Source: Natronohydrobacter sp.
GTDB lineage: Bacteria; Pseudomonadota; Alphaproteobacteria; Rhodobacterales; Rhodobacteraceae
NCBI GenBank assembly: GCA_007125005.1
Contig: SLDY01000016.1
Location: 22,579 to 86,578, forward strand
Direction: 5' to 3'
DNA length: 64,000 bases
Position numbers and translations under genes: made by a program. The notes beneath the pieces are model-generated. The model worked only from the letters and a program-made list of their open reading frames with translations, was not told where the DNA came from and did not search any database. Below, piece by piece: positions 1 to 64,000 of the stretch (its first letter is position 1; the number at the start of each line of letters is the position of its first letter).

Positions 1-116
1 GTGTCGGGAACGGGTCTTGCGCGACGTGAAGCCCGGATGATTCAGGGATAAAAGCCGCCGGGGAACTCGAAAGCCGGGGGGCGCAAATCGATGCCGATCT
101 GAGCTTGCGGCATATG
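1..116. other. Window edge, no gene called
   Basis: No confident gene. On the plus strand two short open frames run in from the left edge and stop at about base 40 and base 51, so one could be the last codons of a truncated gene, but neither tail is recognisable. The rest is GC-rich spacer leading to the rpsU terminator. Confidence 0.3.
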
Positions 117-148
117 AAAAACCCCCGCAGGCCGCGCCTTCGGGGGTT
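117..148 (-). terminator. Intrinsic terminator of rpsU
   Basis: On the minus strand an 8-bp stem AACCCCCG/CGGGGGTT encloses a loop that can itself pair (AGGC/GCCT) and is followed by a run of five T. It lies just downstream of the rpsU stop codon and points the right way, so it is a convincing rho-independent terminator. Confidence 0.85.
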
Positions 149-190
149 GATCCGTGCAGCAGGTTAACCTGCCGGTCTGGCTCTGTCAGA

Positions 191-397
191 TCAGAGCATG
201 CCTTCGCGCTGCGCCTTTTTGCGCGCAAGTTTGCGCGCACGGCGGATCGCTTCAGCCTTCTCGCGTGCTTTCTTCTCGGAGGGCTTCTCAAAATGCTGCT
301 TGAGCTTCATTTCACGAAACACCCCTTCACGCTGGAGCTTCTTCTTCAGCGCACGAAGTGCCTGATCAACATTGTTGTCACGAACCGATACCTGCAT
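191..397 (-). CDS. rpsU: 30S ribosomal protein bS21
   Basis: Small basic ribosomal protein of the 30S subunit, near the anti-Shine-Dalgarno end of 16S rRNA. The 173-residue track ORF is too long. The true protein is its last 68 residues, starting [19 protein letters not shown], preceded by a good AAGGTGG ribosome-binding site. Length and sequence fit alphaproteobacterial bS21, including the conserved [14 protein letters not shown] start and a Lys/Arg-rich C-terminal helix. It is divergent from the COQ9-family gene, so the short gap between 397 and 506 must hold both promoters. A strong terminator follows. Identity is very safe. Confidence 0.95.
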
Positions 398-505
398 GTG
401 GTTTTCACCACCTTTCCAAGTTAAAGTTACATCAAACTGCAGGAGGCTGTCGTCTAGCAGAGGCAAGGCGCTATGTCCAGACTCTGCTGGCCAAGGAGAA
501 GAGAG

Positions 506-1201
506 ATGAAAGACCAGATCAATGCATTGCTGGACGCTGCCATGGTGCATGTGCCATTTGATGGCTGGAGTGATGTGACCTTGAAAGCCGCAGCCGCTGA
601 TTGCGGGATAGACTTGGCAACGGCACGCGCGCTGTTCCCGCGAGGCGGTGTCGACCTTGCGCTTGCTTTCCACAGACGCGGGGATTCCGCGATGGCGTCG
701 CGCCTTGCACAAGAGGATCTCGGCGATCTGCGCTTTCGTGATCGTATTGCGCGTGCCGTGCGCTACCGCATTGAGGCGGCTCAGGATCGAGAGTTGGTGC
801 GCAGGGGCACAGCGCTTTTTGCATTGCCACCCTATGCGGCGGATGGGGTGCGCGCGATCTGGGGCACTGCGGATATGATCTGGTCCACACTGGGTGATCG
901 CTCGACCGATTATAACTGGTACACCAAGCGCGCCAGCCTTTCGGGTGTCTATTCAGCAACAGTGCTCTACTGGCTGGGGGATGATAGTCCCGATGCGCAA
1001 GCCACATGGAACTTCCTGGACAGGCGTATCGATGGCGTCATGCAATTTGAGCGCATCAAGAGCGCAGTGGAGAAGAACCCCGTGGCGCGGATGGCCCTTG
1101 CGGGGCCACGCGCATTCTTGTCTTGCATCAAGGCGCCCGAGCGTGATCCACGGACGGACTTGCCGGGGTATATCCAGCCGAAAGCGCCGCAACAGGGTTG
1201 A
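506..1201 (+). CDS. COQ9 family protein (ubiquinone biosynthesis accessory)
   Basis: The 231-residue product resembles the COQ9 family: a TetR-like N-terminal helical bundle ([20 protein letters not shown]) and the C-terminal COQ9 region with the [22 protein letters not shown] stretch. In eukaryotes COQ9 binds lipids and presents ubiquinone intermediates to COQ7; bacterial homologues in Rhodobacterales are presumed to act likewise, which is inference. I moved the start from 473 to the ATG at 506 because AAGGAGAAGAG sits just upstream and the extra 11 residues look non-coding. The gene is divergent from rpsU. Despite the DNA-binding-like fold of the N-terminus, it is unlikely to be a transcription regulator. 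Confidence 0.85.
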
Positions 1202-1261
1202 CGCGCACGGGAATGCGCCGCAATTTGCCGCCCTGATCGAAACAGGATAACGAGGCTGTGC

Positions 1262-2125
1262 ATGGCCGTCGGCAAGGAAATCGTTACGTGGTATGAAGGC
1301 CAGTGGCATCGGGGCAATGCGCTGATAATCGGGGCTGCGGACCACGCTGCGTGGCTGGGATCACAGGTGTTTGACGGTGCGCGGCAATTCGAAGGGGCGC
1401 GGCCCGATCTCGATCTGCATGCCGCTCGCATCATCCGCTCCGCCGAAGTGATGGGAATGCACCCCCCTGTCGATGCCGAAACGGTGCAAGGCTTGATGGA
1501 AGAGGGGTGCCGCATGTTCGGCGCTGATGCGGCGCTCTACCTGCGCCCGATGATGTGGTCGCGTGAATCGAGCCCCGGAATTATTGACGCAACGCCAGAG
1601 AGCACGGGATTTGCCATTTGTATCGAGTCATTGGCCATGCCGGTGCCGGGGGGTTTCTCGCTGACTGTCTCGCCCTTTTGTCGCCCGCGCCCGGATATGG
1701 CGTTGACCGAGGCCAAGGCGGGCTCACTTTATGCAAATAACGCCCGGATCATGGCGGATGCGCGCGCGCGGGGCTATTCCAATGCCTTGTCGCTCGACAT
1801 TAACGGGCATGTGGCGGAAACTGCGTCTACGAATGTGTTCATGGTGCGCGACGGGGTCGTGTTTACACCGGTGCCGAATGGGATGTTCCTGAATGGAATT
1901 ACCCGCCAGCGTGTGATCGGGTTGCTGCGTGACGATGGGGTGGAGGTCGTGGAAAGCGCGCTTACACTGGCCGATTTTGAGGCGGCGGAGGAAATTTTCG
2001 TGACCGGGAATATCGCGAAGGTCATGCCGGTTGCCCGGTACAAAGAACGTGATCTTGGGACAGGCCGGCTCGGGGCTCGGGCGCGGGAGCTTTACTGGGA
2101 TTATGCTGCCTCGCAGCGGAGCTGA
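1262..2125 (+). CDS. ilvE: Class IV PLP aminotransferase, branched-chain type
   Basis: Fold-type IV PLP enzyme that would transfer the amino group between branched-chain amino acids and 2-oxoglutarate. The 287-residue length is normal. The PLP lysine is K152 in LTEAKAGSLYANN, the conserved glutamate lies about 34 residues on (E186 in HVAETASTNVF), and the cofactor phosphate loop is near FLNGITRQRVIGLL. It follows the COQ9-family gene by 60 bases on the same strand and precedes a quinone oxidoreductase. 4-amino-4-deoxychorismate lyase and D-amino acid aminotransferase share the fold, so substrate is inferred; the WYEG start and the overall pattern favour the branched-chain class. Confidence 0.8.
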   Translation: MAVGKEIVTWYEGQWHRGNALIIGAADHAAWLGSQVFDGARQFEGARPDLDLHAARIIRSAEVMGMHPPVDAETVQGLMEEGCRMFGADAALYLRPMMWSRESSPGIIDATPESTGFAICIESLAMPVPGGFSLTVSPFCRPRPDMALTEAKAGSLYANNARIMADARARGYSNALSLDINGHVAETASTNVFMVRDGVVFTPVPNGMFLNGITRQRVIGLLRDDGVEVVESALTLADFEAAEEIFVTGNIAKVMPVARYKERDLGTGRLGARARELYWDYAASQRS

Positions 2126-2159
2126 GATGCGTTGCCGTTGTTGAGCGCGTGCAGCGTTC

Positions 2160-2177
2160 AACTCTCCGTGGAGAGTT
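2160..2177. promoter_or_regulatory. Dyad upstream of quinone oxidoreductase
   Basis: AACTCTCC, two bases, then GGAGAGTT: an exact 8-bp inverted repeat in the 97-base gap between the aminotransferase and the oxidoreductase. There is no T-run, so an operator or leader hairpin is more likely than a terminator. The binding protein is unknown. Confidence 0.4.
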
Positions 2178-2222
2178 CAGGATGCGAAATTGACCCTTCG
2201 CCAAGTGAATAAGGGAATGATC

Positions 2223-3215
2223 ATGGACCTGCCAGATACCATGCGCGCCATCGAAATTTCAGAGCCGGGTGGACCCGAGGTATTGCGCGAGACATTGCGC
2301 CCCGTGCCGGTTCCCGGTGCAGGGCAGGTCGTGGTGCGCATGGCCTATGCAGGCGTAAATCGCCCCGATGCCTTGCAGCGTGCGGGGGCTTATGATCCCC
2401 CTCCCGGTGCGAGTGATCTGCCCGGGCTTGAGGGCGCGGGGACGATCGTTGCGCTCGGGGCGGGTGTCACACGCTGGAAGATCGGCGATCAGGTTTGCGC
2501 ATTGTTTCCGGGCGGTGCATATGCTGAACATGCGCTCACGGATGCCGGGCAGGTTTTACCAGTGCCCGCCGGTATGGGGTTGCGTGAGGCGGCCTGTCTG
2601 CCGGAGACATTCTTCACAGTATGGTCCAATGTGTTCATGCGCGGTGGGCTGCAGGCGGGTGAGAGGTTCCTTGTTCACGGAGGTTCATCGGGGATTGGCA
2701 CAACGGCGATCCAGCTTGCAAATATCTTCGGGGCGCGTGTTTTCACAACTGCAGGATCGTCGGAGAAATGTGCGGCTTGTGAAGAACTCGGCGCTGAGCG
2801 CGCGATCAATTACCGCGATGAAGATTTCGTCAAGGTCGTGCAAGGCGAGGGGGGCGCGAATCTGATCCTTGACATGGTTGGTGGTGCCTATCTTCCACGC
2901 AATCTCAAGGCCCTTGCCGAAGATGGGCGGCTGGTGCAGATCGCGTTTTTGCAAGGCCCGAAAGTTGAAGTGAATTTTGCGCCATTGATGGTGCGGCGGC
3001 TGACAATCACTGGCTCGACGCTGCGCCCGCAATCAGATGCTGCAAAAGCCAGGATTGCGCAGGCGCTTGAGCGCGAAGTCTGGCCGCATCTCACCGCGGG
3101 CCGCATCGCACCTGTCATGGACAGTGAATTCATGCTGGCAGAAGCTCCAAAGGCCCATGCTCGGATGGAAAGCTCCGCCCATATCGGTAAGATCGTTTTG
3201 AAAATTGCGTCTTGA
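2223..3215 (+). CDS. NAD(P)H quinone oxidoreductase, zinc-free MDR family
   Basis: Medium-chain dehydrogenase/reductase of the quinone oxidoreductase (PIG3/QorA-like) branch. It shows the GroES-like N-terminal half (YAGVNRPDALQRAG) and the Rossmann half with the dinucleotide-binding loop HGGSSGIGTTAIQLA. The cysteine and histidine ligands of zinc alcohol dehydrogenases are absent, as expected for this group. It probably reduces quinones or enones with NADPH and acts in detoxification. Three possible starts lie close together; ATG 2223 has AAGGGA seven bases upstream, whereas ATG 2217 is too close to it and 2190 has no site. The exact substrate cannot be told from sequence. Confidence 0.82.
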   Translation: MDLPDTMRAIEISEPGGPEVLRETLRPVPVPGAGQVVVRMAYAGVNRPDALQRAGAYDPPPGASDLPGLEGAGTIVALGAGVTRWKIGDQVCALFPGGAYAEHALTDAGQVLPVPAGMGLREAACLPETFFTVWSNVFMRGGLQAGERFLVHGGSSGIGTTAIQLANIFGARVFTTAGSSEKCAACEELGAERAINYRDEDFVKVVQGEGGANLILDMVGGAYLPRNLKALAEDGRLVQIAFLQGPKVEVNFAPLMVRRLTITGSTLRPQSDAAKARIAQALEREVWPHLTAGRIAPVMDSEFMLAEAPKAHARMESSAHIGKIVLKIAS

Positions 3216-3232
3216 GCAGTCAATTTTCGCAC

Positions 3233-3338
3233 ATTTGATCAAATTGTGGAAGGAAAGACGAGAAAGAGGCTTGCAATGAGCCGGGTTCTTCATGTGGAAT
3301 ATTGCACATGACTGGTCACAGGTCTGCACTTGTGATCA
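3233..3338. promoter_or_regulatory. Palindrome-rich leader of the pot operon
   Basis: Three inverted repeats lie between the oxidoreductase and potF: a perfect 12-bp palindrome ATTTGATCAAAT at 3233-3244; a near-perfect 20-bp dyad with arms CATGTG and CACATG at 3291-3310; and arms TGGTCACA and TGTGATCA (7 of 8 paired) at 3313-3338. These look like operator sites or leader stems controlling potFGHI. No regulator is encoded next to them. Confidence 0.5.
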
Positions 3339-3366
3339 GGAGAGAAAACAACAGGGAGACCATGAC

Positions 3367-4458
3367 ATGACCAAGACGCGACTTCTGGGGACTGCGGCAG
3401 CTATCGGTATCCTGCATTCCGGAATGGCAGTGGCTGAGACTGTAAATGTTTTCAACTGGTCGGATTACATAACTGTCGAAGTGCTCGAGCAGTTCACTGC
3501 CGAAACGGGCATCAGTGTGAATTACGATGTCTATGACAGCAATGATACGCTTGAAGCACGACTGCTGGCAGGTTCTTCAGGATTTGATGTGGTTGTGCCG
3601 ACTGCGACCTTCCTGCAGCGCCAGATTGCAGCCGGTGTGTATCAGCCGCTCAATCGCGATCTGTTGTCCAATTGGGACAACATGGATCCCGCTCTGATGG
3701 CGGCTGCGGCATCTCACGATCCGGACAATGAACATGCAGTCATCTATATGTGGGGGACCACGGGTATTGGCTACAATATCGATATGGTGGCTGCGCGTCT
3801 GGGCGAGGATTTCGAAGTTGATACATGGGCGATGATCTTTGACCCGGAAATCGCAGGTCAGCTGGCTGATTGCGGGATTTCCTGGCTTGATTCGCCGGCA
3901 GATATGTTTCCTGCTGCGTTTTCGTGGATGGGGCTCAACCCGCAATCCACCGATGCCGCAGATTTCGAGGCGGCGACCGAGATGATGATGGGTGTGCGCG
4001 ATACCGTGAGATATTTCCACTCATCGCAATATATCTCTGACCTTGCCAATGGTGAAACCTGTGTTGCTGTAGGCTGGTCGGGCGATGTGCTGCAAGCTGC
4101 AGAGCGCGCTGAGGAAGCGGGGCAGGGCGTGAATGTCTGGTATGCGATCCCGCGCGAGGGGGCGATGCAGTGGTTTGACATGATGGGCATCCCTGCAGAT
4201 GCACCCAATCCCGAAAACGCGCATGCTTTCATCGATTTCATCATGCGCCCGGAAATCAGTGCAGCGATCACCAACTATGTCTGGTTCCCCAATGCTAATT
4301 CTGCGTCATGGGACCTTGTCGATGAGGATATTTTCAACGATCCCGCGATCTTCCCGACAGAGGATGTCAGTGAAACGCTGTTTACTGGCGTGACATATGA
4401 CAGCCGGACAGACCGGACTGTAACACGACTATGGACCCGCGTGCGGACAGGCCAGTAA
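3367..4458 (+). CDS. potF: Putrescine ABC transporter, periplasmic binding protein
   Basis: Periplasmic receptor of a polyamine importer, 363 residues after trimming the track ORF to ATG 3367, which has GGGAG upstream. A signal peptide of about 23 residues ends at AVA|E. The mature start VNVFNWSDYITVEVLEQF and the DSNDTLEARLLAGSSGFDVVVP region closely match PotF of the putrescine system, as does the HDPDNEHAVIYMWGTTGIGYN segment. It heads the order potF-potG-potH-potI and is separated from potG by a strong hairpin with a T-run, which should make it more abundant than the membrane parts. Specificity for putrescine over spermidine is inferred from similarity only. Confidence 0.88.
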   Translation: MTKTRLLGTAAAIGILHSGMAVAETVNVFNWSDYITVEVLEQFTAETGISVNYDVYDSNDTLEARLLAGSSGFDVVVPTATFLQRQIAAGVYQPLNRDLLSNWDNMDPALMAAAASHDPDNEHAVIYMWGTTGIGYNIDMVAARLGEDFEVDTWAMIFDPEIAGQLADCGISWLDSPADMFPAAFSWMGLNPQSTDAADFEAATEMMMGVRDTVRYFHSSQYISDLANGETCVAVGWSGDVLQAAERAEEAGQGVNVWYAIPREGAMQWFDMMGIPADAPNPENAHAFIDFIMRPEISAAITNYVWFPNANSASWDLVDEDIFNDPAIFPTEDVSETLFTGVTYDSRTDRTVTRLWTRVRTGQ

Positions 4459-4466
4459 AGGCTGCA

Positions 4467-4494
4467 CCCTGCCCGGTAGCGGGCAGGGGTTTTT
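4467..4494 (+). terminator. Intercistronic terminator/attenuator between potF and potG
   Basis: Perfect 9-bp stem CCCTGCCCG/CGGGCAGGG with a 4-base loop, then GTTTTT. It begins nine bases after the potF stop, inside the operon, so partial termination would lower potG-H-I relative to potF. Confidence 0.85.
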
Positions 4495-4502
4495 CGTGTG
4501 TA

Positions 4503-5648
4503 ATGAGGGACATCGACGTGCAGCCAGCGATTGCAGCAGATACCAAGCCCTGGCGTAGCGCTGGGGTGGAGCCCTTCATTTCGGTGCGCGGGGCCACCAA
4601 ACGTTTTGGCGATTTCACGGCCGTCTCGAATGTGGACCTGGACATCTACAAGGGAGAGTTGTTTTGCCTGCTGGGTGAATCCGGTTGCGGCAAATCCACC
4701 TTGCTGCGGATGTTGGCCGGGTTCGAGCAACCAACCAGCGGAAGCATCCGAATCGATGGCGAGGATATGGCGCATGTGCCTCCGGATCGGCGCCCGACCA
4801 ATATGATGTTCCAGTCCTACGCGCTGTTTCCGCATATGAGCGTGGAAAAGAATGTTGCCTACGGATTGTTGCGCGAGGGTTTGAAGAAATCCGAAGCCTA
4901 TGCGCGGGCAGGCGAGATGCTACGCATGGTCAAGCTCGAGAAACAGGCAAAGCGCAAGCCCGACCAGCTTTCGGGGGGACAGCGCCAGCGAGTGGCGCTT
5001 GCGCGTGCGCTGGTGAAGCGACCGAAGCTGCTGTTGCTCGATGAGCCTCTGGGCGCGCTCGACAAGAAGCTGCGTGAAGAAACCCAATTCGAGTTGATCA
5101 AGATTCAGGAGACGCTTGGAGTAACATTTATCGTCGTTACCCATGATCAGGATGAGGCGATGACACTCGCCACGCGCATCGGTGTGATGAAGGATGGCGT
5201 GATCGAGCAGATCGGGGAGCCGCGCGAGATTTACGAGACGCCCAACTCGCGCTTCGTGGCGGATTTTATCGGCACCGTGAATCTCTTTGAAGGTAGTGTC
5301 GATGCGGTGGCACCGGACTTGATGCGTATTGTCACCTCAGAGCTTGGCGATGTGTTACTGCCGCCGCAATCCGATCTGACGCGGGGACAGCAGGTTTGGG
5401 GCGCTGTGCGGCCAGAGCGATTCGCCATTACGCGCGCCAAGCCTGAAGGCGTGCAGAATGCCTGGCACGGGCATGTCGAGGAGATGGGATATATCGGACA
5501 TATGTCGCATTACCGGATCCGTTTGGAGAATGGTGTGCTGATCCGGGCCAGCCAGTCGAACCGCCTGCGCGACGAAGATCCAATTTCGTGGGATGAGCGG
5601 GTCTGGGTTTCTGTGGCACCAGGGGCGTTCAGGGTGCTGTCGCGATGA
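4503..5648 (+). CDS. potG: Putrescine ABC transporter ATPase
   Basis: Cytoplasmic ATPase that powers the polyamine importer. It has Walker A GESGCGKST, Q-loop MMFQSYALFPHM, signature LSGGQRQRVALARAL, Walker B LLLLDEPLGALD and the switch VTHDQDEAM, followed by a C-terminal TOBE-type regulatory region from about residue 260. The order of motifs and the FEQPTSGSI and PPDRRPTNMMFQSYA stretches are typical of PotG. Start choice is open: ATG 4503 has no ribosome-binding site, while GTG 4518 (VQPAIAAD) has GAGGGA seven bases upstream and may be the real start. It overlaps potH by four bases (ATGA), which indicates translational coupling. Confidence 0.88.
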   Translation: MRDIDVQPAIAADTKPWRSAGVEPFISVRGATKRFGDFTAVSNVDLDIYKGELFCLLGESGCGKSTLLRMLAGFEQPTSGSIRIDGEDMAHVPPDRRPTNMMFQSYALFPHMSVEKNVAYGLLREGLKKSEAYARAGEMLRMVKLEKQAKRKPDQLSGGQRQRVALARALVKRPKLLLLDEPLGALDKKLREETQFELIKIQETLGVTFIVVTHDQDEAMTLATRIGVMKDGVIEQIGEPREIYETPNSRFVADFIGTVNLFEGSVDAVAPDLMRIVTSELGDVLLPPQSDLTRGQQVWGAVRPERFAITRAKPEGVQNAWHGHVEEMGYIGHMSHYRIRLENGVLIRASQSNRLRDEDPISWDERVWVSVAPGAFRVLSR

Positions 5649-6592
5649 GCGCGGGCAATGCGTTGACACGCTCGGGGCCATGGCGCGGCACGGCCTGGGC
5701 GATGGGCAAGCTTGGTATCTCGGGGCGCATGCTCGTAATCGCGATCCCGATGCTCTGGCTCGGTGTGTTCTTTCTGGCCCCGTTTTTCGTGCTGGGGCGC
5801 ATCTCGCTGGCCGAAGCCATCATCGCCCGCCCACCTTTTACGCCGCTCTTTGATCGTGCGCCCGATGGCTCGCTTGAGATTATCGCAAGCCTTGAGAATT
5901 ATCGCTTCCTGCTGCAGGACGCGCTCTATCGCAATGCCTATCTATCCTCAATCCGGGTGGCGTTGGTTTCGACCATCTTCGCGCTGCTGATCGGCTATCC
6001 CATCGCCTATTACATCGCCCGCGCGCCTGAACCGAAGCGCTCGCTGCTGCTGTTGATGGTGATCTTGCCGTTCTGGACCAGCTTCCTGTTGCGCGTCTAT
6101 GCATGGATGGGGTTCCTGCGCTCTAATGGGGTGATCAACAATACGCTGATTTCGCTCGGTCTTATCGATAGTCCGATCCAGATGATGCAAACCGATTTTG
6201 CGGTCTATATTGGCATCGTCTATACCTATCTGCCGTTCATGATCCTGCCGCTTTACGCCAATCTCACCAAACTTGACGGCGCACTTCTGGAGGCAGCCAG
6301 CGACCTCGGGGCCTCTCCGATGGTAACCTTCTTTACAGTGACGCTGCCGCTGTCGCTGCCGGGGATTGTTGCTGGCTCGATGCTGGTGTTCATCCCGGCA
6401 ATTGGCGAATACGTGATCCCGGCGTTGTTGGGCGGCCCCGATACGCTGATGATCGGGCGCGTGCTCTGGGATGAATTCTTTTCCTCGCGCGACTGGCCGG
6501 TGGCCTCTGCCGTGGCGATTGTCATGCTGTTTCTCGTGGTTGCGCCGATCATGTGGCTGCAATCCGTACAAAACCGGCGGGGGATGGACTGA
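5645..6592 (+). CDS. potH: Putrescine ABC transporter permease 1
   Basis: Inner-membrane permease of 315 residues with about six membrane helices, the first at WLGVFFLAPFFVLGRISL. The EAA coupling motif that contacts the ATPase is visible as LLEAASDLGASPMVTFFTVTLPLSLPGI in the second half. A loop with FDRAPDGSLE between helices 1 and 2 is typical of PotH/PotB. Its start overlaps the potG stop by four bases and its own stop shares one base with the potI start, so the three are co-translated. PotH is preferred over PotB because the neighbouring binding protein and ATPase are PotF- and PotG-like. Confidence 0.86.
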   Translation: MSAGNALTRSGPWRGTAWAMGKLGISGRMLVIAIPMLWLGVFFLAPFFVLGRISLAEAIIARPPFTPLFDRAPDGSLEIIASLENYRFLLQDALYRNAYLSSIRVALVSTIFALLIGYPIAYYIARAPEPKRSLLLLMVILPFWTSFLLRVYAWMGFLRSNGVINNTLISLGLIDSPIQMMQTDFAVYIGIVYTYLPFMILPLYANLTKLDGALLEAASDLGASPMVTFFTVTLPLSLPGIVAGSMLVFIPAIGEYVIPALLGGPDTLMIGRVLWDEFFSSRDWPVASAVAIVMLFLVVAPIMWLQSVQNRRGMD

Positions 6593-7392
6593 TGCGCGGC
6601 TGGTTCCTGCCCATGGCGGTGGCATTGGGGTTCATCTTTCTCTATGCACCGATCATCTCGCTTGTTGTGTTTTCTTTCAATGAAAGCCGCCTTGTCACTG
6701 TCTGGGGTGGGTTCTCGACCAAGTGGTATGGCGAGTTATTGCGCGATCGTCAGATCCTCGGTTCGGCATGGGTCAGTCTGCAAGTTGCTTTCTGGTCGGC
6801 CAATCTCGCGGTCATCATCGGGACACTCGGCGCGTTTGTTCTCACGCGTTTCGGCAAGTTCACGGGGCGCCTCTTGCTCACTGCGATGATCACAGCACCG
6901 CTTGTCATGCCCGAGGTCATCACTGGCTTGTCGCTCCTGCTCCTGTTCGTATCCATGGAATTGACACTGGGCTGGCCAGCAGGGCGCGGCCTGATCACGA
7001 TCATCATTGCGCATACGACCTTCTGCGCGGCCTTTGTCGCTGTTATTGCGCAATCACGTCTGCGTAGTATGGACGAGTCGCTCGAAGAAGCCGCGCGCGA
7101 TCTGGGCGCAGGGCCGGTGCGCGTGTTCTTTGATATCACTCTGCCGGTGATTACGCCGGCGCTTGTCGCCGGGTGGCTCTTGGCCTTCACTTTATCTCTG
7201 GATGATCTTGTGATCGCGAGCTTTGTTTCCGGGCCGGGAGCGTCGACCTTGCCCATGGTCATTTTCTCCAAGGTCCGGCTTGGGGTCAGCCCTGATGTGA
7301 ATGCGCTGGCGACCATCATCATCGGGTTTGTGCTGGTTGCTGTGCTGATTGCAGCATGGCTGATGCGTCGGGCTGTGCAGCGGGAGAGGTGA
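6592..7392 (+). CDS. potI: Putrescine ABC transporter permease 2
   Basis: Second membrane subunit, 266 residues with six predicted helices. It begins MRGWFLPMAVALGFIFLYAP and carries FNESRLVTVWGGFSTKWYGELL, characteristic of PotI/PotC. The EAA motif is LEEAARDLGAGPVRVFFDITLPVITPAL. I moved the start to ATG 6592, which shares its A with the potH stop TGA; the upstream part of the track ORF is potH read in another frame. The stop codon overlaps a perfect inverted repeat that precedes katG, so the transcript end and the katG control region touch. Confidence 0.86.
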   Translation: MRGWFLPMAVALGFIFLYAPIISLVVFSFNESRLVTVWGGFSTKWYGELLRDRQILGSAWVSLQVAFWSANLAVIIGTLGAFVLTRFGKFTGRLLLTAMITAPLVMPEVITGLSLLLLFVSMELTLGWPAGRGLITIIIAHTTFCAAFVAVIAQSRLRSMDESLEEAARDLGAGPVRVFFDITLPVITPALVAGWLLAFTLSLDDLVIASFVSGPGASTLPMVIFSKVRLGVSPDVNALATIIIGFVLVAVLIAAWLMRRAVQRER

Positions 7393-7407
7393 TAAGAAAG
7401 TCTTATC
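7391..7407. promoter_or_regulatory. Perfect palindrome upstream of katG
   Basis: GATAAGA, AAG, TCTTATC: a perfect 7-bp inverted repeat starting inside the potI stop codon and 80 bases upstream of the katG start. It is AT-rich and followed by TTAACAATT. It could be an operator for a peroxide- or iron-responsive regulator or a weak terminator; which one cannot be decided by reading. Confidence 0.45.
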
Positions 7408-7441
7408 TTAACAATTAGAAAAAGCAGCTTAACCTGATTGA

Positions 7442-9652
<2,211 letters not shown>

Positions 9653-9676
9653 AGCGCGATTGATACAAAACTTCTG

Positions 9677-9705
9677 CGCGGCGTGCCCAAGGGTGCGCCG
9701 CGTTT
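9677..9705 (+). terminator. Terminator after katG
   Basis: Stem CGCGGCG/CGCCGCG extended by G-U pairs through TGCCC/GGGTG, followed by TTT. It lies in the short gap between the convergent katG and kinase-like gene. The T-run is short, so efficiency is uncertain. Confidence 0.6.
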
Positions 9706-9707
9706 GC

Positions 9708-10463
9708 TCATTTGCTCAGGCTTGCGCTCTCATGCAGCACGAGATTGCGCAATTTCCGCAAGGCGCGAAACTCACTGCGTTTCTTGTCGCGAATCACATG
9801 CCACCAGATCACAGGTGCTGCGAGCGCCTCAAGCCAGCCGAGTTTACGCGCCAGTTCTCGCGCTTTTTGCCAGACCTGAGCTTCCCCCTGACTGCGATAC
9901 GCCTGCAAAATGACCTCCGCAGCCCTTTGCGTGTCCGTCTCAAAAACCAGCGCGGAATGGAGCAACAACAAAAGATCGCGCGCCTTGTCATGCGTGTTTG
10001 CATCAAGCTTCGCGCCCGCTTCGAGATCGAGAAATGTTACGCGTGCGCCATCCCAGCAGAGGTCGCGCAATGACGGACGACCGTGCGCAAGACCTTTGCG
10101 GTGAAGCTCTGCCAATGTTTGACCTGCGCTGTGCAAGCCTTGCTGTGCCGCCTCACCTTCTATCAGAAAGCGATGCAACGGCCTGCCGTGATCAGCCAGA
10201 ACGATACGCTTTTCATCTTGCGTCAGAACCTTGGGAACCGCTGCCCCGCGCGCCAGAAAAGCCGTCAGCAAGGACTTCTCGCGCTCGAAGGCTTTAAGCG
10301 GATCTCCTTTCTGCAACCGCCAGCGCCAGTTGGCATGAGTTTCCGCCATTTTGACATAGTAATTCCTGCCATCGACGCAGAGCTTCGAGACGCGCTGTAC
10401 GGGAAGGGCCCGCGCAGCCTTGAGCAACCTGTCGCTGACTTGGTCGTGGCTCTGGACTGTCAT
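9708..10463 (-). CDS. Kinase-fold protein, Bud32/InaA-like, atypical catalytic loop
   Basis: Cytoplasmic 251-residue protein with a small-kinase outline: a candidate ATP lysine K38 in YYVKMAE, a conserved Glu in the FEREKSLLTAFLARG helix, and a loop LAHGRPSLRDLCWDG followed by FLDLEAG where kinases have the catalytic and metal-binding segments. The usual HGD is HGR here (R129) and the later Asn position is Asp (D134), so catalysis would be unusual or absent. Families with this fold include lipopolysaccharide Kdo kinases and Bud32/RIO kinases; I cannot say which substrate applies. It is convergent with katG and divergent from crcB. Confidence 0.6.
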   Translation of the reverse strand: MTVQSHDQVSDRLLKAARALPVQRVSKLCVDGRNYYVKMAETHANWRWRLQKGDPLKAFEREKSLLTAFLARGAAVPKVLTQDEKRIVLADHGRPLHRFLIEGEAAQQGLHSAGQTLAELHRKGLAHGRPSLRDLCWDGARVTFLDLEAGAKLDANTHDKARDLLLLLHSALVFETDTQRAAEVILQAYRSQGEAQVWQKARELARKLGWLEALAAPVIWWHVIRDKKRSEFRALRKLRNLVLHESASLSK

Positions 10464-10611
10464 GCAGCTGGCTCTTGTGTCGTGAATATGAAACCGAAAC
10501 GTTACGCGAGTGTCACACTACGACAGCAGAGTGCAGCAATCCAGTGACATTCCTCGACGGTTGCGTGTGTTTCGGGATGCAGATGTTTGGTTTTGGCACT
10601 AGACCGGAGCC

Positions 10612-11022
10612 ATGGAGAGCACAATCGGACAGTTCCTCGTGATCTGCCTTGGAGGAGGTATCGGCAGTATGGTCCGGGCTGCGATGTCGGCGCGCCTAAC
10701 AGCCTTGATGCCCGCCGCCGGGGCCGTCTTCCTGATCAACGCATGTGGCAGCTTTGTGATCGGCGCGGCTTTGGGAGTGGTTTTGACGTCCGTACAGGGT
10801 ATCAATAGCGGCGCGGCTCTACCTCTGTGGTTTCAGATCTTTGCCATCGGAATTCTCGGTGGCTTCACCACAGTTTCTACATTCGCGCTGCAAATACATG
10901 AACTGTGGCAGCGCGCAGAGCGCCGTACCGCTGTCGCAGTTGCACTGGGATCGGTCATTCTATGCCCAGCTCTGGCCGCGACTGGCCTGATCACTGTTCT
11001 GGCCATCGGGGGGGCGTTGTGA
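10612..11022 (+). CDS. crcB: Fluoride channel CrcB/Fluc, first copy
   Basis: Small membrane protein of 136 residues with four helices, forming dual-topology fluoride channels. Family marks are GGGIGSMVRAAMSARL, INACGSFVIGA and GILGGFTTVSTFALQ. It sits directly before a second crcB with a one-base stop/start overlap, so the two are co-translated and may form a heterodimer, as is known for paired Fluc genes. A sign of this is that copy 1 has VSTF where copy 2 has FSLF. I looked upstream (10464-10611) for the fluoride riboswitch core and did not see it. Confidence 0.88.
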   Translation: MESTIGQFLVICLGGGIGSMVRAAMSARLTALMPAAGAVFLINACGSFVIGAALGVVLTSVQGINSGAALPLWFQIFAIGILGGFTTVSTFALQIHELWQRAERRTAVAVALGSVILCPALAATGLITVLAIGGAL

Positions 11023-11423
11023 TGCGGAGCGTCAAAACCCTGTCTGCCGTGGGTCTGGGAGGAGCCATTGGTACTGGAACGCGCTTCGCGCTCAGTCTGT
11101 TCGCACTACGTTACGATCCGCAAATCGCAGTTCTCGCAACACTTGCGGCAAACACATTAGGGGCTGCATTGATCGGCTTTCTTGCAACGCGGGACTTGAG
11201 TGCAATGAAAAGCGCACTGTGGATGACTGGATTCTGCGGGGGCTTCACGACGTTTTCGTTGTTCTCGCTGGAGATCCTGCTGCTGCTCGAGACCAACCCT
11301 GCGCTGGCTATTACCTATGCCGCTTTGTCGCTCGTCTTGTGGCTCATGGCCGTATGGGCTGGCTTTTCCGTGGGGCGGCGGGGCAGAAGTGCCCGCTCAG
11401 GGTCCCCACCCACCCACCCGTGA
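11022..11423 (+). CDS. crcB: Fluoride channel CrcB/Fluc, second copy
   Basis: Second four-helix Fluc subunit, 133 residues. It carries GGAIGTGTRFALSL, LAANTLGAALIGFLA and GFCGGFTTFSLFSLE. The start is ATG 11022, sharing a base with the stop of copy 1; the long N-terminal part of the track ORF is copy 1 in another frame. The C-terminus is a short basic, proline-rich tail. The stop codon lies inside a 7-bp stem-loop. Paired crcB genes normally encode opposite-facing halves of one channel, which is the likely role here, in the inner membrane. Confidence 0.86.
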   Translation: MRSVKTLSAVGLGGAIGTGTRFALSLFALRYDPQIAVLATLAANTLGAALIGFLATRDLSAMKSALWMTGFCGGFTTFSLFSLEILLLLETNPALAITYAALSLVLWLMAVWAGFSVGRRGRSARSGSPPTHP

Positions 11424-11459
11424 CCCTTCACGGGCGCTTGCCCGGGCAGTCGCCCGGGC
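11417..11459. terminator. Tandem hairpins between convergent crcB and fabI
   Basis: Two stem-loops: CCCGTGA/TCACGGG with a 4-base loop (11417-11434) and two copies of the self-complementary octamer GCCCGGGC separated by AGTC (11440-11459). They lie between converging genes and could act in both directions, but neither has a T-run. Confidence 0.5.
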
Positions 11460-11481
11460 TGGGACAGGGTGCGGGACAGGC

Positions 11482-12270
11482 TTAGATATTATCAACCTGC
11501 GGCATGCCCATGACGTGATAGCCGCCATCGACATGGATGATTTCGCCGGTTGTATGGGCGCCAAGGTCTGATGCGAGGAAGACAGCGGTTCCGCCGACGC
11601 TCTCAAGCGATGCATTGCTGCGCAGCGGCGCATTGGCTTCGGCATGGCGGAAGGTCTTGCGCGCCCCGCCGATGGCAGCACCCGCGAGGGTTTTCATCGG
11701 TCCGGGGCTGATTGCGTTCACGCGGATGCCCTCCGGGCCGAGGTCATTCGCGAGATAGCGCACCGAGGATTCGAGCGCGGCCTTGGCCACGCCCATCACG
11801 TTATAAAATGGTGTGACAGTGTTGGAGCCTTGAAAGGTGAGGGTAAGAAGACAACCGCCATCGGGCATGAGTTCCGAGGCGCGGCGGCCAAGATCAATGA
11901 AACTATAGCAGCTGATCTCCAGCGAGCGCGCGAAATTCGCGCGGCTGGTGTCACGGAAGCGCCCGGTCAGTTCTGCCTTGTCGGAAAAGGCGATGGCATG
12001 GACAAGGAAATCCATTTTGCCCCAATGCGATTTCAGCTCTGCGAAGGCCGCATCGAGTGAGGTCTCATCGGTCACATCCACATCGAGCAGGATGTCTGAA
12101 CCAAGCGAGGCCGCAAGGGGTTCGACCCGTTTGCCAAAGGCCTCGCCCTGAAAGCTGAAGGCGAGTTCCGCACCCTGATCGGCCAGAGCTTTCGCAATGC
12201 CCCATGCGATGGAGCGTTCGTTCGCAACCCCCATAACCAGCCCGCGTTTACCTGTCATCAAGCCAGCCAT
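11482..12270 (-). CDS. fabI: Enoyl-[acyl-carrier-protein] reductase (NADH)
   Basis: Short-chain reductase that performs the last step of each fatty-acid elongation cycle, 262 residues. The cofactor segment is GVANERSIAWGIAKALA. The catalytic Tyr-x6-Lys pair is Y156 and K163 in PFYNVMGVAKAALE. The other tyrosine that E. coli FabI has at position 146 is phenylalanine here (LTLTFQGSN), a real departure from the classic active site. The C-terminal GEIIHVDGGYHVMGM is typical. It follows fabB by ten bases, so the two form an operon. GGAGAG precedes the start. It is the likely triclosan-type target, with altered pocket residues. Confidence 0.92.
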   Translation of the reverse strand: MAGLMTGKRGLVMGVANERSIAWGIAKALADQGAELAFSFQGEAFGKRVEPLAASLGSDILLDVDVTDETSLDAAFAELKSHWGKMDFLVHAIAFSDKAELTGRFRDTSRANFARSLEISCYSFIDLGRRASELMPDGGCLLTLTFQGSNTVTPFYNVMGVAKAALESSVRYLANDLGPEGIRVNAISPGPMKTLAGAAIGGARKTFRHAEANAPLRSNASLESVGGTAVFLASDLGAHTTGEIIHVDGGYHVMGMPQVDNI

Positions 12271-12280
12271 GTCGCTCTCC

Positions 12281-13510
12281 TCAGTCGCGATAGGAACTCA
12301 TCACGAGCGTCGCATTGGTGCCGCCAAAGCCGAAGCTGTTGGACAGGACCGAGTCCAGTTCGATATTCTCGACGAGGCTGGTGGCGATCTCGCCCTCGCG
12401 AATGCCTGGATCAAGCTCGGTGACATTGGCAGAGGCCGTTATGAAACTGCCTTGCATCATCAGCAGCGAATAGATTGCCTCCTGTACGCCGGTTGCCCCG
12501 AGGCTGTGGCCGGTTAGGGACTTGGTCGAGGAGATGGAGGGCACATTGCCTTCGCCCCAGATGCGGCGGATCGCTTCCACCTCGGTCACATCGCCTGCTG
12601 GGGTTGAAGTGCCATGCGCGTTTATATAGCTGATCTTTCGCCCTTCGGGCAGGGTCTGCAACGCAAGCAGCATCGAGCGTTCGCCACCCTCGCCGGAAGG
12701 GGCGACCATGTCATGGCCATCTGAGGTCGCTCCATAGCCTGTGATCTCGGCATAGATTTTCGCGCCGCGTGCTTTTGCGTGCTCCAACTCTTCAAGCACC
12801 AGCATGCCCCCACCGCCACCGATTACAAACCCGTCGCGGGTGGCATCGAACGCGCGCGCAGCGGTCTCGGGCGTGTCATTGTATTTCGAAGACATCGCGC
12901 CCATCGCGTCAAAGAGGCAGGAGAGTGTCCAGTCAAGCTCCTCCCCGCCGCCGGCGAAGATGATATCCTGTTTGCCCATCTGGATCAGTTCGGCGGCATT
13001 GCCGATGCAATGCGCCGACGTGGAGCAGGCCGAGGTGATCGAGTAATTCACACCCTTGATCCTGAAGGGCGTCGCAAGGCAGGCGGAATTAGTTGAAGAC
13101 ATGCAGCGTGTGACCATGAAGGGCCCCATCCGCTTTGGGCTGCCCTTCTCGACCACGATCTTGTGCGCCTGAAACAGGTTTGAGGTGGATGGCCCACCTG
13201 AGCCTGTGATCAGCCCAGTGCGTGGGTTTGAGACATCGCTCTCCTCCAGCCCGGCATCGGCGATTGCCTGTTCCATCGAGAGGAAGTTATAGGCCGCGCC
13301 TGGCCCCATGAAACGCAGATTGCGCTTGTCGATATGGTCTTCGAGCACGATCTGAGGCTTGCCATGGACCTGGCTGCGAAAGCCATGCTCGGCATATTCG
13401 GGCGCAAAGACAATGCCCGAACGACCTGCGCGGAGGCTTTCGGAAACCTCGGCGGCGGAATTTCCTATGGGCGAGATGATCCCCAGCCCAGTGATGACAA
13501 CACGACGCAT
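12281..13510 (-). CDS. fabB: Beta-ketoacyl-ACP synthase I
   Basis: Condensing enzyme of fatty-acid elongation, needed for the anaerobic unsaturated fatty-acid route with FabA. The catalytic cysteine is C162 in SACSTSAHC and the two histidines are in INAHGTST and [11 protein letters not shown] chose ATG 13510 ([10 protein letters not shown], 409 residues) because a GGGGGG ribosome-binding site precedes it; the track start four codons upstream contains that site. fabI follows directly. The dehydratase/isomerase gene fabA, often the upstream neighbour in this order of bacteria, is not here: gltX occupies that place. Confidence 0.93.
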
Positions 13511-13585
13511 TCTGCCCCCCATTTCATTTGTTCTGTCTGTCTAGGACAGTGCAGGCCGTGGGGCAAGGCCCCGTTGAAAGCCGCT

Positions 13586-14920
13586 TTAGCGGCTGTCAAG
13601 TGCTGGAATGCGCTGCAAGAGCGGCATCAGCGCCGCCATGTCTGGCCCGTGGGCCTGGCCCGTCAGCGCTTTGCGCAGTGGCATGAAAAGCCCTTTGCCT
13701 TTGCGTCCGGTTGCCTCTTTCACCGCTGCAGTCCAGTCCTTCCATGCATCGGGGCCGTAGGGTGGCGGCGGCAGCAATTCCAGCGCCTTTGCCACGAATT
13801 CGGCATCCTCGGGAGCGATCTCGGGGTCAGCGCCATCACGACAAAGCGCCCACCACTCCTGCAGATCGTCGAGCTTCGTGATGTTTTCGCGCGCAACGGT
13901 CCAGAATTGCTCTGCCAATTCTTCGGGCACGCCGAGACGCGCAATTTCATTGGCGACCTCGCCAAAGGGGCGCGCTTGCAGATCAGCGCGAGTGAGCGGC
14001 CACAGGTCTTCTGCATCAAACTTCGTGGGCGCTGCGCCGAACTGACCGAGGTCAAACCCTTCGGTGATCTCTTCGAGCGTCTGGCGCAGTTCCACTGGCT
14101 GGCTGGACCCGAGCCGTGCCATCAGCGACAACAGCGCTGCAGCCGTCACGCCCTGCGCGCGCAGATCGCGCAGCGAGAGCGTGCCCAGCCGCTTTGAAAG
14201 TGCCTCGCCCTGCGCGCCTGTCAGCAAGGAGTGATGCGCGAAGGCAGGTGGCTTGCCGCCAAGCGCCTCGATGATCTGGATCTGGGTCGCGGTATTCGTT
14301 ACATGATCCGAGCCGCGCACGATATGGGTGACGCCCATTTCCATGTCATCGACGACAGAGGCCAGCGTGTAGAGCACCTGACCATCGGCCCGGATCAGCA
14401 CCGGATCGGAGACCGAGGCCGCATCGATCGAGAGCGGGCCGAGAATCCCGTCTTCCCATTCGATCCGGGTCTGGTTCAGCAGGAAACGCCAATAGCCATC
14501 ACGTTGTGCGCGCATCTGTATCCGCGTGGCGTCATCCATCGACAATGCCGCTCGATCATAAACAGGCGGACGGCCCATATTGAGCTGCTTCTTGCGCTTG
14601 AGATCCAATTCGCCCGGTGTCTCGAAGCACTCGTAAAAACGCCCATCCGCGCGCAGCTTTTCTGCGGCTGCCTCGTAGCGGTCCAGCCGTTTCGACTGCT
14701 GCTCGATCCTGTCCCAGCCAAGGCCCAGCCACTCCAGATCCTGCTGGATGGCATCGATATAAATCTGTTTCGAGCGGTCAGCATCAGTATCATCAAGGCG
14801 CAGGATGAACTCCCCACCTGATTTGCGTGCGATCATATAATTGAAGAGCGCCGTGCGCAGATTGCCGATATGAAGATAGCCTGTGGGCGAGGGTGCAAAG
14901 CGAGTAACGATGCGGGACAT
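13586..14920 (-). CDS. gltX: Glutamyl-tRNA synthetase
   Basis: Class I aminoacyl-tRNA synthetase charging tRNA with glutamate. The HIGH motif reads HIGN (residues 17-20 in TGYLHIGNLRTALFN) and the KMSKS loop is EALSKRLG. The true start is ATG 14920 (MSRIVTRFAPS, 444 residues), not 15424; the extra 168 residues on the track are the reverse of the AsmA-like gene. The protein is somewhat short for GluRS. Alphaproteobacteria often have two GltX copies, and the presence of gatC-gatA in this window suggests that one copy also mischarges tRNA-Gln. It is divergent from the AsmA-like gene. Confidence 0.92.
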   Translation of the reverse strand: MSRIVTRFAPSPTGYLHIGNLRTALFNYMIARKSGGEFILRLDDTDADRSKQIYIDAIQQDLEWLGLGWDRIEQQSKRLDRYEAAAEKLRADGRFYECFETPGELDLKRKKQLNMGRPPVYDRAALSMDDATRIQMRAQRDGYWRFLLNQTRIEWEDGILGPLSIDAASVSDPVLIRADGQVLYTLASVVDDMEMGVTHIVRGSDHVTNTATQIQIIEALGGKPPAFAHHSLLTGAQGEALSKRLGTLSLRDLRAQGVTAAALLSLMARLGSSQPVELRQTLEEITEGFDLGQFGAAPTKFDAEDLWPLTRADLQARPFGEVANEIARLGVPEELAEQFWTVARENITKLDDLQEWWALCRDGADPEIAPEDAEFVAKALELLPPPPYGPDAWKDWTAAVKEATGRKGKGLFMPLRKALTGQAHGPDMAALMPLLQRIPALDSR

Positions 14921-15085
14921 TAGCGCGACCTTTCGGAAAACACCGCTCTCCTCTTTCACATGCCCCGCTGCAGTGCAAGCCTTGGTCACATTTACGCAGG
15001 CACGGTCTGCGAGCAGTTTTTCGTCAAGACAGAAAGCTGAAGGAGCGTTAGACTCGTGTCGGCAGGTATTGGTTCTGGGGGGAAT

Positions 15086-17050
15086 ATGCGTCTGATCAAA
15101 GCCTTGATCGCAATGGTGTTGGGTCTGGTCGTGCTGATTTTTGTGGCACTGTTGCTCATACCCACGGAGCGGATCGCGAATATCGCCGCGCAGCAATTCC
15201 AGAGCGCGACCGGGCGAAGCCTGCATTTTGGCGGAGATTTGCGACCGAGCTTCTACCCGGTCATCGGGGCTACTGCGCAGAATGTACAGGTCGGTAATCC
15301 TGAATGGGCAGGGAGCGCGCCGATGCTGAACGCTGCGGTAATGGATATCGGCCTTGATGTGATGGCGCTGATCCGTGGCGATATCATTGTCGATCGGGTT
15401 GTGCTGCAAAGCCCGGTGCTGCATCTGATACGCGATGCTGAGGGCCGCGCGAATTGGGATTTCTCGCGTGAGGGTGCGGGCACTGGCGTTGGCTCACAAG
15501 GTCAGCAGCGCGGCTTTTCACTCCCCGAAGCACGGATCGTTGGCGGGGAGTTGCGCCTGCAAGATATGCAGTCAGGGTTGGAACTGGGTATCGACAGCCT
15601 TGATGCAACGCTGCGCCTTCCTGCACTTGCCGGACCGGTTGGTCTGATCGCGCAGGGGCGTATGAACGGACAGCCCTTCCAATTTGACGTGCGTGGCGAG
15701 AATGCCGAGCGCCTGATGTCCGGGGCTGTGACGGGAGTGCAAATCACAGGGCGCGCAGCGGGTGCCTCATTCGATTTTGCGGGCCGCCTCGGCTTGGAGG
15801 ATTTGGCGATTGATGGCCGCCTTGACACGCAGATCCCGGCGTTGCGGCCGCTCATGCAAATGATTGGTCAGAGCGGAGAAGAGATCGCTTCTGACTACTT
15901 GCCTTTGGGGTTGAATGGCCAAGTGACGCGCACTGCCGATGGCAGGCTCTTTGCGCGGGAGACCCAGTTCCGAGCCGGCGGTCTACGCCTTTCAGGGGCA
16001 CTCGATCTGGTGCAGGGGAGCGAGCGCCCGCGTCTGACCGGGCAGCTTGCAGGTGATGTCATCGATATGCGCTCTGCGGGTGGCACGAGGGGCGGGCAGG
16101 CTGCGCCAGGATGGTCGCGAGAGACCATTGACGCGAGCGGTTTGGGGCTAATCGACGCTGATATTTCGCTGACACTGGCCGGGGTGCGCACGGATCTCAC
16201 CACTCTGGGACGGACACGACTTGGCATTGCGATTGATCGTGCCCGAGCGGTGCTGGAGTTACGTGAAGTTGCGATGTTCGGGGGGCAACTGGCCGGTGAA
16301 TTTGTAATGAACAACCGGTCGGGGCTTTCGGTGGGCGGCAATTTGCGCCTGCGCGGGATAGACCTGTTGCCGCTTCTGACCGAGCTTGCCGAGTATCGCC
16401 GATTGCAGGGCCTTGCCAATCTGGATCTGCAATTCCTTGGAGTTGGGAACACGATTCATGACATCATGAATTCGCTGCGCGGTGAGGGTGCTCTTGCCTT
16501 ATCGCAGGGTGAGATCATTGGTTTCGATCTGGCGGGGATGCTGCGCAACTTGGACATGTCCTACATGGGGGAGGGCAATCGGACCGTTTATCAGTCGATT
16601 AATGGCACATTCTCGATATCAGATGGCATTTTGCGCAACGAGGATCTGCGTCTTGAAGCCTCGCGCGTTTCGGTGTCAGGGCGAGGCTCGGTCGGGATCG
16701 GGCCGCGTAATCTCGATTTCAGGCTGGTCCCAACGGCATTGCGCGGCGAGGGTGAAGAGGTATTGCGGGTGCCGCTGATGATCACCGGCCCGTGGGCAGA
16801 ACCGCGCTTCCGGCTGGATCTGGAAGCACTGGCGCGCGAGCAGTTGCGCATGGAGCAGGAACGCATTGAAGATATCGCACGTGAGGAGGCGCGACGGCTC
16901 GAAGAACGCGCGCGCGCCGAAGCGGAGCGTCGTTTGCAACAGGAACTGGGGGTGGAACGTCAGGAGGGTGAACGGATCGAGGATACGCTACGGCGCGGGC
17001 TGGAGGATGAGGTCGGACGACGCTTGCGCGGGTTGTTGGGTGGGAATTGA
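15086..17050 (+). CDS. AsmA family envelope protein
   Basis: 654-residue envelope protein with one N-terminal membrane helix (LIAMVLGLVVLIFVALLLIPTERIA) and a long periplasmic beta-rich AsmA body; the C-terminal AsmA_2 core covers roughly residues 360-570. The last 80 residues are a highly charged Glu/Arg helix (EEARRLEERARAEAERRL), probably coiled coil. AsmA proteins are bridge-like factors thought to move phospholipid or assist outer-membrane assembly; the precise role here is inference. ATG 15086 has GGGGGGA just upstream, so it is preferred to the GTG at 15056. Confidence 0.85.
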   Translation: MRLIKALIAMVLGLVVLIFVALLLIPTERIANIAAQQFQSATGRSLHFGGDLRPSFYPVIGATAQNVQVGNPEWAGSAPMLNAAVMDIGLDVMALIRGDIIVDRVVLQSPVLHLIRDAEGRANWDFSREGAGTGVGSQGQQRGFSLPEARIVGGELRLQDMQSGLELGIDSLDATLRLPALAGPVGLIAQGRMNGQPFQFDVRGENAERLMSGAVTGVQITGRAAGASFDFAGRLGLEDLAIDGRLDTQIPALRPLMQMIGQSGEEIASDYLPLGLNGQVTRTADGRLFARETQFRAGGLRLSGALDLVQGSERPRLTGQLAGDVIDMRSAGGTRGGQAAPGWSRETIDASGLGLIDADISLTLAGVRTDLTTLGRTRLGIAIDRARAVLELREVAMFGGQLAGEFVMNNRSGLSVGGNLRLRGIDLLPLLTELAEYRRLQGLANLDLQFLGVGNTIHDIMNSLRGEGALALSQGEIIGFDLAGMLRNLDMSYMGEGNRTVYQSINGTFSISDGILRNEDLRLEASRVSVSGRGSVGIGPRNLDFRLVPTALRGEGEEVLRVPLMITGPWAEPRFRLDLEALAREQLRMEQERIEDIAREEARRLEERARAEAERRLQQELGVERQEGERIEDTLRRGLEDEVGRRLRGLLGGN

Positions 17051-17052
17051 TA

Positions 17053-17092
17053 CTTGCGCTCAGCGAGATTTCCTTGCGCTCAGCGAGATTTC
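17053..17092. repeat. Perfect 20-bp tandem duplication
   Basis: CTTGCGCTCAGCGAGATTTC occurs twice in direct succession between the AsmA-like gene and the small minus-strand gene. The second copy contains the stop codon and final codons of the small gene; the first copy is a duplicate of that end lying outside it. Confidence 0.95.
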
Positions 17093-17262
17093 GGCCCGGC
17101 CAGAAACCAGATGATCAAACCGATAAGCGGGAAGATCAGGACCAGCAGGATCCATAATACCTTCTGGCCCTGTGTCGCGCCGGAATTCAGGATCGATACC
17201 GCCGCCCAGATCACCACCGCCAGATGCAGGATGCCAAGGATACCAGAATAATCCGCGTTCAT
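17080..17262 (-). CDS. Small PLDc_N-type membrane protein
   Basis: 60-residue inner-membrane protein with two helices (ILGILHLAVVIWAAVSIL and KVLWILLVLIFPLIGLIIWFL). The pattern W-I-L-L-V-L-I-F-P-L-I-G-L-I-I-W matches the phospholipase D-nuclease N-terminal domain (PLDc_N) that is common in short stand-alone proteins. No enzymatic function should be assumed, since the nuclease part is absent. Its last codons lie within a tandem 20-bp repeat. It is convergent with the AsmA-like gene. Confidence 0.75.
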   Translation of the reverse strand: MNADYSGILGILHLAVVIWAAVSILNSGATQGQKVLWILLVLIFPLIGLIIWFLAGPKSR

Positions 17263-17364
17263 GGTTGGGCCTTGCCTTTACTGTCTTAAGTTGTCTTGAT
17301 TGCGCTCACCTCAACAGTTTCACAATTGCTCCCTGAAGGCAAACACCACATCCTCAGAGGCCCC

Positions 17365-17709
17365 ATGTCCCTGCTACATCTTACTCTCACGACTGACCGT
17401 GCACCTGACGAGACTGCGTGCCCTGATCCCGCGAAACTCCTCAAAGGTGATCCACTCCATGAGACCTGGCTCCATGAGGATCGTGCGCCGCTTTACGCGG
17501 GCGTGTGGCGCTCGAGTCCCGGCAAGTGGCGTGTGAATTATGACGAATGGGAATATTTCCACGTTCTGAGCGGGCGAGGTGTGCTCACCGATGCGCATGG
17601 TCAGACATCTGCACTGGAGCCGGGCGGGCGGCATATCATCCGTCCCGGTTTCAGTGGTAGCTTCGAGGTGACGGAGACCTTGACCAAGGACTTCGTGATC
17701 CTGACCTGA
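17365..17709 (+). CDS. Cupin domain protein (DUF861-like)
   Basis: 114-residue single-domain cupin. The beta-barrel core runs from YAGVWRSSPGKWRVNYDEWEYFHVLSGRG to the LEPGGRHIIRPGFSGSFEV segment, close to the DUF861/EutQ-like cupins. The usual metal-binding histidine cluster is poorly preserved (one Glu-x-x-x-His pattern in EWEYFHV), so metal binding is uncertain. The start at 17365 was chosen for AGAGG upstream; the track start adds 23 unlikely residues. It is 45 bases before murB on the same strand. Function is unknown. Confidence 0.7.
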   Translation: MSLLHLTLTTDRAPDETACPDPAKLLKGDPLHETWLHEDRAPLYAGVWRSSPGKWRVNYDEWEYFHVLSGRGVLTDAHGQTSALEPGGRHIIRPGFSGSFEVTETLTKDFVILT

Positions 17710-17754
17710 TACCCACTCTCGACAAGCCCCCGGCCTTCGCGCTACTCACGCGCC

Positions 17755-18729
17755 ATGACACCTGATCAGATCCACATACGCGGAACGCTCACAGCGCAGA
17801 AACCGCTCGATAGCCTGACATGGTTGCGCGTTGGTGGGCCTGCGGACTGGTTGTTCCAGCCAGCGGATGAGGCCGATCTGAGTGATTTCCTCAAGGCGCT
17901 TGATCCCGCTATCCCGGTCTTCCCGATGGGATTAGGGTCCAATCTGATCGTACGCGATGGTGGGATCCGGGCGGTCGTCATTCGCTTGGGGCGGGGTTTC
18001 AACGCGATAGAAATCAACGAAACAGTCACTGCAGGTGCTGCTGCCCTTGATGCGCATGTTGCGCGCAAGGCCGCCGATGCCGGACGTGATCTGACCTTCC
18101 TGCGCACGATCCCCGGCAGTATCGGCGGGGCTGTGCGGATGAATGCAGGCTGTTACGGCACCTATGTTGCCGATCATCTGATAGAGGTGACAGCGATTGA
18201 CCGGCAGGGCCAGCGCCATATCCTGCCTGCAGTTGCGCTCAACCTGCGCTACCGCCAATCGGATCTGCCCGAGGGCATGGTCATAACTTCGGCGCGGTTT
18301 CAGGCGCCTTTGGGCGATCCTGAAGCGCTTCATGCCCGCATGGAAGAGCAGCTTGCGCGGCGTGATGCGACCCAGCCCACGAAAGCGCGCAGTGCCGGTT
18401 CGACCTTTCGCAACCCCGCAGGATTCAGCTCGACGGGACGCGCAGATGACAGCCATGAGTTGAAAGCCTGGAAAGTCATCGAAGATGCGGGCTTGCGTGG
18501 TGCAAGGCTCGGTGGGGCGCAGATGTCGTCCAAGCATCCGAATTTCCTCACGAATACCGGTGGTGCAACTGCGCAGGAACTCGAGGCTCTGGGCGAGGAA
18601 GTGCGAAAAAGGGTTTTGCAAGCGCGCGGTATTTCGCTACAGTGGGAGATAATGCGGATCGGTGAAGCAACGCCGACCGTAGAATTGCCGGCGATTGAAC
18701 TCGATACTGGCGAAATAACACAAGAATAA
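17755..18729 (+). CDS. murB: UDP-N-acetylenolpyruvoylglucosamine reductase
   Basis: FAD enzyme that reduces the enolpyruvyl intermediate to UDP-MurNAc with NADPH, the second committed step of peptidoglycan synthesis. FAD-binding segments are [14 protein letters not shown] and [19 protein letters not shown]. The catalytic serine is S216 in [10 protein letters not shown] and the glutamate is E298 in [10 protein letters not shown]. The 324-residue length and the lack of a type II insertion before the C-terminal part fit alphaproteobacterial MurB. It begins the murB-ddl-ftsQ-ftsA-ftsZ run; murC and murG, often just upstream, are not here and a cupin gene lies in that position. Confidence 0.95.
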
Positions 18730-18776
18730 CGCCCAAAACGGGCAAAGCGGGCCGAAAAGGCTCAGAGGCAGTGGGA

Positions 18777-19697
18777 ATGGGCATGTCGAGCAGGGCAGCC
18801 CCCCGGATATGTGTGCTGAAAGGCGGTCTCTCGGCTGAGCGCGAGGTGTCGCTGTCGTCAGGGCATGAATGCGCGAAAGCGTTGCGGGTGGCGGGCTATG
18901 AGGTGATCGAACTGGATGCGCGCGGCGATGTCGTGCAGCGTCTGGTCGAGATCGCTCCTGATATTGTGTTCAACGCGCTGCATGGTCGCTTTGGCGAGGA
19001 TGGCTGCGTTCAGGGCATACTGGAATGGCTGCGCTTGCCTTACACGCATTCCGGTGTGCTTGCCTCTGCTCTGGCGATGGACAAGGAGCGCACCAAAGAT
19101 GCATTTCGCGCTGAAGGTCTGCCGGTCGCGCCCTCTGTGATTGCGTCCAAGGCTGATGTGATGGCGAAGCATGTCATGGCGCCACCTTATGTTGTGAAAC
19201 CCAACAACGAAGGCAGTTCGGTCGGTGTGTATCTGGTGATGGATGGGGCAAATGCGCCCCCACAGCTTGGGCCAGAGATGCCCGAGCTGGTCATGGTTGA
19301 GGCTTTCGCGCCGGGGCGTGAATTGACAACAACGGTCATCGGGGGCCGGGCGCTGACGGTCACGGATATCCTGACCGATGGCTGGTATGATTACGATGCA
19401 AAATACAAGCCAGGCGGCTCGCGTCATGTCGTACCCGCCGATATCCCGTCGGAGATACATGCAGCCTGCCTCGATTATGCGCTGCGCGCACATCGCTGTC
19501 TTGGGTGCCGCGGCGTCAGCCGGACAGATTTCCGTTGGGACGAGGCGCGAGGGCTTGATGGGCTGATCTTGCTTGAGACCAACACGCAACCCGGAATGAC
19601 ACCTACTTCGCTTGTGCCGGAGCAGGCCGCGCAATGCGGCATCAGTTTTTCCGAGTTGTGCCGCTGGATCGTAGAGGATGCCTCATGCGACAGATAG
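18777..19697 (+). CDS. ddl: D-alanine--D-alanine ligase
   Basis: ATP-grasp enzyme joining two D-alanines for the peptidoglycan stem peptide, about 306 residues. Motifs are the N-terminal KGGLSAEREVSLSSG, the ATP-grasp PPYVVKPNNEGSSVGVYLV, and the C-terminal LLETNTQPGMTPTSLVPEQA with metal ligands and substrate serine. Three start codons lie within 12 bases (GTG 18771, ATG 18777, ATG 18783). ATG 18777 gives the best distance from AGAGG. Its end overlaps the ftsQ start by 13 bases, consistent with coupled translation in the division cluster. Confidence 0.93.
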   Translation: MGMSSRAAPRICVLKGGLSAEREVSLSSGHECAKALRVAGYEVIELDARGDVVQRLVEIAPDIVFNALHGRFGEDGCVQGILEWLRLPYTHSGVLASALAMDKERTKDAFRAEGLPVAPSVIASKADVMAKHVMAPPYVVKPNNEGSSVGVYLVMDGANAPPQLGPEMPELVMVEAFAPGRELTTTVIGGRALTVTDILTDGWYDYDAKYKPGGSRHVVPADIPSEIHAACLDYALRAHRCLGCRGVSRTDFRWDEARGLDGLILLETNTQPGMTPTSLVPEQAAQCGISFSELCRWIVEDASCDR

Positions 19698-21004
19698 ACA
19701 GTCATGTGCTCGACAGGACAGGTTTGTCGCATCCCGAACATGAGGAGGCGCGTCCAACCGATGCTGGCGCGCCGCTTTCGGCTTTTTCGGATGCAGGCGC
19801 CTTCTGGGATCATCTCGGAGCCACGCGTGCAGAGGAATACGCCCTTGAAGCGATCCTGCCGAACATGACCCTGCCGGAAATCTCTGGGGCCGAACACAAG
19901 GGTAAATCTGACTGGCCCGATTTGACAGCACCTGCATTGAATGCTGATGGGCAATTGGGTAGCCTTGAAGACACCCTGCGCAGCATTGATCAGCAGGAGC
20001 CTTTTGAGACAGAGCTTCATACCAATTTTTCAGATACGATCCGGCGCGAGCCTGTGACGACAGGGCTTGAGCTGGTCGAGGAGCATTTGCCAAAAACCGC
20101 GCCCTATGTGGCGCATTTCGAGACACCGCATGGCTTGAGCACGCGCCCCCCCAGGCAAATCTCGAAGGGCCGTCTGGCGTATAAGCTGCAGCGTATCTGG
20201 CTGACCCCAACCTATCGCGTGATGTTTAAGTTCGGGCTGCCATTGATTCTGGTCGCGATTCTTGTCGCAGCGTTTCTGGCTGATGAAACACGCCGCGATG
20301 CCTTATACGCGCAGTATATCATGATCTACGATGCGATTGTTGATCGCCCGGAGTTTTTGGTCACTGAGCTGCAATTGCCCGAAATGTCCTCCGAGTTGGC
20401 AAAGACCGTGCATCAGAAGCTCGATATTGATTTGCCGAAATCTTCTTTCCGGCTCGATCTCGATGCCCTGCGGCTGGAAGTTGAATCCCTTGACTGGGTG
20501 CGCTCTGCTGATTTGCGCCTGCTCTCAGGCGGAGTTCTGGCGCTTTCGGTCACAGAGCGCATTCCGGCTGTCTTGTGGCGCTCTGATATCGGCTTGGAGT
20601 TGCTCGATACCGAAGGTGTACGCGTTGCTTATGTGCTGAACCGCGGTTTGCGGCCGGACCTTCCGCTGATCATGGGCAAGGGGGCAGATGCTCATGTGGC
20701 TGAAGCGCTGGTGCTGCTTGATGCCGCGCAGCCACTTGGAGATAGCTTGCGTGGGCTGGTGCGGATGGGTGAGAGGCGTTGGGATATCGTGCTGGACCGC
20801 GATCAGCGCATCAAGCTGCCCGAGCGCGGCGCGCTGGCTGCGCTTGAGCGTATCCTCGCGCTCGATCAGGCGCAGGATCTTCTCGCAAGGGATTTGCTGG
20901 TGGCGGATATGCGCATTCCCGCTCGTCCAGTTCTTCAGGTGAGTGCAGGTGCAATGGAAACCCTGCGCGATATTCGTTCCCAGTCAATGGAGGCCATGCA
21001 GTGA
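19685..21004 (+). CDS. ftsQ: Cell division protein FtsQ with long cytoplasmic tail
   Basis: Bitopic divisome protein of 439 residues. A single helix (FGLPLILVAILVAAFLA, residues 183-199) is followed by a periplasmic part with the POTRA region (SSFRLDLDALRLEVESLDWVRSADLRLL) and the FtsQ beta domain (VLALSVTERIPAVLWRSD). The cytoplasmic tail before the helix is about 182 residues, acidic and low in complexity, far longer than the tens of residues usual in FtsQ. The start ATG 19685 has GAGGA upstream and lies inside the end of ddl. The tail is the odd feature and may bind cytoplasmic division proteins; that is inference. Confidence 0.9.
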   Translation: MRQIDSHVLDRTGLSHPEHEEARPTDAGAPLSAFSDAGAFWDHLGATRAEEYALEAILPNMTLPEISGAEHKGKSDWPDLTAPALNADGQLGSLEDTLRSIDQQEPFETELHTNFSDTIRREPVTTGLELVEEHLPKTAPYVAHFETPHGLSTRPPRQISKGRLAYKLQRIWLTPTYRVMFKFGLPLILVAILVAAFLADETRRDALYAQYIMIYDAIVDRPEFLVTELQLPEMSSELAKTVHQKLDIDLPKSSFRLDLDALRLEVESLDWVRSADLRLLSGGVLALSVTERIPAVLWRSDIGLELLDTEGVRVAYVLNRGLRPDLPLIMGKGADAHVAEALVLLDAAQPLGDSLRGLVRMGERRWDIVLDRDQRIKLPERGALAALERILALDQAQDLLARDLLVADMRIPARPVLQVSAGAMETLRDIRSQSMEAMQ

Positions 21005-22338
21005 TCTTAGACCCTTACGCATCGCAGCGCGCAATGCGTCAACTCCGCCGGGCGGCCATGCAGCGCGGTGTGATCGCAGTTCTGGATATTGGCACATACA
21101 AGATAGCGGCGCTGGTGCTGAAGCTCGATCCTGATACCACGCCACGCGACCAGCTTGGCATCGGCAAGATGGCCGGACAGGCATCTTTCCGCGTTATCGG
21201 TGCGGGTACGACCCGCTCGCGCGGTGTGCAATTCGGTGAAGTATCTGCCATGGCGGAGACCGAAAGTGCTATCCGGACAGCCTTGCAGGCAGCGCAGAAA
21301 ATGGCTCAGACGCGCGTGGATCATGTCATGGTCTGTCTCTCGGGGGGGAATGTGCGCTCCTACGGCCTTGCAGGCGAGGTAGAGATCGCCCATGGCACTG
21401 TCGCAGAGAATGACATCTCGCGGGTTATGGCGGCCTGTGAAACACCGGATTACGGCTCGGGCCGCGATGTATTGCATGCCCAACCCATCAATTTTGCTCT
21501 CGATCAGCGGACTGGACTTGCGGACCCACGCGGACAAAGCGGACAGCGGCTGTCTTGCGACATGCATCTGTTGACAGTCGATGCGAACCTTGTTCAGAAC
21601 ATTTGCAACTGCCTTAAGCGCTGCGATGTTGAGCTTGCCGGGATTGTCTCAAGCGCATATGCAACCGGCATGTCAGCGCTTGTCGAAGACGAACAGGAAT
21701 TGGGCGCTGCCTGTATTGACCTTGGGGCAGGGACAACGAGTCTCTCCATCTTTATCAAGAAGCACATGATCTATGCCGATACTGTTCGCATGGGCGGTGG
21801 GCATGTGACGCTGGATATTTCCAAGGGGTTACAGATCGATTTCGGAACAGCCGAGCGGATAAAGACAGTTCATGGCGGCATTCAGGCGACATCTATGGAT
21901 GATCGTGAGATGATTGAACTGACCGGGCATAGTGGCGACTGGGACAAGGATCGTCGTCGTATCAGCCGAGCCGAGCTTATCGGCATCATGCGCCCCCGGA
22001 TCGAAGAGATCTTGGAAGAGATCCGGGCCTTGCTGGACGCGGCAGGGTTCAGCCATCTTCCGAGCCAGCAGGTCGTCCTGACAGGCGGCGGAGCGCAGGT
22101 TCCGGGTATTGACGGGCTCGCCGCACGCATCTTCGGCCAGCAAGTCCGTTTAGGGCGCCCGATGCGAGTGCGCGGCTTGCCACAGGCGGCGTCCGGGCCG
22201 TCATTTGCAAGCGCTGTCGGCCTGAGTTTGCTGGCCACGCATCCGCAGGATGAGTGGTGGGATTTCGAACTTCCGATGGACACATATCCGGCGCGCTCTC
22301 TGAAACGCGCTGTCAAATGGTTTCGCGATCATTGGTGA
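21001..22338 (+). CDS. ftsA: Cell division protein FtsA
   Basis: Actin-like ATPase that anchors FtsZ to the membrane, 445 residues. It shows the phosphate-1 segment VLDIGTYKIAALV, the phosphate-2 segment CIDLGAGTTSLSIF, and the adenosine segment VVLTGGGAQVPGI. The C-terminus SLKRAVKWFRDHW is a typical amphipathic membrane-targeting helix. The start is GTG 21001, overlapping the ftsQ stop (GTGA), with GGAGG about ten bases upstream. It is followed by a 187-base gap before ftsZ, so ftsZ likely has an extra promoter. Confidence 0.94.
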   Translation: MILDPYASQRAMRQLRRAAMQRGVIAVLDIGTYKIAALVLKLDPDTTPRDQLGIGKMAGQASFRVIGAGTTRSRGVQFGEVSAMAETESAIRTALQAAQKMAQTRVDHVMVCLSGGNVRSYGLAGEVEIAHGTVAENDISRVMAACETPDYGSGRDVLHAQPINFALDQRTGLADPRGQSGQRLSCDMHLLTVDANLVQNICNCLKRCDVELAGIVSSAYATGMSALVEDEQELGAACIDLGAGTTSLSIFIKKHMIYADTVRMGGGHVTLDISKGLQIDFGTAERIKTVHGGIQATSMDDREMIELTGHSGDWDKDRRRISRAELIGIMRPRIEEILEEIRALLDAAGFSHLPSQQVVLTGGGAQVPGIDGLAARIFGQQVRLGRPMRVRGLPQAASGPSFASAVGLSLLATHPQDEWWDFELPMDTYPARSLKRAVKWFRDHW

Positions 22339-22525
22339 TCCCAAAACCTTGCGCCCACTTCGAGACTCAGCGGAAAATCGAAAAAAAATTGCGACATGTG
22401 GTAAAGATATGCGAATTTTTTGATGACCTCGCGCAGATAGCCATGTAGGATCGTGGAAAAACATGATGGTACGGCGCATGATCCCAAAAAATGTGTCGGC
22501 TGGGCAATAAAGGCGGAGTGAGCAG
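22339..22525 (+). promoter_or_regulatory. ftsZ upstream region
   Basis: 187-base gap, more AT-rich than the surroundings. It holds one GANTC site (GACTC, 22364-22368), the methylation target of CcrM, and a possible stem GGATCGTG/CATGATCC (22448-22455 with 22477-22484). A promoter for ftsZ is expected here but I cannot fix its -35 and -10. Confidence 0.45.
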
Positions 22526-24205
22526 ATGGCATTGAATTTCACGGAAAATGCGCGTCACGATGATCTGTCGCCGAGGATTACTGTCTTCGGTGTCGGTGGT
22601 GCTGGCGGGAATGCGGTCAACAACATGATCGAAAAGGCGCTCGAAGGCGTCGAGTTCGTTGTTGCGAATACAGATGCGCAGGCATTGCAGCAAAGCCGTG
22701 CTCCGGGGCGCATCCAGATGGGTGTCAAGATTACCGAAGGTTTGGGTGCGGGTGCGCGACCATCGGTTGGATCGGCTGCCGCCGAAGAAACCATCGAAGA
22801 GGTCATAGACCATCTTGCAGGCTCGCATATGTGTTTCATTACTGCTGGTATGGGTGGTGGAACCGGAACCGGTGCCGCACCGATCATTGCACAGGCCGCG
22901 CGCGAGTTGGGTGTGCTGACGGTCGGTGTCGTGACCAAACCCTTCCAGTTCGAGGGCGCGAAGCGTATGCGGCAGGCCGAAGAGGGCGTTGCAGCGCTCC
23001 AGAAGGTCGTCGATACGCTCATCATCATCCCCAACCAGAACCTGTTCCGTCTGGCCAATGAAAAGACCACCTTCACCGAAGCCTTCGCGCTGGCCGATGA
23101 CGTGCTTTATCAGGGCGTCAAGGGTGTCACCGATCTGATGGTGCGCCCGGGCCTGATCAATCTCGATTTCGCCGATGTCCGCGCCGTGATGGACGAGATG
23201 GGCAAGGCGATGATGGGAACAGGCGAGGCCACAGGCGAAGACCGTGCCGTGCAGGCGGCGGAAAAAGCCATCGCCAACCCGCTTCTCGATGAGATCAGCC
23301 TGCATGGTGCGCGTGGGGTGTTGATCAATATCACAGGCGGTTATGACCTGACCCTGTTCGAGCTTGATGAAGCTGCCAACCGGATCCGTGAAAAAGTAGA
23401 TCCGGAGGCCAATATCATTGTTGGTTCGACGCTCGATCCTTCGATGGAAGGCACATTGCGCGTATCGGTTGTGGCGACTGGTATTGATGTCGAACCAAAA
23501 GTTGAGGCTGAAACGCCACAGCGGCGCTCGATGCTTAACGCCCCGCGCCCTGTTATGCCAGAGAAGCCGGCGGTTCAGGCGGATCCGCGTCCAGCACCCG
23601 CAGCAACTCCTGAGCCTCAGCCTCAAGTCGCTGCGCGCGAGTATCCCGAGCCAGAGGCCCAGCGGACGCTCTTTGAGCGCACACGTCCCGAGCCCGAGCC
23701 TGCAGTGGCTTCGCGCCAGAGTTCGCCTGACTTCCCCGATCAGGCACCGCGCCAATACGCTGCACCAAAACCGCAGCAAGCGCCGCAGCCTCAACAAATG
23801 CGTGAGCCAAGCGGGTTTGATATCGATTCTGTGATATCGGAGCAAATGCACAGCAAGGCACCTGTTCCCACACCTGCGGCCGAATACACTGGGCCGCGCC
23901 GGGCATCGCCGGGCACACCTTCGCCCGAGACGCTTGCCAAGCTGCAACGTGCCGTTCAGAAAGCACCCGAAAATAATTACGCTCCACGGCAGGAGCCGCG
24001 CGAGCCAGCGCCCGCTGACAGAGGGTCGCGATTTGGGATTGGCTCGCTCATCAGCCGTATGTCGGGGCATTCTGCCGAACAACCTTCATCGGCTGCGCAG
24101 CGGCGCGTCTCTCCGCCTGTCAGCAATTACGAAGAAGACCCCGCTCCAAGACCTTCGGATGAGCGGATCGAGATCCCGGCGTTCTTGCGCAGGCAGGCAA
24201 ATTAA
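22526..24205 (+). CDS. ftsZ: Cell division GTPase FtsZ
   Basis: Tubulin-like GTPase forming the Z-ring, 559 residues. The GTP-binding loop GGGTGTG is at residues 110-116 ([15 protein letters not shown]), with the [14 protein letters not shown] start and the T7-loop region [10 protein letters not shown]. The GTPase body ends near residue 320. A linker of about 220 residues rich in Pro, Gln, Glu and Arg follows, as in other alphaproteobacterial FtsZ proteins. The C-terminal binding peptide is [15 protein letters not shown], which contacts FtsA. GGAG precedes the ATG. A strong terminator ends the unit. Confidence 0.97.
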
Positions 24206-24230
24206 CGCTGATCACATACTCAATGGTTAA

Positions 24231-24255
24231 AGCCGACCGAATGGTCGGCTTTTTC
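24231..24255. terminator. Terminator after ftsZ, shared with tetR
   Basis: Perfect 8-bp stem AGCCGACC/GGTCGGCT with loop GAAT and a TTTTT run on the plus strand. On the minus strand the stem is followed by TTTAA, so it may also end the convergent TetR gene, whose stop codon abuts it. Confidence 0.9.
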
Positions 24256-24872
24256 TATCTGTCGGGCTCCAGAAACCCCAATCCTCTGAGATATATCCCG
24301 ATCCCTGTTTCCAACAATTCCTCTGGTGAAAACGGACTGCGTTTGCCCGGTGCACCGCGGGCGTATAGCTCCACAATTCCATGACTCATTGCAGTAACAT
24401 GCGCAGCAAACATCTCCGTAGGGGGCCGTCTGTCAGCAGGTAGATGCTGAGACAGGTCATGCGCTGCGCGCACCAGAACCTGATTGGCGCGGGCGCAGGC
24501 AGCAGCCAGATCGCGGCTGGCATCGGGCGAAATACCGGATTCGAACATCGCAACATAGTGCCCCGGATGCTTCCGGGCGAATGCAAGATATGCATGACCC
24601 ACTGCCTCAAAGGCAGTGAGTGGCGAAGGCTGACCGTCACGATAGGCATATTCCAACAAATCTGCGAACAGGTCGAACCCCTCGCAGGCCATCGCGACGA
24701 TAAGCTCTTCGCGCCCTGTAAAATGGCGATAGGGTGCAGCCGCCGACACATTAGCCTGCTTGGCCGCCTCTGCCATCGTAAAGCCCCGTGGGCCGTTCTC
24801 CGCAATCAGTTTGAGTGCGGCCTCGATCAGGGCCTGACGCAGATTGCCGTGATGATAACCTCTTTTACTCAA
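24255..24872 (-). CDS. TetR/AcrR family regulator with WHG-type ligand domain
   Basis: 205-residue repressor. The N-terminal helix-turn-helix is clear (LIAENGPRGFTMAEAAKQANVSAAAPYRHFTGREELIVAM, roughly residues 22-62). The C-terminal domain fits the WHG group of TetR regulators (FEAVGHAYLAFARKHPGHYVAMFESG). Its ligand is unknown. It is convergent with ftsZ and divergent from the SRP RNA gene; a palindrome with arms AAGAGT and ACTCTT lies 54 bases upstream of its start and is a good candidate for its own operator. Confidence 0.85.
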   Translation of the reverse strand: MSKRGYHHGNLRQALIEAALKLIAENGPRGFTMAEAAKQANVSAAAPYRHFTGREELIVAMACEGFDLFADLLEYAYRDGQPSPLTAFEAVGHAYLAFARKHPGHYVAMFESGISPDASRDLAAACARANQVLVRAAHDLSQHLPADRRPPTEMFAAHVTAMSHGIVELYARGAPGKRSPFSPEELLETGIGIYLRGLGFLEPDR

Positions 24873-24925
24873 GCCCTGTCGCTTTCCCTGCCATAACCTT
24901 ATCTATCGAAAAACACGACGGATGA

Positions 24926-24941
24926 AAGAGTGTAAACTCTT
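24926..24941. promoter_or_regulatory. Candidate TetR operator upstream of SRP RNA
   Basis: Perfect inverted repeat AAGAGT-GTAA-ACTCTT in the gap between the divergent TetR gene and the SRP RNA gene. Size and spacing suit a TetR dimer. It lies about 40 bases before the RNA start, so the regulator could also influence that promoter. Confidence 0.45.
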
Positions 24942-24983
24942 GCGTGACTTGCAAAGGCAATGCGAATTGCTTAAGTGCACCTT

Positions 24984-25077
24984 GAGAGGCTGGCGCGGGC
25001 AGATGCCATGCCAACCCGGTCAGGTCCGGAAGGAAGCAGCCGCAGCATTTTCCATCTGGGTCGCTGTCCAGTCTCTC
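24984..25077 (+). ncRNA. ffs: Signal recognition particle 4.5S RNA
   Basis: The near-universal SRP core GGTCAGGTCCGGAAGGAAGC is present with the following AGCC, matching domain IV bound by Ffh. The ends pair: GAGAGGCTGG at 24984-24993 with CCAGTCTCTC at 25068-25077, with one G-U pair, giving a hairpin of about 94 nt, the normal size for small bacterial SRP RNA. It directs ribosomes making membrane proteins to the inner membrane. Exact ends are set by the stem and may differ by a few bases. Confidence 0.93.
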
Positions 25078-25091
25078 ACCTCAACTTCAAG

Positions 25092-25496
25092 TCAGTTGGA
25101 AAGGCTTTGCAGATACGCAAAGAGTTCGCGTGCACCGCTGCGAAGCTCAACATGCATGCCGCTTTGTGCCGACGGGTTTCCAGTCACAGAGCGCAAAAAC
25201 TGATCGGGTGCGGCAAGATATGCAACGAAATTGTCTTCGGTCCAGCGTGCGCCAGTTGCTGCTGCCGCGCGTAAATCGTCTGAATAGAACCTGAAACCGC
25301 TATCATTGGCCAGCGGTGCGTTTGCAATACCAAAAAGATTTGGTCCGCTACGCCCCCCGCGGGCAAGTTCGCTACCATCTGGTGCGCTGACGGTATGACA
25401 GGTCCGGCAATCACGCCAGCGTGCTTCACCGGCCATGGCCGGTGCGGTGACGACGAGTGCCAGCGATGCTGCCTGCAATAGGGAAAAGACTCTCAT
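25092..25496 (-). CDS. Periplasmic class I cytochrome c
   Basis: 134-residue exported electron carrier. A signal peptide (MRVFSLLQAASLALVVTAPAMA|GE) is followed by the haem c site CRTCH near residue 30 and a GPNLFGIANAPLA segment typical of c2-like cytochromes. The likely methionine ligand is in QSGMHVEL near the C-terminus. The start is ATG 25496; the longer track ORF adds 43 residues without a signal peptide. It lies between the SRP RNA and an ABC-2 permease gene, both without an obvious link, so its redox partner is unknown. Confidence 0.85.
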   Translation of the reverse strand: MRVFSLLQAASLALVVTAPAMAGEARWRDCRTCHTVSAPDGSELARGGRSGPNLFGIANAPLANDSGFRFYSDDLRAAAATGARWTEDNFVAYLAAPDQFLRSVTGNPSAQSGMHVELRSGARELFAYLQSLSN

Positions 25497-25582
25497 GCCC
25501 GGTTGCCTTTTTGGTCTGTGACTGAGTTTATCATGACTCTTGGGACTTACAATTCCCACAAACTCACGAAGTCGGCACAGCG

Positions 25583-26398
25583 TCAGGGCTTTAACCTGTA
25601 GCCGCTGCGAAACCACCGCCAGCAAAGAACTGTAACTCCTGCTGTTGTGGCCGAGACGACGGATAATCCCAGAACGGGAGATGCGTCTGATGCGCCGATC
25701 ACGCCATACCGCGCTCCGTCTATAAGATAGAATACCGGGTTGAACCGACTCAGTGCCTCAAGAAATGGTGGCAGGGTGGAGATTGAATAGAAGGTTCCAG
25801 ACAGAAAAGACAGTGGAACCACAATGAAATTCGTGATTGCCGCGATCTGATCGAACTTATTCGAGATGATCCCCGCTGCGATCCCGATTGCCCCGAGCAT
25901 TGCCGCGCCTAGCGTGAGGAAAGACAAAAGCCAAAACGGGTGTGCAACACCCTGACGGAGGAGAAGCCCGAGAGCCAGCAAGATGACAAGCCCTACCATC
26001 AATCCGCGTGCAATCCCGCCTGCGAGATAGCCCAACACCAATTCTCCGGGAGAGAGGGGGGGCATCAGTGTGTCAACAATATTGCCCTGCACTTTTGAAA
26101 TAACGATAGATGAGGATGTGTTTGCAAAGCTGTTCTGGATGACTGTCATCATCAGAATGCCAGGAGCAAGAAAGCTGGTGAATGGCACGCCGAGCACATC
26201 GCCGCGCGACGGCCCTATGGCAAGCGAGAAAACTGCGAGGAACAGGCCTGCTGTCACAAGTGGTGCTGCGAGTGTCTGGGTCCAGACGACAAGGAAGCGG
26301 CGTACTTCGCGGTCGGCGAGGGCATGAAGCCCAAGCCAGTTCACCCGACCAAATCGCCGAGTCCCCATCGCGAAATTCTGGCCTTGCTCGTCGCGCAT
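25583..26398 (-). CDS. ABC-2 type permease without a neighbouring ATPase
   Basis: Membrane subunit of an ABC-2 exporter with six hydrophobic segments after a short cytoplasmic start (REVRRFLVVWTQTLAAPLVTAGLFLAVFSLA). The GNIVDTLMPPLSPGELVLGYLAGGI stretch and NPVFYLIDGARYGVIG near the end are typical of YadH-like permeases. No ATPase gene is adjacent, so the partner must be elsewhere. Start is uncertain: ATG 26398 has AAGGG eight bases upstream and is preferred; ATG 26485 and ATG 26368 are alternatives. It is divergent from gcrA, with the two starts 160 bases apart. Confidence 0.8.
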   Translation of the reverse strand: MRDEQGQNFAMGTRRFGRVNWLGLHALADREVRRFLVVWTQTLAAPLVTAGLFLAVFSLAIGPSRGDVLGVPFTSFLAPGILMMTVIQNSFANTSSSIVISKVQGNIVDTLMPPLSPGELVLGYLAGGIARGLMVGLVILLALGLLLRQGVAHPFWLLSFLTLGAAMLGAIGIAAGIISNKFDQIAAITNFIVVPLSFLSGTFYSISTLPPFLEALSRFNPVFYLIDGARYGVIGASDASPVLGLSVVSATTAGVTVLCWRWFRSGYRLKP

Positions 26399-26558
26399 TT
26401 CTGCTGCCCTTTTGTTGTTTCGTCCGGCACCGGCTTTTTCCAGTGCCAGAGCAATTGTATTTAGTTCCTCGGCGATGTATTTCATTCACTCGCCCATTTC
26501 CATGGGCAATCCTTTTGACCGGGTCGTAGAGCCCGGTTCGCCAGCCGGAGAGATAGAC

Positions 26559-27203
26559 ATGTCATGGACAGACGATCGTGTCGAATTGCTCAAGAAGATG
26601 TGGAATGAAGGCCATTCAGCCTCGCAGATCGCCAAGGAACTCGGCGGCGTTACCCGTAACGCTGTGATTGGCAAGGTACATCGTCTTGGCCTCTCCAATC
26701 GCACGAATAGCGAGCCTGAGACCAAGGTAGAGCCGTCTGTGACCGTGACTGCGGATGCGCGTGAGGTCCCTGAGCATGACGTAAAGGTTGCGGATGTACT
26801 TGAGGGACAAGCGTTGGTATCGCCCGTAGTTGATCTGGCGCAGGCAAAGGCAGAGCGTGCTGCGGCTGCGAAATCGCCAGAGGTCACCGTGCCAGAGCCG
26901 GAAGAACCTCCGGCCTATCAGCCGCGCGCCATCATCCCTGCAGGACAACCACTGCCGCCGCAACCTTCAGCGAACGAGATTGATCCGGAAGCGTTGGCCA
27001 CTGTCCGTGAAGTCGAGAAAACCGCACGCAAGCTGTCATTGCTGGAATTGACGGAGCGCACCTGCAAATGGCCTATCGGAGACCCGGCAACTGAAGATTT
27101 CTGGTTCTGTGGGCTCCCAGTGAAAGCCGGAAAGCCTTATTGCGAGGCACATGTCTCGGTCGCCTTCCAGCCGATGAGCGCGAGACGTGACCGCAAGCGC
27201 TGA
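26559..27203 (+). CDS. gcrA: GcrA cell cycle regulator
   Basis: Alphaproteobacterial transcription factor that works with sigma-70 RNA polymerase and senses CcrM methylation at GANTC promoters in Caulobacter. The N-terminal helix-turn-helix is diagnostic: MSWTDDRVELLKKMWNEGHS then SQIAKELGGVTRNAVIGKVHRLGLSNR. A long Pro/Glu-rich linker (about residues 50-150) leads to the conserved C-terminal region with TERTCKWPIGDP and FWFCGLPVKAGKPYCEAH. The start 26559 has GGAGAG upstream, giving 214 residues. It lies a few kilobases from ftsQAZ, whose upstream gap contains a GANTC site. Confidence 0.95.
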   Translation: MSWTDDRVELLKKMWNEGHSASQIAKELGGVTRNAVIGKVHRLGLSNRTNSEPETKVEPSVTVTADAREVPEHDVKVADVLEGQALVSPVVDLAQAKAERAAAAKSPEVTVPEPEEPPAYQPRAIIPAGQPLPPQPSANEIDPEALATVREVEKTARKLSLLELTERTCKWPIGDPATEDFWFCGLPVKAGKPYCEAHVSVAFQPMSARRDRKR

Positions 27204-27205
27204 GA

Positions 27206-27592
27206 TCAGATCAGCATGATCCGGGCCATCCCGGTCGCCGCAGCATAGTTACACCGGACCTCGATCTCGGTGCTGCCGCGGCGCACGCGCAGCATGACAT
27301 CGCGCGTCTGATCCCCATTGGTGGCAGTAACATCGCGCGCGCCAACAACACCAAGCACCTCCAGCCCGCGTTCCTGCCCGGCTGCCATACAGGCACGCTC
27401 GGCAGCGGTCGCATCAATGCCGCCAAAGGGGTCATCAGGGATTGCAGTCTCGCCTGTTGCAGGCGGGGGCACGGCAGGGCCGGTCGCGGAGCCGCGCGGC
27501 ATGAGCGCAGCTGGATTAAGGGTGCAGCCCGAAAGCAAAACCACAACGCATCCGGCCAGTGGCCAAAGTGTTTTCCTTGTGTGTGGCTTCAT
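27206..27592 (-). CDS. Small lipoprotein, unknown function
   Basis: 128-residue predicted lipoprotein: a basic start, a hydrophobic stretch and the lipobox LLSGC (MKPHTRKTLWPLAGCVVVLLSGC). A Pro/Thr-rich spacer is followed by a small conserved domain (ERACMAAGQERGLEVLGVVGARDVTATNGDQ then RVRRGSTEIEVRCNYAAATGMARIML) with two cysteines that could pair in the periplasm. Start ATG 27592 has GGAAGG upstream; the track ORF extends into recN. It is the last gene of the lpxC-bamD-recN run, 38 bases after recN, and convergent with gcrA. Confidence 0.7.
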   Translation of the reverse strand: MKPHTRKTLWPLAGCVVVLLSGCTLNPAALMPRGSATGPAVPPPATGETAIPDDPFGGIDATAAERACMAAGQERGLEVLGVVGARDVTATNGDQTRDVMLRVRRGSTEIEVRCNYAAATGMARIMLI

Positions 27593-27630
27593 GTCTAACC
27601 TTCCCTGCTGAACCCGATCCTCGTGTTCGC

Positions 27631-29292
27631 TCATCGCATAGACTCCGCTGTCAGAAGGTCTTGTGCGGCTGCGCGTGCAGCATCGGTGATCGTATCACCC
27701 GAGAGCATTCTTGCAATCTCTTCAATACGGGCATCGGCGGAAAGCGGCACAACCCGCGAGAGCGTCTGGTCGCGGTGAACCTGTTTTTCAACCCGCCAGT
27801 GATGTTGTCCACGCGCGGCCACTTGAGGGGAATGGGTCACCACAAGCACCTGAGCTCCATTTGCCAGATCACGCAAGCGTCGCCCGACAGCATCTGCAGT
27901 AGCTCCGCCTACACCACGGTCAATCTCGTCAAAGATCATGGTCAGCCCGCTTGTTCCGCGCGCAAGGCAGACTTTCAGAGCCAACAGGAAGCGCGAAAGT
28001 TCACCACCAGAAGCTATGCGCGTGAGCGGGCCGGCTGGTGCGCCGGGATTGGTAGCAACTTCAAACTGCACGAGATCATATCCGTCAGGCCCCGGCTCGC
28101 TTTGTGCCAAAGCGGTCTTGAATACTGCTCGCTCAAGCTTGAGAGGTGCCAATTCGCGCGCCATCTCAATGTCCAGTTGTGTCGCGGCTTGCATACGTAA
28201 AGCACTCAGCGCCGCTGCCTGCTCTGAATAGGCCGTCTCCGCGATCTTCTCAGCTTTAGCGAGCTCTGCAATCTGGCGGGCACCGTTGTCCAGCCGGTCG
28301 AGTTTGTTGCGCAGATCATCGCTGAGTTGGGCCAGATCATCGGGCAGGCAGCCATGTTTGCGCGCAAGCCCCCGTAGCGCGAAAAGGCGCTCCTCCACAG
28401 CCTCCAACTCGCCGGGATGGTAATTGAGCGCTTCGACAGCCGCCTCCAAGCCCTGTTGCGCTTCACCCAGCGCATCTATCGCGCGGGTGAGGGCTTCGAT
28501 TGGCGCATCAAGCTGCTCTTGCAGCCCGTCTGATGCCGTTTCCAGCCAGCGCATCGCATCCATGAGCAAGCGTTCTGCACCTTCCTCGGAGAGAGCGGCA
28601 TGTGCGCGAGAGACATCTGCACGCAGACGTTCGGCGGCTTGCATTTGACGGCGGCGTGCATCCAGTGCTGCTTCTTCTCCCGGTTCGGGGGCGAGCGTGT
28701 CAAGTTCGGAGACTGCATGGCGTAGAAAGTCTTCTTCTTTTGCCATATCCCTGAGCCGTGCAGCCTCGGCCATATGAGCGTCCCGTGCAACGCGTAAACC
28801 GCGCCATGCGGCGCGACACGCGCTTAACGCTGAGTCGATTCCGGCATAGGCATCAAGTAACTGGCGATGCGCGCGCGGGTTCAGAAGCCCGCGATCATCT
28901 TGCCGGCCATGTAATTCAACCAGCGTATCAGACAGCGCGCGTAGTACCTCTCCCGAGGCGCGCCGGTCGTTTACGAAGGCTGTCTTTCGTCCATCGCGGT
29001 TATTAACGCGGCGCAGGAGGAGTGTGTCGGTCTGTCCAAGTCCGGCCTCCTGCAAGATGGCTTGTGCAGGGTGATCTGTGGCAAGTGCGAACTCTGCTAT
29101 GACCTCGCCCTGTTCTGCGCCTTGGCGCACCAGATCGGCGCGGCCCCTCCACCCCAGAACGAATCCGAGCGCATCAAGCAGGATAGATTTGCCAGCGCCC
29201 GTTTCCCCCGTCAGTACATTCAATCCGGGCTGGAAGCGCAATTCCAGCCTGTCGATGATAAGAACATCGCGAATATCAAGCGAAAGAAGCAT
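27631..29292 (-). CDS. recN: DNA repair protein RecN
   Basis: SMC-like ATPase of double-strand-break repair, 553 residues, the normal length. The N-terminal Walker A is GETGAGKS in LNVLTGETGAGKSILLDALG. Two long helical stretches form the coiled coil (roughly residues 160-350). The C-terminal half has LSRFLLALKVCLA, the Walker B IFDEIDRGVGGATADAVG and VLVVTHSPQVAARGQHHWRVEK. It is third in the minus-strand series lpxC-bamD-recN, 36 bases after bamD. Cytoplasmic. Confidence 0.95.
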   Translation of the reverse strand: MLLSLDIRDVLIIDRLELRFQPGLNVLTGETGAGKSILLDALGFVLGWRGRADLVRQGAEQGEVIAEFALATDHPAQAILQEAGLGQTDTLLLRRVNNRDGRKTAFVNDRRASGEVLRALSDTLVELHGRQDDRGLLNPRAHRQLLDAYAGIDSALSACRAAWRGLRVARDAHMAEAARLRDMAKEEDFLRHAVSELDTLAPEPGEEAALDARRRQMQAAERLRADVSRAHAALSEEGAERLLMDAMRWLETASDGLQEQLDAPIEALTRAIDALGEAQQGLEAAVEALNYHPGELEAVEERLFALRGLARKHGCLPDDLAQLSDDLRNKLDRLDNGARQIAELAKAEKIAETAYSEQAAALSALRMQAATQLDIEMARELAPLKLERAVFKTALAQSEPGPDGYDLVQFEVATNPGAPAGPLTRIASGGELSRFLLALKVCLARGTSGLTMIFDEIDRGVGGATADAVGRRLRDLANGAQVLVVTHSPQVAARGQHHWRVEKQVHRDQTLSRVVPLSADARIEEIARMLSGDTITDAARAAAQDLLTAESMR

Positions 29293-29328
29293 GGCAAGGA
29301 TCAGCCTTGGCCCATGAGCACGACCTGA

Positions 29329-30186
29329 TCAGATCCACTCGCCACGCACGGCCTGACGATAGATCGTGCGCAACCAGCCTTCGCCGCTGGCTTCGGGCTC
29401 CAATCCCTGACCACTTAGCAGGCGGAAGCTGTCGGCATAGAAGGGGTTAGCCTCAAAGTTATAGCCAAGAATCGCCCCTGCGGTCTGTGCGTCTTCGCGC
29501 AGTCCCAACGAAAGGTAAGATTCGACCAGCCTATGCAGGGCTTCAGGCGTATGAGTCGAGGTCTGGAAATCCTCGACCACCACGCGGAAACGGTTGATCG
29601 CGGCATTGTAATTGCCGCGACGCAGGTAATAGCGCCCGATCTCCATTTCCTTTGCTGCAAGATGATCGAAAGCCAGTTCGAATTTCAGAATGGCAGAGCG
29701 CGCATAATCGGAATCCGGGTATTGTTCGATCAGCCGACGTAGATGTTGCAATGCTTGGAACGTGACGCCCTGATCACGTCCGACTTCATCGACCTGATCG
29801 TAGAATGACAAGGCCAGAAGATAGGCTGCGTAAGGTGCGTCTTCATCATTGGGATATGTATCGAGAAAGCGCTGTGCAGCCGCGCGGCTATCTTCGAATT
29901 CGCGCGCGCGGTGATGGGCATAGGCTTGCATGATAAGCGCTCGGCGTGACCATTCGGTATATGGATATAGCCGTTCGATTTCCTGGAAATACCGCAGCGA
30001 AGCGCTGCTTCTGCGCGATGTCTCCAATTCGTATTCGCCGCGCTGAAAAATCTCTTCCGCAGAAAATCCTGCGAGCGATTCGTCTGGGCCACGATTGCGG
30101 TCACAAGCCGCCAGAGCTGCCAAGACCAACGCAAAGATGCCAAGCCGCCTTACTCCAGCCTTCGCGATCATCCCCTGCCACCCCAT
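29329..30186 (-). CDS. bamD: Outer membrane assembly lipoprotein BamD
   Basis: Lipoprotein of the BAM complex that inserts beta-barrels into the outer membrane. The signal peptide ends in the lipobox ALAAC (GIFALVLAALAACDRN). Five TPR-like repeats follow, with FSAEEIFQRGEYELETSRRSSASLRYFQEIERLYPYTEWSRRALI typical of the first. 285 residues from ATG 30186; ATG 30171 (MIAKAGVRR) would give a more classical signal peptide and has GGGGTGG upstream, so the start is open by five codons. Between lpxC and recN on the minus strand. Confidence 0.93.
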   Translation of the reverse strand: MGWQGMIAKAGVRRLGIFALVLAALAACDRNRGPDESLAGFSAEEIFQRGEYELETSRRSSASLRYFQEIERLYPYTEWSRRALIMQAYAHHRAREFEDSRAAAQRFLDTYPNDEDAPYAAYLLALSFYDQVDEVGRDQGVTFQALQHLRRLIEQYPDSDYARSAILKFELAFDHLAAKEMEIGRYYLRRGNYNAAINRFRVVVEDFQTSTHTPEALHRLVESYLSLGLREDAQTAGAILGYNFEANPFYADSFRLLSGQGLEPEASGEGWLRTIYRQAVRGEWI

Positions 30187-30278
30187 AGCTCTTTTCGTCT
30201 TATTGGTCTGTTAGCATAGAAAAATGGGAGGCGCAAAACGCCTTTTGGTGGTTGCGGAAGCTATGTGGCAGCTATCAA

Positions 30279-31199
30279 TCAAGCCGACATGCGAAGGTCG
30301 GCAGCCGAAACACCGTTTCCGGGCAGCTTGCGCTGCACGAAAGGGTCGCTTGCTACAATTTCATAATTGGCAGGATCAGCAAGAAGTGTCTTCAGCAGGC
30401 GCCCAGTCAGTGCATGGCCCGCGCGTACGCCCTCATAGCGACCGATCATCGGATAGCCTGCGACATAAAGATCGCCCATCGCATCAAGCATCTTGTGCCG
30501 CACTGGCTCATCGGCGCGGCGCAGACCGCCAGGGCTCAGCACTTCGCCGTTATGGAAAACGACCGCATTATCAAGCGATCCGCCCAGCGCAAGGCCATGC
30601 GCCTGCATGGTCTCGACATCCTTGCGCAGGCAGAATGTACGACAATCGCTCAACTCTCGCAGGAAGGCTCCGTTCGAGACTGTCAATTGCTTGCGCTGTT
30701 GTCCGATTGCGGGCTCGGCGAAATCGATTTCGAACGCGATTTCAAAATTTGCTGCAGGCATCAGTCGCGCCGATGCGCCGTCTTTCTCCACTGTCACAGT
30801 TTTGCGTACACGCAGAACCTTTGCAGGCACGCCCTGCGCGCGCAGACCGGCGGCAAAGATATGTCTCACGAACGGATCAGCGCTTCCATCGAGGATCGGC
30901 ACTTCGGGGCCGTCAATCTCGATAATGGCATTGTGCACACCACAGCCATGCAGCGCCGCCAGCAAATGCTCCACAGTGCTGACCCGCGCGCCATGCTGGT
31001 TTTCAAGAACAGTACACAGAGATGCTTCAACCCAGGCGCTCACACCGACTGGAATGATCCTGTGCTCTGCATCCAGATCCATCCGATGAAATTGCAATCC
31101 AGTATCTGACGGAGCCGGACGCAACCGCATTCGAACTGGTTTGCCGCTGTGCAGACCGATCCCGACGATTTCCCGATTTTTGAGAAATGTGTGTTGCAT
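30279..31199 (-). CDS. lpxC: UDP-3-O-acyl-N-acetylglucosamine deacetylase
   Basis: Zinc enzyme for the committed step of lipid A synthesis, 306 residues. The metal ligands are H78 in STVEHLLAALHG, H235 and D239 in VRHKMLDAMGDL, and the catalytic histidine is H262 in RAGHALTG, with spacings as in E. coli LpxC. The track begins at a TTG; ATG 31199 (MQHTFLKNRE) is the natural start. It leads the lpxC-bamD-recN operon on the minus strand. In related genomes lpxC is commonly near ftsZ; here it is 6 kb away and inverted. Confidence 0.95.
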   Translation of the reverse strand: MQHTFLKNREIVGIGLHSGKPVRMRLRPAPSDTGLQFHRMDLDAEHRIIPVGVSAWVEASLCTVLENQHGARVSTVEHLLAALHGCGVHNAIIEIDGPEVPILDGSADPFVRHIFAAGLRAQGVPAKVLRVRKTVTVEKDGASARLMPAANFEIAFEIDFAEPAIGQQRKQLTVSNGAFLRELSDCRTFCLRKDVETMQAHGLALGGSLDNAVVFHNGEVLSPGGLRRADEPVRHKMLDAMGDLYVAGYPMIGRYEGVRAGHALTGRLLKTLLADPANYEIVASDPFVQRKLPGNGVSAADLRMSA

Positions 31200-31348
31200 A
31201 CCCAATACCCGCCTGACCGTTTCTGTGCAGTTTTGCTGAATCTTAACTATCGGGGCACTAGGTGCAATTCACAGATTGTGACCTGATGTAACACAGAGGA
31301 TCTGCCATGCCCGATGGGTGTGCGGGCTTGGCTGCACGAGGCTTTGGC

Positions 31349-31558
31349 TTAGCGTTTCTTGCTTTTTGCACTATCCTTCAGCTTGCGCGCTGCACTGGCC
31401 GCGGCACGCAGTTCTTCTGCAATTTCTTCCGCCTCATCGGGGTCAAAATCAAGCGGCAGATCAATGCCATCTCCTGCAAGATAGATCCGCACCATGCCAA
31501 GATTTGTCGGGCCGATCTGAAGGTTGGCAGAGATGTCGCTTTCCGAGTTGATGCCCAT
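31349..31558 (-). CDS. Small conserved protein (DUF6324-like)
   Basis: 69 residues, no signal peptide or membrane helix. The N-terminal half MGINSESDISANLQIGPTNL plus GMVRIYLAGDGIDLPLDFDP looks like a compact beta domain; an acidic helix (DEAEEIAEELRAAASAARKL) and a basic lysine tail (KDSAKSKKR) follow. It resembles a small family restricted to Rhodobacterales that I recall as DUF6324; this attribution is from memory. Function is unknown. Next to tRNA-His, opposite strand. Confidence 0.65.
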   Translation of the reverse strand: MGINSESDISANLQIGPTNLGMVRIYLAGDGIDLPLDFDPDEAEEIAEELRAAASAARKLKDSAKSKKR

Positions 31559-31671
31559 TGTGACAATGTCCTTCGCTTATGGGTCGTGCAACGGCGATAA
31601 GGCCTGTTGGCGGTTATTTCAAGTTGCCGGCTCTTGCATTTCTCAGAACCTGAGGCTAAATCGCCCGCAGT

Positions 31672-31748
31672 GCCGCCTTAGCTCAGTTGGTTAGAGCGCT
31701 GGATTGTGGATCCAGAGGTCCCCCGTTCAAGCCGGGGAGGCGGTACCA
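31672..31748 (+). tRNA. tRNA-His (GTG)
   Basis: Complete cloverleaf. Acceptor GCCGCCT pairs with AGGCGGT, D arm GCTC...GAGC, anticodon arm CTGGA-TTGTGGA-TCCAG with GTG at 34-36, T arm CCCCG-TTCAAGC-CGGGG, then A73 and encoded CCA. Position -1 in DNA is T, so no G-1 is encoded; base 73 is A rather than C and the first pair is G1-U72. This is the alphaproteobacterial type of tRNA-His with altered identity elements. 77 nt with CCA. Confidence 0.97.
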
Positions 31749-31848
31749 CCTCAAAAACAGTAATGTCTTTTTGCGTAGATGGCTTGCCTGTCTTGTGGCA
31801 CGGGCGTATCTGGCGCAGCAATATTCTTAACGGAAAGCTGTGCAGAAA

Positions 31849-32478
31849 ATGCCCGTTCCGCCCAGACATGCCTTGCCCCATGCGCCCAAAGATGCCGTTA
31901 TCGGGCTGTTTGGCGGCTCTTTTGATCCCGCGCATGAAGGTCATGTCCAAGTATCGCGTCATGCGCTGAAACGCTTGCAACTTCGTCAACTCTGGTGGCT
32001 GGTTTCACCAGGTAATCCGCTAAAGGCACATGGTCCGGCTGCTTTGGAGCGTCGGGTGGCCTATGCGCGTGCTCTGATGCAACATCCGCAGGTGCAGATT
32101 ACATCTGTGGAGGCTGTACTCGGCACGCGCTTTACTGCCGACACCTTGGTCGCTTTGCAGCGCCTCTATCCCCGGCAGCGATTTGTCTGGATCATGGGGG
32201 CGGATAACCTTGCCTCCTTGCATCACTGGGAGAGTTGGCATCGCATCATGCGCAGCGTGCCAGTTGCTGTCATGGCACGGCCCGGGCAATGCCGGCCTGC
32301 GCTGTCATCTGTTGCAGCGCGCAGTTACGCTGCGGCGCGCATACCCGCCGAAGCGGCAGCGCATCTGGGGCAGATGCGTGCGCCAGCATGGTGCTTTCTG
32401 AACATTCCCATGCTTGACACCTCATCAAGCAAGCTGCGTGAACTTGGGGCTTGGCGCGGCATTGATGCTGCAGTCTGA
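31849..32478 (+). CDS. nadD: Nicotinate-nucleotide adenylyltransferase
   Basis: Makes deamido-NAD from nicotinate mononucleotide and ATP. The nucleotidyltransferase motif is GLFGGSFDPAHEGHVQVSRHAL, with FVWIMGADNLASLHHWESWHRI and the C-terminal TSSSKLRE signature of the family. I chose ATG 31849 (209 residues) over GTG 31840 since GGAAAG lies at a workable distance from both. The gene pair rsfS-rlmH that commonly follows nadD in alphaproteobacteria is not here; dacB follows after 163 bases. Confidence 0.92.
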   Translation: MPVPPRHALPHAPKDAVIGLFGGSFDPAHEGHVQVSRHALKRLQLRQLWWLVSPGNPLKAHGPAALERRVAYARALMQHPQVQITSVEAVLGTRFTADTLVALQRLYPRQRFVWIMGADNLASLHHWESWHRIMRSVPVAVMARPGQCRPALSSVAARSYAAARIPAEAAAHLGQMRAPAWCFLNIPMLDTSSSKLRELGAWRGIDAAV

Positions 32479-32641
32479 TGGGTTCAGACCTTGATTTGTG
32501 ACTTGCTGCGGGGAGGTAGAGCTTGCCTGTCGGCCGTAAACTTGCTGATATCGCCTCAGGAACTGAATTTCGGGAAGATCGTGCGCGCAGGGGCAGGGTA
32601 TTTGTCATGCCAAAACGCGGCGAGCAGCGGGGAAGTAAGAT

Positions 32642-34117
32642 ATGCACAGGCCAATTCATCGCCGTGACCTCTTGCAGCTTCTCATGGGTGGAACCGCGCT
32701 TCTGGCAATGCCCGCCTGTGCGAATGCGCCTGATCGCTCGCTGCGCCCAACACTCAGACCTGCCGCCCCAGTTGAGGGGATTGTTGCGCGCGCGGGATTG
32801 GGCGGGGACCTCGCCTTCGCAGTGGTTGATATGCAATCCGGCAATCTGCTCGAAGGCCAATCCGCCAATATGCCCTTACCACCCGCGAGCGTCGCCAAGG
32901 CGGTCACAGCACTCTATGCACTTGATGCCTTGGGCGCGGGTTATCAGTTTCGCACAAGACTGGTTGCGACCGGACCTGTAAGTGAAGGTGTGCTGCAGGG
33001 CGATCTGGTTTTGGCAGGCGGTGGCGACCCGACTCTCGAAACCGATCATCTGGCCGCGATGGCGCGGGAACTGAGCGTTGCGGGCGTGCGGCGGGTAACT
33101 GGGCGATTTCTGGTTTGGGGAGGCGCCCTGCCTTTCACTCACGAAATCGCAGATGATCAGGCGGTTCAGGCGGGTTACAACCCGGCAATCTCCGGGCTGA
33201 ATCTCAACTTCAACCGCGTCCACTTCGAATGGCGGCGCGCCGGGAACGACTATTCGATCTCGATGGACGCGCGGTCAAATACACATCAACCGGCGGTTGG
33301 TGTCGCTCAGATGCAAGTGGTAGCGCGCTCGAGTCCGCTTTATACCTATCGCAGAACTGCGAACCGCGACGAATGGACCGTTGCGCGCAGCGCATTGGGG
33401 AATACCGGCTCGCGCTGGCTTCCGGTGCGTCATCCCGAGCTTTATGCCGGCGAAGTCTTTCGCGTGCTGGCACGCGCGCAGGGGGTTGAATTGCCCGCCC
33501 CGAGCGTGAGTGCAGGCATTCCATCAGGGCGCGATCTGGTCACACATCTTTCGCAGCCCTTGCAGATCGTGCTGCGCGATGTCCTGCGCTTTTCGACCAA
33601 TATCAGCGCTGAAGCTGTGGGGCTGACAGCGTCAGTCGCCCGCGGTGGCAGGCCATCGAGCTTGCGCGCTTCTGCGGCACAGATGTCAGACTGGGCGCGC
33701 ACGCGTTACGGATTGTCGAGCATGCAGCTTGTGGATCACTCAGGGTTGGGAGCAGCCTCAAGGGTATCGATGATCGATCTGGCCAATATGTTCCGACGTG
33801 CCGGGGCCGATGGGATGCTGCGCAGTCTCCTGCGCGCGCATCCGATTCGTGACGGCAATAACACCATCATTGCCAATCCAGGCTTTGACGTGCACGCCAA
33901 GACCGGGACACTATATTTCGTCTCGGCCCTTGGCGGGTATCTGCGCGCGCCGGGAGGTCGTGAGTTAGCGTTCTCGATCTGCGCTGCTGATCTCGCGCGG
34001 CGTGCCCGTGTTGCGGGTGGTCAGGTAGATCGCCCCGAGGGTACTGCCGTCTGGTCACGTGCAGCGCGCGACATGCAGCAGCAGCTGTTGTATCGCTGGG
34101 TCCAGGCGCATTCGTGA
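32642..34117 (+). CDS. dacB: D-alanyl-D-alanine carboxypeptidase/endopeptidase (PBP4 type)
   Basis: Peptidoglycan-trimming penicillin-binding protein of the periplasm, 491 residues. The serine nucleophile is S83 in PASVAKAVTALYALD (SxxK), the SxN motif is FSTNISAE and the KTG triad is HAKTGTLYFVSALGG. The N-terminus has a twin-arginine-like HRRDLLQLL start, a hydrophobic core and an AMPAC segment that could be a lipobox, so it may be exported folded or be lipid-anchored. The long insertion between SxxK and SxN is typical of PBP4. It is followed by a repeated hairpin element and the convergent accC. Confidence 0.92.
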   Translation: MHRPIHRRDLLQLLMGGTALLAMPACANAPDRSLRPTLRPAAPVEGIVARAGLGGDLAFAVVDMQSGNLLEGQSANMPLPPASVAKAVTALYALDALGAGYQFRTRLVATGPVSEGVLQGDLVLAGGGDPTLETDHLAAMARELSVAGVRRVTGRFLVWGGALPFTHEIADDQAVQAGYNPAISGLNLNFNRVHFEWRRAGNDYSISMDARSNTHQPAVGVAQMQVVARSSPLYTYRRTANRDEWTVARSALGNTGSRWLPVRHPELYAGEVFRVLARAQGVELPAPSVSAGIPSGRDLVTHLSQPLQIVLRDVLRFSTNISAEAVGLTASVARGGRPSSLRASAAQMSDWARTRYGLSSMQLVDHSGLGAASRVSMIDLANMFRRAGADGMLRSLLRAHPIRDGNNTIIANPGFDVHAKTGTLYFVSALGGYLRAPGGRELAFSICAADLARRARVAGGQVDRPEGTAVWSRAARDMQQQLLYRWVQAHS

Positions 34118-34124
34118 CCAAGGC

Positions 34125-34178
34125 AAGGGGGCCGTCTGCCCCCTTGAACCCCCGAGGATATTTTTACAAGGATGAAGG
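34125..34178 (+). repeat. Hairpin plus conserved tail element, copy 1
   Basis: AAGGGGGC-CGTCT-GCCCCCTT hairpin (34125-34145), three bases, then CCCCCGAGGATATTTTTACA and AGGATGAAGG. A second copy with the same layout and tail occurs on the minus strand at 48284-48334. This copy lies between the convergent dacB and accC and has TTTTT, so it may double as the dacB terminator. Confidence 0.75.
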
Positions 34179-34191
34179 AAGCGGGTAGCCC

Positions 34192-35541
34192 TCAGCTTTG
34201 ACCGGGCTTGGCCAGAAATGCCTCCAGCCAATGGATGTCATAATTGCCGCTCTGCACATCCGGTTCTGCAAGAAGAGCACGAAAGAGTGGAACCGAACTG
34301 TCCACTCCGTCGATGATCAGTTCGCCAAGCGCCCGATTGAGGCGGGCGAGGGCTTCTGGACGATCGCGGCCATGCACGATCAGTTTCGCGATCAGACTGT
34401 CGTAATGCGGTGGGATCGTGTAGCCCGAATAGAGTGCTGAATCCATGCGCACGCCGAGGCCGCCCGGTGCATGGTAGGTCTCGACCCTGCCGGGGCAGGG
34501 CGTGAAATTGGGAAGACGTTCGGCATTGATACGCACTTCGATGGCATGGCCATTGAGCACGAGATTGTCTTGTGTGAATGATAGCGGATGGCCGCCTGCG
34601 ACCCGGATCTGCTCGCGCACAAGATCCACGCCGAATATGGCCTCTGTCACGGGATGCTCGACCTGAAGCCGGGTGTTCATCTCGATGAAGTAGAACTCGC
34701 CATTCTCATAGAGAAACTCGATTGTGCCAGCGCCACGATAGCCAATGCGCGCGATGGCTTCGGCGCAGGTCTGCCCGATGCGGGCTCGGGTCTCGGGATC
34801 AATGGCGGGGCCGGGGGCTTCCTCAAGCACTTTCTGGTGGCGGCGCTGAAGTGAGCAGTCGCGCTCGCCCAAGTGCACGGCATTGCCCTTGCCATCACCA
34901 AAGACCTGAATTTCGATATGGCGTGGCGCGCCGAGATATTTCTCGAGATAGACTTCGTCATTGCCAAAAGCCGCCTTGCCCTCGGCGCGGGCCGTGCGGA
35001 AAGCTGTCTCAAGATCAGCCTCGCTGCGCGCCAGTTTCATGCCACGCCCACCGCCACCGGCTGTGGCCTTGATGATGACGGGATAGCCGATCTCTGCGGC
35101 GACCGTCTGCGCGGTCTCAAAATCCGGCACGCCACCCTCAGAGCCGGGCACGCAGGGCACGCCAAGAGCCTTCATAGTTTCCTTGGCAGTGATCTTGTCA
35201 CCCATCATGCGGATATGTTCAGCAGAGGGCCCGATGAACGTGATCCCATGATCCTCGACCACTTGCACGAATGCCGCGTTTTCCGACAGGAAACCATATC
35301 CGGGGTGAATTGCCTCGGCCCCGGAAATCTCGCAGGCCGAAATAATCGCCGGGACATGCAGATAGCTTTGTGATGCAGGCGCAGGGCCAATGCAGATGGC
35401 TTCATCCGCCATGCGCACATGCATTGCATCGGCATCAGCAGTGGAGTGCACAGCGACCGAGCCTATTCCCATCTCTCGGCAGGCGCGGATAACGCGCAGG
35501 GCGATCTCACCGCGATTGGCAATCAGGATCTTGTTGAACAT
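34192..35541 (-). CDS. accC: Acetyl-CoA carboxylase, biotin carboxylase subunit
   Basis: Carboxylates the biotin on AccB with ATP and bicarbonate, first half of malonyl-CoA synthesis. 449 residues, the standard length. Typical segments: [20 protein letters not shown], glycine loop [39 protein letters not shown] with metal ligands, and the AccC C-terminal domain. It follows accB by 13 bases. The subunit is distinguished from propionyl- or pyruvate carboxylases by its length and by the adjacent accB. Confidence 0.96.
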
Positions 35542-35554
35542 CCCACACCCTGCC

Positions 35555-36046
35555 TTATTCGATAATCATCAGAGGTGCGCCAAACTCGACAGGGCTGCCA
35601 TCGCTGACAAGAATACGTTTCACTGTTCCCGCGCGTGGAGCAGGAATATGGTTCATCGTTTTCATGGCCTCGATGATCATGAGTGTATCGCCTTCGGCGA
35701 CTTGCGAACCGATATTGACAAAGTTTGCAGCACCGGGTTCGGCGGCCAGATAGGCCGTGCCGACCATCGGTGACGTGACTGCACCGGGATGCTGCGCCGG
35801 ATCTGCGGGCAAGTCAGATTTCGCCGGGCCGGATTGCGCCGGCGCTGTTGCGGATACAACAGGCGCGGGAGCCGGTGCCATCTGCTGCACAGCACTGGCG
35901 CTTGAAAACTTGGATACCTTGACGTTCAGACTGTCATTTTCGCCATATTCCCGTTTGACGCTGAGTTCGGAGAGGTTGTTCTCGTCGAGAAGCTCCGCAA
36001 GGGCTTTGATAAAGGCAACATCGGCATCATTGCGGCTCTGCGTCAT
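35555..36046 (-). CDS. accB: Biotin carboxyl carrier protein
   Basis: Carrier that moves carboxyl groups between AccC and the carboxyltransferase. 163 residues starting at ATG 36046 with GAGGAT upstream; the track ORF is 79 residues too long. An N-terminal helical part is joined by an Ala/Pro linker (residues 50-90) to the biotinyl domain, where K129 in [10 protein letters not shown] is biotinylated. [14 protein letters not shown] replaces the more common PMVGTFY start. It leads the accB-accC operon and is divergent from the ScfR-like regulator. Confidence 0.95.
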
Positions 36047-36233
36047 CGGGATCCTCGTTTTTATACATGACACGGCCACCGGGGCAGCCTGCGCTTGTTG
36101 GGGCGCCTTATACTTGAGTGATCCAGCGCTGTGAAGCCGGGTTTTCATCTCTTGCGGGCGTGCGCTTGAGCAACAGAAAAACGTTTTGCGGTGACCGGGA
36201 TTTGGATAGAGATGGAATCGGGAAGGATCACAT

Positions 36234-37553
36234 ATGGCTCGGAACGCATTAACCGGAACGCGAATACGCGCTCGACGCAACATGCGTGGATTGCGACAGT
36301 CGGAGCTTGCGCGGACCGTTGGGGTGTCTCCATCTTATCTGAATCTTATTGAGCATAACCGGCGCAAGGTCGGACCAGATCTTCTGGATGCTCTGGCGCA
36401 GGCGCTGGGTGTGTCTCCTGATACACTTGCGGAGGATGGCGATGCGCGATTGGTCGAAGGCGCGCGCGCTGCTGCGTTGCGCAGTGGCGCAGACCTTGCC
36501 GATCTTGAGCGCATAGAGGAGTTTACCGGGCGGTTTCCGGGCTGGGCCAAGGTTCTCGCACAGACCCAGGGGCGCGTTGAAAGGCTGGAGCGCGTTGTTG
36601 ATCAGCTTAATGACCGCATGACGCATGACCCTTATCTGGGCGAGGCATTGCACGAGATCATCTCAGCAGTGACATCCGTGCAATCCACAGCGACAATTCT
36701 CAACGACGCACAAGAGATCGAACCGGATTGGCAACTGCGATTTCATCAAAATATCCTGCAGGATAGTGCGCGCCTCGCGGAAGGGGCTGTCGCACTTGTG
36801 AATTATCTCGATGCTGCCAAAGACGATGAGATGGGCCTTGCTGCGCCGCAGGAAGAAGTAGAATCATGGCTTGCAGAGCGGGGGTTTCATCTGAAAGAAC
36901 TCGAAACGGGGAGTTCGCCTTCAGAGGTTCGGGTCACCGATCAGATCGCGCTTTCCTCGGAAGCCTCGCGCACACTCGCGCGGCGCTGGGTCGCAAGGTT
37001 CGGGGCTGATGTGTCGGCCTTGCCGCTGGAGCCATTCGTGAGTGCCATTGACATGTACGGGATGGCGCCGGATGTTCTTGCCGAAACGTTCCAGGTTCCA
37101 TTTGACCAGATCCTGCGTCGCCTCGCATTTCTGCCGCCTGAGATATATGAGCAGCGTTCAGTGCCTGCTCCAGGTCTGGTCATATGTGACAGTTCAGGGA
37201 CGCTTGTCTTCCGTCGACCACTGCAAGGTTTCACCTTTCCGCGCTTTGGTGGCGGCTGCCCGCTCTGGCCATTGTATCAGGCACTTCAAACCCCTGATAT
37301 GCCGCTGCGCGTGCCACTGGTAACAGCTGGCCGGCTGGGGCGGCGGTTCATAGCCTTTGCTTATTGTGCACGACAGGGTCAGATGAGTTTTGATGCGCCA
37401 AGATTGCTTCAGGCCACCATGCTTGTCATCCCCGATGACGCGACTCAACATACCGATAAGCCAATGCTTTCGGTGGGGGCGAGCTGCAGGACTTGTGCCC
37501 AGCTCGATTGCCCTGCCAGGCGTGAGCCCTCGATACTGATGGGGGCTGTATGA
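36234..37553 (+). CDS. Short-chain fatty acyl transcriptional regulator (ScfR/DUF2083)
   Basis: 439-residue regulator with an N-terminal XRE helix-turn-helix (TRIRARRNMRGLRQSELARTVGVSPSYLNLIEHNRR, residues 9-45). The C-terminal half is the DUF2083/ScfR domain of RamB-like regulators that sense short-chain acyl-CoA. It ends with a cysteine set GASCRTCAQLDCPARREPS that may bind metal or act as a redox switch. It is divergent from accB-accC and upstream of the transporter-kinase operon, so regulation of acetyl-CoA or propionyl-CoA use is plausible but inferred. Confidence 0.82.
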   Translation: MARNALTGTRIRARRNMRGLRQSELARTVGVSPSYLNLIEHNRRKVGPDLLDALAQALGVSPDTLAEDGDARLVEGARAAALRSGADLADLERIEEFTGRFPGWAKVLAQTQGRVERLERVVDQLNDRMTHDPYLGEALHEIISAVTSVQSTATILNDAQEIEPDWQLRFHQNILQDSARLAEGAVALVNYLDAAKDDEMGLAAPQEEVESWLAERGFHLKELETGSSPSEVRVTDQIALSSEASRTLARRWVARFGADVSALPLEPFVSAIDMYGMAPDVLAETFQVPFDQILRRLAFLPPEIYEQRSVPAPGLVICDSSGTLVFRRPLQGFTFPRFGGGCPLWPLYQALQTPDMPLRVPLVTAGRLGRRFIAFAYCARQGQMSFDAPRLLQATMLVIPDDATQHTDKPMLSVGASCRTCAQLDCPARREPSILMGAV

Positions 37554-37598
37554 AATGGCGCTTTGACTCGAAGAGATTAACCCGCATAAATGAATTTG

Positions 37599-37684
37599 CC
37601 GGACGGCGGGAGGAAAAGGGCCGTCGGGCAATCTGACCGGGGAGCGCCCCGCCGCGCATGCTCGCTGGCCTGCGCGCCCCGGTC
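37599..37684 (+). promoter_or_regulatory. Structured GC-rich leader of the receiver gene
   Basis: Two hairpins precede the receiver gene: CCGGACGGC with GCCGTCGGG (8 of 9 paired) and GACCGGGGAGCGC with GCGCGCCCCGGTC (12 of 13 paired). The second ends about 16 bases before GAGGGA, the ribosome-binding site, so it could affect translation. A GANTC site lies at 37565-37569. Confidence 0.5.
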
Positions 37685-37712
37685 CCCCGCGAGGGAGAGG
37701 GAGGGAACCGCT

Positions 37713-38081
37713 ATGGAGAAGCGTATTCTGGTCATTGAGGATGAGCCCAATATCTCAGAAGCATTGCGCTTCATCCTATCTCGAAACGGCTGGCAGGTGG
37801 ATGTTTCGGCGGATGGTCATGCTGCTATCGAGACCATGCGCAAAGACCCCCCTGATCTGTTAATTCTGGATGTGATGCTCCCCGGTCTGAGCGGTTTTGA
37901 TGTGCTTCGCTCGGTTCGCGAGGTCGAATGCACGCGTGACCTGCCGGTACTGATGCTGACCGCCAAAGGTCAGGGAGCCGATCGCGCCGAAGCGGAGCGC
38001 TTGGGGGTGACGCGCTTCATGACGAAGCCTTTCGCCAATGCAGAGGTGATCGCGGCCGTTCAGGATTTGGCCGGAACATGA
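37713..38081 (+). CDS. Single-domain response regulator
   Basis: 122-residue receiver with no output domain. Phosphoacceptor D53 is in LLILDVMLPG, the acidic pocket starts VIEDEPN (D10), and the conserved lysine is K105 in FMTKPFAN. The start ATG 37713 follows GAGGGAGAGGGAGGG. Its stop overlaps the next gene by four bases (ATGA), and a histidine kinase gene is third in line, so it is probably that kinase's phosphorylation partner, acting by protein contact or as a phosphate relay. Confidence 0.88.
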   Translation: MEKRILVIEDEPNISEALRFILSRNGWQVDVSADGHAAIETMRKDPPDLLILDVMLPGLSGFDVLRSVREVECTRDLPVLMLTAKGQGADRAEAERLGVTRFMTKPFANAEVIAAVQDLAGT

Positions 38082-38386
38082 AACCACCACGCAGCTCTCA
38101 GTTTGTGGCCAGAGAAAGTTACCGTATCCGGCGGTTGATGGATGCTGCACGCTTTTTGCCGGTTTTCGGGCTGATGCTTTTGCTGTTGCCGCTTATGCGT
38201 GGCACATCCGGCCCGGAGGCACCTCCTACGGCAGCCGAGTCTGTCTATCTCTTCAGTGTTTGGATAGGTCTTGTGCTCGTCGCCTTTCTGATGTCGCTTG
38301 TATTGCGCAGGACGCTTGATCCGCCGAAGTCGGCACAACCGCCTCTGCCCCAAAAGCGTGAAGCCCTTCCTGAAGCAGAGGACTAG
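38078..38386 (+). CDS. Small two-helix membrane protein, unknown
   Basis: 102 residues with two predicted helices (FLPVFGLMLLLLPLM and YLFSVWIGLVLVAFLMSLVL), separated by a short Pro/Glu-rich loop, basic N-terminus and acidic C-terminus. No known domain is recognised. It overlaps the receiver gene by four bases and ends 7 bases before the kinase start, so it is translated together with both. Its position suggests an accessory subunit of the transporter-kinase, which is inference from gene order only. Confidence 0.75.
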   Translation: MKPPRSSQFVARESYRIRRLMDAARFLPVFGLMLLLLPLMRGTSGPEAPPTAAESVYLFSVWIGLVLVAFLMSLVLRRTLDPPKSAQPPLPQKREALPEAED

Positions 38387-38393
38387 CGCGTCG

Positions 38394-41123
38394 ATGTCTT
38401 TCAACCTGCTTGTCCTGACCTGCATCGCCTATGTGATCTTGCTTTTCGCCGTTGCTTCTGCCGCCGAGCGCAGTGCCGCCGAGGGAAGAGCAAAATGGCT
38501 CCGCTCGCCGCTGATATACACGCTATCGCTGTCAGTCTATTGCACGGCGTGGACTTTCTACGGTGCCGTTGGATATGCAGCGCGTTCCGGGCTCGAGTTC
38601 ATGACCATTTACCTCGGGCCAACGCTGGTTTTTGTCGGCTGGTGGGTGATTCTGCGCAAGCTGGTGCGGATAGGGCGCGAGAACCGCGTGACCTCCATAG
38701 CTGACATGATTTCAGCGCGATATGGCAAGTCGAACCTGCTGGGCGTTATCGTCACGCTGTTATGCATTTCGGCAGGAACTCCTTATATCGCGCTGCAACT
38801 GCAATCCATTGCACAATCATTCACGGTCTTTGCCACGGATTCTGTCGGGACTGGCCTCGCCGCCGACCGTAATTTCATTGCCTTCTGGGTCGCAGCGGGG
38901 CTTGCACTCTTCACGATCGCATTTGGCACGCGCAATCTTGATGTGAACGAGCAGCATCCGGGTGTCGTAACAGCAATTGCTGTCGAGGCAGTGGTGAAGT
39001 TGTTAGCGCTGATTGCAGTTGGCGTATTTGCCGTGTGGTTTGTTGCGTCCGGGCCTGCCGATATTCTGGCCCGTATCGACGCGCAGGCCCTTCCAGAGTG
39101 GCATATACAACCTGGGCGCTGGACCGGGTTGATCCTGCTTTCGGCCATTGCCATCATCTGCTTGCCACGCATGTTTCAGGTCACAGTTGTTGAGAATACC
39201 GATGACCAGCATCTGGCAACAGCCAGCTGGGCGTTTCCGCTCTATCTCTTTCTGATCAGTCTCTTTGTCTTGCCTATCGCCGTTGTGGGGCTAGAAGTCA
39301 TGCCCACAGGGACAAATCCCGACATGTTCGTGCTCACGCTGCCGCTGCATCTTGGGCAGGATGGCTTGGCACTCTTGTCTTTTCTTGGGGGATTCTCGGC
39401 GGCGACCTCCATGGTTATCGTCGCCTCGCTGGCACTTGCGACGATGGTGTCGAACCACATCGTCGTGCCGCTTTGGCTGAAGGCGCGAGCGGTGCAGAAT
39501 CTCGATACAGGTGACATGCGGGTTCTGGTGCTAAGCGTCCGTCGGCTATCGATCGTGCTCGTGCTGTGCTTTGGCTACATCTACTATGTCATTTCTGGTG
39601 GCTCTGCTGCCTTGGCAGCTATAGGGCTCATTGCTTTTGTCGGCGTCGCGCAGATCATGCCTGCGCTTCTGGGCGCGCTGTTCTGGCGGGGTGCAAGCCG
39701 AACCGGTGCAGCCATTGGCCTTACAATTGGTTCGCTGCTGTGGTTCTATACGTTGTTCCTCCCCAGTTTTGGGCCAGATGTCATCCTTTCAGCTCGGGTG
39801 ATGGAGCAGGGGTTGTTTGGGCTGTCATGGCTCAGGCCCTACAGTCTATTCGGGTTGACTGCGCTTGATCCGTTGCTGCATTCGCTCTTCTGGTCGCTCC
39901 TGCTGAATGCGCTGGCCTTTTGCGTAGGCTCATTCGTTAGCTTCCCGAGCCCCATTGAGCGTGTGCAAGGCGCTCTCTTTGTCGATATTTTTGACCGGCC
40001 CGGCCCGGCGCGAAGCTGGACCCACCCCGCTGCCGAGGCTGAGGACCTCCTTCCGATGGCGCAGCGAATCCTTGGGCAAAGCGAAGGCCAGAGTTTCTTT
40101 CGTGTGCAGGCGGAGCTGCAAGGAAAACAGGGCTATCTACCTGATATTACGCCAGAGTTTCTGGAGGCGCTGGAACTGAAGCTTTCGGGCTCGGTCGGTG
40201 CCGCAACGGCCCATGCGATGCTTGCCCAGACAGTGGGTACAGCTGTTGTCTCGGTCGAGGATCTGATGGCAGTTGCCTCCGAGACGGCGCAAATCATGGA
40301 GTATTCTGCGCAGCTTGAGGCGAAATCAGAAGAACTGAGTCGCACTGCGCGCAAGCTGCGTGACGCCAATGAAATGCTTCAGAAGCTCTCTGTGCAGAAA
40401 GATGCCTTTCTCAGTCAGATCAGCCACGAGTTGCGTACTCCGATGACATCGATTCGTGCTTTCTCCGAGATCCTTATGGATGGCGAGGGCATGTCTGACG
40501 AGGAGCAGCATCATTTTGCGCAAATCATTCATGATGAATCAATCCGTTTGACACGGCTGCTGGATGATCTGCTTGACCTGAGTGTTCTTGAACATGGACA
40601 GGTTCAGCTCAATATCGGTCCGGCATTGCTGCGCGACCTGATCGACAAATCGATCACCGCCTCCAATTCGGTGCAGGCGGAGCGCAAATTCCGCTTTACG
40701 CGGAGCCGCGACCCCGAGACGATTGAGATCGTGACGGATGCGGGACGCTTGACGCAAGTCTTCATCAATATTCTGTCGAATGCGCGAAAATACTGCATCT
40801 CGGATGACCCCCAAATGAAGATTTCAGTGCGACGGCGCGATGGTATGATCGAGGTCGATTTCACTGATAACGGAGAGGGCATCCCGCGTGACAAGCAGGC
40901 GCTTATCTTCGAGAAATTCTCGCGCCTGACAGATTCCATGCAGGCAGGCGGCGCAGGACTCGGCCTCGCGATTTGCCGTGAGATCATGCATAATCTGGGC
41001 GGTGACATAACCTATGTGCCGGGGCAGGGGGGGGCATGCTTCCGGGTGAGTTTCCCGCTGGAACTTTCACCGCGCGAGGCTTCGCAGAAACCACTTGGCA
41101 AGGAAACAGAAGCTGTCGAATAG
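38394..41123 (+). CDS. SLC5 transporter-STAC-histidine kinase fusion
   Basis: 909-residue membrane sensor. Residues 1-520 form about 13 helices of the sodium/solute symporter family (TFYGAVGYAARSGLEFMTIYLGP, VTSIADMISARYGK). Residues about 550-640 fit the STAC domain that links such transporters to kinases. A coiled coil leads to the dimerisation helix with phosphoacceptor H678 in FLSQISHELRTPM, then the ATPase with N box LSNARKYC and G box DNGEGIPRD. No PAS domain is seen, unlike CbrA. It would sense a solute by binding or transport and signal through the adjacent receiver. Start ATG 38394 follows GAGGA. Confidence 0.87.
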   Translation: MSFNLLVLTCIAYVILLFAVASAAERSAAEGRAKWLRSPLIYTLSLSVYCTAWTFYGAVGYAARSGLEFMTIYLGPTLVFVGWWVILRKLVRIGRENRVTSIADMISARYGKSNLLGVIVTLLCISAGTPYIALQLQSIAQSFTVFATDSVGTGLAADRNFIAFWVAAGLALFTIAFGTRNLDVNEQHPGVVTAIAVEAVVKLLALIAVGVFAVWFVASGPADILARIDAQALPEWHIQPGRWTGLILLSAIAIICLPRMFQVTVVENTDDQHLATASWAFPLYLFLISLFVLPIAVVGLEVMPTGTNPDMFVLTLPLHLGQDGLALLSFLGGFSAATSMVIVASLALATMVSNHIVVPLWLKARAVQNLDTGDMRVLVLSVRRLSIVLVLCFGYIYYVISGGSAALAAIGLIAFVGVAQIMPALLGALFWRGASRTGAAIGLTIGSLLWFYTLFLPSFGPDVILSARVMEQGLFGLSWLRPYSLFGLTALDPLLHSLFWSLLLNALAFCVGSFVSFPSPIERVQGALFVDIFDRPGPARSWTHPAAEAEDLLPMAQRILGQSEGQSFFRVQAELQGKQGYLPDITPEFLEALELKLSGSVGAATAHAMLAQTVGTAVVSVEDLMAVASETAQIMEYSAQLEAKSEELSRTARKLRDANEMLQKLSVQKDAFLSQISHELRTPMTSIRAFSEILMDGEGMSDEEQHHFAQIIHDESIRLTRLLDDLLDLSVLEHGQVQLNIGPALLRDLIDKSITASNSVQAERKFRFTRSRDPETIEIVTDAGRLTQVFINILSNARKYCISDDPQMKISVRRRDGMIEVDFTDNGEGIPRDKQALIFEKFSRLTDSMQAGGAGLGLAICREIMHNLGGDITYVPGQGGACFRVSFPLELSPREASQKPLGKETEAVE

Positions 41124-41150
41124 CTTGGTGCCCAGGAAAACGGCAGGAGC

Positions 41151-41176
41151 AAAATTTTTGCAGGGACAAAAATTTT
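41151..41176. promoter_or_regulatory. AT-rich perfect inverted repeat upstream of preT
   Basis: AAAATTTTTG, six bases, then CAAAAATTTT: an exact 10-bp inverted repeat, 27 bases after the kinase stop and about 70 before preT. It may terminate the kinase transcript or be an operator of preT-preA. It is not a RutR-box sequence. Confidence 0.5.
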
Positions 41177-41246
41177 ACTAATTGATAAAAAAACGGAGCC
41201 GTGGTTTGCTGCACAAATAAGAGCCAGTCAGAACAGGGCCAGCAAA

Positions 41247-42590
41247 ATGTCCAACAGTCCTACCACTCCCGGCATCGTGCCTGCGCGCCTTCATCCCGAG
41301 GATTACCCGCGCCATTTCGATGATCTTTATCCCGATTTTGATCCGCATGAGGCAAGGGTCGCTGCGGATCGGTGCTATTTCTGCCATGATGCTCCCTGCA
41401 TCACGGCCTGTCCGACAGAGATCGATATTCCTCTCTTCATTCGCCAGATCCAGAACGGCCAACCCGAGGCGGCAGCGAAGACGATCTTTGATCAGAACAT
41501 TCTTGGCGGTATGTGCGCGCGGGTGTGCCCCACAGAAACCCTTTGCGAAGGTGCTTGTGTGCGGGAGGCCGCTGAAGGCAAGCCTGTCGAGATCGGCCGT
41601 CTGCAACGCTATGCAACCGAGACGCTTATCGCCAAGGGCGCGCATCCTTATCAACGCGCAGCGTCAAGCGGCAAGCGCGTGGCCGTGGTAGGGGCAGGGC
41701 CTGCAGGGCTTGCTTGTGCGCACAGGCTCGCGATGCATGGCCATGAAGTCACTGTGTTTGATGCGCGCGAGAAACCCGGCGGGCTGAACGAATACGGCAT
41801 CGCGGCCTACAAGACTGCACATGGATTTGCTGCGGCCGAAGTCGACTGGCTGATGCAGATCGGCGGGATTGAACTGCGGCAAGGCTGGCGGCTTGGCAGC
41901 GATGGGACACTTGGCGATCTCAAGGCAGAGTTCGACGCGGTCTTCCTTGGGATTGGTCTTGCCGGGGTCAATGCGCTCGGGATCGCGCAGGAAGATGCAC
42001 CGGGCGCGCGCGACGCAGTCGATTTCATCGCCGAATTGCGACAGACCCCCGATGTCTCGACTGTGCCTATCGGGCGGCATGTCGTTGTGATCGGGGGCGG
42101 CATGACTGCTGTTGACGCTGCTGTGCAGTCGCGGCTTTTAGGGGCGGAGCATGTGACCATGGTCTATCGTCGCGGGCGCGAGGATATGAGCGCCTCCGAT
42201 TACGAGTTGAGCCATGCCGCTAATGAAGGTGTGAAGATCATTACAAATGCGATGCCTGTGGCGATTCATGCAAATGGTGCGCTGCGCGAGATCGAATTCG
42301 CCTATACACATGCAGGAGAGACGGGGCTGGAGCCCACCGGCGAGACGTTCCGGCTCAAGGCAGATCAGGTTTTCAAGGCGATCGGGCAGATGCTGGAGGG
42401 CGCGCCCGAGGAGCTTGCGCTCGACGGGCGCAAACTTGCGGTCGATTCCGAGGGGCGTACATCGCTTGAGGGCGTCTGGGCCGGCGGCGATTGCACGGGC
42501 GGCGGCGAAGACCTGACAGTGACTGCTGTCGCGCAAGGCCGCGATGCGGCCATGAGCATCCACGCCTATCTGACTGGGACTGGTGGCTGA
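41247..42590 (+). CDS. preT: Dihydropyrimidine dehydrogenase subunit PreT
   Basis: Flavoprotein that takes electrons from NADH for pyrimidine reduction, 447 residues. The N-terminal segment has cysteines for iron-sulfur clusters (CYFCHDAPCITACPTEID and CARVCPTETLCEGACV), followed by two dinucleotide-binding loops (VVGAGPAGLACAHRLA and VVVIGGGMTAVDAA) and AGGDCTGGGEDLTVTAV for FAD. It resembles the small subunit of glutamate synthase, but the neighbour preA decides the assignment. Together PreT and PreA turn uracil or thymine into the dihydro form. preA follows after 26 bases. Confidence 0.93.
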   Translation: MSNSPTTPGIVPARLHPEDYPRHFDDLYPDFDPHEARVAADRCYFCHDAPCITACPTEIDIPLFIRQIQNGQPEAAAKTIFDQNILGGMCARVCPTETLCEGACVREAAEGKPVEIGRLQRYATETLIAKGAHPYQRAASSGKRVAVVGAGPAGLACAHRLAMHGHEVTVFDAREKPGGLNEYGIAAYKTAHGFAAAEVDWLMQIGGIELRQGWRLGSDGTLGDLKAEFDAVFLGIGLAGVNALGIAQEDAPGARDAVDFIAELRQTPDVSTVPIGRHVVVIGGGMTAVDAAVQSRLLGAEHVTMVYRRGREDMSASDYELSHAANEGVKIITNAMPVAIHANGALREIEFAYTHAGETGLEPTGETFRLKADQVFKAIGQMLEGAPEELALDGRKLAVDSEGRTSLEGVWAGGDCTGGGEDLTVTAVAQGRDAAMSIHAYLTGTGG

Positions 42591-42616
42591 TCGCCCGCCA
42601 TACGGAGACATATATC

Positions 42617-43918
42617 ATGGCAGACCTGACTACGAATTTCATCGGCATAAAATCCCCCAACCCATATTGGCTCGCCTCAGCGCCGCCGACCGACAAGGAA
42701 TACAACGTCGTGCGCGCTTTCAAGGCGGGCTGGGGCGGTGTTGTCTGGAAGACGCTCGGCGCCGAAGGCCCGCCGGTGGTCAATGTCAACGGCCCGCGTT
42801 ACGGGGCAATCTGGGGCGCGGATCGCCGACTTCTGGGGCTGAACAATATCGAACTGATCACCGACCGCCCGCTGGAGGTCAACCTGCGCGAGATCAAGCA
42901 GGTCAAGCGCGACTGGCCTGACCGGGCAATGGTGGTCTCGCTCATGGTGCCTTGCGATGAGGAAAGCTGGAAAGCGATCCTTGCGCGTGTGGAAGAGACC
43001 GAAGCCGATGGGGTTGAGCTCAACTTCGGCTGCCCGCATGGCATGTCCGAGCGTGGCATGGGTTCTGCCGTGGGGCAGGTGCCGGAGTATATCGAGATGG
43101 TGACGCGCTGGGTAAAACAGCACTCGCGCATGCCCTGCATCGTGAAGCTGACGCCGAATATCACTGACATTCGCAAACCGGCCGAGGCTGCGAAACGCGG
43201 CGGCGCGGATGCGGTCAGCCTGATCAACACGATCAATTCGATCACATCGGTCAATCTCGACACCTTCAGCCCCGAGCCGATGATCGATGGTAAAGGCGCG
43301 CATGGCGGTTATTGCGGGCCCGCCGTGAAACCGATTGCGCTGAACATGGTGGCAGAGATCGCGCGCAGTCCTGAAACTGCGGGCCTGCCAATCTCCGGCA
43401 TCGGTGGTGTAACAACATGGCGCGACGCAGCGGAATTCTTGAGCCTTGGTGCGGGCACAGTTCAGGTCTGCACTGCTGCCATGACCTATGGCTTTGGGAT
43501 CATCAAGGAGCTGACTGCGGGTCTTTCGCTCTACATGGATCAGAAGGGCTTTACCTCGGTTGATGATGTTGTTGGCCGTGCCGTGCCGAATGTGACCGAT
43601 TGGCAGTATCTCAACCTCAATCATGTTACCAAGGCGCGGATCGATCAGGATCTCTGCATACAGTGCGGGCGTTGCTTTGCCGCCTGCGAGGACACCTCCC
43701 ATCAGGCGATTTCCATGTCATCCGATCGGGTCTTCGAGGTGATTGACGCGGAGTGCGTGGCCTGCAATCTCTGCGTGAATGTTTGCCCTGTGCAGGACTG
43801 CATCACGATGGAGACCTTGCCGAAGGGGGCGACTGACCCGCGCACCGGTGAAGTTGTCGGCGATTACGCCAACTGGACGACGCATCCAAACAATCCGATG
43901 GCGAAGGCTGCGGAGTGA
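42617..43918 (+). CDS. preA: Dihydropyrimidine dehydrogenase subunit PreA
   Basis: Catalytic subunit that reduces uracil and thymine, 433 residues. The FMN barrel resembles dihydroorotate dehydrogenase (ITDIRKPAEAAKRGGADAVSLINTI; catalytic-loop cysteine in FGCPHGMSERGMG) and is followed by two [4Fe-4S] motifs, CIQCGRCFAAC and CVACNLCVNVC. ATG 42617 is chosen over the track start since the upstream part is preT in another frame. The stop codon directly abuts that of the convergent rutR, with no spacer. First enzymatic step of the pyrimidine route whose later steps are encoded next. Confidence 0.95.
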   Translation: MADLTTNFIGIKSPNPYWLASAPPTDKEYNVVRAFKAGWGGVVWKTLGAEGPPVVNVNGPRYGAIWGADRRLLGLNNIELITDRPLEVNLREIKQVKRDWPDRAMVVSLMVPCDEESWKAILARVEETEADGVELNFGCPHGMSERGMGSAVGQVPEYIEMVTRWVKQHSRMPCIVKLTPNITDIRKPAEAAKRGGADAVSLINTINSITSVNLDTFSPEPMIDGKGAHGGYCGPAVKPIALNMVAEIARSPETAGLPISGIGGVTTWRDAAEFLSLGAGTVQVCTAAMTYGFGIIKELTAGLSLYMDQKGFTSVDDVVGRAVPNVTDWQYLNLNHVTKARIDQDLCIQCGRCFAACEDTSHQAISMSSDRVFEVIDAECVACNLCVNVCPVQDCITMETLPKGATDPRTGEVVGDYANWTTHPNNPMAKAAE

Positions 43919-44569
43919 TTAGGGAGCGAGAAGGCGGGAATAGAGATGCTCGAGAAACGCCTCGGCTCCTTCGTGGGGCTCATGCCCCGCACCGCGTATC
44001 AGCGCAATCTGGGCGGCAAAATCCGCATAATGCTGCGTGAGCGCCCAGATAGAGAAGATCAGGTGATACGGATCGACCGGCGCGATGCGGCCTTGATCGA
44101 CCCAGCCGCGCAGGGTAATCGCGGTCTGGTCCACCAGAAGGCGCAAATCATCGCGGATAAAGCCCTCGATTCGGGGAGCGCCCTGCAGGATCTCATTGGC
44201 GAAAAGTCTGCTCTCGCGCGGAAAGTCGCGCGACATCTCAAGCTTGCGGCGCATATACTCCATGATTTCCGTGCGCGGATCGCCTTGGGGATTGATCAGA
44301 CGCAGTGGCGCCAGCCATGTATCGAGAAGCTGCGTCAGCAATTCGCGGTGGATGTCTTCTTTGCCATCGAAATAGTAAAGAAGATTCGGCTTAGACAGTC
44401 CGGCTTCGGTTGCGAGCTGGTCGAGGGTGGCGCCGCGAAAACCATGCGTGGAAAACACTTCAAGGGCTGCCTCCAGAATGATCTGGCGATTGCGCTTCTG
44501 GATGCGCGAGCGAGTGACTGGCCGCGCGCTGCTGGAATTCCGGGCGGTCGAGGATCGGGGTACGTTCAT
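43919..44569 (-). CDS. rutR: TetR family pyrimidine regulator RutR
   Basis: 216-residue TetR regulator closely resembling E. coli RutR. The helix-turn-helix is FRGATLDQLATEAGLSKPNLLYYFDGKEDI and the ligand domain keeps the RutR pattern (LDTWLAPLRLINPQGDPRTEIMEYMRRKLEMSRDFPRESRLFANEIL, then HLIFSIWALTQHYADFAAQI). RutR binds uracil or thymine and then releases DNA. A near-consensus box, TTGACTGGATGGTCAA, lies 15 bases upstream of its start, toward the divergent ureidopropionase gene, so it likely controls itself and the catabolic operon. Confidence 0.93.
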   Translation of the reverse strand: MNVPRSSTARNSSSARPVTRSRIQKRNRQIILEAALEVFSTHGFRGATLDQLATEAGLSKPNLLYYFDGKEDIHRELLTQLLDTWLAPLRLINPQGDPRTEIMEYMRRKLEMSRDFPRESRLFANEILQGAPRIEGFIRDDLRLLVDQTAITLRGWVDQGRIAPVDPYHLIFSIWALTQHYADFAAQIALIRGAGHEPHEGAEAFLEHLYSRLLAP

Positions 44570-44584
44570 CTTGGGACAAGCTTC

Positions 44585-44600
44585 TTGACTGGATGGTCAA
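44585..44600. promoter_or_regulatory. RutR box
   Basis: TTGACTGGATGGTCAA matches the known RutR consensus TTGACCANNTGGTCAA at 12 of 14 defined bases. It is in the gap between rutR and the divergent ureidopropionase gene, the expected place. Confidence 0.85.
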
Positions 44601-44725
44601 AATTGATAGCGTTCAGGCGGATCGAGTGCAAGCAGAGCGCAGCAGGGTGCGAAAGCTCTCGTGCATATTGCCTTGTATGAACATAAAAGAACGGCAGCGC
44701 ATGCCGTCATGACAGGGAGTTACAG

Positions 44726-45976
44726 ATGTCTGCACTTGGTGCGAACCTCAAGGTGAATGGCGAGCGGCTTTGGGACAGCCTCATGGAGATGGCGCAAATC
44801 GGTCCTGGCGTTGCCGGAGGCAATAATCGCCAGACCCTGACCGATGAGGATGGCGAGGGGCGCCACCTGTTCAAGCGCTGGTGCGAAGAGGCAGGCGCGA
44901 CAGTGGCGGTGGATGAGATGGGCACTATGTTCGCCCGCTTTGAAGGCACCGATCCCGAAGCGTTGCCGGTCTATGTGGGGAGCCATCTGGACACACAACC
45001 GACAGGCGGCAAATATGACGGGGTTCTGGGGGTTCTCGCCGGGCTGGAAGTCATCCGCTCGATCCGCGATCTTGGCGTCAAGACGCGGCGATCCATCGTT
45101 GTAACCAACTGGACCAATGAAGAGGGCACACGCTTTGCGCCCGCGATGCTGGCCTCGGGTGTGTTCGCGGGTGTGCATGAGCGCGACTGGGCCTATGCGC
45201 GGGTCGATGCGCAGGGCAAACGCTTCGGCGATGAGCTTAAGCGCATTGGCTGGAAGGGTGATGAACCCGTGGGCAAGCGCAAGATGCATGCGTTTTTCGA
45301 GTTGCATATCGAACAGGGCCCGATCCTCGAGGCCGAGGGCCAGGATATCGGCGTCGTTACCCATGGTCAGGGGTTGCGCTGGATCGAATGCACCGTGAGC
45401 GGGAAGGGCCAGCACACCGGCTCGACGCCGATGTATATGCGCCGTAATGCCGGCCGGGGGCTGGCGCGCGTGACCGAACTGGTGCATGAGATCGCGATGA
45501 AGCATCAGCCCGATGCGGTAGGCGCGATCGGCCATATCGACGTTTATCCCAACAGCCGCAACATCATTCCGGAAAAGGTTGTTTTCACGATAGACTTTCG
45601 TAGCCACAAACTTGATGTGCTACAGGCAATGGAGGCTGAATTGCTGGCCCGCGCGCCGGGTATATGCGCCGATATCGGCGTGAAATTCACCGCTCGCAGC
45701 AGCGGCCAGTTCGATCCGCCTGCCTTTGACGAAACCCTGCTGGGCCGCATCCGCGACGCAGCCGACAGGCTGGGCTATAGCCATATGGATATCGTCTCGG
45801 GCGCGGGTCATGATGCTTGTTGGATCAACCGGATCTATCCGACAGCGATGATCTTCTGCCCTTGTGTCGATGGGTTGAGCCATAATGAAGCTGAGGAAAT
45901 CTCACCCGCATGGGCTGAAGCTGGGACGAATGTGCTCTTGCACGCCGTGCTGGAGACGGCAGAGGTGGTCGGCTGA
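44726..45976 (+). CDS. Beta-ureidopropionase (N-carbamoyl-beta-alanine amidohydrolase)
   Basis: Metallo-amidohydrolase of the M20 family, 416 residues. Metal ligands are in VGSHLDTQPTGGKYDG (His and Asp), NWTNEEGTRF (Glu) and FELHIEQGPILE (His), with the C-terminal metal histidine in SGAGHDACWI. The enzyme would hydrolyse N-carbamoyl-beta-alanine to beta-alanine, CO2 and ammonia, the last step after HydA. Allantoate and N-carbamoyl-L-amino acid hydrolases share the fold; the gene neighbourhood favours the pyrimidine substrate. It follows the RutR box and leads the hydA-ABC operon. Confidence 0.88.
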   Translation: MSALGANLKVNGERLWDSLMEMAQIGPGVAGGNNRQTLTDEDGEGRHLFKRWCEEAGATVAVDEMGTMFARFEGTDPEALPVYVGSHLDTQPTGGKYDGVLGVLAGLEVIRSIRDLGVKTRRSIVVTNWTNEEGTRFAPAMLASGVFAGVHERDWAYARVDAQGKRFGDELKRIGWKGDEPVGKRKMHAFFELHIEQGPILEAEGQDIGVVTHGQGLRWIECTVSGKGQHTGSTPMYMRRNAGRGLARVTELVHEIAMKHQPDAVGAIGHIDVYPNSRNIIPEKVVFTIDFRSHKLDVLQAMEAELLARAPGICADIGVKFTARSSGQFDPPAFDETLLGRIRDAADRLGYSHMDIVSGAGHDACWINRIYPTAMIFCPCVDGLSHNEAEEISPAWAEAGTNVLLHAVLETAEVVG

Positions 45977-46038
45977 ATTCGACCAGAAGTTATCAGATTG
46001 CCCCTGGCACGATACAAGGACGAAGAGGGAGAAACGAA

Positions 46039-47490
46039 ATGACAACCGTCATCAAGAACGGCACCATCGTCACCCATGACCTGACCTACAAGGCCGATAT
46101 CCGCGTTGAGGGCGGCCGGATCACCGAGATCGGGCCGAACCTCTCGGGCGATACCACGCTTGACGCGACCGGCTGCTATGTCATGCCCGGCGGGATCGAC
46201 CCGCACACCCATCTGGAAATGCCCTTCATGGGCACCTATTCCAGCGATGATTTCGAATCCGGCACGCGCGCAGCGCTCTCGGGTGGCACGACGATGGTAA
46301 TCGATTTCGCACTGCCCTCTCCCGGTCAGGGCCTGCATGACGCGCTCAAGATGTGGGACAACAAATCTGGCCGCGCCCATTGTGACTATTCCTATCATAT
46401 GGCGGTCACATGGTGGAGCGAGCAGGTCTTCAACGAGATGCCAGAGGTCGTCAAGCGCGGCATCACCAGCTTCAAGCATTTCCTCGCCTATAAGGGCGCG
46501 CTGATGGTGAATGATGACGAGCTCTTCGCCAGCTTCCAGCGCTTGCGCGAACTGGGCGCGATTGCGATGGTGCATGCCGAAAACGGTGATGTGGTTGCCG
46601 AACTTTCCGCAAAACTTCTGGCCGAGGGCAATACCGGCCCCGAAGCGCATGCCTATTCCCGGCCTTCTCAGGTCGAAGGTGAGGCGACCAATCGTGCCAT
46701 CATGATCGCTGATATGGCCGGGGTGCCGCTCTACGTCGTCCATACCTCTTGCGAGGAAGCCCATGAAGCGATCCGTCGCGCCAAGGCGCAAGGCAAGCGC
46801 GTCTGGGGCGAGCCGCTCATTCAGCACCTGACACTTGATGAGTCAGAATACTTTCATCCGGACTGGGATCATGCTGCCCGCCGGGTCATGTCGCCCCCGT
46901 TTCGAAATAAATCGCATCAGGACAGCCTTTGGGCTGGCCTTGCATCGGGCTCTCTCTCGGTTGTGGCAACGGATCATTGCGCCTTCACAACTGAGCAGAA
47001 ACGCTTTGGTGTAGGCGATTTTTCCAAGATCCCGAATGGCACAGGCGGGCTGGAGGATCGCATGCCGATGCTCTGGACGCAGGGTGTGCGCACTGGTCGA
47101 ATCACGATGAATGAATTTGTTGCCGTGACCTCGACCAATGTGGCCAAGATTTTCGGCATGTACCCGCGCAAGGGAGCAGTGGCCGTAGGAGCGGATGCTG
47201 ACCTTGTGGTCTGGGATCCGGCGAAATCCAAAACCATCACAGCAAGTAGCCAGCAATCGGCCATCGATTACAATGTGTTTGAGGGTCATGAAGTTACCGG
47301 CCTGCCACGCTATGTGCTCTCGCGTGGGCGGGTCATGGTGAAAGACGGTGACTTCGATGGTCAGGAAGGGCATGGCCAGTTCATTGAGCGCTGCCCCAAC
47401 GGCCCGGTCAATCAGGCACTCTCGACTTGGAAAGACCTCACTGCACCGCGCCCCGTGCAACGCAGTGGTATTCCGGCTACGGGGGTCTGA
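46039..47490 (+). CDS. hydA: Dihydropyrimidinase
   Basis: Zinc amidohydrolase that opens dihydrouracil to N-carbamoyl-beta-alanine, 483 residues. The metal pair is H56 and H58 in GGIDPHTHLEMPFMG, the carboxylated lysine is K152 in FKHFLAYKGAL, other ligands are H179 in MVHAENG and H of YVVHTSCEEAH, and the aspartate is in VVATDHCAFTTEQK. GAGGGAG precedes the ATG. Hydantoinases cannot be excluded by sequence, but the preTA and ureidopropionase neighbours settle the role. Its stop shares one base with the ATPase start. Confidence 0.94.
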   Translation: MTTVIKNGTIVTHDLTYKADIRVEGGRITEIGPNLSGDTTLDATGCYVMPGGIDPHTHLEMPFMGTYSSDDFESGTRAALSGGTTMVIDFALPSPGQGLHDALKMWDNKSGRAHCDYSYHMAVTWWSEQVFNEMPEVVKRGITSFKHFLAYKGALMVNDDELFASFQRLRELGAIAMVHAENGDVVAELSAKLLAEGNTGPEAHAYSRPSQVEGEATNRAIMIADMAGVPLYVVHTSCEEAHEAIRRAKAQGKRVWGEPLIQHLTLDESEYFHPDWDHAARRVMSPPFRNKSHQDSLWAGLASGSLSVVATDHCAFTTEQKRFGVGDFSKIPNGTGGLEDRMPMLWTQGVRTGRITMNEFVAVTSTNVAKIFGMYPRKGAVAVGADADLVVWDPAKSKTITASSQQSAIDYNVFEGHEVTGLPRYVLSRGRVMVKDGDFDGQEGHGQFIERCPNGPVNQALSTWKDLTAPRPVQRSGIPATGV

Positions 47491-48281
47491 TGCGCGATAC
47501 GGCATCCGCGCCCGTCATATCTGCAAAGGGCCTCAACCTTACCTTCCAGACCAATGACGGGCCTGTGCACGCACTCAAGGACGTAACGCTTGATATTGGT
47601 CGGGGCGAATTTGTGAGCTTTATCGGCCCCTCCGGCTGTGGCAAGACTACGTTCCTGCGCGTGATCGCCGATCTCGAACACCCGACATCCGGTACGATCA
47701 GCGTTAATGGCATGTCACCAGAGGCTGCGCGCCGCGCGCGTGCATATGGCTATGTGTTTCAGGCCGCCGGGCTGTACCCATGGCGCACGATTGCAGGAAA
47801 CGTGAAGCTTCCGCTCGAGATCATGGGATATTCCAAGGCAGAACAGGATGCCCGTGTTGAAAAAGTGCTAGAACTGGTGGAGCTCTCAGGCTTTGAACGC
47901 AAGTTTCCCTGGCAGCTTTCCGGGGGCATGCAGCAGCGCGCCTCGATCGCCCGCGCGCTTGCCTTCGATGCAGATATTTTGCTGATGGATGAACCTTTTG
48001 GCGCACTCGACGAGATCGTGCGCGACAGGCTCAACGAGCAACTGCTCGAACTTTGGGCGCGCACGGAAAAGACCATCGGTTTTGTCACCCACTCAATCCC
48101 CGAGGCGGTCTATCTCTCGACAAAGATCGTGGTCATGTCGCCGCGTCCGGGACGCATCACCGATATCATAGACAGCCCCCTGCCGCGGGCCCGCCCGCTC
48201 GATATCCGCGACAGTCCCGAATTCATCGAGATCGCCCATCGCGTGCGTGAAGGGCTCAGGGCAGGGCATCTAGATGACTGA
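47490..48281 (+). CDS. ABC transporter ATPase, nitrate/taurine class, predicted pyrimidine importer
   Basis: 263-residue ATPase with Walker A GPSGCGKTT, Q-loop YVFQAAGLYPWRT, signature LSGGMQQRASIARAL and Walker B ILLMDEPFGALDE. This set, together with the THSIPEAVYLSTKIVVM segment, places it in the nitrate/sulfonate/thiamine-precursor class (SsuB/ThiZ-like). The start ATG 47490 overlaps the hydA stop, so it is co-translated with hydA. The substrate is inferred to be a pyrimidine or precursor from gene order. Confidence 0.87.
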   Translation: MRDTASAPVISAKGLNLTFQTNDGPVHALKDVTLDIGRGEFVSFIGPSGCGKTTFLRVIADLEHPTSGTISVNGMSPEAARRARAYGYVFQAAGLYPWRTIAGNVKLPLEIMGYSKAEQDARVEKVLELVELSGFERKFPWQLSGGMQQRASIARALAFDADILLMDEPFGALDEIVRDRLNEQLLELWARTEKTIGFVTHSIPEAVYLSTKIVVMSPRPGRITDIIDSPLPRARPLDIRDSPEFIEIAHRVREGLRAGHLDD

Positions 48282-48283
48282 GC

Positions 48284-48334
48284 CTCATTCATTCTTGTCC
48301 AAATATCCCGGGGGTCCGGGGGCGAAGCCCCCGG
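48284..48334 (-). repeat. Hairpin plus conserved tail element, copy 2
   Basis: Read on the minus strand: CCGGGGGC-TTC-GCCCCCGG hairpin, one base, then CCCCCGGGATATTTGGACAA and GAATGAATGAG. This is the same layout as the element at 34125-34178. Here it lies between two plus-strand genes of one operon and opposite to their transcription. Confidence 0.75.
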
Positions 48335-48343
48335 CGCTGGCAT

Positions 48344-49240
48344 ATGCGTAACCTTCTGCCGGTGCTCAGTGTCGTCGCAGCGCTTCTTGCGTTGTGGTAT
48401 GCGGCAGTCGTGCCGATGAATGCGCAATGGGCCCAGGATCAGGCACGGCGCGCGGGGCAGGAGCTGAGCTTTGCCGCACTGGTCACAGATACGATGAACC
48501 AGCAACGCCCGCGCTTGCCTGCCCCGCATCAGGTGGCGCAGGAACTCTGGAACTCGACTGTGGTTGAGGAAATGACCGGGCGGCGTGGTTTCATGAATAC
48601 AGGAACGCTCTCCAACCGCTCGTTGATCTATCACGGATGGGTTACGCTTTCAGCGACGCTTCTGGGCTTTGCCATCGGCTCGGGCCTGGGCATCGCTCTG
48701 GCCGTGGGGATCGTTCATAACCGTGCCATGGATGCCTCGGTCATGCCCTGGGCGATAGCCAGCCAGACCATTCCCATCCTAGCCATCGCGCCCATGATTA
48801 TCGTGGTGTTGAACGCCGTGGGCATTACCGGGCTGGTGCCGAAGGCCATTATCTCAACTTATCTCAGCTTCTTCCCGGTTGTGGTCGGCATGGTGAAAGG
48901 TTTGCGTGCGCCCGACCAGATGCAGCTGGATCTGATGAAGACCTATAGCGCGAGTGGTAGGCAGGTTTTTGCAAAACTGCGCTGGCCCTCGGCAATGCCT
49001 TATCTCTTCGCATCGCTCAAGGTTGCGATTGCCGCAGCGCTGGTAGGCGCGATCGTAGCCGAACTGCCCACCGGGGCGGTCGCTGGGCTGGGTGCGCGCC
49101 TGCTCTCGGGCAGTTATTACGGCCAGACAGTGCAGATATGGTCCGCGCTTTTCGCCGCAGCGATCCTCGCTGCGAGCATGGTCGCTCTGATCGGGCTGAT
49201 CCAGCGGGTCACGCTCAGGCGGATGGGGATGGCGACATGA
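48344..49240 (+). CDS. ABC transporter permease A of the predicted pyrimidine importer
   Basis: 298-residue permease. Helix 1 is near the start (LLPVLSVVAALLALWYAAVVP), then a loop of about 75 residues before the five-helix transport core beginning YHGWVTLSATLLGFAIGSGLGIALAVGI. The coupling motif is in PDQMQLDLMKTYSASGRQVFAKLRWPSAMPYLFASLKVA. The family is that of SsuC/ThiX-like permeases, but the large loop between helices 1 and 2 is unusual. Two different permease genes follow each other, suggesting a heterodimer. It overlaps the next gene by four bases. Confidence 0.85.
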   Translation: MRNLLPVLSVVAALLALWYAAVVPMNAQWAQDQARRAGQELSFAALVTDTMNQQRPRLPAPHQVAQELWNSTVVEEMTGRRGFMNTGTLSNRSLIYHGWVTLSATLLGFAIGSGLGIALAVGIVHNRAMDASVMPWAIASQTIPILAIAPMIIVVLNAVGITGLVPKAIISTYLSFFPVVVGMVKGLRAPDQMQLDLMKTYSASGRQVFAKLRWPSAMPYLFASLKVAIAAALVGAIVAELPTGAVAGLGARLLSGSYYGQTVQIWSALFAAAILAASMVALIGLIQRVTLRRMGMAT

Positions 49241-50349
49241 CATTTCTGCGCGCCAGCGGCGGAGTGCAATGGACCGGTATGATTTTGGCCCTGCTGGTGG
49301 CTGCCGTTTTCGGTGGAGCCAGTGCTCAGGGGCAACCGGGTTTTCCGGTGCTTGCGAGCCTGGGCGGCGTCGCAATTGCTTCGGGTCTCTTGTGGCAGTT
49401 CCGCAGGGGCATGTACGCCGTGTCGCTTTGCGCGGTTGCTCTGGTTCTTGCAATCGCGGCCTATCTGTTGGCCGATGGCGCGACAAGACACCCAGGTTAC
49501 TGGGCTACTGTCATCGCTGTCTGGCTCGGGGCGTGGATGTTGGTGGCACGCTTCGCGGAACTGCCGCGGCGCAACGGAGCCGTCGGTAACATGCAGGCAC
49601 TCCTGGCGCCGGTCACTTTCGGGGCAACTTTGCTCTGGTTGTGGGAAGTGATCGTGCGCGCCCTCGAAGTGCCGCGTGTGATCCTGCCTGCGCCAAGTGC
49701 GATCTGGGCGCGAATCATCCGCTCAACCGATGTGCTCTGGATCGATTTCGTGCAGACCTTCGTCAAGGGGGCGCTCTCAGGCTTTGCCATTGGGGTTGGG
49801 GCGGCGCTTGTTTTTGCTTTGCTGGTTGATCGCAGCGATTTCTTGCGCCGCGGATTGTTACCCGTGGGCAATTTTCTTGCAGCCTTGCCCATCATCGGTA
49901 CAGCGCCGATCATGGTGATGTGGTTCGGCTTCGACTGGCCGTCCAAGGCAGCGGTCGTTGTGGCGATGGTATTCTTTCCGATGCTGGTAAATACCGTACA
50001 GGGGCTCGCCGCGACAGAGGCGATGCAACGCGACCTGATGCGCACATATAATGCAAGTTGGGCACAGGCGCTTTTCAAGCTGCGCTTGCCGGCAGCGATG
50101 CCCTTTATATTCAACGGGCTCAAAATTTCATCGACTCTGGCGTTGATCGGGGCAATCGTTGCTGAATTCTTCGGCTCACCTACACGCGGCATGGGCTTTC
50201 GTATTTCTACCGAAGTCGGGCGCTTGCAGTTGGATATGGTCTGGGCAGAAATTGCCGTAGCAGCCCTTGCGGGGTCGCTGTTCTACGGCCTTATCGCGCT
50301 TGCCGAGCGGTGGGTGACATTCTGGCACCCCTCGCAACGCGGGCGCTAA
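49237..50349 (+). CDS. ABC transporter permease B, with extra N-terminal helices
   Basis: 370-residue permease. The C-terminal two thirds is a normal SsuC/ThiX-type core (FVQTFVKGALSGFAIGVGAALVFALLVDRS; coupling motif in QRDLMRTYNASWAQALFKLRLPAAMPFIFNGLKIS). The first 110 residues add three hydrophobic segments (MILALLVAAVFGG, GVAIASGLLWQF, ALVLAIAAYLLADG) not found in standard members. ATG 49237 overlaps the permease A stop (ATGA). The binding protein gene follows after 40 bases. Confidence 0.85.
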   Translation: MTFLRASGGVQWTGMILALLVAAVFGGASAQGQPGFPVLASLGGVAIASGLLWQFRRGMYAVSLCAVALVLAIAAYLLADGATRHPGYWATVIAVWLGAWMLVARFAELPRRNGAVGNMQALLAPVTFGATLLWLWEVIVRALEVPRVILPAPSAIWARIIRSTDVLWIDFVQTFVKGALSGFAIGVGAALVFALLVDRSDFLRRGLLPVGNFLAALPIIGTAPIMVMWFGFDWPSKAAVVVAMVFFPMLVNTVQGLAATEAMQRDLMRTYNASWAQALFKLRLPAAMPFIFNGLKISSTLALIGAIVAEFFGSPTRGMGFRISTEVGRLQLDMVWAEIAVAALAGSLFYGLIALAERWVTFWHPSQRGR

Positions 50350-50389
50350 CTTCTGAGCCCGTAACGGGTCAGACAACATGGAGGTGAAA

Positions 50390-51379
50390 ATGAAGAAAAC
50401 AGTACTGGGATCGGTTGCGGTGCTGGGGCTTGGGTTCGCACCGGCAGCATGGGCGCTGGATGATGTCACGCTGCAACTCAAATGGGTTACACAGGCACAA
50501 TTTGCTGGCTACTATGTCGCACTCGAGAATGGATTTTTCGAGGAAGAAGGGCTGAATGTGACCATCCGCCCGGGTGGCCCGGATATCGCGCCGCCGCAGG
50601 TGATTGCAGGCGGGGGCGCTGATGTGATCGTGGAGTGGATGCCTGCAGCACTCGCCGCTCGTGAGAGTGGTCTGTCGCTGGTCAATATCGCGCAACCCTT
50701 CAAACGCTCCGGCATGATGCTGACCTGCCTTGCGGAATCCGGCGTAACTGGCCCAGAGGATTTCCCTGGCCGTACTCTTGGGGTCTGGTTCTTCGGCAAT
50801 GAATACCCATTCCTGTCATGGATGAGCACGCTCGGTATACCGACCGAGGGCGGCTCGGATGGTGTGGAAGTTCTTCGTCAGGGTTTCAATGTCGATCCGC
50901 TCCTGCAGCGTCAGGCTGATTGCATTTCGACCATGACATATAATGAATACTGGCAGGTGATCGATGCCGGTATTTCCGAAGATGAGCTTGTAACTTTCAA
51001 ATACGAGGACCAGGGCGTGGCGACGCTGGAAGATGGGCTCTGGGTGCTCGAGGACCGGCTGGAAGACCCGGATTTCGTCGATAAGATGGCACGCTTTGTC
51101 CGCGCCGCGATGCGTGGTTGGGAATGGGCAGCAGAGAATGTCGAGGAAGCGGCTATGATCGTGCTCGAGTATGACGATACGGGCGCACAGACCGAAGAGC
51201 ACCAGATCCGCATGATGGGCGAGGTCGCGCTGTTGATCGAGGGCTCTGACGGGACGCTGGCAATCGAGGATGCCGAGCGTACGGTTGCTACCTTGCTGGG
51301 CGGCGGTTCCGACCCGGTGATCACCGCTGCGCCTGAGGGTGCCTGGACAAGCGTTGTGACCGACGCAGCCTTCAACTGA
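50390..51379 (+). CDS. ABC transporter substrate-binding protein, NMT1/THI5-like
   Basis: 329-residue periplasmic receptor. The signal peptide is MKKTVLGSVAVLGLGFAPAAWA|LDD. The mature start VTLQLKWVTQAQFAGYYVALENGFFEEEGLNVTIRPGGPD is classic for the NMT1/THI5 group that binds thiamine-pyrimidine or related rings, which fits a pyrimidine ligand. Start ATG 50390 is preferred to 50378 because GGAGGTG lies between them. It ends the operon and a strong hairpin follows. Confidence 0.9.
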   Translation: MKKTVLGSVAVLGLGFAPAAWALDDVTLQLKWVTQAQFAGYYVALENGFFEEEGLNVTIRPGGPDIAPPQVIAGGGADVIVEWMPAALAARESGLSLVNIAQPFKRSGMMLTCLAESGVTGPEDFPGRTLGVWFFGNEYPFLSWMSTLGIPTEGGSDGVEVLRQGFNVDPLLQRQADCISTMTYNEYWQVIDAGISEDELVTFKYEDQGVATLEDGLWVLEDRLEDPDFVDKMARFVRAAMRGWEWAAENVEEAAMIVLEYDDTGAQTEEHQIRMMGEVALLIEGSDGTLAIEDAERTVATLLGGGSDPVITAAPEGAWTSVVTDAAFN

Positions 51380-51419
51380 CGCAACAAAGACCAGCCCTGA
51401 TAAGAGCGGCAATAATGAT

Positions 51420-51450
51420 GGCGGGCGCAGCAGAATTATCTGCGCCCGCC
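51420..51450 (+). terminator. Terminator of the pyrimidine operon
   Basis: Perfect 11-bp stem GGCGGGCGCAG/CTGCGCCCGCC with a 9-base loop, followed by TTGCTGTCTG. The T content is modest but the stem is very stable. It lies between the binding-protein gene and the convergent pepN. Confidence 0.75.
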
Positions 51451-51516
51451 TTGCTGTCTGGGTTGTTCTGACTGTCATCGCTCCGGCTGTGTTACGGTCT
51501 CTGACAGATTGCGGTT

Positions 51517-54078
51517 CTATTCCAAGACCCGCGCGATCATCTCGCTCATGTCTCGGCTCAGAGACTCCTGAGCCATGATCCTTTCAAGTTCTGCCCGGAT
51601 AAGTTCCTGACGCGCTTTGTCATAACGCCGCCAAGTCTCGAACAAAGTGGACATTCGTGCCGCAGTTTGCGGGTTCACTGGGTCGAGCCGAATTAGCCAA
51701 TCGCTGACGAGGCGATAACCCGACCCGTCACGAGTGTGGAAACCGGCAGGATTCAATCCTAGCGCGCCGATGACTGAACGGAAGCGATTGGGGTTTTTCC
51801 AATCGAAGTCTGGGTGCTCAGTCAGGTTTCTCGCCAAGTCAGCCACCCGCTCTGGCGCTGAATGCGTAATCTGCGCTGCGAACCATTTATCCAGGACAAG
51901 GCGGTCCTGCGCCCATTGGCGGTAGAATTGCGCCGTTTCGTCATGCCCTGCCCCGATGCCAAGCAGCGCGATCCAGGCGCCCAGCTGCTCAGTCATGTTA
52001 TCAGCACTGGCGAACATCTCGCGCGCTTTGGCACCCCCATCAACTTGCGCCAAAAGCGCGACCGCTTGCACCCTCAAGGCGCGGCGGCCCGCGTCCCGCG
52101 CATCAGCGCTGTAGGGACCGGGAGTTTGCATTGACGCAATGACAGTGTTCAGGTCTGCCGCGAGTGCCTCAGAAATCATTCGCAGCGCCTGTCGTCTTGC
52201 AGAGTAGATGGCGTCCGGGTCTGGGGTTTCGCCCGCCTCATGTAAAGCCGACGCCAGATTGTCTTGCGAGGGCAACCCGAGCGCCAACGCGCGGAAAGCC
52301 GGATCAAGCGTTTCATCGCGCAGCATCAGGCGCAGCGCCTCTAGATAATCCGGCCCCGGCTTTGCGTTGTCGCGGATCATCGCCAGCAAGATCTCACGCG
52401 CTAGGGCGCGTCCGGCTTCGAAGCGGTTTACCGGGTCGGTATCATATGCCAGCAGGAGGGCGCGATCCTCGCGACTGAGCGCATGGTTCAGAATTACCGG
52501 TGCCGAGACGCCGCGTAAAAGTGAGGGGACAGGCTTCTCGGCCAACCCCTCGAAAATGAAGCTCTGTTGGGGACTGTCAAGCTCAAGCACGCGCGTAGGC
52601 AAGACTTCCTGCCCGTTGCGACCAAGCAGACCCATTGCGACGGGGATGACGAGCGGCTCCTTCAGTGGCTGGCCCGGTGTGGCTGGCGTATGCTGGCGCA
52701 AGTTCAGACTATAGCATCCATCTTGCCATGTTTCCGATACATCCACCCGCGGGGTGCCGGCCTGTTCATACCAGCGCTTGAATTGCGACAAGTCCCGCCC
52801 TGCCGCTTCCTCGAAAACAGCAATCCAGTCTTCGATGGTGCAGGCTTGCCCGTCATGACGGTTGAAATACAGCTCCAATGCTGTTCGATAGCGGTCCTCC
52901 CCGACCAGAAGTTGCAACATGCGGATCAGTTCTGCACCTTTTTCATACACTGTTGCTGTGTAGAAATTGTTAATCTCGACATAGCTTTCAGGCCGTACCG
53001 GATGCGCCAAAGGCCCGGCATCCTCACGAAACTGCCGCGCGCGCAGTGTCAGTACATCCTCGATCCGCTTTACCGCATGGCTGCGCATGTCGCCCATGAA
53101 TTGCTGGTCGCGGAAAACAGTCAGTCCTTCTTTCAGCGAAAGCTGAAACCAGTCGCGGCAGGTGATACGGTTGCCTGTCCAATTGTGGAAATACTCATGC
53201 GCGATGATCCGCTCGATCGCGGCATAATCGCTGTCGGTTGCTGTCTCGGGCGACGCAAGAACATAGCGAGAGTTGAAAATGTTCAAGCCTTTGTTCTCCA
53301 TCGCGCCCATATTGAAGTCATCGACAGCGACGATGTTGAAAATGTCTAAGTCATACGCGCGCCCATAGACCTGTTCATCCCAGATCATAGAGCGTTTGAG
53401 CGCCTCCATTGCGTACGCTGTCTTGCCTTCGTCGCCCCTGCGCACCCAGATATTGAGCGTCACATCGCGCCCGTCCATTGTGCGAAAACAGTCGGAGGTC
53501 GCGTGGAGATCTCCTGCGACGAGCGCGAAGAGATAACTCGGTTTGGGATGGGGGTCGTGCCATTCTGCCCAGCCATCACCTTTGGCGACCAGATTGCCAT
53601 TCGACAGAAGCACCGGCAGATCTGCTTCGATGCGCACACGAAAAGGGGCCATCACATCAGGACGGTCGAGATAGTAAGTGATCTTGCGAAATCCTTCGGC
53701 CTCGCATTGCGTGCAATACATGCCCTTTGACATGTAAAGCCCTTCCAGAGCCATGTTGCCCTCGGGCGCAATCTCGACTTCGGCCTGCCAGTCGAACACA
53801 CCTTCGGGTAAGTCCTGCGACGGGATTGTGAGACCTGTTGCATCGGGCTGTGCAGCATAGGTTTGGCCATTCAGATGTGCCGAGATCAGTTTCAGCCCTT
53901 CGCCATCCAGACGCAGATCATGGCCCGAATGCACATCGGGATTGGGACGGAAGCGAATTTGTGCACGCACTCTTGTCGCCGTTGAGGCGAGACAGAAGGT
54001 CAGTTGCACGTCATCGACGAGAAATGGCGGGGGTTGGTAATCGGCCAGATAGATAGGCTGCGGGGCAGTATCGCGCAT
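51517..54078 (-). CDS. pepN: Aminopeptidase N
   Basis: Zinc M1 metallopeptidase that removes N-terminal residues from peptides in the cytoplasm, 853 residues, typical of bacterial PepN. The exopeptidase motif GAMEN is at residues 258-262 and the zinc site is H294-E295-x2-H298 in HEYFHNWTGNR with E317 in LKEGLT. A helical C-terminal domain follows. No signal peptide. It is convergent with the pyrimidine operon and downstream of the CAP-protein gene on the same strand, with a 60-base gap. Confidence 0.95.
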   Translation of the reverse strand: MRDTAPQPIYLADYQPPPFLVDDVQLTFCLASTATRVRAQIRFRPNPDVHSGHDLRLDGEGLKLISAHLNGQTYAAQPDATGLTIPSQDLPEGVFDWQAEVEIAPEGNMALEGLYMSKGMYCTQCEAEGFRKITYYLDRPDVMAPFRVRIEADLPVLLSNGNLVAKGDGWAEWHDPHPKPSYLFALVAGDLHATSDCFRTMDGRDVTLNIWVRRGDEGKTAYAMEALKRSMIWDEQVYGRAYDLDIFNIVAVDDFNMGAMENKGLNIFNSRYVLASPETATDSDYAAIERIIAHEYFHNWTGNRITCRDWFQLSLKEGLTVFRDQQFMGDMRSHAVKRIEDVLTLRARQFREDAGPLAHPVRPESYVEINNFYTATVYEKGAELIRMLQLLVGEDRYRTALELYFNRHDGQACTIEDWIAVFEEAAGRDLSQFKRWYEQAGTPRVDVSETWQDGCYSLNLRQHTPATPGQPLKEPLVIPVAMGLLGRNGQEVLPTRVLELDSPQQSFIFEGLAEKPVPSLLRGVSAPVILNHALSREDRALLLAYDTDPVNRFEAGRALAREILLAMIRDNAKPGPDYLEALRLMLRDETLDPAFRALALGLPSQDNLASALHEAGETPDPDAIYSARRQALRMISEALAADLNTVIASMQTPGPYSADARDAGRRALRVQAVALLAQVDGGAKAREMFASADNMTEQLGAWIALLGIGAGHDETAQFYRQWAQDRLVLDKWFAAQITHSAPERVADLARNLTEHPDFDWKNPNRFRSVIGALGLNPAGFHTRDGSGYRLVSDWLIRLDPVNPQTAARMSTLFETWRRYDKARQELIRAELERIMAQESLSRDMSEMIARVLE

Positions 54079-54138
54079 GTCTTACTCCTGCTGAACCTTG
54101 TCTCGCCCAGATGTAGTCCAGAGTGCGGGAAGCGACAA

Positions 54139-54588
54139 TCAGCAAGACCCGGCGAAGACCTGAACCCATATAGGCCCCGGTGCGCGTCCGAAGCCGACCA
54201 AAACATAGTCGCGATCCAGAATGTTACGCCGATGACCGGGCGAGCGCATCCAGCCAGCAACAACGTCTGGCACATCGCGCTGACCGCGTCCGATATTTTC
54301 GCCCATCGTGCATAGCCCGCTGATCCCGGCACGCCGTGCGCGCTCCATCAAGCCGCGTCCGTCGGGGCTGGTATGGCTGAAATAGCCTTGCTGCGTCATG
54401 TCGCAGGCATGGGCCTGCGCCACTGCGCTGAGGTCTGGTGAGAGGCGCAGGGCAGGGTGGCCCGCCCGTGCGCGTTCGGCATTCACGGCTGCGAGGTGGA
54501 TTTCCTGTTCCGGTATCGGCGGTACAGGGCAAGCCAGCGCGGATCCGGCGCTTAAGGTGAGGGTGAGCAAGGCAGCAAGCCGCAACAT
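54139..54588 (-). CDS. CAP/SCP superfamily secreted protein
   Basis: 149 residues with a signal peptide (MLRLAALLTLTLSAGSALA|CP) and a compact CAP domain: HLAAVNAERARAGHPALRLS, a candidate-site histidine in AQAHACDMTQQGYFSHTSPDG, GENIGRG and WMRSPGHRRNILDRDYVLVGFG. Six cysteines can form disulfides in the periplasm. CAP proteins have diverse roles and no enzymatic one is established for the bacterial ones; function here is unknown. Confidence 0.88.
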   Translation of the reverse strand: MLRLAALLTLTLSAGSALACPVPPIPEQEIHLAAVNAERARAGHPALRLSPDLSAVAQAHACDMTQQGYFSHTSPDGRGLMERARRAGISGLCTMGENIGRGQRDVPDVVAGWMRSPGHRRNILDRDYVLVGFGRAPGPIWVQVFAGSC

Positions 54589-54756
54589 CTGAATAATCTC
54601 GATTTACCAGCAACGACCCAGCATTACAGGTTCGGCTCAAAGACCGATATGACAGGCGTGTGAACAGCGCCGCGCGCGCGGATTTCTGCGCATGCTTGCA
54701 CCTTGCGCGTCATGCCGCTAAAGCCCAGAGTCAAACCCCGAAAGACCGGAGTCCGC

Positions 54757-55047
54757 ATGTCCGAGATTGACATTGAGACCGCGCGCAAGGTGGCCCATCT
54801 GGCCCGTATCGCGGTGCCGGAAGACAACCTGCCTGCACTGGCACAGGAGCTCAGCCGCATTCTCACCTTCATGGAAGAGCTGAACGAGGTTGATGTGGAC
54901 GGTGTGGAGCCGATGACCTCGGTGACGCCGATGCGCCTGAAACGCCGCAAGGACGGGGTCACAGATGGCGATATTCAGGCAAAGATCCTCTCCAATGCGC
55001 CAGATGCGCGCGAAGGCTTCTTTGCAGTGCCAAAGGTGGTGGAATGA
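54757..55047 (+). CDS. gatC: Aspartyl/glutamyl-tRNA amidotransferase subunit C
   Basis: Small subunit (96 residues) that stabilises the GatCAB complex, which converts Glu-tRNA-Gln or Asp-tRNA-Asn to the amide. Starts [20 protein letters not shown] and shows the usual [22 protein letters not shown] centre and the RKDGVTDGD end. Start 54757 follows CCGGAG; the track start adds 18 unlikely residues. It overlaps gatA by four bases. gatB is not in this window. Confidence 0.95.
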
Positions 55048-56525
55048 GTGAACTGAACAAACTGACCATCGCAGAGGCGCGTGATCTACTGCGCAAGGGC
55101 GAGGTGACTTCTGTTGCTCTGACTGAAGCCTGCCTTTCGGCTATGGATGGCGCGGGCCAACTCAATGCATTTGTGCATCCCACAGCTGATCTCGCGCTGG
55201 AGCGTGCACAGGCGGCGGACGCAAGGCTTAAGGCAGGCGATGCCCCTGCGATGTGCGGCATTCCCGTTGGCATCAAGGATTTGTTCTGTACCCAAGGTGT
55301 GGCAAGCCAAGCGGCTTCGCGCATCCTTGAGGGCTTTCGGCCGGAATACGAATCTACTGTCAGTGCGCAATTGCGCGATGCGGGAGCAGTCATGCTCGGT
55401 AAGCTGAACATGGATGAATTTGCCATGGGATCGAGCAATGAGACTTCGGTTTATGGTAATGTGGTTAATCCGTGGAAGGTGGACGGTCGCGATCTGACAC
55501 CGGGCGGCTCGTCTGGCGGCTCGGCGGCGGCTGTGGCAGCAGATCTTTGCCTTGCGGCCACAGGCACTGATACTGGCGGCTCGATTCGCCAACCTGCCGC
55601 CTTCACAGGCACTGTCGGGATTAAGCCCACCTATGGGCGCTGCTCGCGTTGGGGGATCGTCGCGTTTGCCTCTTCGCTCGATCAGGCCGGGCCGATGACC
55701 AAGACTGTGCGCGACGCGGCGATCATGCTGGAGGCCATGTGTGGGCACGACCCCAAGGATTCGACCTCTGCCGATCTGCCCGTGCCGGACTTTGAGTCGA
55801 TGCTCACGGGCGATATACGCGGTCAAAAAATCGGCATCCCGCGAGAATATCGCATGGAGGGCATGTCTGCCGAGATCGAAAAGCTTTGGGCGCAAGGAGC
55901 CGAGATGCTGCGCGATGCGGGTGCCGAGATCATTGATATCTCGCTGCCACATACGAAATACGCGCTGCCAGCTTATTATGTCATCGCGCCCGCAGAAGCG
56001 TCCTCGAATCTCGCGCGCTATGACGGGGTGCGCTACGGCCATCGTGCGAAACTCGCGCAAGGCGATGGTATCTCGCAAATGTATGAGAAGACCCGCGCCG
56101 AAGGCTTTGGTCATGAAGTCCAGCGCCGCGTGATGATCGGGACTTATGTGCTCTCGGCGGGCTTCTATGACGCTTATTATAACCGCGCCCGCAAAGTGCG
56201 CACGCTTATCAAGCGCGATTTCGAGGAGGCCTTCGCATCCGGGATTGATGCGATCCTGACTCCAGCCACGCCCTCGGCCGCTTTCGGGCTGGGCGAGATG
56301 GCAGGGGCTGATCCGGTGGAGATGTATCTCAACGACGTTTTCACAGTTACGGTGAATCTTGCGGGGCTGCCGGGGATCGCTGTGCCTGCGGGGCTGGATG
56401 CCCAAGGTCTGCCGCTAGGGTTGCAGCTAATCGGGCGGCCATGGGAGGAGGGGGCCTTGCTGAAAACCGCGCATGTTCTCGAGGCTGCGACAGGGTTTGT
56501 TTTCAAGCCTGAAAAATGGTGGTAG
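55044..56525 (+). CDS. gatA: Glutamyl-tRNA amidotransferase subunit A
   Basis: Amidase subunit that releases ammonia from glutamine for the transamidation, 493 residues. The Ser-cis-Ser-Lys triad is K78 in PVGIKDLF, S156 in GGSSGGSA and S180 in [12 protein letters not shown] 55044 overlaps the gatC stop. The pair implies that tRNA-Gln is charged indirectly in this organism, which fits the GluRS-type gltX of the window. The excalibur lipoprotein gene starts 32 bases after gatA on the same strand. Confidence 0.96.
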
Positions 56526-56557
56526 TCTTGACGAAAATCCAGAGGCCGAGAGTGGTT

Positions 56558-57421
56558 ATGCGAAACCGGATATCCCTGCTAATAATGGGAGCAGCGATGG
56601 CTGCTCTTGCGGCCTGCGATGGTTCTGCACCTTATTCCAACATTATCGACACAACGGGACGTGGTGTCGGCTTTAGCGATTATGCGCAATACATGCGCGC
56701 GCAGGAGGAGTTGTCACGCATTCGCAGAGCAGAGGCTGAACAGGCACGAGGTATTCGGGCTCCTGCCAACGCGCCGCAATTTGCGCAACAACAGCGCGGC
56801 CAATCTGCGGAGCCCGGGAATATCGCGCAGGAGGCGGTAGCGGCAGTGCGTGGTGGTGCGGCGCAACAGCAGACCCAGACTGCCCAAGCACCTGTGCCAC
56901 AATTCCCAGTCGCGCAGTCTCAGCCGGCTCAACCCGCACAACAGCAAGCTGGCGCACCGCTCTCTGCAATTGCGCCAATTTCCGGCTCCCAGCCTGATCA
57001 GCTGGCCGGAACATCGCCGCGTGCCGAAGCGGGTGTCAGCGAGCAGCAATTCACGCCGCAACCATTTGGCACCGCGCAGCCTGATCAGTTGATCGAGCGT
57101 GATTTCGTGCCGCAGGTGCGTGTCAGCCAGACCGAGCTTGGGCAGGGTTCCGGCGGGCCCAATCTGTTTGTTTACGCGCTCTCAACCCAGCATAATGTCG
57201 GGCAGGTGCGCTATAACCGTAGCCATCCGTTACGCTGGCGACGCTGGGAAGCTGCCTGTGCGCAGTTTCCGACACAAGACCTCGCGCAGGAAGCATTCCT
57301 TGCTGCCGGTGGCCCGGAGCGTGATCCTAACCATTTGGACCCGGATGGCGATGGGTTTGCCTGCTGGTGGGATCCCGCGCCGTTCCGTCAGGCCGCACGA
57401 ACAGTGCGCGCCCGCGAGTAA
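56558..57421 (+). CDS. Excalibur-domain lipoprotein
   Basis: 287-residue predicted lipoprotein: start MRNRISLLIMGAAMAALAAC with the lipobox ALAAC. A long Gln/Ala/Pro-rich segment (about residues 75-190) precedes a C-terminal domain ending ERDPNHLDPDGDGFACWWDP, an excalibur-type calcium-binding loop. The region before it (NVGQVRYNRSHPLRWRRWEAACAQF) appears conserved as well. GAGG precedes ATG 56558. It lies between gatA and an amidase gene, so a cell-wall role is possible but not shown. Confidence 0.82.
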   Translation: MRNRISLLIMGAAMAALAACDGSAPYSNIIDTTGRGVGFSDYAQYMRAQEELSRIRRAEAEQARGIRAPANAPQFAQQQRGQSAEPGNIAQEAVAAVRGGAAQQQTQTAQAPVPQFPVAQSQPAQPAQQQAGAPLSAIAPISGSQPDQLAGTSPRAEAGVSEQQFTPQPFGTAQPDQLIERDFVPQVRVSQTELGQGSGGPNLFVYALSTQHNVGQVRYNRSHPLRWRRWEAACAQFPTQDLAQEAFLAAGGPERDPNHLDPDGDGFACWWDPAPFRQAARTVRARE

Positions 57422-57430
57422 AGGCCTGCG

Positions 57431-58099
57431 TTGCAATCCATCTGGTATCCGTCCCCAAATTTCGGAACGCGTCGCAACGGTTTGAAGCCAACACATATTG
57501 TGCTCCATTACACTGGAATGCGAGATGCCACAGAGGCGCTTGAGCGCCTATGTGCACGCGAGGCTGAGGTCTCTGCCCATTATGTAATAGGAACGTGCGG
57601 AACCCTTTGGCATCTGGTCAAGCAAGAGGATCGCGCATGGCATGCCGGAGCAGGTGCATGGCAGGGCCTGACGGATATCAACTCGCGCTCAATCGGGATC
57701 GAGTTGGTCAATTCCGGCGCCCATCCCTTTCCAGAACCGCAGATGCGCGAGCTTGAGATTCTGATGACGGCGATCATGGAGCATTGGCGGATTCCGCCCG
57801 AGAATGTCATCGGGCATTCCGATATGGCTCCTGAGCGCAAGGAAGATCCGGGGCCGCATTTCGACTGGCGCAGACTTGCCTTGCAACGTCTTGCGGTCTG
57901 GCCAGAGGGATATGGCGAAGACAAGGCGCTGGAAACAAGTCTCGACAGTATTGGGTATCCGAAGGCAACGCCGGGAAAACGCCTGCAGGCGTTCAGGTTT
58001 CGGTTCTTGCCTTGGGTCACAGGCCCGGAGACGGCAACAGATAGACGTCGTGCCGACGCTGTGGCGGCCGCATTGTCCAGGATCCTTGAGACGAAGTAA
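57431..58099 (+). CDS. N-acetylmuramoyl-L-alanine amidase (AmiD-like, Amidase_2)
   Basis: Zinc amidase that cuts the MurNAc-L-Ala bond in peptidoglycan or its fragments, 222 residues. Zinc ligands are H26 in THIVLHYTGM, the second histidine near DMAPERKEDPGPHFDW, and the middle segment SAHYVIGTCGTLWHLV and RSIGIELVNSG fit Amidase_2. No clear signal peptide is present, so it may act on cytoplasmic muropeptides. The reading frame begins with TTG 57431, directly after a stop; the first ATG would delete the zinc ligand. Confidence 0.85.
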   Translation: MQSIWYPSPNFGTRRNGLKPTHIVLHYTGMRDATEALERLCAREAEVSAHYVIGTCGTLWHLVKQEDRAWHAGAGAWQGLTDINSRSIGIELVNSGAHPFPEPQMRELEILMTAIMEHWRIPPENVIGHSDMAPERKEDPGPHFDWRRLALQRLAVWPEGYGEDKALETSLDSIGYPKATPGKRLQAFRFRFLPWVTGPETATDRRRADAVAAALSRILETK

Positions 58100-58127
58100 C
58101 GCGAGGGCCGTCCGGGGCCGTGTGGCA

Positions 58128-58664
58128 CTACCGCAGATGTCGCAGTGCGAGCGAGAGATCGTCATGCAGCTTTGCGCGCTCTTCAGGGCTGAGAAAAGCC
58201 CCTAGCTCGACCACACGCCCGCCGCCCTCTAGCGTCAGGTAATTTTCAACCTTGCCGCCCTTCTCTTGCAGGTTAAGCCGCACCCAATATGGATTGGCAT
58301 GCCAATGCTGCGTGGGTGTTCGTGGGTTGTTGCGGGTAATCTTGATCTCGTTGTGGGTCAAGCGCAATTCTTCATGCAGGCGTTCACGCTCTGCGGCATT
58401 TCGTGAGAGTGCGTACCAAAGCCCCCAGAGCGCAAGGCCGGCGAAAGGTAAAAGCCCCCAGAGCACGGGAGTTCCCAAAACGGCGAGTAGGGGGAGCGCG
58501 AGAAATCCTGCACTGAGCGCAATCATCCGGGCAAAGCCGCGTGGTCCCATCGAGATATTCGGCGAAAGGCTGAGCCGATACTCTGCCCCTTCGTTTTTCG
58601 AGACAGCAAAGGCCCCGGGAGGCACTCCCGGGGCCTTTGGAGATATGGTCCAGTAGACAGGCAC
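58128..58664 (-). CDS. DUF2244 membrane protein
   Basis: 178 residues with two helices (LSAGFLALPLLAVLGTPVLWG and LLPFAGLALWGLWYALS) and a cytoplasmic domain with HEELRLTHNEIKITRNNP and WVRLNLQEKG, matching the DUF2244 family found near cytochrome oxidase genes. The start is GTG 58664: the family core begins upstream of the first good ATG (58550), and the track start overlaps ctaD. A 13-bp hairpin lies inside its first codons. It follows ctaD on the same strand. Function unknown; a link to oxidase assembly is inferred. Confidence 0.72.
   Translation of the reverse strand: MPVYWTISPKAPGVPPGAFAVSKNEGAEYRLSLSPNISMGPRGFARMIALSAGFLALPLLAVLGTPVLWGLLPFAGLALWGLWYALSRNAAERERLHEELRLTHNEIKITRNNPRTPTQHWHANPYWVRLNLQEKGGKVENYLTLEGGGRVVELGAFLSPEERAKLHDDLSLALRHLR
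58608..58638 (-). terminator. Hairpin at the start of the DUF2244 gene
   Basis: Perfect 13-bp stem AAAGGCCCCGGGA/TCCCGGGGCCTTT with a 5-base loop, reading as A-rich then T-rich on the minus strand, about 48 bases after the ctaD stop. It would end most ctaD transcripts, although it lies within the predicted DUF2244 reading frame. Confidence 0.65.
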
Positions 58665-58686
58665 GCGCCTTGCCCGGCTGGCTCGC

Positions 58687-60360
58687 TTAATGCGCGGGCT
58701 GCTTGTCCCAGTCCTCACGCTTGGGCAACTGCTCGAATGTGTGTTCGGGCGGAGGCGAGGGCAGGGTCCACTCAAGTGTATCCGCGTGCTCGTTCCAGTA
58801 GTTCTTCTCGGTGATCCGTGCACCGCGCGTCAGCGTGTAATACATCACACCGATGAAGAAGAGGAACGAAGCGAAGCTGATGAAAGCGCCAATGGAGCTC
58901 ACATAGTTCCACAGAGCATAGGCTTCCGGGTAGTCGATATAGCGGCGCGGCATGCCCTGACGGCCCAAGAAGTGCTGCGGGAAAAAGGTCAGGTTGGCAC
59001 CGATGAACATCGTCCAGAAATGCAGCTTTCCAGCCCATTCCGGATACTGCCGACCCGACATCTTGCCGATCCAGTAGTAGATCCCTGCAAATAGCGCAAA
59101 GACAGCACCGAGTGACATCACATAGTGGAAATGCGCGACCACATAGTAGGTGTCATGATAAACCCGGTCGATTGGGGCCTGCGACAAAACGAGCCCGGTT
59201 ACACCCCCGACTGTGAACAGGAACAGGAAGCCAAAAGCCCAGAGCATCGGGGTCTCGAAGCTGACCGAGCCTTTCCACATCGTTGCGATCCATGAGAAGA
59301 TCTTGATCCCTGTCGGTACGGCAATGACCATCGTCGCGAGCATGAAATAGGTTTGCTGCGTTAGCGACATCCCAACCGTATACATGTGGTGCGCCCAGAC
59401 GATGAAGCCCAGAACCGCAATCGCGATCATCGCCCAGACCATCGGGAGATAGCCGAAGACCGGCTTGCGCGAGAATGTCGCAATTACGTGGCTGATGATC
59501 CCGAAGCCTGGGAGGATGATGATATAAACTTCCGGATGCCCGAAGAACCAGAGGATGTGCTGATAGAGCACCGGATCACCACCGCCTGCAGGATCAAAGA
59601 AGCTTGTCCCGAAATTGCGATCCGTGAGCAGCATGGTAATAGCGCCTGCAAGGACCGGAAGTGCGAGCAGGATCATCCACGCGGTGATGAAGACCGACCA
59701 TGCAAAGAGCGGCACCTTGAACAGTGTCATGCCCGGTGCACGCATGTTGAGGAAAGTCGTGATGATGTTGATCGCACCGAGGATTGACGAGGCACCAGAG
59801 ACATGGACCGCGAAAATTGCGAGATCCATTGAGTATCCCGCTTCGGTCGTGGAGAGTGGCGGATAGAGTACCCAGCCAACCCCAGAGCCAAGCTGCCCGT
59901 TGCCGCCCGGAGAGAGAACCGATGCAACCGCGAGAGCAGAGCCAGCAACGAACAGCCAGTAGCTCAGATTGTTCAGCCGAGGAAATGCCATATCGGGCGC
60001 ACCGATCTGCAATGGCATGAAGTAGTTACCGAAACCTCCAAACAGCGCGGGAATCAGCACGAAGAACATCATCAGGATGCCATGCGCTGTTACCAGAACG
60101 TTCCAGATATGACCGTTCGGTGTGCACTCTCCTTCTGGCGCGGCCGTCAGGCGCGCGCCTTCCATGCACATATACTGGACGCCCGGATCCATGAGCTCCA
60201 TGCGCATGTAAATCGAGAAGGCCACCGCAATGAAGCCGACGACCCCGGCGGTGAACAGATAGAGGATACCGATATCCTTGTGGTTCGTGGACATGAACCA
60301 ACGGGTGAAGAACGAACGATTGTCCTCGTGCCCGTGATCATGGGTGGCTGCATCGGCCAT
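58687..60360 (-). CDS. ctaD: Cytochrome c oxidase subunit I (aa3 type)
   Basis: Catalytic core of the aa3 terminal oxidase in the inner membrane, 557 residues with 12 helices. Haem and copper ligands: [14 protein letters not shown], the CuB histidine and cross-linked tyrosine in [19 protein letters not shown] in WAHHMYTVG and the two haem histidines in [13 protein letters not shown] precedes the start. Subunits II and III are not beside it, as in many Rhodobacterales. lipB lies upstream on the same strand, the DUF2244 gene downstream. Confidence 0.97.
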
Positions 60361-60594
60361 AGGCTACTCCAGTTCCCGGTTCCTGTTGCGTTGTCCGCAA
60401 CTGTTGTCGTCCCAAAGGGTGCCTTGGTCACCCCTGCTAGTACATCCATACCTTCTGGCAGCCGCTCGCGGCGATGTGTGGCATGGTATACTTTGCTTTT
60501 AGAATGTGAGTTTTCTCAGGGCAATGCTCCAAGTGTCGCATTCCGGCTTTTTTTGATCCAGCGCATGGCAATACTTGACGCATGGATCCGCGAA
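60361..60594 (-). promoter_or_regulatory. ctaD upstream region
   Basis: 234-base gap between the lipB stop and the ctaD start, which should carry the ctaD promoter and leader. A hairpin GTTGCG/CGCAAC (60385-60401) lies about 25 bases before the start. No clear -35/-10 pair could be fixed. Confidence 0.4.
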
Positions 60595-61287
60595 TCAGTC
60601 AGATTTGCAATTACGCGGCGCGAAACTGTTGGCAAAGTTGCGTGCGAGCGCATTGTCCACGTCTTCCATGGTGACGGGCAATCCAAGATCGACCAATGAC
60701 GTTACACCATGCTCACGAATCCCACAGGGGATGATCCCCGTAAAATGCTCAAGATCGGGCTCGACATTGATCGAAAGCCCATGAAAGCTGATCCAGCGCC
60801 GTAACTTGATGCCGATTGCTGCGATCTTGTCTTCTCGCGCGCTACCATCGGGCAGGGGCGCCTTTTCCGGCCGCGTGACCCAAACCCCGACACGGCCTGC
60901 ACGGCGCTCTCCGGTCACGCCGAATTCGGCCAGCGTTGTGATCACCCATGCCTCGATGTGATTTACAAAACAGCGCACATCGCGCCCGCGCTTGTTGAGA
61001 TCGAGCATCACGTAAACAACCCGCTGGCCAGGCCCGTGATATGTGTATTGGCCACCCCTCCCGGCGATATGAACCGGAAAGCGGTTCGGTTCGCTAAGGT
61101 CTGCAGGATTGGCGCTGGTGCCGGCCGTATATAGTGGCGGGTGCTCCAGAAGCCAGATCGTCTCGGGCGCGTGACCAAGTGCTATGGCCGCCACGCGTGC
61201 CTCCATCTGCGCGAGCGTATCTGCGTAATCCGAGAGACCGGGCAAGACCTGCCAGTCAATATCCGTTGGCAGGAGAGTATCGTTCAT
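60595..61287 (-). CDS. lipB: Octanoyltransferase LipB
   Basis: Transfers octanoyl from acyl carrier protein to lipoyl domains, the first step of lipoate synthesis, 230 residues. The active cysteine is C188 in [11 protein letters not shown] and the lysine is K161 in [31 protein letters not shown] is the family signature. Start ATG 61287 ([12 protein letters not shown]) replaces the longer track ORF, whose first 18 residues do not fit the family. Confidence 0.94.
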
Positions 61288-61461
61288 CTTTGCGTATCCA
61301 TTGCAATCGTCCCGAAAGGTGACGCCAGATGATAAGATCACAAGGCCATCTAGGCCAGTGGGGCGATGAATTATATGCGCCGCACACGCACAACGGAAAT
61401 TTCGTTTTTCCTCTTCACAAGCCCAACCAGAGTCAGTAAAGACGCGGTCATCTGATCACGT

Positions 61462-61548
61462 GCGGTCGTGGCGGAATTGGTAGACGCGCAGCGTTGAGGT
61501 CGCTGTGGGGTAACTCCCGTGGAAGTTCGAGTCTTCTCGACCGCACCA
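61462..61548 (+). tRNA. tRNA-Leu (GAG)
   Basis: Class II tRNA of 87 nt with CCA. Acceptor GCGGTCG pairs with CGACCGC, anticodon arm CAGCG-TTGAGGT-CGCTG with GAG at 34-36, a long variable arm (GTGGGGTAACTCCCGT), T arm GAAGT-TCGAGTC-TTCTC with one wobble, then A73 and CCA. It reads CUC and CUU codons. Confidence 0.96.
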
Positions 61549-61789
61549 TCAAACTCCCCGAGAGACATATATTAGTCGAGCTGGACGCTGGCTGTATAGC
61601 AGGCGGCATTCGAATTTTTTTGGTGGGTTGCAGGCCAATTTGCTGAAAAGATCGACTCTTGCGGGCAAATGAACTTAATTCTTATCGGAATATCGATGAA
61701 ATCAGTTATGACTTGCAATCATGTTCCTGCTTGGCTTTTACTGAAGGCATCAGAAGAGCGGATTACCGCCAAGACACGGGGAGATAGCT
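61549..61789 (+). promoter_or_regulatory. Intergenic region before second polyamine-type ABC genes
   Basis: 241 bases with AT-rich tracts (a run of seven T at about 61615-61621) that should hold the promoter of the following ATPase gene. Apart from a GGGGAG ribosome-binding site at the end and one GACTC site I see no clear operator or RNA. Confidence 0.35.
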
Positions 61790-62896
61790 GTGGTCGCAGC
61801 ACAGGGTAGCGATAGCTTTGTCGTATTTGATGGTGTTCAGAAGAGCTATGATGGCGAGACCCTCGTCGTGAAGGATCTGAACTTGTCCGTTGCAAAGGGC
61901 GAGTTCCTGACGATGCTGGGGCCTTCCGGGTCAGGGAAAACAACCTGCCTGATGATGCTCGCGGGATTTGAGACAGCCACCAATGGCGAAATCCTGCTGG
62001 ATGGCCGGCCCATAAACAGTGTGCCGCCACACAAGCGCGGCATTGGGATGGTGTTCCAGAACTACGCTCTTTTTCCGCATATGACAGTGGGAGAGAACCT
62101 TTCGTTTCCGCTCGAGGTGCGCGGGCTCGGGAAATCAGAGCGAGAGAAAAAGATAAAGCGGGCTTTGGATATGGTCCAGATGGGGGCGTTTGCGAGCAGG
62201 CGTCCGGCCCAACTCTCTGGCGGTCAGCAGCAGCGGATCGCTCTGGCGCGCGCATTGGTATTCGAACCCGAGCTTGTGTTGATGGACGAGCCTCTTGGCG
62301 CTCTGGACAAGCAATTGCGTGAACATATGCAATTCGAGATCACCAATCTGGCGCATAGCCTTGGAATCACGACAGTCTATGTGACGCATGACCAGACAGA
62401 AGCGCTGACGATGTCCGATAATGTGGCGGTTTTTGAAGATGGTCGCATCCAGCAGCTTGATCCGCCAGATGTGCTCTATGAAGAGCCGCGCAACTCATTC
62501 GTCGCGCAGTTTATTGGCGAAAACAACACGCTCGACGGAGTTGTCAAGGAGATCAAAGGCGAATCCTGTCTGGTGCAACTTGATGGTGGCGCGGTGATTG
62601 ACGCTAAGCCTGTGAATGTTTCTAAAGTAGGTGAGCGGACGCGTGTGTCGATTCGTCCCGAAAGGGTTGAGGCCAACAAAGACCGTCTCGATTCCGACGC
62701 GCATCTGATTGACGCCGAAGTGTTGGAATTCATCTACATGGGCGATGTGTTCCGCACCCGCTTGAAAGTGGCCGGAAATGAAAATTTCATCATGAAAACG
62801 CGCAATGCACCCGATCAGATGCGGCACTCGAAAGGTGATCGTATCCAGATCGGATGGTTGCCGAAGGATTGCCGCGCTCTTGACTGTCCGGCGTGA
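61790..62896 (+). CDS. ABC transporter ATPase, polyamine/iron class
   Basis: 368-residue ATPase: Walker A GPSGSGKTT, Q-loop MVFQNYALFPHM, signature LSGGQQQRIALARAL, Walker B LVLMDEPLGALDK and VTHDQTEAL, then a TOBE-like C-terminal region. GTG 61790 is the start, with GGGGAG just upstream. It resembles PotA/FbpC-type ATPases, differs from the PotG of the first operon and is followed by a binding-protein gene, so the transport system continues beyond the window. The ligand cannot be deduced; polyamines or similar are likely. Confidence 0.86.
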   Translation: MVAAQGSDSFVVFDGVQKSYDGETLVVKDLNLSVAKGEFLTMLGPSGSGKTTCLMMLAGFETATNGEILLDGRPINSVPPHKRGIGMVFQNYALFPHMTVGENLSFPLEVRGLGKSEREKKIKRALDMVQMGAFASRRPAQLSGGQQQRIALARALVFEPELVLMDEPLGALDKQLREHMQFEITNLAHSLGITTVYVTHDQTEALTMSDNVAVFEDGRIQQLDPPDVLYEEPRNSFVAQFIGENNTLDGVVKEIKGESCLVQLDGGAVIDAKPVNVSKVGERTRVSIRPERVEANKDRLDSDAHLIDAEVLEFIYMGDVFRTRLKVAGNENFIMKTRNAPDQMRHSKGDRIQIGWLPKDCRALDCPA

Positions 62897-62947
62897 CACG
62901 CGTGGCGTGTTGAAGGAAACGGTCCGGGGGACAGGACTGTAAAAACA

Positions 62948-62969
62948 CGCAAGAGAACTCTCTCTTGTG
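62948..62969 (+). promoter_or_regulatory. Stem-loop before the binding-protein gene
   Basis: CGCAAGAGA-ACTC-TCTCTTGTG forms a 9-bp stem with one G-U pair and a 4-base loop, 15 bases before AAGGAGG, the ribosome-binding site. There is no T-run. Its place between ATPase and receptor genes suits transcript processing or stabilisation. Confidence 0.45.
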
Positions 62970-62993
62970 AGAACCCAACTAAGGAGGAATGCA

Positions 62994-64000
62994 ATGTCAT
63001 CCAAACTGAAACTGGTCGCCCTGAGTTCGGCTGTCAGTGTCATGGCGCTGAGCGCTGCCGCTGACGATCCGGTCTCGCTGACCATCGTGTCCTGGGGCGG
63101 GGCTTACACGGCCAGCCAGCAGCGCGCTTATCACGAGCCCTTCATGGAAGCCAATCCGCATGTCACCATCATCAATGACGATGGTTCGGCCAATGCGCTT
63201 GCCGGTCTGCGCGCGCAGGCACAAGCCGGCAATGTGACCTGGGATCTGGTGGATATGCTGCCATCAGATGCACAGCTTGCCTGTGACGAAGGCATCATTC
63301 TCGAAATCGACCATGATGCGATGCTGGCCGCTGCCCCCGATGGCACACCGCCGACCGAGGATTTCCTGCCCGGCAGCCTTGGCGAGTGCTTCATCCCGCA
63401 GATCGTCTACTCGACCGTTCTGTCCTATCGCCCGGATGCTTTCCCCGAGGATGCACAGCCGACCAGCATCAATGATCTGTTCGATGTCGAGAACTTCCCG
63501 GGCCGCCGCGCGCTGCAGGACCGTCCGGGCACCAATCTGGAATGGGCGCTCTATGCCGATGGTGTGGACCCCGACGACATCTATGACGTGCTGAGCACGC
63601 CCGAAGGTGTGGACCGCGCCTTTGCCAAGCTCGACACGATCAAGGATCACATCATCTTCTGGACCGAAGGTGCGCAGGCACCGCAGCTTCTGGCGGATGG
63701 CGAAGTGGCCTTTGCGACCGGCTATAATGGCCGGATGTTCGATGCGATCCAGGTCGAGGGCATGGAAGCTGACATCATCTGGGATGGTCAGATCGTCGAA
63801 TGGGATGGCTGGGTTGTGCCTGCCGATGGCCCGAATCTCGATCTGGTGATGGAATACCTGTATTTCGCGACCGACACGCAGCGTCTGGCCGATCAGGCGA
63901 AATTCATCAGCTATGGCCCGGCCCGCGCTTCCTCGGCGGCTCTGGTGGGTGAACATGCTGATCTGGGCATCGACATGAACGAGCATATGCCGACCGCGCC
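62994..64000 (+). CDS. ABC transporter substrate-binding protein (partial, runs off the window)
   Basis: 335 codons are present before the right edge; the stop is outside the window, so this gene is absent from the ORF track. ATG 62994 follows a perfect AAGGAGG. Signal peptide MSSKLKLVALSSAVSVMALSAAA|DD. The mature start LTIVSWGGAYTASQQRAYHEPF and the FPGRRALQDRPGTNLEWALYADG stretch are typical of family 1 receptors of the PotD/FbpA type. It is 97 bases after the ATPase gene. Permease genes should follow outside the window. Confidence 0.9.
   Translation, partial: MSSKLKLVALSSAVSVMALSAAADDPVSLTIVSWGGAYTASQQRAYHEPFMEANPHVTIINDDGSANALAGLRAQAQAGNVTWDLVDMLPSDAQLACDEGIILEIDHDAMLAAAPDGTPPTEDFLPGSLGECFIPQIVYSTVLSYRPDAFPEDAQPTSINDLFDVENFPGRRALQDRPGTNLEWALYADGVDPDDIYDVLSTPEGVDRAFAKLDTIKDHIIFWTEGAQAPQLLADGEVAFATGYNGRMFDAIQVEGMEADIIWDGQIVEWDGWVVPADGPNLDLVMEYLYFATDTQRLADQAKFISYGPARASSAALVGEHADLGIDMNEHMPTA

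Follow-up and report, generated by a model that had tools for sequence, protein, structure and literature searches.

The window analysed here is a 64,000-nucleotide stretch of a Natronohydrobacter sp. contig (SLDY01000016.1, positions 22,579 to 86,578), in which a small gene lies between the genes of a receiver and a histidine kinase. The receiver (37713-38081, forward strand, 122 aa; Pfam PF00072, E=2.9e-26) is a single domain with no output domain, and upstream of it is a 439-aa XRE regulator of the ScfR/RamB type (36234-37553, forward strand; Pfam HTH_3 and ScfRs PF09856). The small gene (38078-38386, forward strand) encodes a predicted CbrX-like two-helix membrane protein of 102 aa, MKPPRSSQFVARESYRIRRLMDAARFLPVFGLMLLLLPLMRGTSGPEAPPTAAESVYLFSVWIGLVLVAFLMSLVLRRTLDPPKSAQPPLPQKREALPEAED, and is followed by a 909-aa SLC5-STAC-S-helix-DHp-CA histidine kinase (38394-41123, forward strand; Pfam HisKA and HATPase_c). 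The sequence-only reading of this DNA had proposed the small protein as a possible subunit of the SLC5-kinase, a proposal that is supported by its partnership with the kinase and by profile ties to CbrX, the small peptide partner of the kinase CbrA.

The ATG of the small gene (38078-38080) overlaps the TGA stop of the receiver (38079-38081) as ATGA, and its TAG stop (38384-38386) is 7 bases 5' of the kinase ATG (38394). The open reading frame, the overlap and the gap had all been claimed before and were confirmed on the sequence. A putative Shine-Dalgarno sequence of the kinase, AGAGGA as read from the sequence, falls within the final codons of the small gene. Coupling of its translation to both the receiver and the kinase is plausible because of the ATGA overlap, the 7-base gap and the position of this motif. 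The overlap and the gap would also suit a mere translational-coupling leader, which opens the start site of the kinase while the peptide itself is inactive. There is a precedent in P. putida, in which lost cbrX translation lowers CbrA and expression of CbrA is restored by a peptide of equal length read in a shifted frame, the cbrX-cbrA coupling being independent of the peptide sequence (PMC6591292).

A leader is, however, difficult to reconcile with the conservation of the protein. The 29 homologues compared share eleven invariant residues (M1, F9, R12, Y15, R16, R19, D22, R25, P28, P38 and W62). The Rhodobacterales signature F-x2-R-x2-YR-x2-R-x2-D-x2-R-x2-P is located ahead of helix 1, and W62 is within helix 2. 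In a single pairwise comparison, with a 58%-identical homologue, dN was 0.33 and dS about 3.3, which is close to saturation, giving a ratio of about 0.10. The small gene is under purifying selection and, together with the invariant residues, the low ratio indicates that the sequence of the small protein matters, beyond its mere translation.

An AlphaFold2 model of the small protein (mean pLDDT 85) has helices at residues 10-40 and 51-80, in line with the two helices expected from the sequence-only reading. Positive charges flank the hairpin, ahead of helix 1 and past helix 2, and agree with an N-in/C-in orientation. The protein is therefore predicted to be a membrane hairpin with both ends in the cytoplasm. 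A fold search with this model returned uninformative helical-hairpin matches alone.

The SLC5 region of the kinase (residues 3-460) matches the CbrA chain 10ed_A at E=3e-72. Although the CbrA structure matches, the Pfam SSF model does not match the SLC5 domain (38394-40373), therefore the transporter part would go unnoticed if annotation were by Pfam only. Residues 500-655 match the CbrA linker/STAC region with 93% probability, and the kinase model contains four helices at 549-614, as expected of STAC. Fold matches of the kinase model include 7wmv and 8hb0, which are MAP17-bound human SGLT1/SGLT2 entries. MAP17, a single helix, is another small membrane protein that binds an SLC5 transporter; this is an analogy and no sequence relation is claimed. 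Lys202 of the kinase (codon 38997-38999) is aligned with Lys196 of CbrA, which occupies the Na2 site (PMC13022988), and is invariant in 26 homologues.

Within Rhodobacterales, homologues of the small gene (E<=1e-3) were found in 189 of 198 genomes, representing 84 of 89 genera, as a single copy in each. The kinase was found in 194 of the 198 genomes, and all four kinase-less genomes were also without the small gene. Five genomes contain the kinase with no small-gene match (G006, G008, G110, G169 and G175). Two of these, G006 and G008, were inspected, and both carry a divergent two-helix ORF at the kinase locus. The order receiver, small gene, kinase was kept in 30/30 loci. As to whether homologues always accompany SLC5-kinase genes, the small gene immediately precedes the kinase gene, in the same orientation, in all 134 genomes for which both coordinates were given. 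Among 80 named loci collected with the kinase alignment, 79 were assessable, one starting at a contig end, and a profile match was located directly upstream of the kinase in at least 76. In two of the three misses the small gene is in fact present, L216 having masked bases and L273 a wider spacing. The kinase locus of Jannaschia rubra (L264) seems to be without the small gene, a seeming natural loss.

One further locus, L238 (JAFKDC010000037.1), is filed under the actinobacterium Enemella evansiae and contains a kinase locus like those of Rhodobacterales (61% identity). This contig is likely to be a contaminant or mislabelled.

The kinase was also searched at the class and phylum level, and the upstream DNA was then read for small ORFs. 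In other alphaproteobacteria and in beta- and gammaproteobacterial families, each of the non-hybrid kinases examined has a two-helix ORF of 65-150 residues next to it, and CbrX adjoins CbrA of Pseudomonas, the beta/gamma class and Pseudomonas assignments of the surveyed genomes being made by sequence resemblance. By a fixed hydropathy rule, a two-helix ORF was located 5' of the non-hybrid kinase in 28/30, 26/26 and 8/8 cases in three groups, and 5' of CbrA in 9/9. Judged by their sequences, the two cases that the rule passed over in the first group are true homologues. Under the same rule, 33 of 3000 random positions of the window (1.1%) scored positive. In contrast, no such ORF was detected directly upstream of hybrid CrbS-type kinases (0/19; L070-L080, L092-L096 and L098-L100), which share the SLC5 and kinase core and carry a fused C-terminal receiver (PMC5715377). 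Across alpha-, beta- and gammaproteobacteria the two-helix design is retained at 13-50% identity, which also argues against the leader, as a leader needs no conserved hairpin.

The small protein scores below the cut-off of every Pfam and NCBIfam model, so the earlier statement that no family is recognised still holds. Matches to DUF6611, PilS-TM and SLAC1 were weak, below cut-off, and were taken as membrane-composition noise; neither DUF485 nor DUF997 was among the Pfam matches at E<=5. An alignment of 26 small proteins, excluding the Rhodobacterales members and CbrX (alignment A3), was used as a profile, and this profile recovered the small gene of the window (E=5.6e-4) together with 14/14 other Rhodobacterales genes in the sample. 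In two other genomes it also picked out small ORFs that lie 5' of CbrA-type kinases (E=6.9e-5 and 2.6e-4), and these ORFs were read as CbrX, for example RLLIIFILGTYLLSPALIDWWSEGGRAWYRPYLVWLGLIALSYW. Searched against 177,635 PDB sequences, it placed CbrX (10ed_X) first, at E=0.29.

Profile-profile comparison, in which reversed controls gave <=6%, connected the Rhodobacterales proteins with A3 at 98% probability (E=8.7e-15) and A3 with CbrX at 95-97% (E=1.5e-8 to 5e-10). Compared directly, the Rhodobacterales profile and CbrX gave 41-64%, and CbrX matched a wide profile that included Rhodobacterales at E=3. There is thus good but indirect evidence that the small protein is a distant relative of CbrX, through intermediate sequences. 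The part common to all groups in these comparisons is the helices, not the N-terminal motif.

The small proteins also resemble DUF3311 (PF11755), more loosely than they resemble CbrX, and the resemblance is carried entirely by the non-Rhodobacterales members: A3 matched DUF3311 at 94%, and the Rhodobacterales profile by itself at 5%. The best DUF3311 match among relatives of the small protein was at E=0.0039. DUF3311 proteins likewise have two helices, and their genes immediately precede those of SLC5 proteins, often with a 4-base overlap; the partner, however, is a plain MctP-type symporter without a kinase. Membership of the small protein in DUF3311 was rejected, there being no Pfam match and the partner here being an SLC5-kinase. 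DUF4212 (PF13937) is also a two-helix partner of SLC5 symporters, and a DUF4212 gene is present in this genome (G000:C115), but no sequence relation was detected; kinship was rejected at 0.25-0.6% probability with the Rhodobacterales profile and at most 10% in any comparison.

Unrelated gene settings, which would speak against a kinase subunit, were looked for. Matches of the A3 profile in two genomes (G617 and G488) are inside larger YihY-like ORFs and were taken as chance. The sole other match away from a kinase adjoins an SLC5 transporter: in G519 the small ORF and the gene of a plain SSF symporter overlap (L158:1973-3626; E=9.2e-6). The kinase-associated family therefore extends, in at least this case, beyond kinases. 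Of nine SLC5 proteins encoded 3' of a DUF3311-type or A3-type small gene, eight match Pfam SSF, and the ninth does not at E<=1e-5. A search of the literature on small subunits of SLC5 symporters found nothing of use, and the earlier remark that accessory subunits of transporter-type kinases are poorly known is a fair one.

The profile link to DUF3311, whose genes are 5' of SLC5 symporters, could also mean that the small protein is a leftover transporter subunit, retained by linkage after its role in sensing was lost. The dispensability of CbrX for growth on histidine (PMC13022988) would fit with this. However, the small gene is under purifying selection and is retained next to nearly all non-hybrid kinases, which makes a leftover very improbable.

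CbrX is a 58-residue peptide that was resolved by cryo-EM bound to the SLC5 domain of CbrA (PDB 10ed; preprint PMC13022988). It co-purifies with CbrA and forms a hairpin with both ends inside, on TM3/TM8 of the SLC5 domain, and in the authors' AlphaFold model of the CbrA dimer two CbrX peptides are located between the SLC5 domains (PMC13022988). As cbrX can be deleted without loss of growth on histidine, its authors leave the role of CbrX open (PMC13022988). Together with the frame-shift result in P. putida (PMC6591292), this weakens the case for a structural role in signalling, even for CbrX. Growth of the deletion strain would also be expected from a leader, but the physical CbrX-CbrA complex is against it and, with the conservation described above, makes a pure leader rather unlikely for the small gene here.

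Like CbrX (PP5704; PDB 10ed chain X), the small protein is a small two-helix membrane protein encoded 5' of, and apparently coupled to, an SLC5-STAC kinase. At 58 aa, CbrX is shorter than the 102-aa small protein, and is without the long basic N-terminal segment or the C-terminal tail. The systems around the two also differ. CbrA contains a PAS domain and is paired with CbrB, a sigma-54-type regulator (PMC6591292, PMC13022988), whereas the kinase of the window has no fused receiver and no recognised PAS domain, and its locus contains a stand-alone receiver and an adjoining ScfR-type regulator.

The 5' partnership with the kinase, the chain of homology to CbrX and the match of the kinase to 10ed_A argue for a subunit of the CbrX type at the SLC5 domain of the kinase, and we consider it likely that the small protein forms such a complex. 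With its translation coupled to that of the receiver and of the kinase, it would insert as an N-in/C-in helical hairpin and pack against the SLC5 domain, the contact face probably being TM3/TM8, as for CbrX. Our best guess is a stabilising or dimerising role, in which the small protein would stabilise the SLC5 domain and/or the kinase dimer. STAC and the S-helix could then relay the conformation of the transporter to the DHp domain.

The receiver was upstream in 78/79 named loci, and a receiver gene is just 5' of the small gene in nearly all alphaproteobacterial loci. The N-terminal segment of the Rhodobacterales proteins is strongly conserved and basic. It could therefore be proposed that the small protein is an anchor or adaptor for the single-domain receiver, its basic N-terminal motif keeping the receiver close to the kinase, and is not a transporter subunit. 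However, CbrX and the beta- and gammaproteobacterial small genes examined keep the kinase without such a receiver neighbour, and since it is the helices that all groups share, we regard an anchor as unlikely, somewhat more so than a leader.

Upstream of the receiver, an ScfR-type regulator was present in 18/18 regions examined and is probably the output of the system. In Paracoccus denitrificans Pd1222, the ScfR homologue Pden_1785 likewise adjoins a two-component system (PMC10370305). The regulator of the window contains a DHp (HisKA)-like segment (residues 131-184; 36624-36785, forward strand), located between its DNA-binding domain and its ligand domain. In hhalign this segment matched the DHp domain of the kinase with 97.7% probability and 30% identity over 54 columns, reversed controls being <1%; the aligned stretches are LHEIISAVTSVQSTATIL in the regulator and SHELRTPMTSIRAFSEIL in the kinase. 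The segment is kept in 18/18 relatives read, with His in 17 of 19 aligned sequences and Tyr in the other two. This suggests a route from the kinase through the receiver to the regulator, by docking or phosphotransfer at the DHp-like segment. A brief literature search found no description of such a segment in ScfR-type regulators.

With the preferred CbrX-type subunit, a broader and more tentative model can be drawn. Non-hybrid SLC5-STAC kinases could be general two-subunit receptors, in which a DUF3311-derived small subunit acts as a membrane dimer or coupling element, and the receiver-fused CrbS kinases would have dispensed with the subunit. In Rhodobacterales, the basic N-terminal segment might contact STAC or the receiver, and the receiver might act on the DHp-like domain of the ScfR-type regulator. 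This combination as a whole is possible, though we would give it well under even chances.

This kind of system was already known; what is new is the breadth of the family, its absence beside hybrid kinases and the link to transporter subunits. Earlier, conservation of CbrX was described for Pseudomonas and Azotobacter (PMC6591292); a CbrX-like partner now appears to be a general feature of non-hybrid SLC5-kinases in alpha-, beta- and gammaproteobacteria, no longer a one-genus curiosity. The hybrids, which have no such gene beside them, provide a built-in comparison for the non-hybrid kinases, and systems other than those of Pseudomonas are now offered for testing the function of the small subunit. 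The link to transporter subunits suggests that transporter-kinases inherited a two-subunit transporter.

Judged from ORF translations, the region downstream of the kinase (41247-45976) contains genes like those of reductive pyrimidine degradation, including PreT/PreA-like proteins, a TetR-type regulator and a Zn-dependent amidohydrolase. Divergent from the ScfR-type regulator, on the reverse strand (34192-36283), are genes whose translations resemble a biotin carboxylase and a carrier protein (accC/accB), which could possibly be a regulatory target of the ScfR-type regulator.
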